Origin: Caulobacter sp. NIBR1757
GTDB taxonomy: Bacteria > Pseudomonadota > Alphaproteobacteria > Caulobacterales > Caulobacteraceae
NCBI RefSeq assembly: GCF_027912495.1
Contig: NZ_CP115463.1
Coordinates: 248,001 to 312,000, forward strand
Length of the DNA stretch: 64,000 bases
Direction of reading: 5' to 3'
Shown here piece by piece: positions 1-64,000 of the stretch. The position numbers and the translations under genes are program-made. The notes below the pieces were generated by a model. The model ran no database searches, was not told the DNA's origin, and saw only the letters and a list, made by a program, of their open reading frames with translations. Numbering within the stretch: position 1 is the stretch's first letter; every line of letters begins with the position of its first letter.

Positions 1-1758
1 GCCGGTGGTGGCGACGATCTCGCGGATCACCTTGCCGCCGGTGCCGATCACTTCACGGATCTTGTCCGCGGCGATCTTCATAGTCTCGATCTTCGGCGCG
101 TACTCGCCCAGCTCTTCGCGGGGCGCGTCCATGGCCTTGTTCATTTCGCCGAGGATGTGATCACGGCCTTCCTTCGCCTGGGCGAGGGCCTGCTTCATGA
201 TCTCGATGGTGATCCCGGAGATCTTGATGTCCATCTGCAGCGAGGTGATGCCATCGCTGGTGCCGGCCACCTTGAAGTCCATGTCGCCGAGGTGATCTTC
301 GTCGCCCAGGATGTCGGACAGAACGGCGAAGCCGTCGCTTTCCAGGATCAGGCCCATGGCGATGCCCGAGACCGGACGGATCAGCGGAACGCCCGCGTCC
401 ATCATGGCCAGCGAGGAACCACAGACGGTGGCCATCGAGGACGAGCCGTTCGACTCGGTGATCTCGGAGACCAGGCGGATGGTGTAGGGGAAGTCTTCCT
501 TGGCCGGCAGCATCGGGCGCAGGGCGCGCCAGGCCAGCTTGCCGTGGCCGATTTCGCGGCGGCCGGGGCTGCCCATCCGACCGGTCTCACCGACCGAGTA
601 GGGAGGGAAGTTGTAGTGCAGCAGGAAGCTTTCCTTGTAGGTGCCTTCCAGGGCGTCGATGAACTGCTCGTCGTCGCCGGTGCCGAGGGTCGCGACCACC
701 AGGGCCTGCGTCTCGCCGCGGGTGAACAGGGCCGAGCCGTGGGTGCGCGGCAGGATGCCGACTTCACCGAGGATCGGACGCACGGTCTTCACGTCACGGC
801 CGTCGATGCGGATGCCGGTGTCGAGGATGGCGCGCCGCACGACGTCGGCTTCCAGTTCCTTGAACACGCCGGCCAGCTTCAGCGGGTCATGGCCGTCCGG
901 ATTGGCTTCGCTCTTGGCGAGGGCGGCGATGGCCTTCTTCTTGGCGGCGCCGATCGCTTCGTAGCGGTCCTGCTTCTTCTGGATCTTGTAGCCGGCGATG
1001 ATGTCTTCGCCGACCAGCGGCTTCATCGCCGCCTTGATGGCGTCGGTGTCTTCCGGCTCAAAATCGAAGGCGTCCTTGGCGGCGTGCTCGGCCAGGTCGA
1101 TGATGCCCTGGATGACCGGCTGCATGCCGTCGTGCGCGAACTGGATGCCGCCCAGAACGGTGGCTTCGTCCAGTTCCTGGATTTCCGACTCGACCATCAT
1201 CACGGCGTCGGCGGTGCCGGCCACGACGAGGTCCATCTTCGAGCCCTTCAGCTCGTCGGCGGTCGGGTTCAGGATGTAGGCACCATCGACATAGGCGACG
1301 CGGGCGGCGGCGATCGGGCCCATGAAGGGGGCGCCGGAGATCACCAGGGCGGCCGAGGCGGCGACCATGGCGATGATGTCGGGATCGTTCTCGAGGTCAT
1401 GCTGCAGCACGGTGCAGACGACCTGGACTTCGTTCTTGAAGCCCTTGACGAACAGCGGGCGGATCGGACGGTCGATCAGGCGGGAGACGAGCGTCTCCTT
1501 TTCCGACGGACGGCCTTCGCGCTTGAAGAAGCCGCCGGGGATCTTGCCGGCCGCGAAGGTCTTTTCCTGATAGTTGACGGTCAGGGGGAAGAAGTCCTGG
1601 CCGGGCTTTTGCGTCTTGGCGAAGACGGCGGTGGCCAGGACGACGGTTTCGCCCATGGTGGCCAGAACGGCGCCATCAGCCTGACGGGCGATGCGGCCGG
1701 TTTCGAGGGTGATGGACTTGCCGCCCCACTCGATGGTTTTGCGTCGAATCTCGAACAT
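1..1758 (-). CDS. pnp: Polyribonucleotide nucleotidyltransferase (PNPase), 3' end cut by window edge
   Basis: Phosphorolytic 3'-5' exoribonuclease and RNA-degradosome component acting in the cytoplasm. 586 codons are visible from ATG at 1758 ([11 protein letters not shown]). The two RNase PH-like domains are present with typical segments ([26 protein letters not shown]). The frame reaches a KH-domain segment, [10 protein letters not shown], just before the window edge. The rest of the KH domain and the S1 domain lie outside; the family is usually about 700 residues. It follows rpsO by about 230 bp, the classic rpsO-pnp order, with a strong hairpin between them that could be a terminator or an RNase III-type processing site. 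The call is secure; only completeness is unknown. Confidence 0.97.
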
Positions 1759-1949
1759 TTTGAGGAGTCTTTCTTCTCTCAATCCCGTGCGGCGTATTCC
1801 GGACGGGGGTGGACAGGGATGGAGCCCAGCGGGCGATTTCCTCTCCGGTGTCAGGTCCGGTGAGGCCTCATGGCCTCTAGCGGATCAGGTGGGGTGAACC
1901 CCCGCCGCCGACCCTCAGGACCTGAGGAGGATGGGCGGATATGCGAAGA

Positions 1950-1978
1950 GGCGGGGCCCTCTTGTGAAGGACCCCGCC
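1950..1978 (-). terminator. GC-rich hairpin between rpsO and pnp
   Basis: On the minus strand a stem GGCGGGG(T)CC pairs with GG(G)CCCCGCC, about 10 bp with one G-U pair. It starts 14 nt after the rpsO stop and is followed by TCTTCG rather than a long T-run. It may be a weak terminator, or an RNase III processing hairpin as in the E. coli rpsO-pnp spacer. That role is inferred from position. Confidence 0.55.
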
Positions 1979-1991
1979 CCTGTAATCGGTA

Positions 1992-2267
1992 CTAGTGCTG
2001 ACGACGCAGGCCGAGCTTGGCGATGAGGGCTTCGTAGCGATCCTCATTCGACTTCTTCAGGTGGCCCAACAGCGAACGACGCTGCGAAACCATCTGCAGA
2101 AGGCCACGACGGCTGTGGTTGTCCTTCTTGTGACCCTTGAAGTGCTCGGTCAGGTTGGCGATCCGTTCGGACAGGATCGCGACCTGGACTTCGGCGCTGC
2201 CGGTGTCGCCCGGGGTGCGGGCATGTTCGGTGATCAGAGCGGCTTTGCGCTCGGGCGTGATCGACAT
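1992..2267 (-). CDS. rpsO: 30S ribosomal protein S15
   Basis: Primary 16S rRNA-binding protein of the small subunit platform. 91 residues starting [12 protein letters not shown], close to the usual 89. It carries the family segments [30 protein letters not shown] and the basic C-terminus [14 protein letters not shown] at 2267 is preceded by GGAGAAA, an acceptable ribosome binding site; upstream in-frame codons would add a non-family extension. It lies 14 nt downstream of truB, so it is probably co-transcribed with truB-rbfA, and it precedes pnp. Confidence 0.97.
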
Positions 2268-2281
2268 CGGATTTCTCCAGC

Positions 2282-3214
2282 TCAGGTGAGTTGAAAAACA
2301 CGCACCGGATTGAGCGATCCCGCACGCATCTCGGCCAGGGCCACGAGCCTCTCTCCGTCCATCGCGCAAACCGTCCGCGACCCGCCCGTAAGCTGGTCAC
2401 GCAAGGCTTCCACCTGTCGCGGAAGGAGGACGATGGATCGTCCCTGAGCCAACCGGAATGCGTCTTCGGCGGTAACGGCCAGCGCCGGGATGTCGTCCAG
2501 CGCGGTCGAGACCGGAAGGAGAGCCTCCGGAAGCGCGGCCTTATGGCCTAAATTTTCCAACATTTCCAGTGTTATCGCGGTTTCTTCCCCAAACGGGCCA
2601 ACCCGCGTGCGGCGAAGCGCGCTGACATGGGCGCAGGCCCCGAGCGCGACGGCCAGATCGCGGGCCACGGCGCGGACGTAGGTGCCCTTGCCGCAGTCCA
2701 TTTCCAGGGTGATGTGGTCCGCATCGGGGACATCGACGATGCGCAGATCGTGGATGGTCACCTGCCGGCCGGCGAGTTCGAAGTCCTCTCCAGCCCGGGC
2801 CAGATCGTAGGCCCGCTCGCCATCGACCTTGATGGCCGAGTAGTTGGGCGGGATCTGGGTGACCTCGCCGATGAACTGCGATAGCTGGGCCTGGACCTCG
2901 TCGCGGGTCGGGCGGACGTCGGACTCGGCGGTGGTCGCGCCCTCGCGGTCGAAGGTGGCGGTGGTGCGGCCCCATTCGAGTGTGAAGCGGTAGGTCTTGT
3001 CGGCATCGACCAGGAAGCTGACGGTCTTGGTCGCCTCGCCCAGCGCGATCGGCAGGATGCCGGTGGCCAGGGGATCGAGCGTGCCGGCGTGGCCCGCCTT
3101 CTGGGCGGTGTAGAGCCAGCGGACCTTGCCGACCGCCTGCGTCGAGCCGAAGTCGTAGGGCTTGTCGAGATTGACCCAGCCGCTGACCGGCAGGCCCTTC
3201 TTGCGGCGGGCCAC
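2282..3214 (-). CDS. truB: tRNA pseudouridine(55) synthase TruB
   Basis: Makes pseudouridine 55 in the T-loop of tRNAs. 310 residues. The catalytic aspartate lies in [16 protein letters not shown], with GEATK following, and the family [12 protein letters not shown] segment is present near residue 180. The start is GTG at 3214, overlapping the rbfA stop by one base (TAGTG), so the two genes are likely translationally coupled. The C-terminal region past about residue 235 is a PUA-like domain (VRVFQLT end). It sits in the rbfA-truB-rpsO-pnp order. Confidence 0.96.
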
Positions 3215-3657
3215 TAGTCTTCCTCGCCCTCGTCGTCCCTGTGCAGGTCGGCCTGGACGCGCGGGTTGGTGAACAGGCGGTCCATGGCGGCGGCCGAGTT
3301 GAAGCTGTCGTCGTGGAAGAACTTCAGGTCCGGCGTGAACTTCATGTCGATGGTCCTGGCCAGCCGGCCGCGCAGGAACTTCGAGGCGCGGTTGAGGGCG
3401 GCGACGATCTCGCTCGTGCTCTGGCCGGTGACGCCGGCGCCCAGCGGCTCGACAAAGCAGATGGCGTGCTTGAGGTCGGGGCTCATCCGCACTTCGGAGA
3501 CGGTCAGGGAGACCTCGTGCAGCACGGGCTCGGCCAGGGCCTCCTCACGCAGCACCTCGACCAGGGCATGACGGATCAGTTCGCCAGCGCGCAGCTGGCG
3601 TTGGCTGGGACCGGTCTCGCGACCCTTGGCATGACTGTGGCGGCTCATCTCATCCAT
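3214..3657 (-). CDS. rbfA: 30S ribosome-binding factor A
   Basis: Assembly factor that binds the 30S subunit during 16S rRNA 5'-end maturation. 147 residues with family segments [33 protein letters not shown]-like text and the [21 protein letters not shown] core; the usual length is about 120-140. The ORF opens [12 protein letters not shown]; the second ATG at 3648 is an equally plausible start because AAGGATGG lies just upstream of either. It is normally adjacent to infB, but here about 2.7 kb of four other genes separates the two. Confidence 0.94.
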
Positions 3658-3669
3658 CCTTGCGCCCGG

Positions 3670-3686
3670 CCGGGGATCGAACCCGG
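3670..3686 (-). other. tRNA T-arm-like hairpin
   Basis: The minus strand reads CCGGG-TTCGATC-CCCGG, a perfect 5-bp stem with a 7-nt T-loop-like TTCGATC, as in the 3' arm of a tRNA. No acceptor, anticodon or D arm can be built around it and no CCA follows. It is either a tRNA 3'-end fragment (as left by integration events) or a chance hairpin in the rbfA leader. Confidence 0.3.
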
Positions 3687-3729
3687 TGCGGCGGGGAGGG
3701 GGGCTTCTAGTCTTCGCGGGCCGGCGAGT

Positions 3730-4515
3730 CTACCCGTCCAGCCTTTGGTGGAAGAACGCGAGGGTCCGCGCCTCGGCCGCCGCCGTCGGGCCGCTGCTGG
3801 CCAGATGCACCGTCAGCACCGAGTGCGGCGGCCGTCCCGTACCCTGCAGGCCGTCCTCCGGGGCGATGCGGTGGGACTCGAAGCGGTCGCCGAACTCGCG
3901 TTCCAGCATGTCCATACGCTCGGCCGGCACGAAGGGGTCGCCGTTGAAGGCCAGGCCGATCATCGACAGGTCTTCGTCCACCAGGCGGCGCTTGGCGCAG
4001 GCGAACTCGGCGGCCGAGCAGTCGATCTGGTCGCGGTTCTTCTTGCCGATCGGCATCGAGGGCTGGCTGAGCACCGGGGCGACCACGCTGGGTTCGGTCA
4101 TCATCGCCAGGGCGAAGCCGCCGGTGAAGCACATGCCCAGCGCGCCCACGCCCTTACCGCCGCATTCGGCGTGGGCCTTTCGCGACAGGGCCCGCAGCCA
4201 GTCGACGATGGGGCTGGAGCGGCCGCTGTTCCAGGCGTTGAACTCGCGCCGAACGCAGATGTTGAGGACCATCTCGGTCAGGCCATAGCCGGTGCTGATC
4301 GGCTTGCCGGGCTGGCCGAACAGGCTGGGCAGGAAGACGGTGAAGCCGGAGGCCACGACCTTCTCGGCATAGGCGACGACGCCGGGGTGCAGGCCGGGGA
4401 TCTCGTGCATGATGATCACCGCCGGGCCGGAGCCCTTGCGGAAACAGGTGCGCGTCCAGCGCCCATCGTTGAAGCGGAATTCCTCCCAGCTCTTCAGGAT
4501 GTCCTTGTCAGCCAT
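3730..4515 (-). CDS. Dienelactone hydrolase family protein
   Basis: Alpha/beta hydrolase of the dienelactone hydrolase family, 261 residues, no signal peptide. Seen: an oxyanion-type segment AVIIMHEIPGLHPG near residue 32, and a nucleophile elbow GMCFTGGFALAM near residue 127 with cysteine as nucleophile, the family hallmark. The true substrate cannot be read from sequence; such enzymes hydrolyse lactones and small esters. It is the first of four genes lying between rbfA and infB on the same strand, none of which is related to translation. Confidence 0.85.
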   Translation of the reverse strand: MADKDILKSWEEFRFNDGRWTRTCFRKGSGPAVIIMHEIPGLHPGVVAYAEKVVASGFTVFLPSLFGQPGKPISTGYGLTEMVLNICVRREFNAWNSGRSSPIVDWLRALSRKAHAECGGKGVGALGMCFTGGFALAMMTEPSVVAPVLSQPSMPIGKKNRDQIDCSAAEFACAKRRLVDEDLSMIGLAFNGDPFVPAERMDMLEREFGDRFESHRIAPEDGLQGTGRPPHSVLTVHLASSGPTAAAEARTLAFFHQRLDG

Positions 4516-4572
4516 GTCGCGCCCCTCCGTTGAACCACGGTAGGCGAAGCGGACGCTCCGACGCTATTGAAA

Positions 4573-5139
4573 TCAGCTGCCGTCCGGCCGCCCATAAGTG
4601 GGCTTGGTCACCGCCGCGCGGGTGTTGCCGCCCTTGGGCTTGGGCATTTGCCATTCGCCCTTCCAGGTGAAGTCCATGGCGGCGCAGAGCTTGATGCCGC
4701 CGGCGCCGTCGTCGCCGAAGGCGTGCACCCGCAGGGGCTTGCGCGTGTAGACCGGTCCGACCGCCAGCCAGCCCTTGGTCGAGCCGGGGCAGAAGGCGGT
4801 GATCATCACCTTGCCCTCGGCCTTCTCCGGATCGATCTCGTAAAACTCGCCGCGGCCGGCGTCAGGGCCCATCAGGGCGTCGAGCTGGCGGTTGATCGCC
4901 CCGTCCCGGGCGGCCTTGGGCACCACGCCGACCGGCACGGCGGTGGCCCGCACGGCCAGGATGTTGGTCTGGAAATACTGACGGGTGAAGACGAAGGTCA
5001 GGCCGGCGCCGGTCAGCCGGCGGGCCTCGGAGGAGGCGCTGTCGAAGGTCACCATCCGCTTGTCGGCGGCCTGGGCCGGGGCGGCGATGGCGGCGAGGGA
5101 AGTGGCCGCGAGGCCAGCGAGGAGAAGCGAACGCAGCAT
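4573..5139 (-). CDS. Secreted protein of unknown function
   Basis: 188 residues with a clear Sec signal peptide (MLRSLLLAGLAATSLAAIAAPAQAAD, cleavage predicted after AQA). I recognise no family. The mature part has an FVFTRQYFQTNI stretch and two cysteines (ITAFCPGS, KLCAAMDF) that could form a periplasmic disulfide, and ends in a polar tail. It is 7 nt upstream of the stop of the next minus-strand lipoprotein gene, so the pair is probably one operon. Confidence 0.65.
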   Translation of the reverse strand: MLRSLLLAGLAATSLAAIAAPAQAADKRMVTFDSASSEARRLTGAGLTFVFTRQYFQTNILAVRATAVPVGVVPKAARDGAINRQLDALMGPDAGRGEFYEIDPEKAEGKVMITAFCPGSTKGWLAVGPVYTRKPLRVHAFGDDGAGGIKLCAAMDFTWKGEWQMPKPKGGNTRAAVTKPTYGRPDGS

Positions 5140-5146
5140 GAGGTCC

Positions 5147-5665
5147 CTATCGGCGTTTGCCGCGCAGGTCGGCGACGTCGCCCTCGAACCCCGAGAGCTT
5201 CCAGACCCCGTCCGTGCGCGTGAAGATCAGCACGCACGGGCCATCCTTCGATTTTGTGGCGCAAACACGGCCATCGGGCAGGGCTTTCAGCGCGCCGGCG
5301 ATGGAAACCTGTCCGGGGATCGGCTGGCCGGGCTTGTAGCCGTATTGATAGGCCACGCTGCGGAAGGTCGAGGGCTGGATCAGCGACTTTTCAGCGGCCT
5401 CGGCCAGGTAGGGGGCGGCCAGGGCGCCGAGCGCCCGCAGGTTCTCGTCCTTGGTGCGCTTGGTCGCCTCGCCGACCAGGTGGGCCTCGATCGAGGCCTT
5501 CAGGGCCTGGCGATCGACATGGGCGTTGAAGGCGGCCTTGTCGTTGTCGCGGATGGCGATCAGCAGGGCGTGCACGTCGCCGGCCGCGTCCAGCCGCGTG
5601 GCGGTGGCGCAGGCGCTCAGGGTGGCCATCAGGCCGATCAGGATGATTACGCGAAACGGGCGCAT
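5147..5665 (-). CDS. Putative lipoprotein, DUF2939-like
   Basis: 172 residues from ATG at 5665, chosen because it starts the lipoprotein signal MRPFRVIILIGLMATLSACAT with a lipobox LSAC; upstream codons add an unlikely N-terminus. The mature part begins with ATRLDAAGDVHALLIAIRDNDKAAFNAHVDRQALKAS, which resembles DUF2939 proteins where a short helix-turn repeat precedes a globular segment. The C-terminal TRTDGVWKLSGFEG segment looks like a beta-hairpin of an NTF2-like fold. Function unknown; the location is probably the periplasmic face of a membrane. Confidence 0.65.
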   Translation of the reverse strand: MRPFRVIILIGLMATLSACATATRLDAAGDVHALLIAIRDNDKAAFNAHVDRQALKASIEAHLVGEATKRTKDENLRALGALAAPYLAEAAEKSLIQPSTFRSVAYQYGYKPGQPIPGQVSIAGALKALPDGRVCATKSKDGPCVLIFTRTDGVWKLSGFEGDVADLRGKRR

Positions 5666-5749
5666 GCGGTCGTCTCCGGCCGGGAAGCGTCGAACAGACT
5701 TCAGGCTTTTCCGCGACATGGGGGCCAGGGTCAACGGCTTGCTTGCTTG

Positions 5750-6298
5750 TCAGCCCTTACCGTAGCCAGTCCAGGCAACGACCATGCCTTCGCGGACCTC
5801 CACGGCCTCCCGGCTGCGGTCGCGAGCCTCTTCCGAAAGACGCTGCAAGGCGAAGGCCAGAAAGGTTCGCTCCGCATCGTTGTCGGCAAACAGTCGGCGC
5901 GGCAGGAAATAGCTTTGCGAGGCGATGAAGAGCCAGGCGTTCTGGTAGAGCGCGATCTGAGAAATGCGGTCCCAGGCGATTTCGTACAGGTAGCCGGGCC
6001 AGGTGATGCGCAGCCCTTTGTCCGTCAGTTGATAGTCGCATTCGTTGGCCGGGGCCTCGCCGACTTCGCGGGCTTTGCGCAGATAGAGCCATCGGATCAG
6101 TCGCTGGTTCATGAAGTAGACCAGCACCGTCGCCAGCACCGCGCCCGACCAGATCATGTTCTTCGGCGTCGGGTTGGCGGCGCCACCTTGGATCAGATGA
6201 GTTCCCACCGCCGCCATGGCCGCGAACGCGAGGACAGGGACGTACTGAAGGACCTTGCCCAGCAGGCCGGTGGTCCGGCCGAATACCGCGCCGCCCAT
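5750..6298 (-). CDS. Membrane protein with YcxB-like C-terminal domain
   Basis: 182 residues from ATG at 6298 (MGGAVFGRTTGLL). Two hydrophobic segments (VPVLAFAAMAAVGTHLI near residue 20 and MIWSGAVLATVLVYFMN near residue 47) are followed by a soluble domain. That domain has the pattern YQLTDKGLRITWPGYLYEIAWDRISQI...NAWLFIASQSYFLPRRLF, typical of YcxB-like domains found after two transmembrane helices. An upstream start at residue -9 (MVRQDEGLT) is possible. Function is not established for the family. A terminator for infB lies just upstream, so this gene needs its own promoter or read-through. Confidence 0.6.
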   Translation of the reverse strand: MGGAVFGRTTGLLGKVLQYVPVLAFAAMAAVGTHLIQGGAANPTPKNMIWSGAVLATVLVYFMNQRLIRWLYLRKAREVGEAPANECDYQLTDKGLRITWPGYLYEIAWDRISQIALYQNAWLFIASQSYFLPRRLFADNDAERTFLAFALQRLSEEARDRSREAVEVREGMVVAWTGYGKG

Positions 6299-6358
6299 GG
6301 TCAGACCCTCGTCCTGCCGAACCATCCCTCGAACCTGCACCGGACATCCCCCAAAGCA

Positions 6359-6388
6359 AAAGGCGCGGACCCTGCGATCCGCGCCTTT
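6359..6388 (-). terminator. Intrinsic terminator downstream of infB
   Basis: An 11-bp perfect stem AAAGGCGCGGA / TCCGCGCCTTT with an 8-nt loop starts about 29 nt after the infB stop and is followed on the minus strand by TTGCTTT. It probably ends the rimP-nusA-infB transcript. Confidence 0.8.
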
Positions 6389-6416
6389 CGACTTTCCCAG
6401 AAAGTGGAGCTGACCG

Positions 6417-9458
<3,042 letters not shown>

Positions 9459-9519
9459 GCGTCTCGCTTAACTCGCGGCCGGAATATCCGACCGCACTAC
9501 CTGAAATTCCAAACTCACA

Positions 9520-9551
9520 AAGGGCCCGGTCGCGGTTTCCCGCGGGCCCTT
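9520..9551 (-). terminator. Hairpin between ylxR and infB
   Basis: A 9-bp stem AAGGGCCCG / CGGGCCCTT with a 14-nt loop lies 3 nt after the ylxR stop and is followed by TGTGAGTTT. It may be a partial terminator that lowers infB relative to nusA, or an RNA-processing site. The weak T-run makes strong termination doubtful. Confidence 0.55.
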
Positions 9552-9554
9552 CTT

Positions 9555-10226
9555 CTATCGTTCCTCGCGCCAGTCCTCAGGGAGAAGCGGGCGAAAACCG
9601 GCCAGACGTTCGACGTCCTGCGTCCAACTCTTGGCCGATCGACCGCCGAGGAAGGCGGTGTGTATCACATTCTCGGCCCCCAAGGCCAAACCCAATTCGG
9701 CGGAAGTGAAAACGCCGATGACCCGAGGCTGCGGGGTCATATGTCGGGCCAGGTTGAGAATCTTCGAACGACCGTCGGCCGCGCCGTCGCTGGCCTCGAT
9801 CAGCCAGGCCGCCTTGCCCCCGCGAACGGCGGACATGACCTTTTCAAAACCCGAAGTAAGGTCTCCCGACCGCCGTGCAAGGCCCAGGCTGTCGAGAACC
9901 CGTTTGGTCAGCAGTTTTTCGACCAGATCGGCCAGGCCCTCAGGGACGGTCAGCTTGGCCTTGGCCGAGCGGGCGAAGGCGTTCTTCTTGGCCGCGGCCT
10001 CGATGCTGGCGCGGTCGGCGGCGACCCAGATGCCCCGGCCGGGCAGCTTGCGGGCGATGTCGGGGGTGACCACGCCGTCGGGGCTGGCGACGAAGCGGAC
10101 AAGCTTCTGCTCCGCCATCACCTCTCCCGAGACGATGTCGCGCCGTTCCCTGGCGGCTTCCGCCAGGGTCCGTTTCGCAGCTATGTCGGTCTCAGCCTGC
10201 ATGGGCTGGTCGCGTTCCTTGTCCAC
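9555..10226 (-). CDS. YlxR/L7Ae-like RNA-binding protein
   Basis: 223 residues. The N-terminal half (about 25-110) is a YlxR (DUF448) domain with ERRDIVSGEVMAEQKLVRFVASPDG and LPGRGIWVAADRASIE. The C-terminal half (about 115-200) resembles a ribosomal L7Ae-like fold (LLTKRVLDSLGLARRSGDLTSGFEKV). This fusion is common between nusA and infB in alphaproteobacteria. The YlxR domain usually has a cysteine after the paired arginines (RRCIV); here that position is aspartate. It probably binds RNA, but the precise role is not known. Confidence 0.9.
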   Translation of the reverse strand: MDKERDQPMQAETDIAAKRTLAEAARERRDIVSGEVMAEQKLVRFVASPDGVVTPDIARKLPGRGIWVAADRASIEAAAKKNAFARSAKAKLTVPEGLADLVEKLLTKRVLDSLGLARRSGDLTSGFEKVMSAVRGGKAAWLIEASDGAADGRSKILNLARHMTPQPRVIGVFTSAELGLALGAENVIHTAFLGGRSAKSWTQDVERLAGFRPLLPEDWREER

Positions 10227-10291
10227 GACCGGCCCGGGCTGGGCCGATCAATTCATCGAAGACGTCAGTCCGAGGGTTTGGCCAGGGACGC

Positions 10292-12022
10292 TCACGCGTC
10301 CCGAGCCTCGCCTTCGGCCTCGGCCAGGGCGACCTCTTCCGAGACTTCCGGCTGTTCGCCTTCCGCCCCTTCCGCGCCCTCGGCGGCTTCGGCGTACTCA
10401 ACGCCTTCGCCGCCCTCTTCGTAGTACTCTTCTTCGTATTCCGGCTCCGGCGGAGCCTCGACCCAGCCCATCACCACCCGGGCGCGCATGATCAGGGTCT
10501 CGGCGTCTTCCGGGGTCAGGTTGAAGGATTCCAGGGCGCCGGCCTGGCGCACCCGTTCGCCGTCCTTGGCTTCGTACCAACCGCGCAGGTCGTCGGGGAC
10601 CAGGCCGGCCAGGTCTTCCACCGTCTTGATGTCGGCCTCGCCGAGCGCCACGGCCATCGGCAGGGTGATGCCCTCGATTTCCAGAACGCCGTCCTCGACG
10701 CCCAGTTCGGTGCGCTTGGCGTCCAGCTCGGCGGCGGCCTTGTCGAGGAATTCGCGGGCCCGGGCCTGCAGTTCCTCGGCGGTGTCCTCGTCGAAGCCTT
10801 CAATCTCGGCGATTTCATGCGGCTCGACGAAGGCGACGTCCTCGACGGACACGAAGCCTTCGGTGGCCAGCAGCTGGGCGATGACCTCGTCGACGTCCAG
10901 GGCGTCCTGGAACAGCTGGGTGGTCTCGGCGAACTGCTTCTGACGGCGCTCCGACTCCTGGGACTCGGTCAGGATGTCGATCTGCCAGCCGGTCAGCTGG
11001 CTGGCCAGGCGGACGTTCTGGCCGCGGCGGCCGATGGCCAGGCTCAGTTGTTCGTCCGGGACCACGACTTCGACGCGCTCGTCGTCCTCGTCCATGACCA
11101 CCTTGGAGACCTCGGCCGGGGCCAGGGCGTTGACGATGAAGGTCGCCTCGTCCGGGCTCCACTGGATGATGTCGATCTTTTCGCCCTGCAGCTCGGCGAC
11201 GACGGCCTGGACGCGCGAACCGCGCATACCGACGCAGGCGCCGACCGGGTCGATGCTGGAATCGTTGGAGACGACGCCCATCTTTGCGCGGCTGCCAGGA
11301 TCCCGGGCGACGGCGCGGATCTCGATGACGCCGTCATAGACTTCCGGCACTTCCTGCGCGAACAGCTTGGCCATGAAGCCGCCGTGGGCGCGGGACAGCA
11401 TGATCTGCGGGCCCTTGGTCTCGCTGCGGACGTCGTAGATGTAGCAGCGGATGCGGTCGCCGAGGTTGAAGTTCTCGCGCGGGATCGACTGGTCGCGGCG
11501 CATGACGCCTTCGCCACGGCCGAGATCGACGATGACGTTGCCGTATTCGACGCGCTTGACGACGCCGTTGACGATCTCGCCGACGCGATCCTTGTACTCT
11601 TCGAACTGGCGCTCGCGCTCGGCCTCGCGGACCTTCCCGAACACCACCTGGCGGGCCATCTGGGTCTGCACCCGGCCAAATTCGAACGGCGGCAGCTCTT
11701 CGTCGAAGACCTGACCGACTTGCGTGTCCTTGCCGTAGAAGGCTTTCGCATCGGCCAGGCGCATCTTGCCGACGTCGCCTTCCTCGAATTCGCCGACGTC
11801 GTCCGGCACCACGGTCACGTAGCGCTTGATCGAGGTTTCGCCGGTCTTCGGATCGATGGCCACGCGGATGTCGTGCTCGGCGCCGTAGCGGCTGCGGGCG
11901 GCCTTCTGGATCGCTTCCTCGATGGAGGCGATGACGATCTCCTTGTCGATCCCCTTTTCACGGGCGACCGCGTCGGCGATCTGCAGCAGTTCGAGGCGGT
12001 TGGCGGAAATGCCGGTGGCCAT
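10292..12022 (-). CDS. nusA: Transcription termination/antitermination protein NusA
   Basis: RNA polymerase-binding factor that modulates pausing and termination. 576 residues. The N-terminal domain begins [24 protein letters not shown]. An S1 domain follows ([24 protein letters not shown], about 135-200), then two KH domains ([14 protein letters not shown] and [15 protein letters not shown], about 230-345). Helix-hairpin-helix repeats sit near 360-500, and the tail is very acidic ([17 protein letters not shown]...). It lies 26 nt from rimP in the rimP-nusA-ylxR-infB operon. In E. coli NusA feeds back on this operon, relevant to the terminator-like hairpin found upstream of rimP. Confidence 0.97.
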
Positions 12023-12048
12023 GGTCGTGTCCTTAAATCTCTAAGGTG

Positions 12049-12603
12049 TCAGTCGTTGTCGTTGCCGACGGAGTTGATGTCGTCCTGGGCGATGCGGGCG
12101 GCGCGCTGTTCGGCACCCACCTTCATCAGCTGGTCGTTGAGGACCAGCTTGGCCTCGAGGATCCAGTCGAACGGGATGTAGAGGGTGGTCTCGGAGTCGC
12201 CTTCGACGTTGATGCCGACCTGACCGTCTTCGACGCCGGCCAGTTCGCCCTTGAAGCGCTTGCGGCCCTCGGCGATGCGGTCGAGCTCGATGCGGGCCTC
12301 GTAGCCTTCCCAGGTCTCGAAGTCCTTCAAGCGGGTCAGCGGCCGATCGATGCCGGGGCTGGAGACTTCCAGGGTGTATTCGCCGCTGACCGGGTCGGCG
12401 GCGTCCATGACTTCGGAGATGGCGCGCGACAGGCGGGCGCAGTCCTCGACGACCATGTCGCCGGCCGGCGTTTCGGCCATGATCTGCAGGCGGCGGGTCT
12501 GACCGCCCATCAGGCGCAGGCGCACGATCTCGTACCCGGCGGCTTCGGCCACGGGGTCGAGCAGCTCCAGAAGGCTGCGGTCTTCGTTAGTGCGTGCGCG
12601 CAA
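12049..12603 (-). CDS. rimP: Ribosome maturation factor RimP
   Basis: 30S assembly factor. 184 residues from a TTG start at 12603 ([29 protein letters not shown]). This start is chosen because GGAGAGG lies 6 nt upstream, and because the longer reading to ATG at 12642 would begin inside the U-tract of the upstream terminator-like hairpin. Family segments [23 protein letters not shown] and LVLNDQLM-type C-terminus are present. First gene of the operon; the candidate promoter and attenuator lie 40-130 bp upstream. Confidence 0.93.
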
Positions 12604-12635
12604 CGAGCGCCTCTCCGAAAGAAAACTAATAACCC

Positions 12636-12666
12636 AAAACAAAAGCGGCGCCCCGGAGGACGCCGC
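12636..12666 (-). terminator. Promoter-proximal intrinsic terminator / attenuator before rimP
   Basis: On the minus strand the stem GCGGCGTCC pairs with GGGCGCCGC (9 bp, one G-U) with a 4-nt loop, at 12645-12666. It is followed immediately by TTTTGTTTTGGG. It starts roughly 35 nt after the predicted transcription start and ends about 40 nt before the rimP TTG start. No gene precedes it on this strand within 260 bp, so it most likely acts on the rimP-nusA-infB leader itself. Confidence 0.7.
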
Positions 12667-12706
12667 TCGAATGCGCTATCCAGCGCGTTCAAACGATGTG
12701 GAGGCT

Positions 12707-12735
12707 CATATAGACCCTCCCTCGCGGGTTGTCAG
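12707..12735 (-). promoter_or_regulatory. Sigma-70-type promoter of the rimP-nusA-infB operon
   Basis: Minus strand: CTGACA, 17-bp spacer, TATATG, with the start expected near 12700. Both hexamers match the consensus at four to five of six positions with ideal spacing. It sits upstream of the attenuator-like hairpin and about 100 nt from the rimP start. Confidence 0.6.
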
Positions 12736-12751
12736 CCCCCCACCTCCTCCG

Positions 12752-12916
12752 CTGTCATCCTTCGGTCGCGTAGCGATCCGGAGGACCCATGGCCGGGCCA
12801 GCCGCATGGCGTCTGCGGGCCAGGCGGGGCCGTCGATGACGGCTTGCCGACTCCAGGCGGTTCCGGCCCTCCCGTGGGTCCTCCGGCTCCCGCTTCGCGG
12901 GCCCGAAGGATGACAG
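12752..12916. repeat. Palindromic intergenic repeat, 'ctgtcatcctccgg' family
   Basis: Arms of about 38-45 nt: the left arm begins CTGTCATCCTTCGGTCGCG and ends GGAGGACCCATGG; the right arm is its near-complement ending CCCGAAGGATGACAG. Related arms occur at 16075-16197 and 31807-31927. The interior here is longer and differs from those two. It fills the gap between rimP and the next minus-strand gene. Confidence 0.75.
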
Positions 12917-12928
12917 GCGGGTGTGGCG

Positions 12929-13459
12929 TCAGCCGAAGTTCACCGGCGGCAGGCGGCCCCTGCGCCGCGCCGCCCTGGCCGCCCCGGCGACGGCGTCATA
13001 AAGCGCGCCGCCGATCATGCCGGCGATCAGGGGGGCGAGGGTGTGGACCGCCAGCCAGGCGTAGGCGGCGCCGTCGGCCTTGGCGATATCCATCAGCTGG
13101 GCCCAGTAGGCCTCGATGGGAAACAGGCCGAACAGGGCGGCGACCAGCGGCGATGCGCCGCCGAACTTCCAGGCCAGGCCGCTGGCCAGCAGGAAGAGGA
13201 GGCCGCCGAAACCACCGGCCCCGACAGGCGAGCCTTGCCGGCCCATCAGGGCGAACAGCAGCAGGCCGAGGCCGAGAAAGACCAGGGCTCCCGGGGCGGC
13301 CGCCGGCACGCCCATCACCGCCGCTTGCAGCATGGCGGCGATATTGCCGCCGCTCAGGTCGCTTCGGCCTTCCCACAGCACCAGCACCAGGGAAATCAGC
13401 AACGCCCAGACCAAGCCGCCGAGGATCCACCCCAGCGCCATCCGCACACCCCGAACCAT
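12929..13459 (-). CDS. Small multi-pass membrane protein, unknown
   Basis: 176 residues from ATG at 13459 (MVRGVRMALGWILGGLVWALLISLVLVLWE), preceded by GGGAGGA eight nt upstream. At least four hydrophobic segments are visible (about 7-29, 50-70, 75-95, 140-160), with a basic C-terminus GAARAARRRGRLPP. I recognise no family. The predicted location is the inner membrane. Confidence 0.6.
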   Translation of the reverse strand: MVRGVRMALGWILGGLVWALLISLVLVLWEGRSDLSGGNIAAMLQAAVMGVPAAAPGALVFLGLGLLLFALMGRQGSPVGAGGFGGLLFLLASGLAWKFGGASPLVAALFGLFPIEAYWAQLMDIAKADGAAYAWLAVHTLAPLIAGMIGGALYDAVAGAARAARRRGRLPPVNFG

Positions 13460-13658
13460 CGCATGTCCTCCCTCGCCCACTTTGCGGGGCGATTTTGGCC
13501 AGCATGCCCGGGTTTCCGGCACGGTCAATGCAGAGACACGCGGCGGGCGAGCCTGTTTCCCGTGACGCTCACGCGGTGTTGCGGTTGTAGTCTCGCGGAG
13601 TTGATTGGAGCGCCGGGTCGCCCGCCCGCAGAGTGGCGCACCTTCCGGGAGGCGGACG

Positions 13659-14195
13659 ATGAACGGGCGGCGGGCCCTGGCCCTGTGCGTGACAATCCTG
13701 GCGGCCGTCGGCGGGGCGAGCCAGGCGCAGGCGCTCTGTCTCTATCGCGGCGAATTCCATGGCAGGAGCACGATCACCGGCGAGTTTCGGGAATCCTCCC
13801 TGGTCATCAAGGGCACGGTGATCGAAACCCATGACATCCCGCCTGTCGATGTCGACCACAGCGAGCTGGACAGCTACGCCGTGGCCCGCATCCGGGTCGA
13901 CGAGGTGTTCAAGGGCCAGGCCGGGCAGGAGGTGTTCCTGATCTCGGAACGAAACAGTGGCGGCTTCTATGTCGATGCCGGGGTGCAGTACCTTCTGTTC
14001 CTCGATCCGCCAGTGCGGGCCGACTGGTCAAAGGGCTATGAGCCAGCCGAGGTCGCCAAGGTGCAGTCCCTGCCGAGGCCGCGCTTCATCAACTACAACT
14101 GCGGCCAGTCGGCGCCATGGGTGGAGGTATCGGCAGCCAAGCGCAAGGCGCTGGACTTCGAGACGCGGCGTCAGAAGGTCTTGCGCTCGCGCTGA
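13659..14195 (+). CDS. Secreted cysteine-containing protein, TIMP/NTR-like
   Basis: 178 residues from ATG at 13659, preceded by GGGAGGCGG. The signal peptide MNGRRALALCVTILAAVGGASQAQA is followed directly by LCLYRGEF. The mature region (SLVIKGTVIETHD...ARIRVDEVFKGQAGQEVFLIS...DAGVQYLLFLD) matches the pattern of bacterial secreted proteins with a TIMP/netrin-like OB fold: an early cysteine, 'v.g.V', 'v..vfKG', and 'G..yLlf'. A later cysteine lies in NYNCGQS. The family call is inference. It runs convergently with the AtuA-like gene. Confidence 0.6.
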   Translation: MNGRRALALCVTILAAVGGASQAQALCLYRGEFHGRSTITGEFRESSLVIKGTVIETHDIPPVDVDHSELDSYAVARIRVDEVFKGQAGQEVFLISERNSGGFYVDAGVQYLLFLDPPVRADWSKGYEPAEVAKVQSLPRPRFINYNCGQSAPWVEVSAAKRKALDFETRRQKVLRSR

Positions 14196-14210
14196 CCTCC
14201 CGCAGTTCGC

Positions 14211-16013
14211 TCATGGCTGGACCAGCCCCGCCGGAACCTGGATCGGCATGTCGAGCAGCTGCTGGGCCTTGCCCTTGGCCAGGGCGTCGAGGCGCAGGCT
14301 GGCGAACTGGCCGCCGCCGAGGGCCTGGATGCAGTGAAGGTTGAGGGCGTCCATGCCGGGCAGGTCGTAGCGGAGGACCTGCGGAGCGACGGCGCCCTCG
14401 AACTCATGGGCGAACCAGGTCTTCACCGCCGCCTCCGACAGGCCGGCGCGGATCCAGGGCAGGTAGGCCGGCTTGCGGGCGATGACCCCGACGTTGAAGG
14501 CGTCCCCCTTGTCCCCCGAGCGGGCCCAGGCGAGGTCGATCAGCGGGACGTCGATGAGGTCGCTGGAGGCCTGCGGCTCGGGCGGCGGCGTCGGCCGCTC
14601 GACCATGGCCGGTGAGAAGGGCGTCGCCGGGGCGGGGGCCTCGACCACGGTCACCACGCCGCCGAGATCGACCTTGGCCGGGACCTGCTCTCGGGGAATG
14701 AGCACCGAGAACACCCGCGACACCGGGCTGATGCTCGGCGCGCCGCCGAACCACCCCGTCGTGCCGACGCTCATCGAGGTGGTCGGCGACTGCCATTCGC
14801 GGGTCAGCAGGCGCAGGGCCCGCTCGTCCTCATGCTCGGCCCCGACGCGGCTGACGACCTCGCGCACCCCTTGCGCGGCGGCGCTGGCGTTGGCGCCGTA
14901 GCTGGCCTCGGCCCCGAGGATTTCGATGCGGGTCTCGCGAAGGGGGGCGAAATTGCGCTCGCGCAGCATGTCGCCGACCCGTTCCAGAACCGCCTCGGCC
15001 TGACGCCGGGCCTTGGCCGCCGCCTCGCGGCCGACGACAGGCATGGCGCCGATGAAACGCCAGCCGTCGGCCCAGGTGATGCAGGCCTTGTAAGATCCGG
15101 AAGGCGGATAGCCCCTGGCGCCGGTCACCTTCACCCGGTGCTCGCCGACCTGCTCGACTTTAACCTGGGTAAAATCACAGACCACGTCCGGCAGGGCATA
15201 GCCTTGCGGATCGCCGACCTCATAGAGGATCTGTTCGGCCACGGCGGCGGGCGAGACGAGGCCGCCGGTGCCGGCAGGCTTGGTGACGATGAACGACCCG
15301 TCGGCATGGCATTCGATGATCGGATAGCCGATGTGGCCCCAGTCGGGCACCTCGCGCCAGTCGGTGAACAGGCCGCCGGTCGCCTGCGCTCCGCATTCGA
15401 TGACATGGCCGGCGAGGGAGCCGGCCGACAGCAGGTCGTGGTCGTCGTCGCTCCAGCCGAACTCGTGCATCAGCGGACCGAGCGCCAGGGCGCTGTCGAC
15501 CACCCGGCCGGTGATGACCATGTCGGCCCCGGCGGCCAGGGCGGCGGCGATCGGCCGGCCGCCGAAGTAGGCGTTGGCGGTGAACAGCTTGTCTTTGGGC
15601 GGGAAGGCGGCGCCGGTGTAGAGCTCGGTCATGCCCGACAGGTCGTCGATGCGATCCATCAGGTCGTCGCCCTCGATGACGGCGATCCTGAAGCTGAGGC
15701 CGGCGGCGGCGGCCAGTTCCTCCATGCGGGCGCGGCAGGCGTGGGGGTTGAGGCCGCCGGCGTTGGTGATGACCTTGACGCCCTGGGCCTTGAATTCGGC
15801 GAGGTTGTCCTTCCAGACCCATTCGGTGAAGTCGCGGGCGAAGCCTTCGCCGGGGCGTTCGCGCTTGATCTGGCCGAGGATCGACATGGTCGCTTCGGCC
15901 AGATAGTCGAGGATCATGTAGTCGAGGTCGCCGCCCTTCAGCAGCTGCGGCGCGGCGACGGACGAGTCGCCGAGGAAGCCGCCCGCGCCGCCGATCCGAA
16001 TGACTTTGGCCAT
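14211..16013 (-). CDS. AtuA-like protein (DUF1446, acyclic terpene utilisation family)
   Basis: 600 residues beginning VIRIGGAGGFLGDSSVAAPQLLKGGDLDYMILDYLAEATMSIL, the hallmark start of the AtuA/DUF1446 family. Further family segments are VITNAGGLNPHAC (about 81-93) and a C-terminal ferredoxin-like part after about residue 475 (DVPLIDLAWARSGDKGDAFNVGVIARKPAYLPWIR). AtuA of Pseudomonas belongs to the citronellol/geranyl-CoA degradation cluster, but homologues occur beside many acyl-CoA pathways. No atuB-H genes lie next to it here; a divergent phosphotransferase and an alcohol dehydrogenase do. Confidence 0.85.
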   Translation of the reverse strand: MAKVIRIGGAGGFLGDSSVAAPQLLKGGDLDYMILDYLAEATMSILGQIKRERPGEGFARDFTEWVWKDNLAEFKAQGVKVITNAGGLNPHACRARMEELAAAAGLSFRIAVIEGDDLMDRIDDLSGMTELYTGAAFPPKDKLFTANAYFGGRPIAAALAAGADMVITGRVVDSALALGPLMHEFGWSDDDHDLLSAGSLAGHVIECGAQATGGLFTDWREVPDWGHIGYPIIECHADGSFIVTKPAGTGGLVSPAAVAEQILYEVGDPQGYALPDVVCDFTQVKVEQVGEHRVKVTGARGYPPSGSYKACITWADGWRFIGAMPVVGREAAAKARRQAEAVLERVGDMLRERNFAPLRETRIEILGAEASYGANASAAAQGVREVVSRVGAEHEDERALRLLTREWQSPTTSMSVGTTGWFGGAPSISPVSRVFSVLIPREQVPAKVDLGGVVTVVEAPAPATPFSPAMVERPTPPPEPQASSDLIDVPLIDLAWARSGDKGDAFNVGVIARKPAYLPWIRAGLSEAAVKTWFAHEFEGAVAPQVLRYDLPGMDALNLHCIQALGGGQFASLRLDALAKGKAQQLLDMPIQVPAGLVQP

Positions 16014-16074
16014 GTCTTACTCCTTGTTCGGCGCCATTGTGCGTGGCTGACGCCACGTCGAGCCACCCTTTTTC

Positions 16075-16197
16075 CTGTCATCCTCCGGGCCCGCGAAGCG
16101 GGAACCGGGGGACCCATGGGCGGTCCGGAAAAACTCCCGGCGGATTTCACGCGGACAGTTGGGTCCCCCGATCCGCTGCGCGGTCGGAGGATGACAG
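16075..16197. repeat. Palindromic repeat, 'ctgtcatcctccgg' family, copy 2
   Basis: 123-bp inverted repeat with arms CTGTCATCCTCCGGGCCCGC.../...GTCGGAGGATGACAG. Its interior (GGAAAAACTCCCGGCGGATT, then ACGCGGACAGTTGGG) is almost the same as that of the copy at 31807-31927. So these two are homologous along their whole length and not merely similar at the arms. It lies between divergent genes. Confidence 0.8.
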
Positions 16198-16272
16198 GGG
16201 AGGGTTTGCTTGCCCTCGCGACAACCGCCTAGTCTGATCGAAAGGCCGCGAGACGACGGCCCGGGAGCAGAC

Positions 16273-17319
16273 ATGTCCAGTGAGTCGATGGCGCCCGAAG
16301 GCGTCGATCTCGCCGTGCTGACGGCCTTCATGGACGCCAAGGGCCTCGGCGCTGGCTCGCTGACGGACCTCACCGTCCTGACCGGCGGCACCCAGAACAT
16401 CCTGCTGAAATTCAGCCGCTCGGGCCGCGACTATGTGCTGCGCCGGCCGCCGCCGAAGCTGCGGGGAAATTCCAACGAGACCATGCGCCGGGAAGCGCGG
16501 GTGCTGGCGGCGCTGGCGGGATCGGACGTACCGCATCCGGGCCTGATCGCCGCCAGTCCCCAAGAGACCATGGACGGGGCGGCCTTCTACCTGATGGAGC
16601 CGATCGACGGCTTCAACCCGACGATGGGCCTGCCGCCGTTGCACGCGGGCGATCCGACGGTGCGCAACCGCATGGGCTTCGCCCTGGCCGATGGAATCAT
16701 CGCGCTCGGACGCATCGACATCGCCAGGGTCGGGCTGGAGACCCTGGGCAAGACCGAGGGATGGCTGGAGCGCCAGGTTCCCCGCTGGCGGGCGCAGTTC
16801 GAGAGCTATCGCGAGTTTCCGACCTGGAGCGATGAGATCCCGGGAGTCGATACGGTCGGCGCCTGGCTTGATGCGCATCGGCCGCCGGGCTTTCGGCCGG
16901 GGCTGATCCATGGCGACTATCACCTGGCCAATGTCATGTACCGCCATGACAGCGGCGAGCTGGCCGCCATCGTCGACTGGGAGCTGGCCAGCACCGGCGA
17001 TCCGCTGCTCGATCTCGGCTGGTTGATGGCCATGTGGCCCGAGCCCGGGCAGGCGGCGCTCACCCCGGTCACCCCATGGGAGGGCTTCCCCACCATCGGC
17101 GAGGTCATCGACCACTATGGCCGAAACAGCGACCGCGATCTGACCCACATCCGCTGGTACGGGGTTCTCGCCTGCTACAAGCTGGGCATCATCCTCGAAG
17201 GCAGCCATGCCCGGGCCGGCGCCGGTCTCGCGCCAAAGGCCATCGGCGACCGCCTGCACGCCTCGACCCTCAACCTTTTCCAGCGCGCCCTGCGCTGGAT
17301 CGACGGAGCCGCCCCATGA
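16273..17319 (+). CDS. APH-family phosphotransferase (acyl-CoA dehydrogenase-associated type)
   Basis: 348 residues from ATG at 16273, with GGGAGCAG upstream. Kinase-like fold: TGGTQNILLKF nucleotide loop (about 35-45), catalytic HGDYHLANVM (about 215) and metal-binding IVDWELASTGDPLLDLGW (about 235). This is the subgroup found fused or adjacent to ACAD10/11-type acyl-CoA dehydrogenases, where it phosphorylates 4-hydroxyacyl-CoAs; no such dehydrogenase is in the window, so the substrate is unknown. Its stop overlaps the start of the next gene (ATGA), so the two are coupled. Confidence 0.85.
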   Translation: MSSESMAPEGVDLAVLTAFMDAKGLGAGSLTDLTVLTGGTQNILLKFSRSGRDYVLRRPPPKLRGNSNETMRREARVLAALAGSDVPHPGLIAASPQETMDGAAFYLMEPIDGFNPTMGLPPLHAGDPTVRNRMGFALADGIIALGRIDIARVGLETLGKTEGWLERQVPRWRAQFESYREFPTWSDEIPGVDTVGAWLDAHRPPGFRPGLIHGDYHLANVMYRHDSGELAAIVDWELASTGDPLLDLGWLMAMWPEPGQAALTPVTPWEGFPTIGEVIDHYGRNSDRDLTHIRWYGVLACYKLGIILEGSHARAGAGLAPKAIGDRLHASTLNLFQRALRWIDGAAP

Positions 17320-18353
17320 AGGCCCTGCGCTATTACGGTCCCCGCGACGTCCGCTACGAGAGCATGGACGACCCGGTCCTGCACGACGACCGCGACGTGC
17401 TGGTCAAGGTCACCGGCTGTTCGATCTGCGGCAGCGACCTGCACATCTACCACGGCGAGGGGTTCAGCGAGGACCTCGGCTTCTGCGTCGGCCATGAGGC
17501 GGTCGGTGAGGTGGTCGAGATCGGCCGCGGCGTTCGGCGCCTGAAGAGCGGCGACAGGGTGATGATCAGCGCCGCCGTCGGCTGCGGGTCCTGTCCCAGC
17601 TGTCTGCGCGGCGACATCGTCCGCTGCGAGACGGGCCAGGGCAGCTGCTACGGCCTCTCCTCCCGGCTGCAGGGATCGCAGGCCGAGGCGGTGCGGGTGC
17701 CGGCCGGCGACTTCAACGCCGCCCGCATTCCGGACGGGGTCAGCGACGAGCAGGCCCTGCTGATGACCGACGGCATGGCCACCGCCTGGTACGGCGCGCG
17801 CAACGCCGACATCAGCTCGGGCAAGACGGTGGCCGTGGTGGGCCTGGGTCCCATCGGCCTGATGGCGGTCGAGCAGGCCTTCGTGCTCGGCGCCGCCCGG
17901 GTGTTCGCCGTCGATCCGGTGGCCGAGCGGCGGGCGATGGCCGAGGCGATGGGGGCGGTGGCGCTGCATCCCGACGAGGCGCCGGCCCAGATGGCCGAAC
18001 TGACCAAGGGGCTGATGGCCGACAGCATCGTCGAGGCGGTCGGTCATGCCCGCACCATCGATCTCGCCCTGCGGCTGGCCGGGCGGCGGGGGACGGTGTC
18101 GGTGATCGGGGTCAACCAGGATCGGCGCTTCGACTTCCCGATGGCGCGCGCCTTCGCCATGGGCCTGACCTTCCGGATCGGCACCTGCAGCGTGCAGGAG
18201 ACCTGGCCCGAACTGATCCCGCTGGTCCAGGCCGGCCGGCTGAAGCCCGAACGGGTGATCAGCCACCGCCTGCCGCTCAGCGACGGGGTGGAGGCCTACC
18301 GCATGTTCGACGCCCGCGAGGACGGGGCGCTGAAGATGGTGCTGACGCCTTAG
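17316..18353 (+). CDS. Zinc-dependent medium-chain alcohol dehydrogenase
   Basis: 345 residues. The catalytic zinc ligands are in GCSICGSDLHIYHGEG (Cys about 37) and GHEAVGE (His-Glu about 62). The structural zinc cysteines are in GCGSCPSCLRGDIVRC (about 91-105). The Rossmann motif VAVVGLGPIGLMAVEQA follows at about 169, with FAVDPVAERR after it. It oxidises or reduces an alcohol/aldehyde with NAD(P). It overlaps the upstream phosphotransferase by 4 nt, suggesting a shared pathway, possibly short-chain hydroxy-acid or terpenoid alcohol metabolism given the divergent AtuA-like gene; that pathway is inference. Confidence 0.88.
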   Translation: MKALRYYGPRDVRYESMDDPVLHDDRDVLVKVTGCSICGSDLHIYHGEGFSEDLGFCVGHEAVGEVVEIGRGVRRLKSGDRVMISAAVGCGSCPSCLRGDIVRCETGQGSCYGLSSRLQGSQAEAVRVPAGDFNAARIPDGVSDEQALLMTDGMATAWYGARNADISSGKTVAVVGLGPIGLMAVEQAFVLGAARVFAVDPVAERRAMAEAMGAVALHPDEAPAQMAELTKGLMADSIVEAVGHARTIDLALRLAGRRGTVSVIGVNQDRRFDFPMARAFAMGLTFRIGTCSVQETWPELIPLVQAGRLKPERVISHRLPLSDGVEAYRMFDAREDGALKMVLTP

Positions 18354-18374
18354 GGCCGGGCGCCGGCTTCCAAA

Positions 18375-18569
18375 CTCTCCGCCTTGGGGCGGAGGACAGG
18401 TTTGGAGCGCAAGCGACAAACCAGGAGGCGGGACGTCCACCGGCGGACGTGCGCTTAACCCCGCCGGCGGCGGGCGCGGGCGTCCGCCAACCTTCCAACG
18501 CCGGTGGGCCCGCCTCCTGCTTTCTCGCTTGAAGGCTCGAAAGCGGTCCTCCGCCCAGGGGGCGGAGAG
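18375..18569. repeat. Palindromic repeat, 'ctctccgcc' family
   Basis: Outer arms CTCTCCGCCTTGGGGCGGAG / CTCCGCCCAGGGGGCGGAGAG, with inner arms CAGGAGGCGGG / CCCGCCTCCTG. It lies between the convergent alcohol dehydrogenase and trmB, where it may also act as a bidirectional terminator. A short relative occurs near 50540-50584. Confidence 0.7.
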
Positions 18570-18588
18570 CCAGATGCACGCGCCTCGG

Positions 18589-19272
18589 CTAAATCGATAC
18601 GAAATCCAGCCAGACCGGCGGGATGTCGCCGAGCTTTTTCTCTTCATAGCGCGTCGTCAGGTGGTCGGCGGGCGGCACGCGCCAGTCGTCGGCCTTGTCG
18701 GCGGGCCAGGCGAACAGGCCGCTGGCCAGGACGCGTTCGAGGGTCCAGTCAGCGTAGTCGGCCCAGTCGGTGGCGAAGCGGAACTTGCCGCCGGGTTTCA
18801 GCACCCGGTGCGCCTGGCTAAGGAATTCCGGGTTCACCAGCCGGCGCTTGTTGTGCCGCGCCTTCTGCCAGGGGTCCGGGAACAGGACGAACAGACGATC
18901 GACGCTGGCGTCCGGCAGATGGCTGAGGACCTCGCGGCCGTCGCCGGGATGGATGCGAGCGTTGCTCGCCCCGGCTTCTTCCAGATGGCGCAGGGCGCTG
19001 GCCACGCCGTTCTGGAACGGCTCGGCCCCGAGGATCAGCACGTCCGGGTTGTTCGCCGCCTGCCCGGCCAGATGCTCGCCGCCGCCGAAACCGATCTCCA
19101 CCCACACCGCCGTGGCGTCGGGCTTCAGGCTCAGCGGATCGAAGGCGGTCTCCGGAACGGCGATCGACGGCAGCAGGCTGTCGAACAGCGCCGCCTGCCG
19201 CGCCTTGATCGGGCGCGACTTGATGCGCCCGAAAGAGCGCAGGGGTCCGTGGGGTTGCTGGGGGTTGGCCAT
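18589..19272 (-). CDS. trmB: tRNA (guanine-N7-)-methyltransferase
   Basis: Forms m7G46 in tRNAs using S-adenosylmethionine. 227 residues. The SAM-binding loop is VWVEIGFGGGEHL (about 57-69). LGAEPFQNGV follows, and the family signature LFVLFPDPWQKARHNKRRLVNPEFL spans about 127-150. It lies downstream of metK, which supplies its methyl donor, separated by a palindromic repeat; both are on the same strand in an order common in alphaproteobacteria. Confidence 0.95.
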   Translation of the reverse strand: MANPQQPHGPLRSFGRIKSRPIKARQAALFDSLLPSIAVPETAFDPLSLKPDATAVWVEIGFGGGEHLAGQAANNPDVLILGAEPFQNGVASALRHLEEAGASNARIHPGDGREVLSHLPDASVDRLFVLFPDPWQKARHNKRRLVNPEFLSQAHRVLKPGGKFRFATDWADYADWTLERVLASGLFAWPADKADDWRVPPADHLTTRYEEKKLGDIPPVWLDFVSI

Positions 19273-19310
19273 GGGGCTGAGTAAACGCTGACGGCGGCCG
19301 GCGGAACCCC

Positions 19311-19469
19311 ATCCTCCCCCGTTTGCGGGGGAGGGGGACCGCGCGAAGCGTGGTGGAGGGGGCGAGTGCAGGGCGCAGACAGCAAAAAGGGCGACGGCGC
19401 ACGGCCCTCGCCCCTTCCACCACCCGCTGCGGGGGCGGTCCCCCTTCCCCGTGAACGGGGAAGGATGAG
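19311..19469. repeat. Palindromic repeat, 'atcctcccccg...ggggga' family
   Basis: Arms ATCCTCCCCCGTTTGCGGGG...GACCGCGCGAAGCG...GGTGGAGGGGGCGAG, with the complement ending CGTGAACGGGGAAGGAT. Same family as 34974-35145, 37694-37891 and the copy inside ybeY (24331-24535). It fills the metK-trmB gap and ends 3 nt before the metK stop. Confidence 0.8.
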
Positions 19470-19471
19470 AT

Positions 19472-20692
19472 CTAGAACGCCTTTTGCAGCTCCGGGACCA
19501 GGTCGGTCTTCTCCCAGCTGAAGCCGCCTTCGTTGTCCGGCTGGCGGCCGAAGTGGCCGTAGGCGGCGGTGCGGGCGTAGATCGGCTTGTTGAGCTGCAG
19601 GGTCTTGCGGATGCCGGCCGGGGTGCCGCCGCCGATGAAGTCCAGCAGCAGGTTTTCCAGCTGGGCCGGATCGACCTCGCCGGTGCCGTGGGTGTCGACG
19701 TAGAAGCTCAGCGGCCGGGCGACGCCGATCGCGTAAGAGATCTGGATGGTGCACTTCTTGGCCAGGCCCGCCGCGACGACGTTCTTGGCGAGGTATCGGC
19801 AGGCGTAGGCGGCCGAGCGATCGACCTTGGTCGGGTCCTTGCCGCTGAAGGCGCCGCCGCCGTGCGGCGAGGCGCCGCCGTAGGTGTCGACGATGATCTT
19901 GCGCCCGGTCAGACCGCAGTCGCCGTCCGGCCCGCCGATCAGGAACTTGCCGGTCGGGTTGATGTGCCACTTGGTCTTCTTGCTGATCAGGCCATCGGCG
20001 AACAGCGGCAGGATGTAGGGGCGCAGGGCGGCCAGCATTCGCTTGGAGGTCGGGGCGCCGCCCTCCATCTTCTTGCCGTGCTGGTGGGAGACGACGATCT
20101 CCTCGACATGCACCGGGCGGTCGTTCTCGTAGCGCAGGGTGACCTGGCTCTTGGCGTCGGGCTCGAGGAAGTCGAGCTCGCCCGAATGGCGCAGCTCGGC
20201 CAGGCGGCGCAGGATGTTGTGGCTGTACTGCAGGGTGGCCGGCATGAACTCCGGCGTATCGTCGGTGGCGTAACCGAACATGATGCCCTGGTCGCCGGCT
20301 CCCTCGTCCTTGTTCTCGCCGGCGTCGACGCCTTGCGCGATATGGTCGGACTGGGCGTGCAGGAAGCACTGGTACTTGGCCTTTTCCCAGTGGAAGCCCT
20401 TCTGGGCGTAGCCGATGTCCTTGATCGCGGCGCGAACCTTGGGCTCGAGGCTGGCGATCAGCGCCTTGTTGCGCTCCTTGTTCTCGGACTTGGAGGCGCC
20501 GGGCTTGGCGGCGCGGATTTCGCCGGCCAGCACGATGCGGTTGGTGGTCACCAGGGTCTCGCAGGCCACCCGGGCCTCGGGCTCCTCGGCCAGGAAGGCG
20601 TCGACGACGGTGTCGCTGATGCGGTCGGCGACCTTGTCGGGGTGCCCCTCGGACACGCTCTCGCTGGTGAAGATGTAGTTCTGACGGCTCAC
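19472..20692 (-). CDS. metK: S-adenosylmethionine synthetase
   Basis: Makes SAM from methionine and ATP. 406 residues. The N-terminus [20 protein letters not shown] contains the ATP/methionine-binding histidine loop. [19 protein letters not shown] lies near residue 131, and [22 protein letters not shown] near 252, both catalytic signatures. ATG at 20692 is followed by [12 protein letters not shown]. Preceded by an AT-rich palindrome at 20723-20742 that is probably its operator. Confidence 0.97.
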
Positions 20693-20722
20693 AGAGGACT
20701 CCCGGCTAAACGCGGGGCGACC

Positions 20723-20742
20723 ATATAAAGGTATCTTTATAT
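20723..20742. promoter_or_regulatory. AT-rich palindromic operator upstream of metK
   Basis: Perfect 8-bp inverted repeat ATATAAAG-N4-CTTTATAT, starting 31 nt before the metK ATG. It is 90% A+T in a roughly 68% GC region. Position and form fit a repressor site. From memory it resembles palindromes given for ArsR-family SAM/SAH regulators (SamR/SahR) of proteobacteria; that assignment needs checking. Confidence 0.65.
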
Positions 20743-20795
20743 CCGCAAGCGCACTTCTTCTTCCCCGTCATCACCTCCAACCCCGGTGGTGGTGC

Positions 20796-21020
20796 AGGGC
20801 TATCGCATATGGAAATGGCCGCCTTTCTTTTCCTTCTCCCTAAGGGAGAAGGAGGGGCCCGCCGCGAAGCGGTGGGAGGAAGAGGGTTTAAGGACCGTGG
20901 GGATTAACTTCCGGCGTTCGTAAACCCTCTCCTTCCCACGCTGCTGGCGCAGCGCGGGCCCCTTCCTCTCCCTTAGGGAGAGGAGTTGGTGAGCAGTTTC
21001 ACGCCATATGCGATAGCCCT
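20796..21020. mobile_element. 225-bp inverted-repeat element with flanking direct repeats (MITE-like)
   Basis: Outer inverted repeat AGGGCTATCGCATATGG / CCATATGCGATAGCCCT. Inner arms run through TCTCCCTAAGGGAGA, GGGGCCCGC, and GAGGGTTTA / TAAACCCTC, giving about 95-nt arms around a 30-nt centre. GGTGGTGGTG occurs directly on both sides (20785-20794 and 21022-21031), as a target-site duplication would. No ORF inside. It lies between metK and the XRE regulator gene. Confidence 0.65.
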
Positions 21021-21039
21021 GGGTGGTGGTGGGGAGCGC

Positions 21040-21468
21040 CTAAGCTTCCTCGTCGGTGTCCTCGACCATGCTGCGGACCAGCTCGACGATCCGCTTGCGC
21101 AGGCGCGGGCTCTTCAGCTGCGAGAACAGTTCGGCCAGCTCCAGGCCTTCGGTGCTCATCAGGAAGGCGTTGACGAATTTCTCCGAGGCCGGCTCGGCCT
21201 CGCCGCCGCCGGTCTTCAGGGACGAGGGATCGGCCAGGCCCTCGAAGAAGTACTCGGTGCCGGTCTGCAGGGCGACGGCGATCTCGTAGAGCTTGGAGGC
21301 CGACACCCGGTTGGCGCCCCGCTCATACTTCTGCACCTGCTGGAAGGTCAGGCCCAGATCATCGGCCAGGCGCTCCTGCGTCACCCCCATGGCCTTGCGC
21401 CGTTGACGGACCCTCCGGCCGACATGGACGTCGATCGGGTTGGGCGAACGGCTCGCGTCGTCAGTCAT
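21040..21468 (-). CDS. XRE-family transcriptional regulator (PraR/SinR-like)
   Basis: 142 residues. The helix-turn-helix is at about 14-70: GRRVRQRRKAMGVTQERLADDLGLTFQQVQKYERGANRVSASKLYEIA, the form typical of alphaproteobacterial PraR-like regulators. The C-terminal part (about 90-142) is helical and acidic. It lies between lnt and metK on the same strand. From memory, PraR-like genes are often neighbours of metK in rhizobia. Targets cannot be read from the sequence; the metK palindrome is one candidate, though its form fits an ArsR-type regulator better. Confidence 0.85.
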   Translation of the reverse strand: MTDDASRSPNPIDVHVGRRVRQRRKAMGVTQERLADDLGLTFQQVQKYERGANRVSASKLYEIAVALQTGTEYFFEGLADPSSLKTGGGEAEPASEKFVNAFLMSTEGLELAELFSQLKSPRLRKRIVELVRSMVEDTDEEA

Positions 21469-21504
21469 TCAGAAGTCGCCCCGATAAGAAACACACATGC
21501 GCGC

Positions 21505-23112
21505 CTAAGCGGCGCGGCGCATTCTGATGGGCTTTTTCAGACGTCGCCAGTGAAAGACCGCTGTTACCGTCGAACCTGCAATTAGGAATATTGAAAACGG
21601 GAGATCACCCAACCTGCGGTAGGGGGTTTCAACTACTCTAGGTGGCAAGACAACGTCGACCACAGCTTGGCCGCCTTGCTTGATCCGGCTGGAGGGAATC
21701 ACCCGACCGTAAGCGTCAACCATCGCCGACACCCCGGTCGGGGTGGCGCGGGCCATCGGAACCCCCTCTTCGATGGCCCGATAGCTGGCCAGGTTGAGGT
21801 GCTGCAGGGGGCCGCTGGTGGCCCCGAACCAGGCGTCGTTGGAGACGTTGACGATCAGGTCCGGCGCCTTGCCCGACGCCCGCGCGCCCTCCCGCGTGAA
21901 GCCGGGATAGAGGCTTTCGTAGCAGATCAGCGGCTGCATCACCGGCAGGCCCGGGATGGCCAGCGGCGCGGGCCTGGGGCCGGCCGCGAAGCCATCGCCG
22001 ATCTGCACCAGGTTCTTGATCCCCAGCGGCGAGAGCAGGGAATCCAGCGGCAGGTACTCCCCGAACGGCACCAGCCGGTGCTTGTCGTAGCGGCCCAGCT
22101 GGACGAGGTCGCCGCCGTCGCGGCGCAGGACCAGCAGGCTGTTGAAGTAGCGCGGGCCCTCGGGGGCCTGTTCGACCCTAGCGACGCCGACGAGCAGCAC
22201 CTGGCCGGGCCGCAACGCATCGACGATGGCGGCCCGCGTCCAGGTTCCCTCGGCCAGATAGTCCTCGGCCAGGGCCGGAATCGCCCCTTCCGGCCAGATG
22301 ACGATGTCGGGGACGCCATCCGCGCCCGGCTGCCGCGTCAGGCTCAGATACTTGCCCACAATGCGGGCGAAGGACTGCGGGTCGTACTTGGCCTCCTGCG
22401 GTATGTCCGGCTGAACGATGCGGACGAGCGGTCCGCCCTCCGAATTTATTCCGTCATAGGGAGCCAGATAGAACCGGATCGCTCCGTATCCGATCATGGC
22501 CACCACCAGGGCGGCGGCGACGCCTGAGGCAATCAGGGCGGGCCGGCGTGGCGCTCGCCAGAACAGGGCCGGGGCGGCCGCCATGCCGACGGTCAGCACT
22601 GTCAGACCGTAAGCCCCGACCACCGACGCCGACTGTGAAACCAGCGACCCCGCCCGCCAGCTTTCCCCCGGCAGGTTCCACGGGAAACCCGTCAGGACAT
22701 GGCCTCGCAACCACTCGGCCGCCCCGAAGGCGGCGGCGAAGACGATGACCCTCCAAGCCCCCGTGACCCTCGCCAGACGATAGAGCAGCGCCGCCAGACC
22801 CCAGAACAGGGCGATGCCGGCGGCCATGAAGGTGACCGCGAAGGGGGCCATCCAGCCGTGGGCGGCGATATCGACCAGGAAGGCCTCGGCCACCCACCAG
22901 GTGCCGATGGCGAAATAGGCGACCCCGGCCAGCCAGCCGCGCAGGAAGGCCGAGCGCAGGGGCCGGGTCTCGCTGGCGTCATCGACCAGCAGCATGATGA
23001 CGCCATAGCCCAGCAGGCCGGGCAGCAGGCCGAACGGCGGATGGGCCAGCGCCGCCGCCGCGCCGGCCGCCAACGCGATCAGCCGGGCCTTCCAGGCGGC
23101 GGAGATCTTCAC
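21505..23112 (-). CDS. lnt: Apolipoprotein N-acyltransferase
   Basis: Inner-membrane enzyme that adds the third acyl chain to lipoproteins. 535 residues from GTG at 23112, which overlaps the corC stop (GTGA). Several N-terminal membrane helices span about residues 10-215. The nitrilase domain follows with the Glu-Lys-Cys triad: WPEGAIPAL (about 281), RYDKHRLVPFGE (about 350) and PLICYESLYP (about 404). A last membrane helix lies near the C-terminus. The corC-lnt pairing is standard. Confidence 0.95.
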   Translation of the reverse strand: MKISAAWKARLIALAAGAAAALAHPPFGLLPGLLGYGVIMLLVDDASETRPLRSAFLRGWLAGVAYFAIGTWWVAEAFLVDIAAHGWMAPFAVTFMAAGIALFWGLAALLYRLARVTGAWRVIVFAAAFGAAEWLRGHVLTGFPWNLPGESWRAGSLVSQSASVVGAYGLTVLTVGMAAAPALFWRAPRRPALIASGVAAALVVAMIGYGAIRFYLAPYDGINSEGGPLVRIVQPDIPQEAKYDPQSFARIVGKYLSLTRQPGADGVPDIVIWPEGAIPALAEDYLAEGTWTRAAIVDALRPGQVLLVGVARVEQAPEGPRYFNSLLVLRRDGGDLVQLGRYDKHRLVPFGEYLPLDSLLSPLGIKNLVQIGDGFAAGPRPAPLAIPGLPVMQPLICYESLYPGFTREGARASGKAPDLIVNVSNDAWFGATSGPLQHLNLASYRAIEEGVPMARATPTGVSAMVDAYGRVIPSSRIKQGGQAVVDVVLPPRVVETPYRRLGDLPFSIFLIAGSTVTAVFHWRRLKKPIRMRRAA

Positions 23113-23978
23113 ACGGCTTCCTGATGCCGCTCGGCGCGGCGCACCCGCACCCGCTTCACCCGGCGGATGTCGGCGTCGACGATCTCGAAACACCAGCCGT
23201 CCGGATGGGTGATGGTCTCGCCGGTCTGCGGCACCCGGCCGGCCAGGGCGGTGACCAGGCCGGCGACGGTGTCGATGTCCTCTTCCAGCTCCTCGGGGGC
23301 CAGCCGGCTGACCTCGAGGGCCGCCTCCAGGTCCTCCAGGTCGGCGCGGGCGTCGACGTCGAAGACGCCGCCCGGTCGGGCGACGACGCCGCTGACCTGG
23401 GCCTCGTCATGCTCGTCGTCGATCTCGCCGACCACGGCCTCCAGCAGGTCTTCCAGGGTGGCCAGGCCGCTGACCCCGCCGTGTTCGTCGACGACCAGCG
23501 CCAGGTGCACCCGGCTGGCCTGCATCTTTTCCAGCAGCGCCGTGGCCGGCATGGCCTCCGGCACGTACAGCACCTCGCGCTTGAGCTTGCGCAGCAGGAC
23601 CCCGGTCTTGGCTTTGCGGCCGTCGGCCAGCAGGCGGAAGATGTCCTTGATGTGGATGACGCCGACCGGATCGTCGAGCGTCTCGCGGTAGACCGGCAGG
23701 CGGCTGTGCTCGGTCTCGATGAAGCGGGCGACGACGTCCTCGAAGGCGGTGTCGATCTCGATGGCCTGGATGTCGGCCCGGGGCGTCATCACGTCGCCGA
23801 CGTCGAGCTGGGCGAACTCGCGGGCGTGCTGGGCCAGTTCGTCGGCGCCCGGTGCGTCCGGGGAGCCGGGCTCGTCGCTTTCGCCGAAAGCCCGCAGGAT
23901 CTGGCGCAACATGCCACCCAGCCCCCCGCGACTTCGCTGGGGAGGTTCGGACGGGGGGTCTTGATCGTTGTCGGTCAT
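23109..23978 (-). CDS. corC: CorC/HlyC-type CBS-domain protein
   Basis: 289 residues, cytoplasmic, no membrane segment. Two CBS domains span about 60-190, starting DVMTPRADIQAIEID and including HSRLPVYRETLDDPVGVIHIKDIF and LALVVDEHGGVSGLATLEDLLEAVVGEI. The CorC_HlyC domain follows at about 210-285. Associated with magnesium/cobalt efflux and envelope stability in other bacteria. It sits between ybeY and lnt in the phoH-ybeY-corC-lnt order, with its stop overlapping the lnt start. Confidence 0.92.
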   Translation of the reverse strand: MTDNDQDPPSEPPQRSRGGLGGMLRQILRAFGESDEPGSPDAPGADELAQHAREFAQLDVGDVMTPRADIQAIEIDTAFEDVVARFIETEHSRLPVYRETLDDPVGVIHIKDIFRLLADGRKAKTGVLLRKLKREVLYVPEAMPATALLEKMQASRVHLALVVDEHGGVSGLATLEDLLEAVVGEIDDEHDEAQVSGVVARPGGVFDVDARADLEDLEAALEVSRLAPEELEEDIDTVAGLVTALAGRVPQTGETITHPDGWCFEIVDADIRRVKRVRVRRAERHQEAV

Positions 23979-24638
23979 CTAGCTCTGTTCAGCCGCGTAG
24001 GGGTCGGAAACGCTTAAGGTGGCCAGCACCCGGCGCTCCAGATTCTCCATCGCCTCCGCCTCATCATCGGTCTGGTGGTCGTATCCCGCAAGATGCAGCA
24101 CGCCATGCACCGTCAGATGGGCGAGATGGTCGCTGAGGGTCTTGCCCTGCTCGGCCGCCTCGCGGGCGCAGACCCCGAAGGCCAGGGCGATGTCGCCCAG
24201 CAGGTTCTCTGGATTTTCCGGGGCCGGGAAGGACAGCACATTGGTCGGGCCGGCCTTGTGGCGGAAGGAGAGGTTGAGTTCGGCGACCGAGGCGTCATTG
24301 GTCAGCAGGACGACCACGGAGCCGAATTCCTCCTCCGGGCGAAGCACGGGGGAGGGGGACCGCCGGCCCGACTCAGGGCCGGTGGTGGAGGGGGCAGCGC
24401 CGGCGGACGAGGGTTCACTCAGATCACGGTCGGCGGCGGCATTCAGGGATTCTTCGGAAGGGCCGGCGCTGCCCCCTCCACCACCGCCTTCGGCGGCGGT
24501 CCCCCTCCCCCGTCCGCTTCGCGGCCGAAGGAGGATTTGCAGCGTGGCCGTCGCCGCTCGCGTCACGACCGCCTCGACGTCCGCAACCGCGTTCCACGCA
24601 GGATCCTCGACCTCAACCTCTATCTCGGGATCGCTCAT
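23979..24638 (-). CDS. ybeY: Endoribonuclease YbeY carrying an in-frame repeat-encoded insertion
   Basis: Single-strand endoribonuclease for rRNA processing and ribosome quality control. 219 residues against about 150-160 usual. The catalytic zinc motif HGVLHLAGYDH is intact at 178-188. Core segments FGSVVVLLTNDASVAELNLSFRHKAGPTNVLSFPAP (about 105-140) and LLGDIAL are normal. The extra material is residues about 35-103, rich in Gly, Ser, Pro and Arg, encoded exactly by an inverted repeat of the intergenic 'atcctcccccg' family. The reading frame passes through both arms without a stop. ATG at 24638 overlaps the phoH stop by one base (TGATG). Confidence 0.92.
   Translation of the reverse strand: MSDPEIEVEVEDPAWNAVADVEAVVTRAATATLQILLRPRSGRGRGTAAEGGGGGGSAGPSEESLNAAADRDLSEPSSAGAAPSTTGPESGRRSPSPVLRPEEEFGSVVVLLTNDASVAELNLSFRHKAGPTNVLSFPAPENPENLLGDIALAFGVCAREAAEQGKTLSDHLAHLTVHGVLHLAGYDHQTDDEAEAMENLERRVLATLSVSDPYAAEQS
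24331..24535. repeat. Palindromic repeat inserted in frame in ybeY
   Basis: About 205 bp with arms of roughly 85 nt. The left arm reads TCCTCC...GGGGGAGGGGGACCGCCG...GGTGGTGGAGGGGGCAGC. The right arm is its near-complement, GCTGCCCCCTCCACCACCG...TCCCCCTCCCCCG...GAAGGAGGA. Same family as 19311-19469, 34974-35145 and 37694-37891, which are all intergenic. On the coding strand it translates to about 69 low-complexity residues. Confidence 0.85.
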
Positions 24639-25575
24639 CAGCCGCGCTTGGCCGCGTCTTCGTCGTAGGCCTTGACGATGCGGGCCACCATCGGGTGGCG
24701 GACCACGTCGGCGGCCGTGAAGCGGGTCAGGGCGACGCCTTCGACGCCCTCCAGGATAGCCACGGCATGGGCCAGGCCGGAATCGCGCGGGTTGACCAGG
24801 TCGATCTGGCTGGGATCGCCGGTCACCGCCATGCGGCTGCCTTCGCCCATCCGGGTCAGCACCATCTTCATCTGCAGGCGTGAGGTGTTCTGGGCCTCAT
24901 CGACGATGATGAAGGCGTGGCTGAGGGTGCGGCCACGCATGAAGGCGATCGGGGCGACCTCGATCTCGCCCTTCTCGCGGCGCTTGCGCAGCTGTTCGGC
25001 CCCCATGATCTGGATCAGGCTTTCCCAGACCGGCGCCATGTAGGGATCGACCTTCTCGGTCAGGTCGCCGGGCAGGAAGCCGAGTTTCTCGCCCGCCTCG
25101 ACGGCCGGACGGGTGACGATCAGCCGGTCGATCTCGCCGCGCATCAGCATGCCGGCGCCGTGGGCCACGGCCAGGAAGGTCTTGCCGGTGCCGGCGGGAC
25201 CCAGGCCAAAGACCAGGTCGTGGCGGCCCAGCATGTCCATGTACTGCGCCTGGGTCGCCGTCTTCGGCGACACCGGGCCGCGGCGGGCGCCGCCAGGGGC
25301 GACGGGGCCGGTCTCGCCGGAGCGGGCCTGGCCGACGGCGACGCGGACGTCGGCCTCGGTCACCACGGCGCCGGAATCGGCCTGGGCCGCGAGGGCGGCG
25401 ATGGCCCGCTTGGCCAGGCCGCGGGCGCGGGCGTCGCCGTCCACGGAGACGCCGCCGCCGGGGGTCTCGACGAGCACCTTGAAGGCGTCCTCGATCAGGG
25501 CGGCGTGGCGGCTGCCAGGACCGGCGACCGCGCGGGCGGCATCGTCGGACAGGGGCAGGAATTCAGGCGGACGAC

Positions 25576-25579
<4 letters not shown>
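24638..25579 (-). CDS. phoH: PhoH-like ATPase
   Basis: 313 residues. The P-loop [22 protein letters not shown] (about 120-140) and Walker [20 protein letters not shown] (about 220-238) are typical. The N-terminus (about 1-100) is the family's KH-like region. It is linked to RNA metabolism and usually lies next to ybeY, as here. The gene overlaps miaB (ATGA) upstream and ybeY downstream, so the three form a tightly coupled miaB-phoH-ybeY unit. Confidence 0.93.
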
Positions 25580-26928
<1,349 letters not shown>

Positions 26929-26982
26929 GCCGGGGTTATGGGGGTCAGGGACCGAAGTCGCAAGTTCCTCCCGCCGCCGGGG

Positions 26983-27408
26983 CTACTGCGTGACCTTTTC
27001 CGAGTCTTCCAGCGGCATGCCGTAGAGTTCCAGCCGGTGATCGACCAGGCGATAGCCGAGCTTGCGGGCGATGGCCTGCTGCAGACGCTCGATTTCCTCG
27101 TCGACGAACTCGACGACCTGGCCGGTCTTCATGTCGATCAGGTGGTCGTGGTGATGGTCGGGCGCTTCCTCGTAGCGGCTGCGGCCGTCGCGGAAGTCGT
27201 GGCGCTCGATGATGCCGGCCTCCTCGAACAGACGCACCGTGCGATAGACGGTGGCGATCGAGATGTGCGGGTCGACGTCGTGGGCGCGGCGGTACAGTTC
27301 TTCCACGTCGGGATGGTCCTGCGCCCCCGACAGCACGCGGGCGATGACCCGGCGCTGGTCCGTCATGCGCATGCCTTTTTCGACGCAGAGCTTTTCAAGA
27401 CGGTCCAT
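26983..27408 (-). CDS. fur: Ferric uptake regulator (Fur family)
   Basis: 141 residues. The winged helix is at about 1-85, with RMTDQRRVIARVL and HISIATVYRTVRLFEEAGII as recognition helix. Metal ligands lie in EEAPDHHHDHLIDMKTGQVVEF. No CxxC zinc-binding cysteines are present, as in other alphaproteobacterial Fur/Mur proteins, so iron versus manganese sensing cannot be settled from sequence. It lies between miaB and rimI on the same strand. Confidence 0.93.
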   Translation of the reverse strand: MDRLEKLCVEKGMRMTDQRRVIARVLSGAQDHPDVEELYRRAHDVDPHISIATVYRTVRLFEEAGIIERHDFRDGRSRYEEAPDHHHDHLIDMKTGQVVEFVDEEIERLQQAIARKLGYRLVDHRLELYGMPLEDSEKVTQ

Positions 27409-27449
27409 GGGGCCTCCAGCGAGTCGGGGGCAAGATAGTCACGTGGGGG

Positions 27450-27872
27450 CTAGCTGTTAAGGGCGAGCCGCATCACGAGGGCGTCGACCGCCGGTTCGCC
27501 GTTTCCGCGGGCATAATAGCCGCGCCGCCGGCCCACGACCTCGAAGCCCAGGCCCCGGTAGAGGCCGAGCGCCGCGACGTTGTCGTCGGCCACCTCCAGG
27601 AACAGCGCCTCGGCCTGCAGCGCCATGGCCCGCACCGCCGCCGCCTCGACGAGACGGCGCGCCATCCCCCGGCGCCGGGCGGCCGGAGCCACGGCCAGGG
27701 TGATGATCTCCGCCTCGCCGGCCAGGGCGCGGGCGAGGATGAAGCCTTCAGGTTCGGCGACCACGAAGGTCCCGGGGGTTTCGAGCAGGGAGGCGATCTC
27801 GGCGGCGGACCAGCCGTGGTCGAAGGCCTGGGCGTGGACCGCGGCCAGAATCTGGAGATCGGGAGTCCCCAC
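27450..27872 (-). CDS. rimI: Ribosomal protein S18 alanine N-acetyltransferase-like GNAT protein
   Basis: 140 residues, GNAT fold. The acetyl-CoA loop is LAVAPAARRRGMARRLVEAA (about 75-94), followed by FLEVADDNVAALGLYRGLGFEVVGRRRGYY, the RimI signature. Its neighbour is tsaB, the usual genomic partner. A palindromic repeat and about 170 bp separate the two. Confidence 0.9.
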   Translation of the reverse strand: MGTPDLQILAAVHAQAFDHGWSAAEIASLLETPGTFVVAEPEGFILARALAGEAEIITLAVAPAARRRGMARRLVEAAAVRAMALQAEALFLEVADDNVAALGLYRGLGFEVVGRRRGYYARGNGEPAVDALVMRLALNS

Positions 27873-27890
27873 CTTCTACCGCTCATCCCG

Positions 27891-28026
27891 GCGAATGCCG
27901 GGACCCAGCCGCGTGATCTCGAAGTCAGCGGAACGGGCGCTAATAAAGTTGTCTGACAGCCGGCAGGCGGCAATCCGGAATCGCCGGAGTTCTGGCGGCT
28001 GGGTCCCGGCATTCGCCGGGATGAGC
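27891..28026. repeat. Palindromic repeat, 'ctcatcccggcgaatgccggg' type
   Basis: Perfect outer arms: GCTCATCCCGGCGAATGCCGGGACCCAGCC at 27891-27920 is mirrored by its complement ending 28026. The interior is about 75 bp. It lies between tsaB and rimI, both minus strand. Confidence 0.75.
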
Positions 28027-28041
28027 GGAACGGGGGGAGGG

Positions 28042-28689
28042 CTAGGCATAGGGATCGATGCCGCCGGGCAGCTTGGCGTCGGGCGTGCGCAGGTAGAGCG
28101 GCCGGACCACCGGGATCGGTTCGCGCACCGCCGCCGCCAGCCTGGCCACCCAGGCGGGATCGGGCCCGCCCGGGGTCTCGACCCGCGCGCCGGGGATCAG
28201 CCCGGCCAGCAGCGGCGCGCCCGACCCGACCAGGGTCACCGGCCCGTCCCCGGCCAGTTCGGCCAGCCGGGCGCTGGCGGTCTCTGCGGCCAGGGCGTCG
28301 GGGGCCATCAGCGGCGCCCCGTCGCGGAAGGCCTGAAGGTAGATCTGGCCGCGCCGCGCATCGACGGCCGCGCAGACGAAGCCGCCGCGTCCCGCCGCCA
28401 GGGCCGGCAACGACCCGACCCCGACCAGCGGCAGCGACAGGGCCGAACTCAAACCCTTGGCGAAGGCCAGCCCGACCCGCAGACCGGTGAAGGATCCCGG
28501 TCCGACGGTCGAGGCGATGCGGTCCAGACCGGCGAACCCGAACGGCGCCATCATCTCCGCCACCATCGGGGCCAGGCGTTCCTGATGCCCGCGGCTCATC
28601 GGCTCGGAGACAGCGGCCAGCACTGTCTCCCCGTCCAGCAGGGCGGCGGAGCAGGCGTCCAGGCAGGTATCGACGGCGAGCAGGCGCAT
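28042..28689 (-). CDS. tsaB: tRNA threonylcarbamoyladenosine biosynthesis protein TsaB
   Basis: Scaffold partner of TsaD in t6A37 synthesis. 215 residues in the ASKHA fold. Seen: MRLLAVDTCLDACSAALL at the start, SRGHQERLAPMV (about 34-45), and ASTVGPGSFTGLRVGLAFAKGLS (about 61-83), which is the family signature. Its 327-bp upstream gap carries a TATAAT box and a distant palindrome that recur upstream of nadE. Confidence 0.94.
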   Translation of the reverse strand: MRLLAVDTCLDACSAALLDGETVLAAVSEPMSRGHQERLAPMVAEMMAPFGFAGLDRIASTVGPGSFTGLRVGLAFAKGLSSALSLPLVGVGSLPALAAGRGGFVCAAVDARRGQIYLQAFRDGAPLMAPDALAAETASARLAELAGDGPVTLVGSGAPLLAGLIPGARVETPGGPDPAWVARLAAAVREPIPVVRPLYLRTPDAKLPGGIDPYA

Positions 28690-28744
28690 GATGGGGCGTT
28701 CCTAGCCGTAGACGCGGGGCGGGGGAACCATGCGGGCGGACCGG

Positions 28745-28770
28745 CTTATCGAAGCGGACCTACCATTATA
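28745..28770 (-). promoter_or_regulatory. TATAAT box and CTTCGATAAG element upstream of tsaB
   Basis: On the minus strand TATAATGGT (box at 28765-28770) is followed 10 nt later by CTTCGATAAG (28745-28754). A transcript would start near 28758, giving a leader of about 70 nt before the tsaB ATG. No convincing -35 is visible. The same pair (TATAAT, then CTTCGACAAG) lies at the same distance upstream of nadE at 59751-59775. Confidence 0.55.
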
Positions 28771-28990
28771 TCCCGCCGCCGGCGGGCAAGGGGCGGAGCG
28801 GACGGCGGCGGCGTTGAAATCCTTGGCGAAACCGTCTTCGCCCTGGGGGCCGGGGCGCTGGACTTGCAGGTCGGCGCGTAGGGCGATGCGGGGCCGATTG
28901 TCAGCGAATGTGGGGGCTGATGGGGGGCGAGCGGGCTACATTTCCGGGTTTCGACGTCGCGGGCCGCGACGCCGGTCAAAAGGGCTCAAA

Positions 28991-29014
28991 ATGAATATGT
29001 CTAGACATATTCAT
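28991..29014. promoter_or_regulatory. 24-bp perfect palindrome centred on TGTCTAGACA
   Basis: Perfect dyad with core ATATGTCTAGACATAT, extended by ATGA/TCAT on each side, in AT-poor surroundings. It lies 2 nt after the stop of the lipoprotein gene and about 300 bp before tsaB. On the minus strand TTTTGAG follows. A second copy of the core is at 60003-60018. It could be a transcription-factor site (the form recalls GntR/HutC-family operators) or a weak terminator. Confidence 0.6.
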
Positions 29015-29016
29015 CC

Positions 29017-29622
29017 CTATTTCAGCGGCGACTGCCATAGGAACTCGCGCAGGAAGCCTTCGGCCAGCTGGGCGCTGTCGGGCGCATCGCCCGGGTTACC
29101 TGACAGTTCGCCGCGCCGGCCGATGACATAGGCCAGGGCGTCGCCGGGCGCGCGGCGGCAGAGGGCCGCGCCGCTGAACCGGTCGGCGCCGATCACACAG
29201 TCGCCGGCCTTGAAGGTCAGCGAGGGAAAGGGCGCCATCAGCATTTCGCCCCGGGGACCGATCACCGGTCCGCCCTGGGCGAGGATGGCGCCGACCCTGT
29301 CCGGCCCCTTGAGTTCCAGCACCAGCTCGCGCGGGCCGGAGACGGTGATGATCGGGGTCTGGACGCCCTCTTCGGCGAGGAAGGCGGTCTCGACCGCGGA
29401 GTCCGGGAACAGGGCGGCGATCGCCTCGCGCTTGAAGGCCGTCCCGGCCCCGACCGGGCCGACGCCGTCATTGCTGGCGGTCCAGGCCTCGGCCGCCCGC
29501 TTCGCGTCTTCCGGGACCGTCGCCTCGGTCGCTTCCGCCACGGGCGCCGTCGGCTTCTGTTCGGCGGGCTTGCCGCAGGCGGCGAGGGCGAGAAGGGCGA
29601 TGAGGGGGAGGTGGCGGATCAT
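29017..29622 (-). CDS. Putative lipoprotein, DUF1131 (YfeY)-like
   Basis: 201 residues from ATG at 29622 (MIRHLPLIALLALAACGKPAEQ) with lipobox LAAC. After a Glu/Ala-rich linker comes AAEAWTASNDGVGPVGAGTAFKREAIAALFP, then GPVIGPRGEMLMAPFPSLTFKAGDCVIGADRFSGAALCRRAP, a pattern like DUF1131 lipoproteins (E. coli YfeY, an RpoE-controlled protein). The family assignment is by pattern and not certain. It follows four tiny coupled ORFs on the same strand. Confidence 0.7.
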   Translation of the reverse strand: MIRHLPLIALLALAACGKPAEQKPTAPVAEATEATVPEDAKRAAEAWTASNDGVGPVGAGTAFKREAIAALFPDSAVETAFLAEEGVQTPIITVSGPRELVLELKGPDRVGAILAQGGPVIGPRGEMLMAPFPSLTFKAGDCVIGADRFSGAALCRRAPGDALAYVIGRRGELSGNPGDAPDSAQLAEGFLREFLWQSPLK

Positions 29623-29662
29623 GCCGGGCACCCTAGCGCCAAGCGTCGAGGGTTTGAACTGC

Positions 29663-29857
29663 TCAACTGCCGTCTGGCAGGGCCGCCAGCGCCGCTTGCC
29701 CGGCGGCGGTGATCTCCCAGCCCTCGCGGCTGCGGGCCGCCAGGCCGAACTCGGTCAGGGCCCGGGCGTCGGCGATATTGATGAAATCGACCGGCCGGCC
29801 GGCCTTCTTGGCCGCCAGGTTGCGCAGCGCCGTCAGCTGCGTCTCGCTCAACGCCAT
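29663..29857 (-). CDS. Small protein, unknown (64 aa)
   Basis: 64 residues starting MALSETQLTALRNLAAKKAG and including WEITAAGQAALAALP, which looks like the wing of a small helix-turn-helix or 'winged helix' fold. ATG at 29857 overlaps the upstream ORF stop (TGATG), so coupling is likely; GTG at 29860 is an alternative. Last of four overlapping small ORFs. Function unknown. Confidence 0.6.
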   Translation of the reverse strand: MALSETQLTALRNLAAKKAGRPVDFINIADARALTEFGLAARSREGWEITAAGQAALAALPDGS

Positions 29858-30036
29858 CACTGGCCTCCGGACAGGGGATTGGGCCGGGCCGCGGCGCGGC
29901 GGGCCAGGGTGGTGTCGAGCACCTGCCGTAGCCGGGTGGCCTCGGCGTTCAGGTCGGTGACGTCGTCCTCCAGCTGCGCGACGCGGCTCTTCAGATAGGC
30001 GTTCTCGCGCTGCAGGCGGGCCAGTTCCTCGCTCAC
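29857..30036 (-). CDS. Small coiled-coil protein (59 aa)
   Basis: 59 residues from GTG at 30036, which overlaps the preceding ORF stop (GTGA). The sequence (SEELARLQRENAYLKSRVAQ, then LEDDVTDLNAEATRLRQVLD) shows clean heptads over about residues 3-45, with a Pro/Gly-rich tail PNPLSGGQ. Probably forms a two-stranded coiled coil. Third of four coupled tiny ORFs; family and function unknown. Confidence 0.6.
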   Translation of the reverse strand: MSEELARLQRENAYLKSRVAQLEDDVTDLNAEATRLRQVLDTTLARRAAARPNPLSGGQ

Positions 30037-30251
30037 GGGGCCTTGGCCGCCAACGCCAGCTGGTTCCTGACCACCGCCTTCAGGAGGGCGGTGCGGTGCG
30101 GGCTGTGGCCGCCGCCGGCCAGTTCGGCGCGGGCGCCTTCCAGCACCTCGCCGCGATGCCGGCCGCCAAGCGCCCAGGCCTCGGCCCGGATCTCGGCGGC
30201 GCCGACGCTGCCTTCGCCGACCGAGTTGAGATAGCCCCAGAAGCCGCTCAC
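30033..30251 (-). CDS. Small protein, unknown (72 aa)
   Basis: 72 residues from GTG at 30251, starting [20 protein letters not shown] and containing EAWALGGRHRGEVLEGARAEL. Predicted mostly helical, ending in KAVVRNQLALAAKAP. The GTG overlaps the stop of the 42-residue ORF before it, and its own stop overlaps the next GTG, which supports translation. Longer in-frame readings upstream are unlikely because they would run antiparallel through the coupled partner. Function unknown. Confidence 0.6.
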   Translation of the reverse strand: MSGFWGYLNSVGEGSVGAAEIRAEAWALGGRHRGEVLEGARAELAGGGHSPHRTALLKAVVRNQLALAAKAP

Positions 30252-30376
30252 TTGGGGCCGCGCGTCGAGCGCGGATCGCTGAGGCCCGAGCCGTTCATCG
30301 GCTTGGGAATCCGCACCGCGCCGCTTGAGCGGCTGTCGGTGAGGAAATGGCGGGGCTTGGGGGGAGTGCCGGACAT
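30248..30376 (-). CDS. Very small basic protein, unknown (42 aa)
   Basis: 42 residues from ATG at 30376, with AAAGGA five nt upstream: begins [19 protein letters not shown] and contains [17 protein letters not shown]. Rich in Pro, Ser, Gly, Arg and Lys, so probably disordered. It is the first of four ORFs joined by 1-4-nt stop/start overlaps. An AT-rich stretch with TTGACG and TATATC about 60 bp upstream may hold the promoter. Confidence 0.5.
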
Positions 30377-30463
30377 GACGTCCTTTCAGGCCGGGAGATT
30401 GGCGCGGCGCGCCGCAACCCCCAGCCCTTTCGATATAGGGGCTTGGCGTCAACAAAGCTTGCC

Positions 30464-31198
30464 TTATCGCGCGCAGGCCGCGCAGCCGGGGTCGGCGCCG
30501 ACCCGCACGGTCCGGCTCTCGCCATGCAGGCCGTCATAGATCAGCAGCCGGCCGCCCAGCGTCTGGCCGGCGCCGGCGATCACCTTCACCGCCTCCAGCG
30601 CCATCATCGAGCCGATCACCCCGGCCAGGGCGCCGACGACGCCGACCGCCACGCAGGTCTCGGCGTCCGGCGGGACATCCGGCACCAGGCAGCGATAGCA
30701 GGGCGCACGGCCAAACACCCCGACCTGCCCGGTCCAGCGGCCGATGGCGCCGCTGACCAGGGGAACCCCGGCCGCCACGCAGGCGTCGCTGACCATCAGC
30801 CGGGTCTCGAAATTGTCCGTGCCGTCGAGCACCAGGTCGTGGCCGGCGACGAGGCCGGCGACATTGGCGGCCGTCACCGCCGGGGCCGCCGTCACCGTCA
30901 CATGCGGATTGAGCGCCGCCAGATGCTCGGCCCCGGCCGCCGTCTTGGCCCGGCCGACATCGGCGGTGGCGAACAGGATCTGCCGCTGCAGGTTCGACAG
31001 GCTGACCACGTCGTCGTCGCTGAGGGTGATGGCGCCGACCCCGGCCGCGGCCAGGTAGAGGGCCGCCGGCGAGCCCAGGCCGCCGGCCCCGACGATCAGC
31101 ACCCGCGTCGCCTTCAGCCGTTGCTGCCCCGGCCCGCCGACCTCCCGCAGCACCAGATGGCGGGCGTACCGTTCGACCTCGCCCTCGCTGAACGCCAC
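30464..31198 (-). CDS. MoeB/ThiF-family adenylyltransferase
   Basis: E1-like enzyme that adenylates the C-terminus of a ubiquitin-fold sulfur carrier (ThiS or MoaD type). 244 residues from GTG at 31198 ([28 protein letters not shown]). Family signatures are [24 protein letters not shown] (about 30-55), NLQRQILF (about 68) and [16 protein letters not shown] (about 127-142). It ends with a CAAC pair. No moaD or thiS is near, so the pathway (thiamine or molybdopterin) is undecided. Divergent from hslV with a 36-bp gap. Confidence 0.9.
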
Positions 31199-31234
31199 CT
31201 TGACCTCGCTTCCGCCCGCGACCACATCGGAGCC

Positions 31235-31783
31235 ATGCAAAACAGCAACAGCTTCCCCGACTGGCACGGCACCACCATCCTCGCGGTCGCCAAGGACGGC
31301 AAGACCGTCATCGCCGGCGATGGTCAGGTGTCGATGGGCGCCACCGTCGTCAAGGGTTCGGCCAGGAAGGTCCGGCGGCTGGCCGGCGGCAAGGTTATCG
31401 CCGGCTTTGCCGGGGCCACGGCCGACGCCTTCACCCTGCTGGAGCGGCTTGAGGCCAAGCTGGAGCAATACCCCGACCAGCTGGCCCGGGCCTGTGTCGA
31501 CCTGGCCAAGGACTGGCGGACGGACCGCTACCTGCGCCGGCTGGAGGCCATGCTGATCGTCGCCGACAAGAGCAGCATCTACACCGTCACCGGCGTCGGC
31601 GATGTGCTGGAGCCCGACCAGGGCGTCGCCGCCATCGGCTCGGGCGGGTCATATGCCCTGGCCGCCGCCCGCGCCCTGATCGACGGCGACCTCGACGCCG
31701 AAACCATCGCCCGCAAGGCCATGGGCATCGCCGCCGACATCTGTGTCTACACCAACGGGTCGCTGACGGTGGAAACGGTCTGA
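31235..31783 (+). CDS. hslV: ATP-dependent protease peptidase subunit HslV
   Basis: Threonine peptidase of the HslVU (ClpYQ) protease. 182 residues from ATG at 31235. The mature N-terminal threonine is expected at [25 protein letters not shown] (Thr13), and [14 protein letters not shown] lies near residue 128. The usual partner hslU is not adjacent: a palindromic repeat and then an unrelated transporter follow. The 36-bp gap to the divergent MoeB-like gene contains CTTGAC and CCACAT about 17 nt apart, a weak match to a sigma-32 promoter. Confidence 0.95.
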
Positions 31784-31806
31784 CCCACGCCGGACTCACC
31801 CCTGGC

Positions 31807-31927
31807 CTGTCACCCTCCGGCCCGCGAAGCGGGAACCGGGGGGCCCAGGGCGGCTCTGGAAAGACTCCCAGCCGTTTTCACGCGGACGGTTGGGTCCCCC
31901 GGTCCGCTTCGCGGCCGGAGGATGACA
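31807..31927. repeat. Palindromic repeat, 'ctgtcatcctccgg' family, copy 3
   Basis: 121-bp inverted repeat, CTGTCACCCTCCGGCCCGCG.../...CGCGGCCGGAGGATGACA, homologous along its length to 16075-16197 (shared interior ACTCCC-GC-G-TTTTCACGCGGAC-GTTGGG). It lies between convergent hslV and the GPH transporter and may help terminate both. Confidence 0.8.
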
Positions 31928-31943
31928 TTGCTGGGGGTGGGGC

Positions 31944-33371
31944 CTACCGCCCACGCAGCTTCAGCGAAATCTCGTCGTGGACCTGGCGGCTGATGCCGTA
32001 GGGCCAGAGCAGGGCCACGCCGACGCAGCTGATCACGGCGGCCAGCGGGCCGTGGACGACAACCAGCCGGATCAGGGCGTCGGGATCGACCGCCAGCAGC
32101 GGATCGGCCTTGCGCGGCATGCCCATGATGTCCAGGCCGATGCCGGCCAGCAGCACCCCGACGCCGCTGGCCGCCTTGGCCGCGAAGGTGATGCCCGAGA
32201 AATACAGCCCCTCGCGCCGGCGGCCAAAGCGCAGCTCATGCTCGTCGGCGGCGTCGGCCATCATCGCCGGGAAGGCGACGAGGACCAGACCGATGCCGAT
32301 GCCGGCGACGATCATCATCACCATCAGGGGCGCGACCGCCGCCTGGCCCGACGGCCGGTAGAGGCCGGCGATCCACAGCAGCGGCGCGACCAGCCAGACC
32401 AGGTTCAGCATGGTCACCCCGATCATCACCACTGACCGCTTCTCGAACCAGCGGGCCAGGGCCGGGGCCGAGGGCACGCCGATCAGGGTGCCGATCAGCA
32501 GCACGAAGGTCAGCTTCTGGATCTCGTCGGTGCCGATCTTCCAGACATAGGTGTTCTGGTGCGCCCCGGTGGTGCCGTTGACCCCGATGGCCACCATGAT
32601 CAGCAGGCAGGAGAAGAACAGGATGCGGAAAGAGCGGTTGGAGAAGATCTCCATCACCTCGCCGGGCAGGCGGCGAAGCATGGAATGGCTGGTCGTTTCG
32701 GGCTGCGGCAGGCCGATGGCGTAGCGGGCGATGCCGGCGCAGCAGAGGATCATGCAGACGGTCAGCAAGCCCGCCACCGCCCAGCCGAAGGCCGGATAGG
32801 CGGCGACCTTGAACAGGCCTTCGGGCGGCGTCAGGTAGACGCTGTAGGCCAGGATGATGACGACCACCGCCGACAGCAGGCCGATCACCGTGCGCCAGAC
32901 CACGATCCGCGAGCGCTCAAGGTAGCCGTCCGACAGCTCGGCCCCCAGGGCGATGAGGGGGACGTTGAACAGCGAGGTGGCCCCGCGGGCAAGCATCGAG
33001 GCGCCCAGCAGCCAGGCGAACAGCATGACCTCCGAAAGACCCTTGGGCGGGGCGAAGATCAGTCCAAAGCCCAGCGCCACCAGCGGAATGCTGAGCAGCA
33101 TGAGCGGCAACCGCCGGCCCAGCTTCGACTTGATGTTGTCGGAAATCGAGCCGACCAGCGGGTCCATGATGGCGTCGGCGCAGAGGCTCAGGCCGACGGC
33201 GATGCCGGTCAGGATGCCGGACAGCCCAAGCACCTGGGTGTAGTAGAAAAACGTGAACGGCAGGGCGACATCGAAGCCGCCGCTCTGGACCGCCTGACCC
33301 AGGCCATAGGCAAACTTGACGTGAATGGGCGGCTTGAACGCCGGGACGACAACGGCTTCCGCAGTGTTCAC
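31944..33371 (-). CDS. MFS transporter, GPH (glycoside-pentoside-hexuronide) type
   Basis: 475 residues from GTG at 33371 with AGGGGA six nt upstream. About twelve membrane segments. GPH-family pattern near the start: KFAYGLGQAVQSGGFDVALPFTFFYYTQVLGLSG, then DAIMDPLVGSISDNIKSKLGRRLPLML (about 67-93), which is the conserved loop. A second conserved loop is MMADAADEHELRFGRRREGLYFSG (about 370). The likely substrate is a sugar, glycoside or related organic ion with cation symport; the exact one is unknown. No catabolic enzyme is adjacent. Confidence 0.85.
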   Translation of the reverse strand: MNTAEAVVVPAFKPPIHVKFAYGLGQAVQSGGFDVALPFTFFYYTQVLGLSGILTGIAVGLSLCADAIMDPLVGSISDNIKSKLGRRLPLMLLSIPLVALGFGLIFAPPKGLSEVMLFAWLLGASMLARGATSLFNVPLIALGAELSDGYLERSRIVVWRTVIGLLSAVVVIILAYSVYLTPPEGLFKVAAYPAFGWAVAGLLTVCMILCCAGIARYAIGLPQPETTSHSMLRRLPGEVMEIFSNRSFRILFFSCLLIMVAIGVNGTTGAHQNTYVWKIGTDEIQKLTFVLLIGTLIGVPSAPALARWFEKRSVVMIGVTMLNLVWLVAPLLWIAGLYRPSGQAAVAPLMVMMIVAGIGIGLVLVAFPAMMADAADEHELRFGRRREGLYFSGITFAAKAASGVGVLLAGIGLDIMGMPRKADPLLAVDPDALIRLVVVHGPLAAVISCVGVALLWPYGISRQVHDEISLKLRGR

Positions 33372-33571
33372 GCGCTTCCCCTTGGTCTTATCGTTGGCGG
33401 GAAGGTGGGACCATATCGACCCCCTGCGCAATGATGACCCGACGTCACGGCGCCGAACATGACGGCGAATTAAATGGTCCGGACCGGCGTTCGGTGACAT
33501 TCAGCCCGCCCCGCAGACCGGCGTTCGTTTATGGGCTGCGAAAATCCTCCCCCCTCCAAGGTCTGAAGAGA

Positions 33572-34057
33572 ATGATCCACCACGCCTCCATCCCCGCCCA
33601 CGATCCCGAACATGTCACCCGCGTCCTGGCCGAGGTCATGCACGGCGCCGCCTATCCCTTCCCCGGCAATATCCCCGGGGCCTTCATGGCGGTTTCCGGC
33701 GACGACCACGGCACCATGATCGAGGTCTATCCCTACGCCACCCAGGCCCTGCCCGGTCCGGACGGCGGCCCGGTCGAGCCCGGCCTCAACGCCCAGCCGC
33801 CGGCCCATTGGCCCTTCCACCTGCTGCTGTCGGTCGCCGCCGAAGAGCAGGAAATCCTCGCCATCGCCGCCCGCGAGGGCTGGCACGCCCGCCGCTATGG
33901 CCGCGGCGCCCCCGGCGAGCCGCCGATGTTCGAGGTCATCGAATTCTGGATCGAGAACAGCGTCATGCTGGAACTGGCCCCCGCCGACCTGATCGGCGCC
34001 TACGAGACCCTGTTCCGGCACCCCAACCTGGCCGAGGCCGGGATCAACCCGCTCTAG
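33572..34057 (+). CDS. Conserved protein, possible VOC/glyoxalase-like fold
   Basis: 161 residues from ATG at 33572 (MIHHASIPAHDPEHVTRVLAEVMHG). Opening with 'hhaSIPahDPe' and the later GTMIEVYPYATQ and HWPFHLLLSVAAEEQEILAIAAREGWHARRYGRG resemble vicinal-oxygen-chelate proteins, but metal ligands are not certain. No close family recognised. It converges on the DoxX-like gene with a 14-nt overlap of coding ends. Confidence 0.6.
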   Translation: MIHHASIPAHDPEHVTRVLAEVMHGAAYPFPGNIPGAFMAVSGDDHGTMIEVYPYATQALPGPDGGPVEPGLNAQPPAHWPFHLLLSVAAEEQEILAIAAREGWHARRYGRGAPGEPPMFEVIEFWIENSVMLELAPADLIGAYETLFRHPNLAEAGINPL

Positions 34058-34430
34058 GCGCGAACCAGCCGCCGGCCCACAGGGCCAGGGCCACCAGCAC
34101 CGGCTGCATCGCCAGCCGGGGCCCGTGGTACCACCAGCTGTCCGGCAGGCCCGGCACATGCACCCCGCCGAAGGCATGGTGGAGGTTGGCCGGAAACACG
34201 CCGATGGCGTAGAGCGCCAGGCCGAGCCCCGCCCAGCGGCGCAGGCGCGGGATCAGCAGGCCGAGGCCGCCGGCGATCTCCGCCAGGCCGGTCAGCTGGA
34301 TGACCAGGGCCGGCTCCGGGATCCAAGGCGGCATGATCGGCAGGAAGCTTGGCGCCGCCACCAGGTGGAACAGGCCGAAGGCGGCGTAGACCGGGCCGAG
34401 GACCCAGCAGGCGACGAGGCGGGCGGTCAT
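34044..34430 (-). CDS. DoxX-like small membrane protein
   Basis: 128 residues from ATG at 34430, overlapping the thpR stop by 4 nt. Four hydrophobic segments with the DoxX-like pattern VLGPVYAAFGLFHLV, IQLTGLAEIAGGLGLLIPRLRRWAGLGLALYAIGVFPANLHHA. Inner membrane; physiological role unknown for most members. Confidence 0.75.
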   Translation of the reverse strand: MTARLVACWVLGPVYAAFGLFHLVAAPSFLPIMPPWIPEPALVIQLTGLAEIAGGLGLLIPRLRRWAGLGLALYAIGVFPANLHHAFGGVHVPGLPDSWWYHGPRLAMQPVLVALALWAGGWFAPRAG

Positions 34431-34963
34431 CGCAGGGGATAGTCCCCCTCCAGCCGATAGGCCGAGCCGTCGCGGGTCTGGTGGGTCGAATAGAGGCCGA
34501 ACCGCTTGACGGTGAAGGCCGGGCTGCGCAGCAGGTTGTTGGCCGCCTCCCAGTCCATGACCGCGCCGGGGTCGGGGCGTTTGAGGTAGGCCAGGGTCAC
34601 ATGCGGCCGGTAAAGCCGGGTGTCGGCCGCGATCCCGGCCCGCCGCGCCGCGCTCTCGCAGCGTTTCTGCAGCCGGGTCAGGGCGGCGTTCTCCGCCACG
34701 CCGGCCCAGATGGCGTGGATGTCCTGCGGCTCGCCGAAATGCCCGACGCCGGCCAGCTGCAGGTCGAAGGGCTCGATGGCGATGGCCGACAGTTCGGCGT
34801 CGAGGTCGTCGGCCCGCGTCTCCGGCGTGTCGCCGACGAAGCGCAGGGTGATGTGCAGCTGCTCGGCCGTGCGCCAGCGGGCGCCGTTGAAGCCGGTCTG
34901 ATGCGCGGCCAGGCCCTGGGCGATGTCCCAGGGAATGGCGATGGCGGCGAAGAGTCTGAGCAT
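34427..34963 (-). CDS. thpR: RNA 2',3'-cyclic phosphodiesterase
   Basis: 178 residues of the 2H phosphoesterase superfamily. MLRLFAAIAIPWDIAQGL is the typical start. The two catalytic HxT motifs are QLHITLRFVGDTP (about 36-48) and YRPHVTLAYLKR (about 120-131). Earlier members were annotated as 2'-5' RNA ligases. Probably co-transcribed with the downstream DoxX-like gene. Confidence 0.9.
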   Translation of the reverse strand: MLRLFAAIAIPWDIAQGLAAHQTGFNGARWRTAEQLHITLRFVGDTPETRADDLDAELSAIAIEPFDLQLAGVGHFGEPQDIHAIWAGVAENAALTRLQKRCESAARRAGIAADTRLYRPHVTLAYLKRPDPGAVMDWEAANNLLRSPAFTVKRFGLYSTHQTRDGSAYRLEGDYPLR

Positions 34964-34973
34964 GGGATTTGCA

Positions 34974-35145
34974 AATCCTCCCCCGTTTACGGGGGAGGGG
35001 GACCGCGAAGCGGTGTGGGGGCGAGGGCCGTGCGGCGACGGCTCTCAGGAATGGCCAACATAGAGGTGAAGACGGCGCTCTGTCACTCGCCCCTTCCACC
35101 ACCCGCTTCGCGGGCGGTCCCCCTTCCCCGCAAGCGGGGAAGGAT
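34974..35145. repeat. Palindromic repeat, 'atcctcccccg' family
   Basis: 172 bp: left arm ATCCTCCCCCGTTTACGGGG then GGGACCGCGAAGCGG; right arm CCACCCGCTTCGCGGGCGGT ending GCAAGCGGGGAAGGAT. Same family as 19311, 37694 and the ybeY insertion. It fills the thpR-aldo/keto reductase gap. Confidence 0.8.
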
Positions 35146-35153
35146 GGTGCGCT

Positions 35154-36194
35154 TTACGGACAGGGATTGGGCCGCTCGACGTGCAGGGCGTCGACGGCCT
35201 TCTCGAGCTCCGGCGTCCACACATAATCAAACGCGTCGATGTCCGTGGTCAGCTGCGCCATCGAGGTCGCGCCGATGATGGTCGAGGTCACGAAGGGGCG
35301 GCTGTCGCAGAACTTCAGGGCCAGGGTGGCCGGGTCGATGCCGTGTTGCGCCGCCAGGTCCACATAGCTGCGAATGGCCTCCTGCGAGCCGGGTCCGTCA
35401 TAGCGCTGCATGCGGTTGTACAAGGTCTTGCGGGCCCCGGCCGGCAGGGCGCCGTCCAGGTACTTGCCGGTCAGCGCCCCCTGGGCCAGGGGCGAATAGG
35501 GCAGCAGGCCGACGTCTTCCTGCACGCCGATCTCGGCCAGGCCGTACTCATAGACCCGGTTGACCAGGCTGTAGGCGTTCTGGATCGAGGCCACGCGCGG
35601 CAGGCCGAGGCGGTCGGAGACCTCGAGGAACTTCATCACCCCGTAGGGCGTCTCGTTGCTGACCCCGATGGCGCGGATCCGCCCGGCCTTCACATGGGCG
35701 TCGAGCGCCGTGAGGATGGCCTCGAACCCTTCATGGTCAGGGCCATAGGCCTGGAAGGTCATGCCGCCGAAGATGCGCACGGCCCGGTCCGGCCAGTGCA
35801 GCTGGTAGAGGTCGATGTAGTCGGTCTGCAGCCGCTTCAGCGAGGCCTCGACCGCCTCGTCGATCTGCGCCTTCGTCTGCCGCGTCGGCGAGCCGTCGGC
35901 CCGCAGCCAGCTCATCGGCGAGCGCCCGGCCACCTTGCTGGCGAGAACCACCTTGTCGCGTTTGCCCGATCTGGCGAACCAGGTCCCGATATGGCGCTCG
36001 GTCGAGCCTTGCGTCTCCGGCGTCGGCGGCGAGGCGTACATCTCGGCCGTGTCCCAGAAGGTGACCCCGCGCTCGAGGGCGTAGTCCATCTGTTCGTGGG
36101 CCTCGGCCTCGCTGTTCTGCGAGCCCCAGGTCATGGTGCCCAGGCAGCAGCGCGACACCGAAATGCCCGTGCGGCCGAGTTGTGAGTACTGCAT
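35154..36194 (-). CDS. Aldo/keto reductase, Tas-like
   Basis: 346 residues from ATG at 36194 (MQYSQLGRTGISVSRCCLGTMTWGSQNSEAEA). The TIM-barrel catalytic set is visible: Asp-Tyr in VTFWDTAEMYASPP (about 46-59), Lys in VVLASKVAG (about 89), His in DLYQLHWPDRAV (about 135). The C-terminal NADPH-binding part IIGATSMAQL is present. The length and the QLHWPDR text match the Tas/YghZ-type NADPH-dependent reductases; the substrate is unknown. Confidence 0.88.
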   Translation of the reverse strand: MQYSQLGRTGISVSRCCLGTMTWGSQNSEAEAHEQMDYALERGVTFWDTAEMYASPPTPETQGSTERHIGTWFARSGKRDKVVLASKVAGRSPMSWLRADGSPTRQTKAQIDEAVEASLKRLQTDYIDLYQLHWPDRAVRIFGGMTFQAYGPDHEGFEAILTALDAHVKAGRIRAIGVSNETPYGVMKFLEVSDRLGLPRVASIQNAYSLVNRVYEYGLAEIGVQEDVGLLPYSPLAQGALTGKYLDGALPAGARKTLYNRMQRYDGPGSQEAIRSYVDLAAQHGIDPATLALKFCDSRPFVTSTIIGATSMAQLTTDIDAFDYVWTPELEKAVDALHVERPNPCP

Positions 36195-36279
36195 CTGCCC
36201 CTTATCCCCTGTTTTTCGAAAGCCTACGCGGCCTGCCCTGACGGAAGTCAGGGGCCCGTCGCGCGCGGAAGGAAAATCT

Positions 36280-36918
36280 CTAGCCCAGCGTCCGCGCCAC
36301 CACCGGCGCCAGGCCCCGGACGATGATTCGCACGCCCTCGGCGGTCGGATGGATGCCGTCCCGCTGGTTGAGGCGCGGAATACCGCCGACCCCGGCCAGC
36401 AGGTTGGGATACAGCGCCGCGCCGTGCTTCTTCGCCAGGGTCGGAAAGATCGCCGCGAAGTCCCGCGCATAGCTGCGGCCGAGCGCCGGCGGCGGGGCCA
36501 TGCCGGCCAGCACCACCTTGATGCCGCGCGCCTTCAGCTTGCCGACGATGCGGTCGATGTTGGCGCTGGTCTTCTTCGGGTCGATGCCCTGCAGAAGATC
36601 GTTGCCGCCGAAGGCTACCACGCAGACATTGGTGTCGCTCTGGACGCTGAAATCGACCCGCGCCAGACCGGCCGCCGAGGTGTCGCCGGAGACGCCGGCC
36701 CCGCGCACCCTGACGCCCTTGCCCATCCGGTTGAGCTCGGCTTCCAGCACCGACGGCAGGGCGAGGTTGCGCGGCAGGCCCAGGCCGGCCGTGATGCTGT
36801 CGCCCAGCACGGTAACGATGCGGGGTTTGCCCTGCGCCAGGGCCGGGGCGGCCGGCAGCAGGACCAGGCCGGCCAGCGCCGCGCGACGCGTGAAAGATCG
36901 TTCAGGTGTGTTCGCCAT
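36280..36918 (-). CDS. tesA: SGNH-hydrolase esterase TesA-like
   Basis: 212 residues with an N-terminal Tat-like signal (SFTRRAALAGLVLLPAAPALAQG; paired Arg). Four SGNH blocks: VTVLGDSITAGLG (Ser about 41), GVSGDTSAAG (Gly), VVAFGGNDLLQG (Asn) and RDGIHPTAEG (Asp-His). A periplasmic arylesterase/acyl-CoA thioesterase I homologue. It is divergent from ybbA-ybbP, the same grouping as tesA-ybbA-ybbP in E. coli. Confidence 0.9.
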   Translation of the reverse strand: MANTPERSFTRRAALAGLVLLPAAPALAQGKPRIVTVLGDSITAGLGLPRNLALPSVLEAELNRMGKGVRVRGAGVSGDTSAAGLARVDFSVQSDTNVCVVAFGGNDLLQGIDPKKTSANIDRIVGKLKARGIKVVLAGMAPPPALGRSYARDFAAIFPTLAKKHGAALYPNLLAGVGGIPRLNQRDGIHPTAEGVRIIVRGLAPVVARTLG

Positions 36919-36992
36919 CTCAGCGCCCTATGTAGGTGAGGTCATCGCTTTGCCCAACGCTTCCTCCCCGTTTCAACAGGCCGCCCCGCAAT

Positions 36993-37679
36993 ATGTTCGA
37001 CGCCCAGACCACCACCTCGCCGCTTCGTCTTGAAGCGGTCACCCTGACCCTGCCCTCGGCGGCCGGGCCGGTGGAAATCCTCAAGGGCGTCGATCTCGAG
37101 GTGGCGCCCGGCGAACGGGTGGCCGTCGTCGGCCCCTCCGGCTCGGGCAAGTCGTCGCTGATCGCCGTGGCGGCGGGTCTGGAGCGGCCGACATCGGGGT
37201 CGGTGGCCTTGTTCGGACAGGACATGGGCAAACTTTCGGAGGACGGGCGGGCGAAACTGCGGCGGGCGCAAGTCAGCCTAGTGTTCCAGAGCTTCCACCT
37301 GCTGCCCAACATGACCGCACTCGAGAACGTCGCCGCCCCGCTGGAGATCGCCGGCCGCAAGGGGGCCGACGACACCGCCCGCGCCTGGCTGGCCAAGGTC
37401 GGCCTCGGCGAGCGACTGACCCACTATCCGCACCAGCTCAGCGGCGGCGAGCAACAGCGCGTCGCTCTGGCGCGAGCGCTGGCCGTCGAGCCCAAGCTGC
37501 TGTTCGCCGACGAGCCGACCGGCAACCTCGACGGGGTCAACGCCCACACCGTCGCCGACATGATGTTCGATCTGGTGGCCCAGACCGGGGCGGCCCTGGT
37601 GCTGGTCACCCACGATGTCGAGCTGGCCGCCCGGGCCGACCGCACCGTCACCATGGGCGATGGGCGGATCGTGGCATGA
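36993..37679 (+). CDS. ybbA: ABC transporter ATP-binding protein, YbbA/LolD type
   Basis: 228 residues from ATG at 36993. Walker A VGPSGSGKSSLIAVAAGL, Q-loop LVFQSFHLLPNMTALENV, signature LSGGEQQRVALARALAVEPKLLFADEPTGNLDG, H-loop VLVTHDVELA. This is the MacB/LolD-like class that works with FtsX-type permeases, here the YbbP homologue downstream. A palindromic repeat separates the pair. Confidence 0.9.
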   Translation: MFDAQTTTSPLRLEAVTLTLPSAAGPVEILKGVDLEVAPGERVAVVGPSGSGKSSLIAVAAGLERPTSGSVALFGQDMGKLSEDGRAKLRRAQVSLVFQSFHLLPNMTALENVAAPLEIAGRKGADDTARAWLAKVGLGERLTHYPHQLSGGEQQRVALARALAVEPKLLFADEPTGNLDGVNAHTVADMMFDLVAQTGAALVLVTHDVELAARADRTVTMGDGRIVA

Positions 37680-37693
37680 GCGACGCCGCCTCT

Positions 37694-37891
37694 ATCCTCA
37701 CCCGTAGCGCGCAGCGCGTACGGGGGAGGGGGACCGCGAAGCGGTGGAGGGGGCGAGGGCCGTGCGCCGCCCTCTCCGATTTTGCTCCGATCCCGTTCCC
37801 GATCGGCCTCACTCCGTCCCTCGCCCCCTCCACCACCCGCTTCGCGGGCGGTCCCCCTCCCCCGTACGGCCTTCGGCCTACGGGTGAGGAT
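37694..37891. repeat. Palindromic repeat, 'atcctcccccg' family
   Basis: 198 bp. Left arm ATCCTCACCCGTAGCGCGCA then GTACGGGGGAGGGGGACCGC; right arm GCGGTCCCCCTCCCCCGTAC then CGGCCTACGGGTGAGGAT. It lies inside the ybbA-ybbP operon, so any termination it causes must be incomplete. Confidence 0.8.
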
Positions 37892-37902
37892 GAGATGTCT
37901 CA

Positions 37903-40482
37903 ATGACCCTGCCGCTCTCCTTCCGCTTCGCCGCCCGTGAACTGCGCTCCGGCGTCGCCGGGTTCCGCATCTTCCTGGCCTGCCTGGCGCTCGGCGTCGC
38001 CGCCATCGCCGCCGCCGGCTCGACGGCCGAGGCCTTCCGCCAGGGCCTGGCCACCCAGGGCCGCGAGATCCTCGGCGGCGACCTGCGGGTCAGCGTCGAG
38101 GACCGCCGCTTCACGGCTGAGGAACGCGCCCGTTTCCAGGCCATGGGCAAGACGGTCTTCGCCGCCGGCCAGGCCGCCATGGCCGAATCGCCGAACGGCG
38201 AGCGGCGGCTGGTCGAGCTGCGCGGCGTCACGCCCGGCTATCCGCTGGTCGGCAAGGTCGAGCTGACCGGCGCCCCCAATCTCGACGCCGCCTTCGCGCC
38301 CGATGGCGACGCCACCGGCGCGGCCATCGAGCAGGCCCTGTTCGACCGGCTGGGCCTGAAGCTCGGCGACCGCTTCCTGATCGGCGAGGCGAAGTTCGTC
38401 GCCCGCGCGGTGCTGGTTTCCGAACCGGACCGGCTGGGTCGCGGCTTCTCGCTCGCCCCCCGCGTCCTGACCAGCCTGAAAGCCGTCGAGGACGGCGGCT
38501 TCCTGGCCGAGGGCCTGCCCGACCGGGGCGAGACGGCCCGCATCGCCCTGCCCAAGGGCGCCGACGCCAACGCCGCCGCCCGGCTGCTCGATCCCCAGCG
38601 ACCCAAGGAAGGCCTGGGCGAGCGGCGACGCGGTGAGCGCCAGGCGGGTCCGCCCCGCGAGGGCGGCGGCCTGGAAGTCCGCACGCGAGACGAGGCGGCG
38701 AACGGCGTCAAGCGGCTGATCGACCAGCTGGAGTATTTCCTGGGCTTCATCGGCCTGGCCTCGCTGGTGGCCGGCGGTCTCGGCGTGGCCGGGGCGGTCG
38801 GCGCCTATCTCGAGGCCCGCAAACCTTCGATCGCCACCCTCAAGGCGCTCGGCGCCGAGGGGGTGCTGATCCGCAACCTGTACCTGATCCAGGTCGCCGT
38901 CCTGGCCCTGCTGGGCGTCGGCATCGGCCTGGCCATCGGGGCCAGCGCCCCGCTGATCCTCGGCGAACTGGCGAAGGACAAGCTGCCGATCCCGGCCCTG
39001 TTCGCCGTCTATCCGATGCCGCTGCTGAAGGCCGCCGCCTTCGGCCTGCTGGCCGCCGCCGCCTTCAGCCTCGTGCCGCTGGCCCGCGCCCGCTCGACGC
39101 CGCCGTCGGCCCTGTTCCGCCGCGATCTGGCCGGCCGGGTCGGCTGGGGCCTGGAGCTGTGGGTCACGGTTCTGGCCGGCCTTGGCCTCGCCGGCCTCGC
39201 TGTCATCACCGCCCCGACCCCGATGTCCGCCATCGTCATGATCGTCGGTGTCGCCGTCGCCTTCGGCCTGCTGGCCCTGCTCGGCCGCGGCGCCGCCTGG
39301 CTGGCCGGCAGGCTGCGCCGGTTCGCCAGCGGCCCCTGGCGCATCGGGCTGGCCAACCTCTCCGGTCCGCGCTCGGCCGCCCGCACCGCCTCGCCCGCCA
39401 TCGGCCTGGGCGTCGCCCTGCTGGCTTCGGTGGTGCTGATCCAGTCCAGCCTGCTGGCCCAGGTCAGCGAGGTGGCCCCGAAGACCGCCCCCTCGATGGT
39501 CTTCCTCGACGTGCCGGGCGAGCGCATCGAGGCCTTCGACGCCACGGTGGAGAAGGCCTTCGGTGTTCCCCTGACCAAGCAGAACTTCCTGCGGTTTCCC
39601 TTCGTCACCGGCCGCATTGTCGGGGTGAAGGGCCGGCCGGTCGACCTCTCCAGGGTCAAGGACAGCGAGCGCTGGGCCTACGACAACGATCTGCAGATGA
39701 GCACTTTCGCCACCGAACCGGACGACGCCGGCGTGCAGGAAGGCCGCTGGTGGAAGCCTGACGATCCGGCCCCGCAGGTGGCCATGGAGATCGACGCCGC
39801 CAGGGGCGCGGGCCTGGCCGTCGGCGACATGATCGCCGTCAATGTCCTGGGCCGCGACATCGACGCCCGCATCGCCGTGTTGCGCAAGGTCGAGTGGGGC
39901 GGCTTCAACCCGGCCTTCACCGTCATCCTCAATCCCAAGGCGCTGGAAGGGGCCGGCCTGCGCTGGATCGCCATCGCCAAGGCCAGCGCCGCCCAGGAAG
40001 AGGCCGCCACCCGCGCACTCGGCGCCGGCTTCGCCGAGGTCAACGTCATCAGCGTCCGTGAAGGCCTGGCCCAGGCGGTGGAGATGTTCGACCGCCTCAG
40101 CCTGGCGGTGCGCGGCGCCGCGGCGGTCGCCGCCCTGGCCGGCCTGCTGGTCCTGGCCGGGGCCATCGCGGCCGGGGCGCGGGCCCGGGCCCGCGAGGCG
40201 GCGACGCTCAAGGTGCTCGGCGGCTCGCGCGGCCAGATCCTGCTGGCCTACGGGGTCGAGTACGGCGCCGTCGGCCTGATCGCCGGGGTGTTCGGGGTGG
40301 CCCTTGGCTATGCCGCCGCCTGGCCGGTGGTCGTGCTGATCTTCGAAGCGACCTGGAGCGTCGACTGGAGCGGGGTGGCCGCCCTGGTCGGCGGCGCGGC
40401 GGGCCTGGCGGCGGTTGGCGGCCTGCTGGCGGCGGCCCAGGCCCTGTCGCGGCGGCCTGCTCCGGTTTTGAGGACAGAGTAA
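37903..40482 (+). CDS. ybbP: FtsX-family ABC permease, YbbP-like
   Basis: 859 residues. The first membrane helix is GVAGFRIFLACLALGVAAIAAAGSTAEAF, followed by a large periplasmic domain (about 45-250). Grouped helices (about 275-400) with LIDQLEYFLGFIGLASLVAGGLGVAGAVGAYL are typical of FtsX/MacB permeases. Further helices lie near 410-470, with a second periplasmic domain and a C-terminal helix group (about 735-850). Double FtsX-domain layout as in YbbP. With YbbA it likely forms a mechanotransmission-type ABC complex; the cargo is unknown. Confidence 0.9.
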   Translation: MTLPLSFRFAARELRSGVAGFRIFLACLALGVAAIAAAGSTAEAFRQGLATQGREILGGDLRVSVEDRRFTAEERARFQAMGKTVFAAGQAAMAESPNGERRLVELRGVTPGYPLVGKVELTGAPNLDAAFAPDGDATGAAIEQALFDRLGLKLGDRFLIGEAKFVARAVLVSEPDRLGRGFSLAPRVLTSLKAVEDGGFLAEGLPDRGETARIALPKGADANAAARLLDPQRPKEGLGERRRGERQAGPPREGGGLEVRTRDEAANGVKRLIDQLEYFLGFIGLASLVAGGLGVAGAVGAYLEARKPSIATLKALGAEGVLIRNLYLIQVAVLALLGVGIGLAIGASAPLILGELAKDKLPIPALFAVYPMPLLKAAAFGLLAAAAFSLVPLARARSTPPSALFRRDLAGRVGWGLELWVTVLAGLGLAGLAVITAPTPMSAIVMIVGVAVAFGLLALLGRGAAWLAGRLRRFASGPWRIGLANLSGPRSAARTASPAIGLGVALLASVVLIQSSLLAQVSEVAPKTAPSMVFLDVPGERIEAFDATVEKAFGVPLTKQNFLRFPFVTGRIVGVKGRPVDLSRVKDSERWAYDNDLQMSTFATEPDDAGVQEGRWWKPDDPAPQVAMEIDAARGAGLAVGDMIAVNVLGRDIDARIAVLRKVEWGGFNPAFTVILNPKALEGAGLRWIAIAKASAAQEEAATRALGAGFAEVNVISVREGLAQAVEMFDRLSLAVRGAAAVAALAGLLVLAGAIAAGARARAREAATLKVLGGSRGQILLAYGVEYGAVGLIAGVFGVALGYAAAWPVVVLIFEATWSVDWSGVAALVGGAAGLAAVGGLLAAAQALSRRPAPVLRTE

Positions 40483-40534
40483 GAAAAACCCCGAAATTGC
40501 AGCTGGTTTGCCGGGGGCCTTGCGTCAAACCGCC

Positions 40535-40595
40535 ACAGCCACGATATTTCCGTGAACGGCTCCATTCCGGAGCCGCGTGTAAAGGGTAGTTTTTC
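40535..40595 (+). ncRNA. Probable ybhL leader RNA element
   Basis: The 5' leader of the YbhL-family gene folds as a CACG / CGTG hairpin (40540-40554, loop ATATTTC) followed by CGGCTCC / GGAGCCG (40557-40575), then AAAGGGTAGTTTTTC up to the ATG. The ybhL leader is a published alphaproteobacterial RNA motif always found before ybhL genes. The position fits exactly; the match to its consensus is from memory. Confidence 0.55.
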
Positions 40596-41351
40596 ATGAG
40601 CGACTTCGAACGCGGTACGGCGCGCTCGATCCCGCACACCGCCGACATGTCGGTGGACGCTGGTCTGCGCGCCTTCATGTTGGGCGTCTACAACAAGATG
40701 GCTATCGGCCTGGTGGTCTCGGCCGCCCTGGCCTACGCGGTGGCCAATTTCGCGCCGGTGCGCGACCTGCTCTACGTCGTCAATCCGGTGACCGGCGCCT
40801 TCGCCGGCTACCAGATCCTCGGAGTGGTCCTGGCGTTCGCGCCGCTGGTCCTGCTCCTCGCCGCCGGCTTCATGATGAAGAACGTCACGCCGGCCAGTTC
40901 GGGGGCGCTTTACTGGACCGTGGTCTCGGTGATCGGCGCTTCGGGCGCGGTCTGGGTGCTGCGTTACACCGGCGCCTCCCTGGCCTCGACCTTCCTGATC
41001 ACGGCGACCGCCTTCGGCGCGCTCAGCCTGTTCGGCTACACGACCAAGAAGGACCTGTCCGGTTGGGGCACCTTCCTGATCATGGGTGTCTGGGGGCTGA
41101 TCGCCGCCAGCATCGCCACCTGGTTCTTCCGCTCGCCGATGCTCTACATGATCATCGCGGTGGCCGGGGTGCTGATCTTCGCGGGGCTTACCGCCTACGA
41201 TACGCAGCGCCTCAAGATGACCTACTACGAGCTGGGTGGTGACCGTCAGCGCATGGCGGTGGCCACCAATATCGGGGCCCTCCACCTGTACCTGGACTTC
41301 ATCAACCTGTTCCAGTTCCTGCTCGCCCTGCTGGGCGGCCGCCGCGAATAG
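40596..41351 (+). CDS. ybhL: Bax inhibitor-1/YbhL family membrane protein
   Basis: 251 residues, seven hydrophobic segments from about residue 25. The N-terminal RGTARSIPHTADMSVDAGLRAFMLGVYNKMAIGLVVSA and the C-terminal FAGLTAYDTQRLKMTYYE are characteristic of the BI-1/YbhL (UPF0005) family. YccA-type relatives modulate FtsH; calcium-leak activity is described for other members. Monocistronic, with a structured leader and a strong terminator. Confidence 0.93.
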   Translation: MSDFERGTARSIPHTADMSVDAGLRAFMLGVYNKMAIGLVVSAALAYAVANFAPVRDLLYVVNPVTGAFAGYQILGVVLAFAPLVLLLAAGFMMKNVTPASSGALYWTVVSVIGASGAVWVLRYTGASLASTFLITATAFGALSLFGYTTKKDLSGWGTFLIMGVWGLIAASIATWFFRSPMLYMIIAVAGVLIFAGLTAYDTQRLKMTYYELGGDRQRMAVATNIGALHLYLDFINLFQFLLALLGGRRE

Positions 41352-41374
41352 CGGGTTCGGCGGCGGAAAGTGAT

Positions 41375-41406
41375 CAAGGCCCTGGCGGAAACGCCGGGGC
41401 CTTTTT
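41375..41406 (+). terminator. Intrinsic terminator after ybhL
   Basis: A 12-bp stem AAGGCCCTGGCG / CGCCGGGGCCTT with a GAAA tetraloop and TTTTTC tail, 24 nt after the ybhL stop. The tail touches the stop codon of the convergent DUF2794 gene. Confidence 0.9.
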
Positions 41407-41407
41407 C

Positions 41408-41743
41408 TTACTCCACCACCTGGAACTTGCGGGAATCGAACAGCCGCAGCACCTGGGCCAGTTCCTGGCCGCGTCTCAGGGTCATGCCGCCCTGGCCGAT
41501 CACCGACCAGGCGCCCTGCTTGCGCGCCAGTTCGGGCTGTTTCTCGATGCGATAGAGCGGCTGCTCCGAGGCTCGCCGGAAGATGCAGAAGACGGCGCGG
41601 TCGGACAGGCCGGCGATGGCGTAGTCGCGCCACTCGCCGGCGGCCACCATCCGCCCGTACAGGCGCATGATGAGGTCCAGTTCCCGGCGCTCGAAGAAGA
41701 CCTGGGCGCCGGACGGGGACGGGTATGTCGGATCAAGGCTCAT
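41408..41743 (-). CDS. DUF2794 family protein
   Basis: 111 residues from ATG at 41743 (MSLDPTYPSPSGAQ). The conserved block FFERRELDLIMRLYGRMVAAGEWRDYAIAGLSDRAVFCIFRRASEQPLYRIEKQPEL is diagnostic of this alphaproteobacterial family of unknown function. Cytoplasmic, no membrane segment. A longer reading upstream (to 41833) lacks family similarity. Confidence 0.85.
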   Translation of the reverse strand: MSLDPTYPSPSGAQVFFERRELDLIMRLYGRMVAAGEWRDYAIAGLSDRAVFCIFRRASEQPLYRIEKQPELARKQGAWSVIGQGGMTLRRGQELAQVLRLFDSRKFQVVE

Positions 41744-41875
41744 CGACTTGATCAGCCTAGACCCTTTTTGGCGTTTGGCGAGGGGCGCCGATTTATGCGA
41801 TCGCTGAAATATCAGGCCGCGCAATGACCTCATTTACGGCCAACCGCCGCCCGCTTCGGGGGCGATAACCTCATT

Positions 41876-42022
41876 GTCGGCTGATCGAAGCGCCCACGGC
41901 TTCGGTACCTGAACAGCCCCCCCAGCCCCCACCGGGGTCGTGATCGTAACCTGCGGTCAGCCGACGACTTTAAAGAGAGCCCGCGTCGCACCCCTCCCCC
42001 CCCTGGCGACGCGGGCTTTTTC
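41876..42022 (+). ncRNA. Candidate C-rich small RNA with intrinsic terminator
   Basis: GTCGGCTGA (41876-41884) pairs with TCAGCCGAC (41957-41965), closing a domain that holds a CGAAGC / GCTTCG hairpin and a C-rich region with CCCC-ACC-GGGG. Then AGCCCGCGTCGC (41978-41989) pairs with GCGACGCGGGCT (42006-42017) around a C-rich loop and ends TTTTTCTTT. No ORF with coding character is present and the next gene starts 50 nt further on. C-rich loops suit pairing with Shine-Dalgarno regions; the target is unknown. Confidence 0.6.
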
Positions 42023-42073
42023 TTTGCCTGCCGCTAGGGCGGTCTGCTTCTCTCAGCAAAAAGGGAGAAGACC

Positions 42074-42808
42074 ATGGGCAGACTTGCAGGCCGCCGCGCC
42101 ATCGTCACCGGCGCCGCCAGCGGCATTGGCCGCGCCACCGCCGAGCTCTTCGCCGCCGAGGGCGCCCAGGTTCTGGCCGTCGACCGGCCGGACGCCAACC
42201 TCGTCTTCAAGCACGCCGCCATCGTTCCCATGGGCCAGGACATCGGCGAGGACGGTGCGCCGGACGCCATCGTCGGCAAGGCCGTCGCCGACTTCGGCGG
42301 TCTCGACATCCTCTACAACAATGCCGGCATCAGCCACGGCGCCCCGGTCGCAGACACCACCGACGAGGCCTTCGACCGGTTGGTGGCCATAAACTTAAGG
42401 GCCGGCTTCCGCCTGTCCCGCGCCGCCACCCCGCATCTGGTGGCCAGCGGCAATGGGCGGCTGATCTTCACCGCCTCGATCATGGCCCGCCACACCGACA
42501 ACGGTCTGGTCGCCTATTCGGCCTCCAAGGCCGGGGTCGTCGGGATGATGCGCACCTTCGCCCTGGAACTCGGCCGCCACGCTGTCACTTCCAACGCCAT
42601 CCTGCCCGGCGCCATCGCCACCGGCATGACCGCCGCCAGCTTCCAGCGCGAGGACGTCACCGCCATCTGGGCCAAGAAGGCGGCGTTGAAGCGCCTCGGC
42701 CAACCCATCGACATCGCCCGAGTGGCCCTCTTCCTGGCCAGCGACGACGGTGGTTTCGTAACGGGCCAGGCGCTGGGGGTCGACGGCGGCCTGATGCTGC
42801 GGGTCTAG
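42074..42808 (+). CDS. Short-chain dehydrogenase/reductase
   Basis: 244 residues from ATG at 42074, with AAAGGGAGAA upstream. Classical SDR: AIVTGAASGIGRATAELFAAEGAQV (about 9-33), NNAG (about 81), catalytic Ser in FTASIMARHTDNGLVAYSASKAG with Tyr-x3-Lys (about 134-155), and the C-terminal FVTGQALGVDGGLML. Substrate unknown. Its stop shares the palindrome CTAG with the stop of the convergent DUF1223 gene. Confidence 0.9.
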   Translation: MGRLAGRRAIVTGAASGIGRATAELFAAEGAQVLAVDRPDANLVFKHAAIVPMGQDIGEDGAPDAIVGKAVADFGGLDILYNNAGISHGAPVADTTDEAFDRLVAINLRAGFRLSRAATPHLVASGNGRLIFTASIMARHTDNGLVAYSASKAGVVGMMRTFALELGRHAVTSNAILPGAIATGMTAASFQREDVTAIWAKKAALKRLGQPIDIARVALFLASDDGGFVTGQALGVDGGLMLRV

Positions 42809-43527
42809 GAGGCCTTCTCGGCCAGTACGCCGAGGATGCGGCCGCCCTTGGCGCCCTGCACGATGACCACGGTCTTCAGCCCGTCCTCGATCGCCTTGGG
42901 AGGCTTGTAGGCGCTGGGCCGGCCGTACCAGCTTCCCAGCCGCGCGACCTGGCGGACGACGTTCTTGTGGACCACCGCCTCGCCGCGGTTGTCGCCCTTC
43001 TTCGGCGTGATCTCGACGGCGCGGGGATCGTAGCGGATCAGCCAGACGTCAGCCCCGCCACGCGGGACGGGCCCGGAGCCGACAGCGATCCGGCCGTTCA
43101 GCATGAACAGCATGTCGGGCGCATTGCGCGGCGCCTTGGCCGCCTCGGCGACCAGGGCGTCGACCTTGTCGGCGCGGACGCCGCCGGTCTGGTAGCGGCC
43201 ATCGATCACCACCTGCGGCGTATAGACCTCGCGCACCGCCAGCTTGCGGGCATAGGCCTTCTGGCGCTCGGCGAAGACCGGCTGGGCGAAGGTGTCGCGC
43301 CAGCCCAGATAGTCCCAGTAATCGACAGCGAAGGTCAGGGCGAGCACGCCCGGATCATCGGCCAGCTCGGCCAGATGGGTGTTGGCGGCGCGGCAGGACG
43401 AACAGCCCTGCGCCGTGAACAGCTCGACCACAACGGGCGGCTTCGGCGCCTGGGCGGCCATGGCCGACAGGGGGGCGAACGCCAGCACTGCAAGGACTGG
43501 GGCGAGGAGGGGGAGGAAACGCCTCAT
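42805..43527 (-). CDS. DUF1223 secreted thioredoxin-fold protein
   Basis: 240 residues from ATG at 43527 with signal peptide MRRFLPLLAPVLAVLAFAPLSAMAAQ. The mature protein starts VVVELFTAQGCSSCRAANTHLAELA, a thioredoxin-like fold with a CSSC pair, then VDYWDYLGWRDTFA and VYTPQVVIDGRYQTGG, typical of DUF1223. Probably a periplasmic thiol protein. In alphaproteobacteria it commonly lies beside the aconitase gene, as here, which hints at iron-sulfur or copper stress roles without proof. Confidence 0.87.
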   Translation of the reverse strand: MRRFLPLLAPVLAVLAFAPLSAMAAQAPKPPVVVELFTAQGCSSCRAANTHLAELADDPGVLALTFAVDYWDYLGWRDTFAQPVFAERQKAYARKLAVREVYTPQVVIDGRYQTGGVRADKVDALVAEAAKAPRNAPDMLFMLNGRIAVGSGPVPRGGADVWLIRYDPRAVEITPKKGDNRGEAVVHKNVVRQVARLGSWYGRPSAYKPPKAIEDGLKTVVIVQGAKGGRILGVLAEKAS

Positions 43528-43587
43528 GGCTGGCACTTAACCGGAAGCGGAGGCCAAGTTGGCTTCACGAGGCCGTGAGACTCCCAT

Positions 43588-43784
43588 CCTTCTCCCGCTT
43601 GCCGGGAGAAGGTGGCCCGAAGGGCCGGATGAGGGCAGCGCCAGCCTGTCGGTGAGGCCGCGTTCTGGCGCGGATCAGCGCCGTCGTCTTCCACATACGA
43701 AAAAGGGCAGCCCGGCCGAAGCCGGTGCTGCCCTCATCCGACCCTGCTCCGCAGGGCCACCTTCTCCCGGCAAGCGGGAGAAGG
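43588..43784. repeat. Palindromic repeat, 'ccttctcccgc' family
   Basis: 197-bp inverted repeat: CCTTCTCCCGCTTGCCGGGA then GAAGGTGGCCC...GGATGAGGGCAGC, mirrored by GCTGCCCTCATCC...GGCCACCTTCTCCCGG ending GCGGGAGAAGG. Each arm also contains its own small palindrome. It fills the DUF1223-acnA gap and probably also serves as a terminator for acnA. Confidence 0.8.
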
Positions 43785-43792
43785 GAAAGTCG

Positions 43793-46489
<2,697 letters not shown>

Positions 46490-46688
46490 TGGTGGGAGTA
46501 CCTTTCCTGTTCCGGACCGCCCGAAAACCGCTCCCGGGATCGCGCGCACCTCGTAAGGGACGCACAGGGTCCCAAACGGCGCCGCGTACACTCCCGCGTG
46601 CGCGCGGGAGGTCGGTCGGGGGCTGTCTACTCCCGGTTCGGCCAAACGTCCATGCCGCCGCCAAGGACTTCTCCGCGCGGGTGCGCGC

Positions 46689-47294
46689 GTGATTAGCGGG
46701 CTCAGCGTCAAGGGCCTGTCGGTGCAGCGCGGCGAGCGGGTCCTGTTCCGCGACCTCGCTTTCAGCCTGCCGGCCGGAGAGGCCATCGCCCTGACCGGCG
46801 CCAATGGCTCGGGCAAGACCAGCCTGCTGCGCGTCATTGCCGGCCTGCTGCGGCCGGCGGCCGGTGACATCGTCTTCGAAGGCGCGGCCGAGGCCGACGT
46901 CGCCCGGCATGAGTCGGTGCATCTGCTCGGTCATGCCGACGGCCTCAAGGGCGGACGCACCGCGCTGGAGGAATTGAGCTTCCAGGCCGGCTGGCTGGGC
47001 GGTGACGACGAGGGCGTGGCGCGGGCCATCGAGCAGCTGGCCCTGACGCCGCTGCTCGACCTCGAGGTCCGCCGGCTCTCGGCCGGACAGCGGCGCCGGC
47101 TGGCCATGGCCCGGCTGATCGCGGCCCCCCGGCCCCTGTGGCTGCTCGACGAGCCGATGGCTCCACTGGACACCGCCCGTCGCGGCCTGCTCGCTGGGAT
47201 GATGCAGGCGCACCTGGCCGGCGGCGGCCTGATTCTGGCGGCGGTGCACGACCCCCTGCCGATCCCGGCCCGGGTGCTGGAGATCGGCGCATGA
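46689..47294 (+). CDS. ccmA: Haem exporter ATP-binding protein CcmA
   Basis: ATPase of the CcmABC(D) complex for cytochrome c maturation. 201 residues from GTG at 46689. Walker [26 protein letters not shown], signature [14 protein letters not shown], Walker [14 protein letters not shown]. Short single-domain form typical of CcmA. Its stop overlaps the ccmB start (ATGA). Confidence 0.93.
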
Positions 47295-47956
47295 GGCCGC
47301 TTGTCACCCTGCTGGTCCGCGAGCTGGCGCTCGGCTGGGGCCGGGGCGGCGGCCCCCTGCCGGCCCTGGCCTTCTACGCCGCCATCACCGTGCTGTTGCC
47401 GCTGGCGGCCGGGCCGGACACCAGTCGCCTGGGGCCGGTCGCCACCGGGGTGGCCTGGATGGCCCTGGCGCTGGCCAGCCTTCTCTCGCTGGAGCGCCTG
47501 TTCGAGCGCGACTTCGAGGACGGCGGCCTCGATCTCCTCATGACCGGGCCCCTGGCCCTGGAGCTGGTCTGCGGCGTCAAATGCCTGGCCCAGTGGATCA
47601 CCACCGCCGGACCCCTGGCCCTGGCCGCGCCGGTGGCGGCGGTGATGCTGGGCGCGCCCTTGAGCGCGGCGCCGATGATCCTCGCCTGCGCCCTGGCCGG
47701 CGGCCTGGCCTTCGTCTTCGTCGGCGGCATCGGCGCGGCCCTGGCGCTCGGCGCCCGGCGCGGCGGACTGCTGGTGGCGGCGATCGTCCTGCCGCTGTTC
47801 AGCCCGCCGGTGATCTTCGGCGGCGCCGCCCTCTATGCCGACCAGCTGGGATCCGGGGCCGGCGGCGGCCTGCTCTTGCTGCTCGGCTGGACGGCCGGGG
47901 CGGTCGCCCTGTCACCGTTGGCCATGGCGGCGGCCTGCCGGAACGCCGTTCAGTGA
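47291..47956 (+). CDS. ccmB: Haem exporter permease CcmB
   Basis: 221 residues with six hydrophobic segments. The N-terminal [36 protein letters not shown] and the motif [36 protein letters not shown] (about 66-101) are diagnostic. Inner-membrane partner of CcmA, coupled to it by a 4-nt overlap. Confidence 0.93.
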
Positions 47957-48053
47957 AAGCTACAGGCCGGCAACAAATCTGTCGAAACCAGACATTCGCC
48001 TGCCACACCGTCCATTCAATCTGCGGCCATCCAAATCGGGGAGACCGAACAAA

Positions 48054-48797
48054 ATGAAAAAGATTCTTCGTCACGCCGGCCTGCTGGCCACCGCCGCCTT
48101 CGTCCTGACCGCCGGGGGTTCCGCCCTCGCCGGCGAGCCCGCCAAAAAGGACGGCGCGCCCAAGGTCGAGCGCAAGGTGGTCATCATGAAAGACGGCGAA
48201 CAGGTGGTTGTCAGCGGCGCCGATGGCGGCCGGCCGATGCCGATGCGCCGGCACATGGACCCGGCCGCCCACGCCGACCACATGCGCACCCTTCTGCAGC
48301 TGCGTCCGGAACAGGAAGCCGCCTTCCAGGCCTTCCTGGCGGCGACCGGGCCCGAACCTCACAAGATGCAAATGAAGCACGACGCCGACGGCAAGCCGCC
48401 CGAGCGCAAGATGCTGACCACGCCCGAGCGCCTCGACATGCAGGCCAAGCGGATGGCCGAGCACCAGGCCGCCTTCCAGAAACGCGCCGCGGCCACCCGC
48501 GCCTTCTACGGCCAGCTCAGCCCCAGCCAGCAGAAGGTGTTCGACACCCTGCACGCCCACCACGGCGGCGGCCGCCACATGAAGATCATCCGTCGCGGCG
48601 GCGCTGGCGGGCCGATGGGTGGCCCGGGCGATCACCGGATGATCATGCGCGGTGGCCCCGAAGGCGGCCCGCCGGCTCCCGGCGGCATGGCCTGGAACAG
48701 CGAGGACGGCGAGGACTTCGCCATGCTGGAGGGTGAGGACATGGACATCCAGGTCTTCATCGACGGCGAAGAGATCGACGGCGGCGACGAAGACTAA
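48054..48797 (+). CDS. Spy/CpxP-like periplasmic protein (LTXXQ type) within the ccm operon
   Basis: 247 residues from ATG at 48054, with GGGGAGA upstream and signal peptide KKILRHAGLLATAAFVLTAGGSALAGE. The helical middle part has AHADHMRTLLQLRPEQEAAFQAFLAAT and FYGQLSPSQQKVFDTLHAHHGGG, the two LTxxQ-like repeats of Spy/CpxP proteins. Unusual are the Met/His/Gly-rich segment (RRGGAGGPMGGPGDHRMIMRGG) and the very acidic C-terminus (EDGEDFAMLEGEDMDIQVF...). These suggest metal binding or a periplasmic chaperone role. It separates ccmB from ccmC. Confidence 0.75.
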   Translation: MKKILRHAGLLATAAFVLTAGGSALAGEPAKKDGAPKVERKVVIMKDGEQVVVSGADGGRPMPMRRHMDPAAHADHMRTLLQLRPEQEAAFQAFLAATGPEPHKMQMKHDADGKPPERKMLTTPERLDMQAKRMAEHQAAFQKRAAATRAFYGQLSPSQQKVFDTLHAHHGGGRHMKIIRRGGAGGPMGGPGDHRMIMRGGPEGGPPAPGGMAWNSEDGEDFAMLEGEDMDIQVFIDGEEIDGGDED

Positions 48798-48846
48798 GGG
48801 AAGACCGAACCTTGCCCGCCGTCTCCCACCCCTTTAGACGGCGGGT

Positions 48847-49569
48847 ATGGTCTCTTTCCTGACCAATCCCAGGTCCTTCATGGCCTTCTCGCGGATCGCC
48901 GCGCCCGTGCTGGGCGTGGCGACCGCCTGCGCCTTCGCGCTCGGCCTCTACCGCACCTTCACGGTTCCGGAAGACGCCCTGCACGGCGACACCGTGCGGA
49001 TGATGTTCATCCATGTGCCGGCCGCCTGGCTGGCCATGTTCACCTATGCCTGCCTGGGCGTCGCCAGCCTGCTGAACCTTGTGTTCAAGCAAGCCCTCGC
49101 GGACCTGGCGGCCCGGACCTGCGCCCCGCTCGGCGCCGCCTTCACGGCTCTCGCCCTGGTCACCGGCGCGCTCTGGGGCCGGCCGACCTGGGGGACCTAT
49201 TGGGCCTGGGATGGGCGGATGACCTCGGTGCTGGTCCTCTTCCTGCTGTGGCTGGCCTATATCGCCCTGCGCGCCGCTATTGACGACGAGGCCCGCGCCG
49301 CCCGGGCCGGGGCCATCCTGGCGCTGGTGGGCGTGATCAACCTGCCGATCATCCACTTCTCGGTCTACTGGTGGAACAGCCTGCACCAAGGCTCCTCGAC
49401 CCTCGGCGCCGACAAGGGCGATGGTCTGCCGCCGGTCTATGGCGCGACGCTCGGCATCATGGGCCTGGCCTATCTGGGCCTGTTCGGCGCGCTCTGGCTG
49501 ACGCGGATCCGCACCGAGGTGCGCCTGCGCCGGCTGCGCGCCGCCGCCCTGCGCGCGGCGGAGGACTGA
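48847..49569 (+). CDS. ccmC: Haem transporter CcmC
   Basis: 240 residues, six membrane helices. The haem-handling tryptophan-rich motif is WGRPTWGTYWAWDGRMTSVLVLFLLW (about 114-139). Flanking histidines are in MMFIHVPAAW (about 57) and INLPIIHFSVYWWNSLHQG (about 165-183). Passes haem to CcmE; ccmE itself is not in this operon. ATG at 48847; ATG at 48880 is possible. Confidence 0.94.
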   Translation: MVSFLTNPRSFMAFSRIAAPVLGVATACAFALGLYRTFTVPEDALHGDTVRMMFIHVPAAWLAMFTYACLGVASLLNLVFKQALADLAARTCAPLGAAFTALALVTGALWGRPTWGTYWAWDGRMTSVLVLFLLWLAYIALRAAIDDEARAARAGAILALVGVINLPIIHFSVYWWNSLHQGSSTLGADKGDGLPPVYGATLGIMGLAYLGLFGALWLTRIRTEVRLRRLRAAALRAAED

Positions 49570-49571
49570 CG

Positions 49572-49730
49572 ATGTTCGATTTCGACTATGGCGCCTACGC
49601 CCCCTACATCTGGAGCGCCTTCGCCATCACGGCCGTGGTGCTCTGCTGGATGATCGCCGACAGCCTGCTGGCCGCCCGCCGCGCCGCGGCTGAGGCCCGG
49701 GCCAAGGGCCTTGAGGACGACTGGGCGTGA
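49572..49730 (+). CDS. ccmD: Haem exporter protein CcmD
   Basis: 52 residues: short N-terminus MFDFDYGAYAPYIWSAFAIT, one membrane helix (about 12-33), then a charged helix RRAAAEARAKGLED. Exactly the CcmD layout and position between ccmC and ccmG. Its stop overlaps the GTG start of the next gene. Confidence 0.9.
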   Translation: MFDFDYGAYAPYIWSAFAITAVVLCWMIADSLLAARRAAAEARAKGLEDDWA

Positions 49731-50236
49731 AACGCCTTGCCGCGCTCCTGCCGCTCATCGCCCTGGTCCTGCTGGCGGCCGTGTTCGCGGCCAAGTCGCT
49801 GTGGCGGGACACCCAGGTCGAAACCCACGCCATGGTCGGCAAGCCGCTGCCGGCGGTGATGCTGCCGGGCCTGGACGGCGCCGCGCCTCGGGCGGTGAAG
49901 GTCGGCAAGGGACCCTATCTGGTCAACTTCTTCGCCAGCTGGTGCCCGCCCTGCATCGTCGAGCATCCGGCGCTGATGGCCCTTGAGGCCGAGGGCGTGA
50001 CCATCGTCGGCGTCGCCTACAAGGATGATCCGGCCAACTCACGAGCTTTCCTGGCCGAGCGCGGCGACCCCTTCGCCACGGTGCTGGTCGACCGCGACGG
50101 CCGGGCCGGGATGGAGTTCGGGGTCACGGGTCCGCCGGAGACCTATCTGGTGTCCTCTGACGGCATCATCCTGGCCAAGCACATCGGCGAACTGGACGAC
50201 AGGTCGATCCGAACCCTGCTCAGCCAGGCGCGTTAA
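49727..50236 (+). CDS. ccmG: Cytochrome c biogenesis thioredoxin CcmG/DsbE
   Basis: 169 residues from GTG at 49727. N-terminal membrane anchor LAALLPLIALVLLAAVFAA, then a thioredoxin fold with active site NFFASWCPPCIVEHPAL (about 63-79) and cis-proline segment FGVTGPPETYLVSSDG. Reduces apocytochrome c or CcmH cysteines in the periplasm. Last ccm gene here; ccmE, F and H are elsewhere. Confidence 0.93.
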   Translation: MKRLAALLPLIALVLLAAVFAAKSLWRDTQVETHAMVGKPLPAVMLPGLDGAAPRAVKVGKGPYLVNFFASWCPPCIVEHPALMALEAEGVTIVGVAYKDDPANSRAFLAERGDPFATVLVDRDGRAGMEFGVTGPPETYLVSSDGIILAKHIGELDDRSIRTLLSQAR

Positions 50237-50248
50237 GGTTTCGCTAAC
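50233..50248 (+). promoter_or_regulatory. CtrA-box-like sequence
   Basis: TTAA-N7-CTAAC overlaps the ccmG stop and lies 24 nt before the ATG of the small gene at 50272. The Caulobacter CtrA consensus is TTAA-N7-TTAAC, so there is one mismatch. Direct footprint data are not available here. Confidence 0.4.
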
Positions 50249-50271
50249 CATAACCGCCGAAGCCTGTTGGC

Positions 50272-50517
50272 ATGGCCGATATCCGTCCGACCAGTTGGCA
50301 GCCCGCCGCCGCCCCAACGACAGCGCCCACCCGCACGGCGGCCCAGCGCGCCTTCTTCGACGCCGCCATGGGCCGCACCGCCGCCCCGGCAGCGCCGGTC
50401 GCCGCGCCTGAACCGGTGGCGGCGCCGGTGCAGCGGCCGTTGCAGGCGTCGGCCATGACAGAAGAGCCGCCGAAGAAGATTCTGCGGCCGGGCTCGCTGG
50501 TCGATATCAGGGTCTAG
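50272..50517 (+). CDS. Small Pro/Ala-rich protein, unknown (81 aa)
   Basis: 81 residues starting MADIRPTSWQPAAAP. Low-complexity Ala/Pro/Thr centre with TAAQRAFFDAAMGRT as the only helical-looking block, ending KKILRPGSLVDIRV. No family recognised. It may be expressed from a promoter overlapping the ccmG end, where a CtrA-like box sits. Confidence 0.5.
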   Translation: MADIRPTSWQPAAAPTTAPTRTAAQRAFFDAAMGRTAAPAAPVAAPEPVAAPVQRPLQASAMTEEPPKKILRPGSLVDIRV

Positions 50518-50539
50518 AACGGCGAGCGCGCCGGCGCCT

Positions 50540-50584
50540 CAACTCTCCGCCCCAAGGGCCGAGGGCGAAGTTCGCCCGCCCCGT
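50540..50584. repeat. Short GC palindromes between convergent genes
   Basis: CTCTCCGCCCCAAGGGCCGA resembles one arm of the repeat at 18375-18569. It is followed by the perfect hairpin GGGCGAA-G-TTCGCCC (50563-50577). Without a T-run it is a doubtful terminator; probably a degenerate repeat copy. Confidence 0.4.
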
Positions 50585-50589
50585 GGGGC

Positions 50590-50862
50590 CTAGCGCTCTT
50601 CGTCGAACTTGTGGGCGACCAGGTCGCACAGGGCGTCCAGCGCCGCCGTCGCCTCCGGCCCTTCGGCGCTGATCTCGACACTGGAGCCGATCCCCGCCGC
50701 CAGCATCATCAGCCCCATGATCGAGCGGGCATCGACCGACTGCCCCTCCCGGCTGACCTGGATTTCCGCGTCGAAACTGCCGGCCAGCTTGACGAACTTG
50801 GCCGAGGCGCGGGCGTGCAGGCCCCGCTCATTCACAATCTCGACAATCCGGCGTTGGCTCAC
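50590..50862 (-). CDS. ptsH: HPr phosphocarrier protein
   Basis: 90 residues. Phospho-accepting His16 lies in VNERGLHARASAKFVKLA, and the regulatory serine Ser47 in DARSIMGLMMLAAGIGSSVEI. It belongs to the nitrogen-type PTS of alphaproteobacteria, which regulates rather than imports sugar. It overlaps the EIIA gene by 4 nt, and an HPr kinase gene is close by. Confidence 0.95.
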   Translation of the reverse strand: MSQRRIVEIVNERGLHARASAKFVKLAGSFDAEIQVSREGQSVDARSIMGLMMLAAGIGSSVEISAEGPEATAALDALCDLVAHKFDEER

Positions 50863-51263
50863 TTGTCGGCCGCCAGCATGTAGGAGGCGACGGCGATGTA
50901 CTTGCGGCCGGCGTCCTGGGCGTGGTGGACGCAGGCCTCCAGGGTCTCGCGGGTGCGCAGCGAGGCCAGCTTGATCAGCATCGGCAAATTGAGGCCGGCG
51001 ATGACCTCGGCGCGGGTCTGTTCCATGACGCTGATGGCCAGGTTCGAGGGCGTGCCGCCGAACATGTCGGTCAGCAGGATGACGCCCTCGCCGGTGTCCA
51101 CGCGCCCGCAGGCCGCCAGGATATCCTTGCGGCGCTTTTCCATGTCGTCCTCGGGGCCGATGCAGATGGGCACGACCTGCTCCTGCGGGCCCACCACATG
51201 CTCCATGGCGAAGACAAACTCTTCGGCCAGCCGTCCGTGCGTGACGATCACCAGGCCGATCAT
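50859..51263 (-). CDS. PTS EIIA component, mannose family
   Basis: 134 residues. Active-site His9 in IGLVIVTHGRLAEEFVFAMEHVVG; ILLTDMFGGTPSNLAISVM near residue 62. No membrane EIIBCD is present, consistent with a regulatory ManX/EIIA-Man of the incomplete alphaproteobacterial PTS that receives phosphate from HPr. Confidence 0.93.
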   Translation of the reverse strand: MIGLVIVTHGRLAEEFVFAMEHVVGPQEQVVPICIGPEDDMEKRRKDILAACGRVDTGEGVILLTDMFGGTPSNLAISVMEQTRAEVIAGLNLPMLIKLASLRTRETLEACVHHAQDAGRKYIAVASYMLAADK

Positions 51264-51335
51264 GCCCGCATTCTCACAAAATCATCCCCATACCCGGAGC
51301 TTTCGGCCGCGCGGGAGGCCTTGATACGCTCCTCC

Positions 51336-51767
51336 TCAGCGAAACCCAACCCGTTCGAGCGCGGCGATCAGTTTCAGGGGTGCGGCGGGTTCGAATGGCC
51401 ACAGGCGACGCAAGGGAAGGGTGACGCCAAGCCGCTCCTCCGTCTCCGGTTCCGGCAGGCGTTCGATAGCGGCGGGGTCCGGTTCGCAGGCGACGATGAG
51501 GTCGATGCCGGCGTAGGGCAGGGCCTCGACCGGGGCGATGCCGAGGCCCCGCATTTCCAGCAGGCCGGAAAGGGTGTCGGGGGCGCGGCCGAACAGTCGG
51601 CCCTCACTGGTCCAGGCCAGCACCCGGTCGTCGGCCACCAGACGGCCGCCGAGATTGAGGGTTCGCAGGGCCAGATCGCTCTTGCCCGCCCCGGACGGTC
51701 CCTCGATCAGCACACCGCGCCAGCGGCCGCGCTGGCGCAGAGCCACCAGGCCGGCATGCAGGATCAT
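51336..51767 (-). CDS. hprK: HPr kinase/phosphorylase, short alphaproteobacterial form
   Basis: 143 residues, only the catalytic C-terminal domain. Walker A GVLIEGPSGAGKSDLALRTLNLGGRLVADD (about 19-48), then EMRGLGIAPVEAL, the HprK signature. The N-terminal domain of Firmicute HprK (about 310 residues in total) is absent, as usual in this class. It phosphorylates HPr at Ser47. ATG at 51767 overlaps the chvG stop (ATGA). Confidence 0.92.
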   Translation of the reverse strand: MILHAGLVALRQRGRWRGVLIEGPSGAGKSDLALRTLNLGGRLVADDRVLAWTSEGRLFGRAPDTLSGLLEMRGLGIAPVEALPYAGIDLIVACEPDPAAIERLPEPETEERLGVTLPLRRLWPFEPAAPLKLIAALERVGFR

Positions 51768-53419
51768 CCGCGGGATCCGGAGGTGCTGGTGAGGGGCAGG
51801 CTGACCTCGAACCTGGCCCCGACCACCTTGCCGGTCTCGTCGGTGCGGTTGTGGGCCTGCACCGAGCCGCCATGGGCCAGGGTGATCTGGCGGGCGATGG
51901 AGAGGCCAAGGCCCGAGTTGCCGCCGAACGCCGCGCCCTTGGGCCGGCTGGTGTAGAAGCGCTCGAAGACCGTTTCGAGGTTGTCTGGCGGGATGCCGGG
52001 GCCGTCGTCCTCGACCACGACCAGCACCCGGCCCTTCTCGGGAATGACGTTGACCCGCACCTCGCCGTCCTTCGGGCTGAAGGAGCGGGCGTTGTCGATG
52101 AGGTTGCGGAACACCTGGCCCAGCGGCCCTTCCTGGCCGGGAATGACGGTTTCGCCCTCGGGGGCGATCAGGGTGACGCGGGCCTCGCCGGGTTTCCGGG
52201 CGGCGTCGTAGATCGACAGGATGTCGGTCAGCAGGCGGGTGACATCGAAGCGGCGGAAGGATTCGCGGCTGAGCTCTGCGTCGAGGCGCGAGGCGTTGGA
52301 GATATCGCCGATCAGCCGGTCGAGCCGGCCGACATCCTGCTTGAGGATGTTCAACAGCTTCTCGCGACCCGGACCGTCGGGGACGATCTCCAGGGTCTCG
52401 ACCGCCGAGCGGATGGAGGTCAGCGGATTGCGGATCTCATGGGCCACGTCGGCGGCGAAGCGTTCGATGGCGTCCATGCGCGTCGACAGGGTGTCGGTCA
52501 TCTCCTCCAGGGAGCGCGACAGGTCGCCGATCTCGTCCTGGCGGCGGGCGAGGTCGGGCAGGCTGATGGCGCGGGCCCGGTTCAGCCGCACCCGGTCGGC
52601 GGCCTCGGCCAGCCGCAGCATCGGCCGCGCCACCAGGGCATAGAGCAGCACCGAGGAGAGCAGGGTGACGGCGATGGCGATCAGGGCAAAGGGAATCAGC
52701 GCCCGGCGCTCGGCGGCGATGATCTCGTCGACGTCGCTGGCCTCCAGGGTCAGCACGCCCAGCACCGCCTTCACCCGCTGCACGGGGATGGAGACGCTGA
52801 CCACGGTGTGGCCGTTCTCGGCGATGCGGGTGTTGCGCACCCGCTCGCCCAGCATGGCCTCGCGCCACTCGTCGGCCAGGTCGCGGCGGGCCTTGTCGAT
52901 CAGCTTGGGGTCGGCGTCGGCGTCCTGCAGGCGGAAGCTGGGGGCGGTTTCGCCCCGTCGGCGGGCGGGTGGCAGGGCACGCCATTCGACGCGGTCATCG
53001 ACGACATAGCTGTCGGCCAACAGCCTTCCTTGCGTGTCGTAGAGGCGCACCCGCTGCGAGGGCGATAGGTGCAGCAGCTGCAGCAGCTGGGCGGCGCGGT
53101 CGGCCTGCAGGAAGGGAATCGGCTCGCCCTGGGTGGCGGCCTCGGCCATCAGCTGGACGATCAGGTCGCCCTGCACCGACAGGCTGTCGATGCGGGCCTC
53201 GACCAGGCCGCGGCGGATCTCGTTGAGCACCAGGGCCCCCGAGATCAGCACCGCCAGCCCGATCAGATTCAGGCCCACGATCAGCCGGCCGAGCTTGGAT
53301 CCACGCGACCAGAAGCGCCAGCGCGAGACGCGCCTTCCCGGTTCAGGGTGGGGCGCATCCGCTCTGGTGGCTTCAGAGTCCCGGGGGTCAGGACTCGCGG
53401 TAGCGGTAGCCGACGCCAT
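51764..53419 (-). CDS. chvG: Sensor histidine kinase ChvG
   Basis: 551 residues from ATG at 53419, which overlaps the chvI end by 32 nt; no later in-frame start precedes the first membrane helix. Helices at about 42-65 and 230-255 flank a periplasmic domain. A HAMP segment follows, then H-box [27 protein letters not shown]-box [13 protein letters not shown] and G-boxes [11 protein letters not shown] and [13 protein letters not shown]. Partner of ChvI; in Caulobacter the pair controls envelope and acid-stress genes. Confidence 0.93.
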
Positions 53420-54098
53420 ACAGGGTCTCGATCGCGTCGAACTCGTTGTCCACCTGGCGGAACTTCTTGCGCATCCGCTTGATGTGGCTGTCGATGGTGC
53501 GGTCATCGACATAGACCTGATCGTCGTAGGCCGCGTCCATCAGGTTGTCGCGGCTCTTCACGAAGCCGGGCCGCTGGGCCAGGGACTGCAGCAGCAGGAA
53601 CTCGGTGACGGTCAAGCGCACCGGCTTGCCCTCCCAAAGGCTCTCATGGCGTTCCGGATCGAGGGTCAGCTTGCCGCGGCGCATCATCTTGGCGCTGGCC
53701 GCCTCCTTGGCCTCGGCGGAAACACCGCTGTCCTCCGGCGCGGCGCGGCGCAGCACGGCCTTCACCCGCTCCAGCAACAGTCGCTGGCTGAACGGCTTGT
53801 GCATGTAGTCGTCGGCGCCGAGGTTGAAGCCGAGGATCTCGTCGATCTCGTCGTCCTTGCTGGTCAACATGATGACCGGCACCTCGCTGGTCTGGCGCAG
53901 CCGGCGCAGCAGCTCCATGCCGTCCATGCGCGGCATCTTCACGTCGAGGATGGCCAGGTCCGGCGGATCGTTCTGCAGGGCCTCCAGGCCCGACGCGCCG
54001 TCGTAGTAGGCCTTCACACTGTGGCCGTGGCTTTCCAGCGCCAGGGAGACGGAAGCAACGATGTTCTCGTCGTCGTCCACGAGGGTGATGTTCGCCAT
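53388..54098 (-). CDS. chvI: Response regulator ChvI
   Basis: 236 residues, OmpR family. The receiver has acidic pocket LVDDDENIV, phospho-Asp in [17 protein letters not shown] (about 53) and Lys in MLTSKDDE. The winged-helix DNA-binding domain starts near 135 and ends with [44 protein letters not shown]. Unlike the classic rhizobial order, the next gene is not pckA but a large unknown protein. Confidence 0.95.
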
Positions 54099-54288
54099 GG
54101 TGTCCTTTTGCCTTCGAGGGGCGTGATGAATTGTAGAGAAACTAACGCCCGCAACGCCCAGTGCAACGCATGGACGGGCTACATGGCCGCAATAGGCGCC
54201 GCAATAGGGCGAGAAGTCGGCGCGGCATTTCGGTGATGATACGCTAAACGTCGCCTTAAGGCGTTGGGTATTAGGCTGAATCCGGGAA

Positions 54289-56013
54289 ATGGGGACCTGG
54301 ATGGACCGCGGCCAGATTCACTACGAGCTCTTCGTGCGTCGGAACCCGACGTCGGGCTGGGTGCTCGACCTCGCCACCGAGGACCGCTCGCGCGCCGTCG
54401 AGACTGCCGAGGCCCTGCTGGAAGCGGGTCATGTCGCCGCCGTGCGGGTCTGCAAGGAGGTGCTCGATCCGGAGACCCGCGAGTTCCGGTCCGTCACCAT
54501 CCTCAACAAGGGCGCGCCGGAACGCGGCAAGCAGAAGAAGGCGGTCGAGAACCGCGAGCCGCTGTGCGTCAGTCCGCAGGACCTCTACACCGTCCACGCC
54601 CGCGAGCGGATCGGCCGGCTGCTCGACAACTGGCTGCTGCGCCAGCGGGCGACGCCGTTCGAGCTGCTGCACCGGGCCGACCTGGTCGAGAAGCTGGACG
54701 CCTCTGGCGTCGAACTGCAGCACGCGGTGCAGAAGGTGGCCGTGCCCGAGGCCCAGGCGCGCGGCGTCGGGGTTCACGAGATCATCCGCACCTTCCAGAC
54801 CCTGATCGAGCGGGCCATCTCGCGGTTGATCAAGGACCAGCGGCGCGGCGCCTTCCCCGACTTCCACAAGGAAAACTTCGCCTCGGCGGTCGAGCGGCTG
54901 TGGAACGAGCCGGAGCGCGGCTACCTGCTCGGGGCCGGCGTCGCCGCCTATCTGGCCGGATCGACCAGCTGGAACGAGAAGATCGGCCGGCTGCTGGACC
55001 TGGCCGAGAAGGCCCCGATGGAGAACGGCGGCCGTGTCGCCGCCCTGAGCGCGCTCGAACAGCCCCTGGCCGAGATCGTGGGCGGCAAGGCAGGCCTCGG
55101 TGACCTCCTCGGCGCCGATCTCGATCTGGGCGACACGCTCGCCGCCATCACCCGCCTGGCCGGGGCCCGCGCCGTCGAGGCCCTGATCCAGATGGAACCC
55201 TCGGTCGCCAAGGTAATGCCGCAGCTGCCGCCCGCCGCCGCGCGCCTGGCCACCTGGCTGGACGGCGGACAGTTCGACAGCGTCCGCGCGGCCCTGGCCC
55301 AGCGGGTGCTGCGCGAGCTGGTCGGTCCGCGGCGTCTGAAGCCCGGCGATCCGGAGGCCGAGATCGCCTGCCTGCGAGCCCTGGCCATGGCCCTGACCGC
55401 CGCCGACGGCCGCATCCTGCAGCTCGAGGACGTCCACACGGCTTTCACCACCCGCTCGGCCACCCTGGTCGCCAGCGATTTTGTCGAGTCCCTGCTCGGC
55501 AAGCAGCGCGGCGCCCGCGAAGAGGTCGAAACCCTCGCCCACCTGGCCGAGAACGTCACCGGCGCGGCCAACAAGCGCCAGGCCGCGCGCTGGCTGGGGG
55601 CCAACATCTCGGCTTTGAAGTTCGAGAAGGAAATGCGCTACGGGCCCGACACGCCGCCGGCCAAGCTGGCGGCCCTGGCCACCCTGCAGCGTAGCATCGA
55701 CCGGTTGGGCCTGCCCGACGAGGATCGCGACTTGCTGAAGGGCCGGCTTGGCGAGATCGGCGGCCATGTCGAGGCGGATGCGCGGCTGGTGCTGCTGTTG
55801 ACCCGCGCCGAGGCGCCGATCGTCCATAAGCTGAACCTCCTGCTGCGCCTGGCCATCGGCGAGGCCGCCCCCCTGGGACCGGCCGCCGACCGGGCCCGGA
55901 TCGAGGCGCTGAAGCTGACCCGGGCGCCGGAGCTCCGCCAGGAAATCGCCCGCAGCCCGCAGGCGGCCGAGAAGGTGCGAGACCTGCTGCGCACGGCAGG
56001 CTTGGCGGCATAG
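54289..56013 (+). CDS. Conserved helical protein of unknown function (574 aa)
   Basis: 574 residues from ATG at 54289, or the next ATG at 54301 ([20 protein letters not shown]). No signal peptide or clear membrane segment. The N-terminal about 70 residues look like a small alpha/beta domain ([23 protein letters not shown]...[17 protein letters not shown]). The rest is almost all helical, with repeated Leu/Ala patterns suggestive of HEAT-like or coiled packing. No family I can name. A GAATC site lies 7 nt before the start. It is divergent from chvI. Confidence 0.75.
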
Positions 56014-56083
56014 GGGGGCGGCGGGCTCCGTCCCTCCCCATTCGGGGAGGGATGTCCGCGTCTTTCCTCACCGCTCATAGCAA

Positions 56084-56111
56084 AAGGGCCCGAGGTTTCC
56101 CTCGGGCCCTT
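56084..56111. terminator. Bidirectional terminator
   Basis: A 12-bp perfect stem AAGGGCCCGAGG / CCTCGGGCCCTT with a 4-nt loop. The minus strand continues TTGC after the second arm, and the plus strand TCGCTT. It lies between two convergent genes, 23 nt after the OmpA-protein stop. Confidence 0.8.
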
Positions 56112-56133
56112 CGCTTAAGCGTTACCGCTCAGA

Positions 56134-57339
56134 TCAGAAGTTGATCTGGATCGTCGAGCGGCGGTTCAGGGGTTCCTTCACCCCGTCGCCGGTGGCGACG
56201 GCGGGCTCGGATTCGCCCTTCCAGTCGACGGCCAGCTTGCCGCTGTCGACACCGAGGCCGACGAGGGCGTCAGCGACGGCCTTCGAACGGCGCTGCGACA
56301 GGCCGACGTTGTACTTCGCCGAACCGGAGGTGTCGGCGTGACCGACGACGACGATCTGGGTGGCGTTGCCCGAAGAGGCGTACTGGGCGGCTTCCGAGAC
56401 CACGGCCTGGGCTTCCGGCGTCAGGATCGATTGATCGAACGGGAAGTAGACGATGAACTCCTTGGCAACCGGCGCCGGCGGCGGCGGGGGCGGGGGAGGG
56501 GTGGGCTCAGGCGGCGGGGGCGGCGGCGGGGCCGGCGGTTCCGGCGGCGGCGGGGGCGGCGGGGCGGCTTGCGCGAAGCTGTAGCGCAGACCGAAGGTCA
56601 GCGACTGGTCTTCGTACTGGCCTTCGATGTCGCCAACCGCCGGGAGCAGGACGGAGGTCGCCGACTGCGACGTGCTGAAGCGCATGTCGTTGCCGTCGAG
56701 GTAACGGTAGGTCAGGTCACCGGTCAGGCGATCGGTGATGTCGAAGGCGAGACCACCGAGGAACTGCCAGGCGAAGGCGGTGTCGTTGTCGTGAACCGCG
56801 AAGGTGCCGTACAGCGGGTTGGTGTTGAACCGACCACCGAATTCCATGTCGACGTAGTTGACGCCGACGCCCGCGCCGATGAACGGACGGAAGCTGGAGT
56901 TCGGGAAGAAGTCATAGATGACGTTCGCCATCAGCGTGTAGGCTTCGACGGAACCATCGACGCCGGTATCGCAGAGCGGCAGGGTCGCGCCGCAGATTTC
57001 GTTCGGAATGGTGGCCGGGCGGGCCGGAACCGTCGGCGACTGCGAGATCGACTCGATGTCACCGGTGCGGACGCCGCCTTCCAGTTCCACCCGCCAGTGC
57101 GGCGTGATCTGGTAACCGATGCGGGCGAAACCGGCGAGGTTGTCTTCCTGCTGGATCTTGTAGCGGTAGGCGAGACCGTCGTTGGCCAGGCCTTCCGAGG
57201 AGGTGTCGATCGATTCCGGAGCGTGATAGCCGAGGTCGAATGCCCCGTACCAGCCGCTTTCCTGAGCCATGGCCTGGGGAGCCAGCGCCAAGGCGGCGAT
57301 CGCACCCACACCGCTCAGCAACAGTGTTTTCGTCTTCAA
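56134..57339 (-). CDS. OmpA-family outer membrane protein
   Basis: 401 residues from TTG at 57339, with GAGGGG six nt upstream. Signal peptide KTKTLLLSGVGAIAALALAPQAMAQE; N-terminal eight-strand barrel (about 27-265) with WRVELEGGVRTGD and FLGGLAFDITDRLTGDLTYRYLDGND. A proline/glutamate linker at about 270-305 is nearly all Pro. The OmpA-like peptidoglycan-binding domain (about 310-401) has YFPFDQSILTPEAQAVV and VVGHADTSGSAKYNVGLSQRRSKAVADAL. Abundant outer-membrane tether to peptidoglycan. Confidence 0.93.
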   Translation of the reverse strand: MKTKTLLLSGVGAIAALALAPQAMAQESGWYGAFDLGYHAPESIDTSSEGLANDGLAYRYKIQQEDNLAGFARIGYQITPHWRVELEGGVRTGDIESISQSPTVPARPATIPNEICGATLPLCDTGVDGSVEAYTLMANVIYDFFPNSSFRPFIGAGVGVNYVDMEFGGRFNTNPLYGTFAVHDNDTAFAWQFLGGLAFDITDRLTGDLTYRYLDGNDMRFSTSQSATSVLLPAVGDIEGQYEDQSLTFGLRYSFAQAAPPPPPPPEPPAPPPPPPPEPTPPPPPPPPAPVAKEFIVYFPFDQSILTPEAQAVVSEAAQYASSGNATQIVVVGHADTSGSAKYNVGLSQRRSKAVADALVGLGVDSGKLAVDWKGESEPAVATGDGVKEPLNRRSTIQINF

Positions 57340-57620
57340 GGTGAGCCCCTCACAATTCGTTTTGCCAACGCGCCATCGCTCGGCATGATCTGTACCGCAC
57401 GGCCCGCAGAATCTGCCGTATCTCCGTCCCCTCGAGGATCGGACATACGAAAGGAACCCCTCCGGACCGCGGTCGATGGCTCAACACCCTCGGGAGCACT
57501 AGGTTCCCAAAAAAATGTCGGGTCGCCGACCTCTCTGCGCACATCATGCGCAATGGGCGCGACCTTACGCCACGGGTTCGGGAATTTCCAGTCTTGTTGC
57601 GCTGCAAACCGACTTGGGCG
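57340..57620. other. 281-bp gap upstream of the OmpA gene
   Basis: It holds the OmpA leader. A 36-codon minus-strand ORF (57446 to 57336) ends in a TTGA overlap with the OmpA TTG start and could be a coupled leader peptide. Upstream of it lies a TTTTTTTGGGAACC stretch near 57505. No other coding signal seen. Confidence 0.35.
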
Positions 57621-59690
57621 TCAGCCTTCGTCCGGGGTGTTGGCGTCGAGTTCGGCGATCCAGGCGTCGACGCGGGCGTCGGACGGCATCCGCCAGTCGC
57701 CGCGCGGCGACAGGGCGCCGCCGGAGGAGATCTTAGGGCCGTTAGGGACGGCGGAGCGCTTGAACTGATTGGCGAAGAACCGGGTCAGGAACAGCCTCAG
57801 CCAGCTCTTTATCGCTCGCAGATCATGGGTTTTCCGGTCTTTTTGCGGAATCTCGGCCGGCCAGGACCGGGTGCTGTGCGGGCCCCACGCCTCGAAGGAC
57901 AGGTAGGCGATCCGCGAGGGCGGGAAACCATACCGCGCCAGGTAATGGAGGTTGAAATCCTGCAGCGCGTAGGGGCCCACGGACGCCTCCGTGGACTGGG
58001 TTTCGCCGCTGTGGCTTGCCGGTATCAGTTCCGGAGAAATTTCCGAGGCGAGCACGTCGCGCAACACATCGGTGGTCTCATCATCGACCTCGCTCGAGTC
58101 GGCCAGGAACCGGATCAGGTGCTGGATGAGCGTCTTGGAGACCGATGCGTTGGGATTGTAGTGGCTCATATGGTCGCCGACGCCATAGGTGCACCAGCCC
58201 AACGCCAGCTCCGACAGATCGCCGGTGCCGACCACCAGCCCGCCATGCTGGTTGGCCAGGCGGAACAGATAGTCGGTCCGCAATCCGGCCTGGACGTTCT
58301 CGAAGGTGACGTCGTGCACGGGCTCGCCGCCCGCGAACGGGTGGCCCATGGTCTCGAACATGGTCATGGCGGTTGGGCGGATATCGAGTTCCGCGGCCGT
58401 GACGCCCAGGGCGGTCATCAGCCGCCAGGCATTGGCCTTGGTGCCTTCCGAGGTGGCGAACCCCGGCATCGTCCAGGCCAGGACGTTGGTGCGTGGCAGA
58501 CCGAGCGCATCCATCACCTTGGCGGCGACCAGCAGGGCCTGGGTGGAGTCCAGGCCGCCGGAGACGCCGATGATCAGTTTCGTCAGGCCGGTGGATTTCA
58601 GCCGCTGGGCCAGACCCTGGACCTGGATGTTGTAGGCCTCGTGGCATTCCTCGATCAGGCGGGCGCTGTCGCTGGGCACGAAGGGAAAGCGCTCCAGCGG
58701 CCGGGCCAGCTCGAGCACGCCCTCGGGCGGGGCGATCTCGAGGGCGATGCGGCGGAAAGGGGTGCGCGTCCGGCTGACGGCCGCGTCGCCGAAGGTCACC
58801 GTGCGCCGCCGCTCCTGGCGCAGGCGCAGAACGTCGACGTCGGCGATGGCAAGGGTCGAGGCGGTCGGGAAGCGCCGGCTCTCGACCAGCTGGGCGCCCA
58901 GTTCGAACACCGCCGCCTGGCCGTCCCAGGCGTTGTCGGTGGTCGATTCCCCGGGCCCGGCGGCCGAATAGACATAGGCCGCCTGGCAGCGCAGCGACTG
59001 GCTGGCGCAGAGCAGCTGGCGTTCCCTGGCCTTGCCGATGACGATGTTGCTGGCCGACAGGTTGAGCAGGATCTCGGCCCCGGCCATCGCCGCGGCGGTC
59101 GAGGGTGGCTCGGGCGTCCAGACATCCTCGCAGATCTCGACCGCGAAGGTCGCCGCCGCGCGGCCCAGCATCTCGATGTCGAAGAGCAAGTCGGTGCCGA
59201 ACGGCGCGGCCTGGCCGGCCACCGTCAGGGTGCGCCCGACGACGCCCAGGCCGGAGGCGAACCAGCGGCGCTCATAGTATTCGCGGTAGTTGGGCAGGTA
59301 GGTCTTGGGCACGACGCCGAGGATGGTCCCGCCCTGGATGATGACAGCGCAGTTGTAGAGCCGGCTCTCGCCGCGCAGCGGGGCGCCGACCACGAAGGCC
59401 GGGCGCAGCTTGCGGCTGGCTTCGACCAGGGTGGCGAGGCCGGCCTCGACGGCGTCGAGCAGGGCTTCCTGGTGGAACAGGTCGTCGATCGAATAGGCCG
59501 ACAGCCCCAGCTCGGGGAAGGTCATCAGCGCCACGCCCTCGGCATGACCCCGCTCGAGCAGCGCAAGCGTCTCGGCGGCGTTGCGGGCCGGGTCGGCGAC
59601 GGCGGTCAGCGGCACACAGCCGGCGACGCGGACAAAGCCGTGCCGGTAGGGCGAACGAAAGGGCAGGTCGGTGGGCGTGCGCTTGGCCAT
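57621..59690 (-). CDS. nadE: Glutamine-dependent NAD+ synthetase
   Basis: Final step of NAD synthesis. 689 residues. The N-terminal nitrilase-type glutaminase domain has Glu in [14 protein letters not shown] (about 59), Lys in [16 protein letters not shown] (about 128) and Cys in [13 protein letters not shown] (about 182). The C-terminal ammonia-ligase domain has the PP-loop [21 protein letters not shown] (about 372). The length matches the large two-domain form seen in actinobacteria and Caulobacterales. Upstream region shares a module with tsaB. Confidence 0.95.
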
Positions 59691-59750
59691 GGGAGCTATA
59701 TAGCCACAGTCTTGGCGTTACGGGAGGCGGCCAGGCTCCGGCGGTCGGCC

Positions 59751-59775
59751 CTTGTCGAAGCGGCAGACCATTATA
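59751..59775 (-). promoter_or_regulatory. TATAAT box and CTTCGACAAG element upstream of nadE
   Basis: On the minus strand TATAATGGT (box at 59770-59775) is followed 9 nt later by CTTCGACAAG (59751-59760). The expected start is near 59763, about 73 nt from the nadE ATG. No clear -35. The tsaB upstream region has the same pair with nearly the same spacing. Confidence 0.55.
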
Positions 59776-59806
59776 CCCGGCGGCCGGATATCCACCCAGA
59801 AGGCGA

Positions 59807-59833
59807 GATTCGTCGACTCGATCCTGGCGATTC
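59807..59833. promoter_or_regulatory. Cluster of three GANTC (CcrM-type) sites
   Basis: GATTC (59807-59811), GACTC (59815-59819) and GATTC (59829-59833) lie within 27 bp, 35-60 bp upstream of the nadE TATAAT box. In Caulobacterales the CcrM methyltransferase modifies GANTC and GcrA reads it. Regulation here is inference. Confidence 0.5.
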
Positions 59834-60002
59834 GCCTAACCGGCTCATCTCACGTGACTTTCTGGTTGAGGCGGGAGCGGGGATTGTCGGCGCCCGCGTT
59901 GACAGGACGTGGGCGCCGGGGCGGGGAATGTAGGCCCGTCGAGACCGGAGCATGTCAACACGCCGGACGGCGGCGGGAACAGCCGAAATCCGGTCCAAAA
60001 CT

Positions 60003-60018
60003 ATATGTCTAGACATAT
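60003..60018. promoter_or_regulatory. Second copy of the TGTCTAGACA palindrome
   Basis: A 16-bp perfect dyad ATATGTCTAGACATAT, extended by TCAT on the right only. It lies 20 nt after the mipZ stop and about 310 bp before nadE; on the minus strand AGTTTTGG follows. It matches the palindrome at 28991-29014 in core, orientation and distance to the next gene. Confidence 0.6.
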
Positions 60019-60038
60019 TCATCTGGCCGGACGGCGGT

Positions 60039-60959
60039 TCACCCCATGTGGTGCAGCACCGCGCCGCGTTCCTCCGGCATCCGGGCGCCGGCCTCTTCGG
60101 CCGTCTCGCTGATCAGCCGCAGGGCGATGAGCAGGTCGCGCAGCTCCTCGCGGGCGGCGAGGCGGGGTGAACTGACGCCGCCCGGCCGCACGCCGGGGGC
60201 AAGGTCGGCGATGGTCAGGCCGAAGGGGAACATCTCGCGATAGGCCACCCGCTCGCGCAGCGGCGGACCCATGCGGAAGCCGACCTCGTCGGCCAGGGCC
60301 TCCAGGCCGTGGGTCAGGCGTTCGCGGTTGCGGCCGTCGTTGGCGGCCATGCGGTTGCGCATGACCACCCAGTCCAGCCGCCGGCCGTGACGCTCGCGCG
60401 TCGCCCGCGCCTCCTGCACCACCTGGGTGTAGAGGCTGGGCCGCAGGAGTCTAAGGGTCAGGGGGTCGACCTGGCCCAGAACATCGAAGTCGACGAAGCT
60501 GTCGTTCATCGGGGTGACCACCAGGTCGGCCTGCAGGTGGGCGCAACGCGACACGGCGGTGTCGGACCCGGGCGTGTCGATGACCACGAGGTCGGCGTCG
60601 GCCATGGCCATTCCGATGGCGCTCTCGAAGCGGGAGATGGCCTCCTCCGGGTCGGCGGCGGCCAGGTAGCCGGGGTCATCGTGCAGCTTGAATTCCAGCG
60701 GCACCGGAGCCTCGACCCCGGCGGCGGGCAGCCAGCTGCGGCGGTTGGCCAGGAAGCGGCTGAAGCTCTGCTGACGCAGGTCGGCGTCGATCACCGCCAC
60801 GCGGGAGCCGCGATAGAGCATGGAGGTGGCGATCAGCGCCGCCAGGGTCGACTTGCCGGCTCCGCCTTTTTCGTTGCCGACAACGATGACCCGCGCCCCG
60901 AGGGCCCGTTGATTGTCGTTGCGGGCGCCCCGCCACCAGATCGGCTTTTCCATCCCCAT
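60039..60959 (-). CDS. mipZ: Cell division inhibitor MipZ (ParA/MinD-type ATPase)
   Basis: ATPase that forms a pole-to-midcell gradient and blocks FtsZ near the poles. 306 residues from ATG at 60959; ATG at 60953 (MEKPIWW) is also possible. Deviant Walker A VIVVGNEKGGAGKSTLAALIATSM, then AVIDADLRQQSFSRFLANR, Walker B LVVIDTPGSDTAVSRCAHLQADLVVTPMNDSFVDFDVLGQVDP, nearly the text I recall for Caulobacter MipZ, and YREMFPFGLTIADL. The N-terminal 20 residues are extra. A GANTC site lies about 95 bp upstream. Confidence 0.88.
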   Translation of the reverse strand: MGMEKPIWWRGARNDNQRALGARVIVVGNEKGGAGKSTLAALIATSMLYRGSRVAVIDADLRQQSFSRFLANRRSWLPAAGVEAPVPLEFKLHDDPGYLAAADPEEAISRFESAIGMAMADADLVVIDTPGSDTAVSRCAHLQADLVVTPMNDSFVDFDVLGQVDPLTLRLLRPSLYTQVVQEARATRERHGRRLDWVVMRNRMAANDGRNRERLTHGLEALADEVGFRMGPPLRERVAYREMFPFGLTIADLAPGVRPGGVSSPRLAAREELRDLLIALRLISETAEEAGARMPEERGAVLHHMG

Positions 60960-61053
60960 CCCCGTCCCCGTTCGATACGCCCAGGCGCGTACCAGGACAG
61001 GCCCCTGCAACAGCCAGGCCAAGGGCTTTTACCATACCGGATTGGTGTTGAGC

Positions 61054-61058
61054 GAATC
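61054..61058. promoter_or_regulatory. GANTC site in the mipZ promoter region
   Basis: GGATTC on the minus strand, about 18 bp before a TATGGT that could be the -10 of mipZ. In Caulobacter crescentus mipZ is a known GcrA/CcrM-dependent gene, so conservation of a GANTC near the promoter is expected. Confidence 0.45.
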
Positions 61059-61092
61059 CGGTTCGGCGAAACTTTGATGAAGGGTGCGGCGC

Positions 61093-61224
61093 CTAGCGAA
61101 CCAGCAGGGCGAGCGCGATGACCGCGACCAGAGCCCAGGGGGCGGCGGCGATGGCCAGCTGGACCGGCGACGACGGCTCGCCGGCGGCCAGGGGAGAGAG
61201 ACGGAACAGATTGAACAGCCGCAT
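61093..61224 (-). CDS. Tiny single-pass membrane protein (43 aa)
   Basis: 43 residues from ATG at 61224: MRLFNLFRLSPLAAGEPSSP is followed by one hydrophobic helix, PWALVAVIALALLV, and a terminal Arg. The ORF has clear third-position GC bias and a stop 130 nt before mipZ on the same strand. No family recognised. Could be a leader or regulator cotranscribed with mipZ. Confidence 0.45.
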   Translation of the reverse strand: MRLFNLFRLSPLAAGEPSSPVQLAIAAAPWALVAVIALALLVR

Positions 61225-61454
61225 GGCCGTGAGATCCCCGAACAACGTCTAATCTACAGGACAAACCTTACGCTCTCATTTCTGTCGCGGAATGCGGCAA
61301 GCGGGCGCTGTGGGAACATGTCGCATGCCCCGGGGCGAGCGGTTGGCCGTTTCTGGGAACAAGGGTTACGCGCCGTTCATTTGCGCGTCAGGCGCCGATC
61401 GCTATCGTGCCGCCTGCCCGGCCCTGTCCCTGCTCGGCCCAGGAGTTGTTCCGC

Positions 61455-63281
61455 TTGTCCAGTTCGCGCCCCTCCGTCCTCTCCATCCGTGACCTGAAGG
61501 TCGCTTTCGAGACGCCGGACGGCGTCGTCGAGGCGGTGCGCGGCGTCTCGCTCGATGTCGGCCAGGGCGAATGCCTGGGCGTGGTCGGGGAAAGCGGCTC
61601 GGGGAAAAGCCAGACCTTCATGACCGTCATGGGCCTGCTGGCCCAGAATGGTACGGCGAGCGGCTCGGCGACCTTCGAGGGCCAGGAGCTGCTCGGGTTG
61701 AAGCCCGCCCAGCTGAACCGCATCCGCGGCTCGAAGATGACGATGATCTTCCAGGACCCGCTGACCGCCCTGACCCCGCATGTGAAGATCGGCGAACAGA
61801 TCGCCGAGCCCCTGCGGCTGCACCTGGGCGTCTCCGACAAGGAGGCCAAGGCCCGGGCCCGCCAGTGGCTGGACCATGTGCGCATCCCGGAAGCCGCCCG
61901 GCGGATGAACCAATATCCGCACGAGCTGTCGGGCGGCATGCGCCAGCGGGTGATGATCGCCGGGGCGATGGCCTGCGATCCGGCCCTGCTGATCGCCGAC
62001 GAGCCGACCACGGCGCTGGACGTCACCGTGCAGGCGGAGATCCTCGACCTGATGGCCGAGCTGCAGCGCGAGACCCGCACCGCGCTCGTTCTCATCACCC
62101 ATGACATGGGCGTCATCGCCCGGCTGGCCGACCGCGTCTGCGTGATGAAGGACGGCGCCTATGTCGAGGAGGGCCCGGCCGCCGACCTCTTCGCCAACCC
62201 CCGGACCGCCTACACCCGCAGCCTGCTCGACGCCATTCCGCGGCTCGACCGCGAGGATCGCGGCGGCCGCCCGACCCTCGATCCGGTGGGGGCCGAGGCC
62301 CCGATCATCGTCCAGGGCGACGACGTGAAGGTCTGGTTCCCGGTCCGCCAGGGCTTCCTCGGCAAGAAGGTCATGCTGCGCGCCGTCGATGGCGTCGACT
62401 TCTCCATCCGCCAGGGCGAGACCCTCGGCGTGGTCGGCGAAAGCGGCTGCGGCAAGTCGACCCTCAGCCGGGCGGTGCTGCGCCTGCTGCCCAAGGGCAG
62501 CGGCGAGCTGGGCGGGGCGATCACCGTCATGGGCCGCGACATCACCCGGGCCGACGAAGAGACCATGCGCAAGGCCCGAAAGGACCTGCAGATCGTCTTC
62601 CAGGACCCCCTGGCCAGCCTCGATCCGCGCTCGACGGTCGGCGATTCCATCGCCGAGCCGCTGCGCGTCTTCCGCCCGCAGCTGAACCGGCGTGAGCGGG
62701 AGTTCGAGGCCGCCGCCATGATGGAACGGGCCGGCCTGTCGCCGACCCTGATCAACCGCTATCCGCACGAGCTCAGCGGCGGCCAGAACCAGCGGGTCGG
62801 CATCGCCCGGGCGATGATCCTGAAACCGAAACTGGTCATCTGCGACGAGGCGGTCAGCGCGCTCGACGTCTCGATCCGGGCCCAGATCATCGACCTGCTG
62901 ATCAATCTCCAGAAGGAGATGGGCATGGCGATGATGTTCATCAGCCACGACCTGGCGGTGGTCCGCGAGATCAGCCACCGGGTGATGGTGCTCTATCTCG
63001 GCCGAGTGATGGAGCTGGCGACGCGCGAGCGGCTCTACGCCCATCCGCAGCATCCCTACACCAAGGCCCTGCTGTCGGCCGCGCCGATCCCCGATCCGGC
63101 CATCGAGCGCAGCCGCAAGCGGGTGCGGCTGACCGGCGAGCCGCCGTCGCCGCTGGATCCGCGTTCGGCCCTGCGCTTCCTGCCGTCGAAACTGACGGTC
63201 GATCCGCTGGCGCCGATCTACATTCCGCGCTTGAATGAGGTCGAGCCTGGCCATCTGGTCAGCGAGTACGATCCCGCCTGA
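61455..63281 (+). CDS. Peptide ABC transporter, fused double ATP-binding subunit (YejF/DppDF-like)
   Basis: 608 residues from TTG at 61455, with AGGAG nine nt upstream. Two ABC ATPase domains in tandem. Domain 1 has Walker [21 protein letters not shown] and signature [32 protein letters not shown]. Domain 2 (from about 300) has [20 protein letters not shown] and [32 protein letters not shown]. Each is followed by the oligopeptide/dipeptide C-terminal extension ([16 protein letters not shown]). Uptake of oligopeptides or similar solutes; permeases and binding protein are not in the window. A peptidase gene follows 30 nt later. Confidence 0.9.
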
Positions 63282-63311
63282 GGCGGTCATGGTTTTCAAA
63301 AGGTCCGCGAC

Positions 63312-64000
63312 ATGATCCGATGTCTTCTCCTCGTTTCCGGGGCGGTCGCCGCCTTCGCCGCGCCGCTGGCCGCCCCCCTGGCCGTCGTCGCCGCCGATGC
63401 TCCCGCCGTCGAGAAGCGCCAGGTCGGGACCCTGACCCTGGAGAACGTGCCGCCGACGCCGCCTGCGGTGCGCGAGGCCCTGCGCCGCTACCAGAACGCC
63501 CGCTCGGCCGGCTTCGCCAGCTGGCTGGACGACGGCTCGATGCTGATCGCCACCCGCTTCGGCCAGACCTCCCAGCTGCACCGCGTCGCCCGCCCCGGCG
63601 GCGACCGCACCCAGCTGACCTTCTTCGACGAGCCGGTGGGCGGGGCCGAGGGCGTGCCGGGCTCGAAGGACCATTTCATCTTCGCCAAGGACACCGGCGG
63701 CGACGAATACTACCAGGGCTATCTGATGGGGCTCGATGGCCCCGAGGTCGCCTTCACCGAGCCGGGCACCCGCAACCAGTCGATGGTGTTCAGCAAGGAC
63801 GGCAAGACCCTGGTCTGGGCGCGGGTCGGCAAGGGCGACCCCGACTATGACATCGTCACCATGACGGTCGGCGATCCGGCCAGCCGTCGGAAGGTGCTGG
63901 ACGCCAGCGGCGCCACCGCCCCGATCGCCGTCTCGCCGGACGGGCGGAGCGTCCTGCTCGGCCGCTACATCTCGGCGGTGTCGAGCAAGCTCTACCTGCT
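63312..64000 (+). CDS. S9 family peptidase (prolyl oligopeptidase type), start only
   Basis: The first 229 codons are in the window, open at the right edge. Signal peptide MIRCLLLVSGAVAAFAAPLAAP; the mature part shows beta-propeller blades typical of S9 peptidases: FASWLDDGSMLIATRFGQTSQLHRVARPGGDRTQLTFF, FIFAKDTGGDEYYQGYLM, MVFSKDGKTLVWARVGKGDPDYDIVTM, IAVSPDGRSVLLGRY. The catalytic hydrolase domain lies beyond the edge. Its location after a peptide importer subunit suggests linked peptide use. Confidence 0.82.
   Translation, partial: MIRCLLLVSGAVAAFAAPLAAPLAVVAADAPAVEKRQVGTLTLENVPPTPPAVREALRRYQNARSAGFASWLDDGSMLIATRFGQTSQLHRVARPGGDRTQLTFFDEPVGGAEGVPGSKDHFIFAKDTGGDEYYQGYLMGLDGPEVAFTEPGTRNQSMVFSKDGKTLVWARVGKGDPDYDIVTMTVGDPASRRKVLDASGATAPIAVSPDGRSVLLGRYISAVSSKLYL

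Follow-up and report, generated by a model that had tools for sequence, protein, structure and literature searches.

A 208-nt nested palindrome of a genome-wide repeat family lies in frame within ybeY of Caulobacter sp. NIBR1757

The ybeY gene of Caulobacter sp. NIBR1757 is confirmed here to carry a 208-nt nested palindrome, which belongs to a genome-wide repeat family and lies in frame in this conserved gene. The gene was analyzed within what we call the window, a stretch of 64,000 nucleotides of contig NZ_CP115463.1 (positions 248,001 to 312,000). As the best explanation, and one to which we attach a high probability, we propose a tolerated in-frame insertion of a mobile repeat into ybeY that would be translated as a disordered linker.

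The palindrome within ybeY and the enlarged protein

The window protein is assigned to YbeY on the basis of its matches to Pfam (residues 107-207) and to NCBIfam TIGR00043 (residues 107-210), the HGxxHLxGYDH motif, and its fold. It had been predicted from the sequence alone that this ybeY encodes 219 residues, with HGVLHLAGYDH intact and an excess segment made of an inverted repeat; the open reading frame and the arms of 100% identity bear this out, and the stretch from a conserved Trp to TNV, which holds the segment, is shorter in 119 of 125 ybeY genes. The frame runs without a stop across the insert, and both flanks are homologous to insert-free YbeYs. The palindrome is nested, with outer and inner arms (Table 1), and ends in TCCTCC...GGAGGA. 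As these ends lie at 24328-24535, the coordinates first proposed for the element (24331-24535) were correct to within a few bases.

Table 1. Coordinates of ybeY and its palindromic element, of further copies in the window, and of in-frame copies within enzyme genes of relatives (the last numbered within their own loci)
Feature	Position	Strand	Remarks
ybeY CDS, 219 aa	23979-24638	-	Start ATG overlaps phoH stop; Pfam PF02130, TIGR00043
Complete palindromic element (208 nt, subfamily A)	24328-24535	.	L001:1498-1705; encodes about YbeY residues 35-104
Outer inverted-repeat arm	24346-24365	+	20 nt, 100% versus 24494-24513
Outer arm partner	24494-24513	-	20 nt, 100% versus 24346-24365
Inner inverted-repeat arm	24380-24404	+	25 nt, 100% versus 24462-24486
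Inner arm partner	24462-24486	-	25 nt, 100% versus 24380-24404
Spacer separating inner arms, the fast-evolving portion of the ybeY insert	24405-24461	.	
GACTC (GANTC, CcrM-type methylation site), in one hairpin tip	24370-24374	+	Sequence
YbeY N-terminal module (a strand and the larger part of helix 1), ahead of insert	24536-24638	-	Alignable to insert-free relatives
Catalytic motif HGVLHLAGYDH, residues 178-188	24075-24107	-	
Subfamily B copy outside ybeY	19311-19460 (end approximate)	.	Arm cores in common with ybeY copy
Partial or degenerate subfamily B copy	34974-35040 (end approximate)	.	Arm cores in common with ybeY copy
Full subfamily B copy	37694-37888 (ends approximate)	.	Arm cores in common with ybeY copy
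Asparagine synthase, element in frame between GATase_7 and Asn_synthase domains (G402, G225, G405)	L373:1589-1712, L374:1644-1773, L379:1577-1718		
Hydantoinase (G398), element in frame in hydantoinase B part	L377:1584-1707		

When folded as RNA, the segment 24331-24545 gives -152.2 kcal/mol (z = -9.5), with none of 200 shuffles folding as well, and three predicted folds, this one included, reach -152.2, -151.5, and -140 kcal/mol (z = -9.5, -10.25, and -7.9). In Rfam, the ybeY palindrome matches the microRNA family MIR8670 at 37.2 bits (E 0.0005; gathering score, 150), which we attribute to chance, the hairpin being long; apart from this sub-threshold match, the Rfam scan of five loci gave none.

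The AlphaFold2 model of the 219-residue protein, run on a 32-sequence alignment, has a mean pLDDT of 81.2. Averaged in ten-residue blocks, pLDDT is 43-54 over residues 41-100 and 98 in blocks 11-30 and 111-120, with edge values of 86 (31-40) and 79 (101-110), and the disordered segment is flanked by a helix (21-37) and a strand (108-113). In a Foldseek comparison, the modeled core matches chain A of E. coli YbeY (1xm5) with a TMt of 0.89 and an rmsd of 2.0. The insert is thus predicted to be disordered and to lie between helix 1 and strand 1, with a core that still folds as YbeY; the original prediction, which had placed the insert in a loop ahead of the strand VVVLLT, agrees with this model. 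We infer that the 219-residue YbeY is made and functional.

The repeat family, its mobility, and its recurrence in frame

A BLAST search of the window's genome (G000, one contig of 4.47 Mb) with a 205-nt query gave 92 matches at E <= 0.001, counting the self-match and both strands of the palindrome, and many of them spanned the whole query with 71-81% identity. In this genome, GTGGAGGGGGC, the core, was counted 95 times versus 10 times for the reversed control. Of 75 genomes of the genus, the window's included, 56 contain a half-unit, GGGGGAGGGGGACC-n-GTGGAGGGGGC, and the largest count, 90, is that of the window's genome.

Two subfamilies can be distinguished. Subfamily A, to which the ybeY copy belongs, has inner arms followed by AGCGCCGGC or near variants, and its full copies measure 207-226 nt in the window's genome and 202-231 nt across four genomes. 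Subfamily B is shorter and carries GGGGGCGAGGGCCGTGCG and variants. It had been proposed that the ybeY arms match repeats at 19311, 34974, and 37694; the arm cores are indeed shared, although these three belong to subfamily B and the one at 34974 is partial. The terminal inverted repeats that serve as a criterion for MITEs are present as TCCTCC...GGAGGA. These ends were required by the strict pattern that selected 36 full copies from four genomes, degenerate copies excluded, and they are also visible without that requirement.

The tips of the inner hairpins vary in sequence yet stay complementary, with 103 of 105 positions paired over 21 distinct tips versus 62% when sides are swapped between tips. 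GANTC is found in 7 of 21 full copies of the window's genome, always in an inner tip (8 sites in total versus 10.4 expected from base composition). Among the 33 full copies outside ybeY, 73 of 198 frames are open, so that a copy of the family may well read as coding sequence and an open frame by itself is weak evidence. Solo terminal hairpins of 31-39 nt, resembling a collapsed element, occur at positions 739667, 917688, 3161465, and 4109276 of the same contig (G000:C1).

Mobility was addressed with a 19.9-kb stretch (L215) that holds three copies and was compared with four relatives: Caulobacter sp. RYN_457 (G051), G031, RI_161 (G037), and Caulobacter sp. SLTY (G033). The copy at L215:17892-18095 is absent in RYN_457, G031, and RI_161, in which about 7-12 bases separate the matching flanks, and SLTY has a solo hairpin at this site. 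The copy at L215:4042-4252 is present in RYN_457 and RI_161; from flank to flank, its site measures 17 bases in G031 versus 233 in the window's genome, and 44 in SLTY versus 263. The copy near L215:1775 is missing in RYN_457 together with about 280 further bases, and this site is consequently not clean. A target-site duplication is not clear in the comparisons with element-free sites. As relatives differ in which copies they carry at sites other than ybeY, this palindromic family is, judged by comparative sequence, mobile. Two other segments of the stretch, L215:11906-12070 (G000:C1 about 3622805-3622970) and L215:17280-17415 (about 3628180-3628315), match many places in relatives and probably represent other repeat families.

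Mobilization by RAYT was considered and rejected for the three PF01797 RAYT genes of the genome that exceed the cut-off, as GGGGGAGG occurs on neither strand within 1.5 kb of them; a fourth match (L144) is weak. One TCCTCC-type word lies 424 bases upstream of one RAYT gene. The RAYT gene at 3922167-3922487 on the minus strand (L162, G000:C1:3918000-3926000) has palindromes of its own on both sides, TTAATTGGGGACACGCACCATTTTCC or similar and its complement, unlike the ybeY repeat.

That a mobile repeat had inserted in frame in a conserved gene was part of the original prediction, and the genome-wide copies, their presence or absence at other sites, and the open frame all speak for it. In-frame copies in other genes are seen in a hydantoinase and in Phenylobacterium asparagine synthases. 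Among the ORFs scanned at 52 loci with the motif (39 and a further 13) in the window's genome, no recognized gene other than ybeY has an element inside it. The 39-locus list took only ORFs with a coding-like G+C bias, and a spanning ORF was found at three of these loci, ybeY, L010, and L025. The latter two were rejected as genes, as their ORFs have no Pfam match and look like antisense shadows. Where ORFs end within elements (L028, L152, L005, L004, and L023), the element lies outside the recognized domain, and in the L219 ORF, it lies upstream of the M16 domains. Among the 13 further loci, spanning ORFs occur only at sites of one or two motif hits (L223, L225, L226, and L227), from which one L223 ORF was scanned and gave no match. 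In Caulobacter relatives, the element lies upstream of a recognized domain with an uncertain start (L249, L166, L246, and L169) or after the domain (L181).

Twenty regions other than ybeY were taken from the matches listed, mainly with long open frames, and in four of them the element lies in frame within a recognized enzyme (Table 1). Residues 528 and 578 of the G398 hydantoinase align with residues 807 and 814 of 7hk5_A, which places about 43 extra residues at the element. In the asparagine synthases, the frame of the element in G225 differs from that in G402 and G405, and there is consequently no single coding frame of the element. In three Phenylobacterium regions (L372, L380, and L382), the element is upstream of the domain. 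Among the remainder, L385 and L386 have no motif near the center, L381, L383, and L384 no spanning ORF, and L376 no Pfam match; the Pfam scan covered the regions other than L375, L378, and L387-L391.

The loop of YbeY itself was surveyed in 125 genomes over the part from a conserved Trp to TNV, in a non-random set of which 30 were best matches and part was chosen for insert-reaching alignments. The distance is 42-61 residues in 119 of the 125 genes, and it reaches 117 in the window's genome, 118 in RYN_457, 114 in ACE_PRO14 (G043), and 90 and 92 in two Phenylobacterium genomes (G235 and G419); the value of 86 in SLTY is not meaningful, as its frame is broken. The insert in G235 is a complete, shorter copy of the ybeY repeat family, in frame, with different tips and spacer, and that genome holds 26 half-units, two of them within ybeY. 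The insert in G419 (L339) is a different palindrome with 23-nt arms, in frame in the same loop, and its core is found only at L339 among 371 loci. The five long in-frame YbeY inserts found are thus palindromes in one loop and stem from at least three independent events.

In another genus (G086; L271), a perfect 34-nt hairpin with 15-nt arms is in frame in the same YbeY loop. An exact-pattern search finds its core once in that genome, and it is therefore not claimed as a repeat.

History of the insert and the explanations weighed

A YbeY match was obtained in 73 of 75 genomes of the genus, and it is continuous over the insert only in the window's genome, RYN_457, and ACE_PRO14; in SLTY, it consists of two overlapping pieces in different frames, and in RI_161, of two pieces without the insert. 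Against 398 relatives, an insert-rich query placed the same three genomes at the top among the matches listed, a search that by itself did not reveal the G235 insert among those matches. The insert-reaching alignments read in G150, G136, G133, G223, G086, G282, G001, G003, G009, and G071 contain no copy of the ybeY repeat family. It follows for the original prediction that most YbeYs lack the segment, as had been expected, and that the insert is not special to the window's genome. The proposed insertion would have been put in doubt by relatives that carry the segment without nearby repeats; both RYN_457 and ACE_PRO14 hold the family in their genomes.

At the ybeY site, a 33-nt palindrome is found in RI_161, one of 27 nt in SLTY, and no trace in G031. 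The multi-gene tree (FastTree) gives ((window's genome, RYN_457), G031), then SLTY (0.85), with (ACE_PRO14, RI_161) as sister. The tree of ybeY alone keeps (window's genome, RYN_457, G031) and (ACE_PRO14, RI_161) and places SLTY elsewhere (0.84). Recombination of ybeY between lineages, at which windowed identities had hinted, was dropped because both trees group the species alike. Since two other Caulobacter genomes carry the insert, two keep a hairpin, and one sister is without it, the insert probably reflects, on this distribution, one old insertion in a shared ancestor, followed by reduction in two lineages and by loss in another. As G031 is nested in the carrier clade and has no insert, a single gain would have to be followed by three or more losses or reductions. 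The four solo hairpins elsewhere in the window's genome, which are like that of RI_161, suggest recurrent internal deletion. In SLTY (L064 and L035), the N-terminal and core frames of ybeY are mismatched across the remnant hairpin, through either a frameshift or an assembly error; accordingly, the insertion site is not always harmless, or that assembly is at fault.

It could alternatively be argued that the repeat entered ybeY separately in different lineages, which we regard as unlikely while giving it some weight. G031, the sister of the window's genome and RYN_457, bears no trace of the element, independent events in the same loop do occur (G235 and G419), and the ACE_PRO14 spacer is weakly tied to that of RYN_457: for the spacer alone, identity of the window's copy is 79% with RYN_457 and 69% with ACE_PRO14, and ACE_PRO14 falls outside the five best for the RYN_457 spacer. 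Against separate insertions, the three copies have the same orientation in the gene, and the whole-element ybeY copies of RYN_457 and ACE_PRO14 are nearest to other ybeY copies among the 36 full copies. In that set, the RYN_457 copy is 84.6% identical to the window's and 83.4% to the ACE_PRO14 copy, with the next four listed at 74-78%, and the two best matches of the ACE_PRO14 copy are the other ybeY copies. The best match of the window's copy is that of RYN_457 ybeY (84.6%), with another RYN_457 copy at 82.6% and the ACE_PRO14 ybeY copy sixth.

The insert has evolved differently from the enzyme that surrounds it. The three pairwise dN/dS comparisons are 0.167/0.134, 0.220/0.223, and 0.269/0.310 over 47 insert codons, a count that excludes the beginning of the insert, where indels place the window's genome and RYN_457 in different frames; over 107 core codons, they are 0.080/0.364, 0.141/0.454, and 0.119/0.459. 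The ratio is therefore about 1 in the insert versus 0.2-0.3 in the YbeY core. The inserts of the window's genome and RYN_457 differ by indels of +1, +1, and +4, in total six bases or two codons, and together with the dN/dS of about 1, this means that the frame was kept and the peptide was not. Counted by hand from the list of invariant alignment columns, no variation is seen in 44 of the 46 columns of the inner arms (52-74 and 133-155) versus 28 of the 58 of the spacer (75-132), and ACE_PRO14 shows one mirrored double change, in which column 66 goes from A to G with column 140 from T to C. As dS is also lower in the insert than in the core, something beyond protein selection appears to hold the palindrome. 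Such conservation of the arms would be expected alike from structural selection, from gene conversion among copies, and from fold-back repair.

On the first of these, it could be speculated that the palindrome is retained for its RNA or DNA structure, with an mRNA hairpin that affects stability, translation, or the downstream corC and lnt, and that is perhaps a cleavage site for an RNase, YbeY itself included; the peptide would be a by-product. We consider this improbable. The near-invariant inner arms with their mirrored change, the stable predicted folds, and the low insert dS would all fit, but the arm cores are common to the copies of the family, gene conversion or fold-back repair gives the same pattern, and two relatives have a short hairpin and one has none, from which it follows that no structure is required. 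A related and similarly improbable proposal is that the YbeY loop is a recurrent docking point for unrelated palindromes because an mRNA hairpin there is useful, with YbeY or another RNase tuning the level of the enzyme; selection would in that case act on the palindrome as RNA and leave the peptide to drift. The conserved arms, the drifting spacer, the mirrored double change, and the presence of at least two palindrome families in the loop are consistent both with this proposal and with plain tolerance.

Three further explanations concern whether the insert reaches the protein or exists at all. Translation might initiate inside or past the insert to give a short YbeY without helix 1, as in-frame GTG codons in and just past the window's insert, an in-frame ATG inside that of RYN_457, and the broken N-terminal frame of SLTY could allow; this is very unlikely, given that the N-terminal residues align with relatives with or without an insert and that the ATG overlaps the phoH stop, as is typical of coupling. 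Bypassed hairpin inserts are known in some mitochondria, and the insert could likewise be left untranslated by ribosomal bypass of the hairpin or by splicing or cutting of the RNA, but the window's genome, RYN_457, ACE_PRO14, G235, and G419 all have an open frame in phase with the gene, and the frame was restored after indels, whereas a bypassed insert need not remain open, so that we give this possibility slighter credence still. An assembly artefact, conceivable since palindromes are difficult to sequence, can practically be dismissed for an insert found in a single 4.47-Mb contig and again in the RYN_457 and ACE_PRO14 assemblies.

Tolerated insertion and its relation to known repeat systems

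A tolerated in-frame insertion would account for these observations as follows. A mobile Caulobacteraceae palindrome would have entered the YbeY loop that joins helix 1 to strand 1, in frame and free of stops, in the ancestor of the six sampled Caulobacter species, and would be transcribed and translated with ybeY, giving a disordered linker some 70 residues long. Because such a linker would leave the catalytic core alone, the enzyme could tolerate it. Selection would retain the reading frame and not the peptide, and the insert would occasionally shrink to its terminal hairpin, presumably through deletion between short repeats in the arms. We infer that tolerance, rather than benefit, lies behind the retention of the insert.

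In-frame palindromic inserts are best known in Rickettsia, an intracellular parasite under relaxed selection. Our analysis extends them to conserved enzymes of Caulobacter and Phenylobacterium, with a species-level time depth, and a single gene displays insertion, frame-restoring indels, an unconstrained peptide, and hairpin shrinkage. The repeated hits on one loop mark a place at which YbeY may tolerate about 40-70 extra residues, and the loop could serve as a testable case of repeats turning into protein sequence. The literature searches made found no published palindrome inside ybeY and no report of the ybeY repeat family in Phenylobacterium. The phenomenon itself is known; new with respect to the searched literature are the hosts, a single gene from which the history of an insert can be read, and the recurrence of inserts in the YbeY loop.

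The nearest precedents are Rickettsia palindromic elements (RPEs) and intragenic REPs. RPEs are described as palindromes of 100-200 bp that occur in multiple copies, some of them in frame in genes of conserved proteins, with a peptide that is seemingly tolerated (PMC2229807, PMC10969869). The ybeY insert resembles them as an in-frame, stop-free copy of a multi-copy palindrome with homologous flanks. It differs in that the hosts here are free-living, the full subfamily A copies measure 202-231 nt, the frame of the element differs between genes, and ybeY is the only supported intragenic case among the ORFs scanned in the window's genome. By behavior, the ybeY insert can be regarded as an RPE-type insertion, which is a likeness in kind rather than a claim to membership of an RPE or REP sequence family.

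For intragenic GTAG/CGTC REPs, the published account places the repeats in ORFs of conserved genes, often as dimers, with a REP at about the same site in recB of two Xanthomonas species and with more than half of the intragenic inserts being dimers or groups that encode 20-30 residues (PMC3733652); the ybeY element differs as a longer composite. With the REPIN/RAYT system, the family shares paired inverted hairpins and a genome containing PF01797 RAYT genes, but no arm core adjoins the three above-cut-off genes within 1.5 kb and one of these has palindromes of its own.

In build, the family resembles the Caulobacter CcrM-associated intergenic repeats (CIR), which are described as two inverted-repeat arms and a linker, with GANTC in one hairpin tip of some copies (PMC2229807). 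CIR is further portrayed, in the same source and in a second, as intergenic, not found in genes, and with stops in all frames (PMC2229807, PMC10969869). The ybeY family has the same build of arms and linker, with GANTC in some tips. It differs in that the ybeY copy is intragenic and GANTC is present in only 7 of 21 copies of the window's genome, with no excess over base composition. The comparison is one of description only, and the ybeY family is accordingly not filed as CIR. If it were nonetheless the CIR family, the published description of Caulobacter palindromic repeats with such a build as strictly intergenic would need correction in view of the insert in ybeY.
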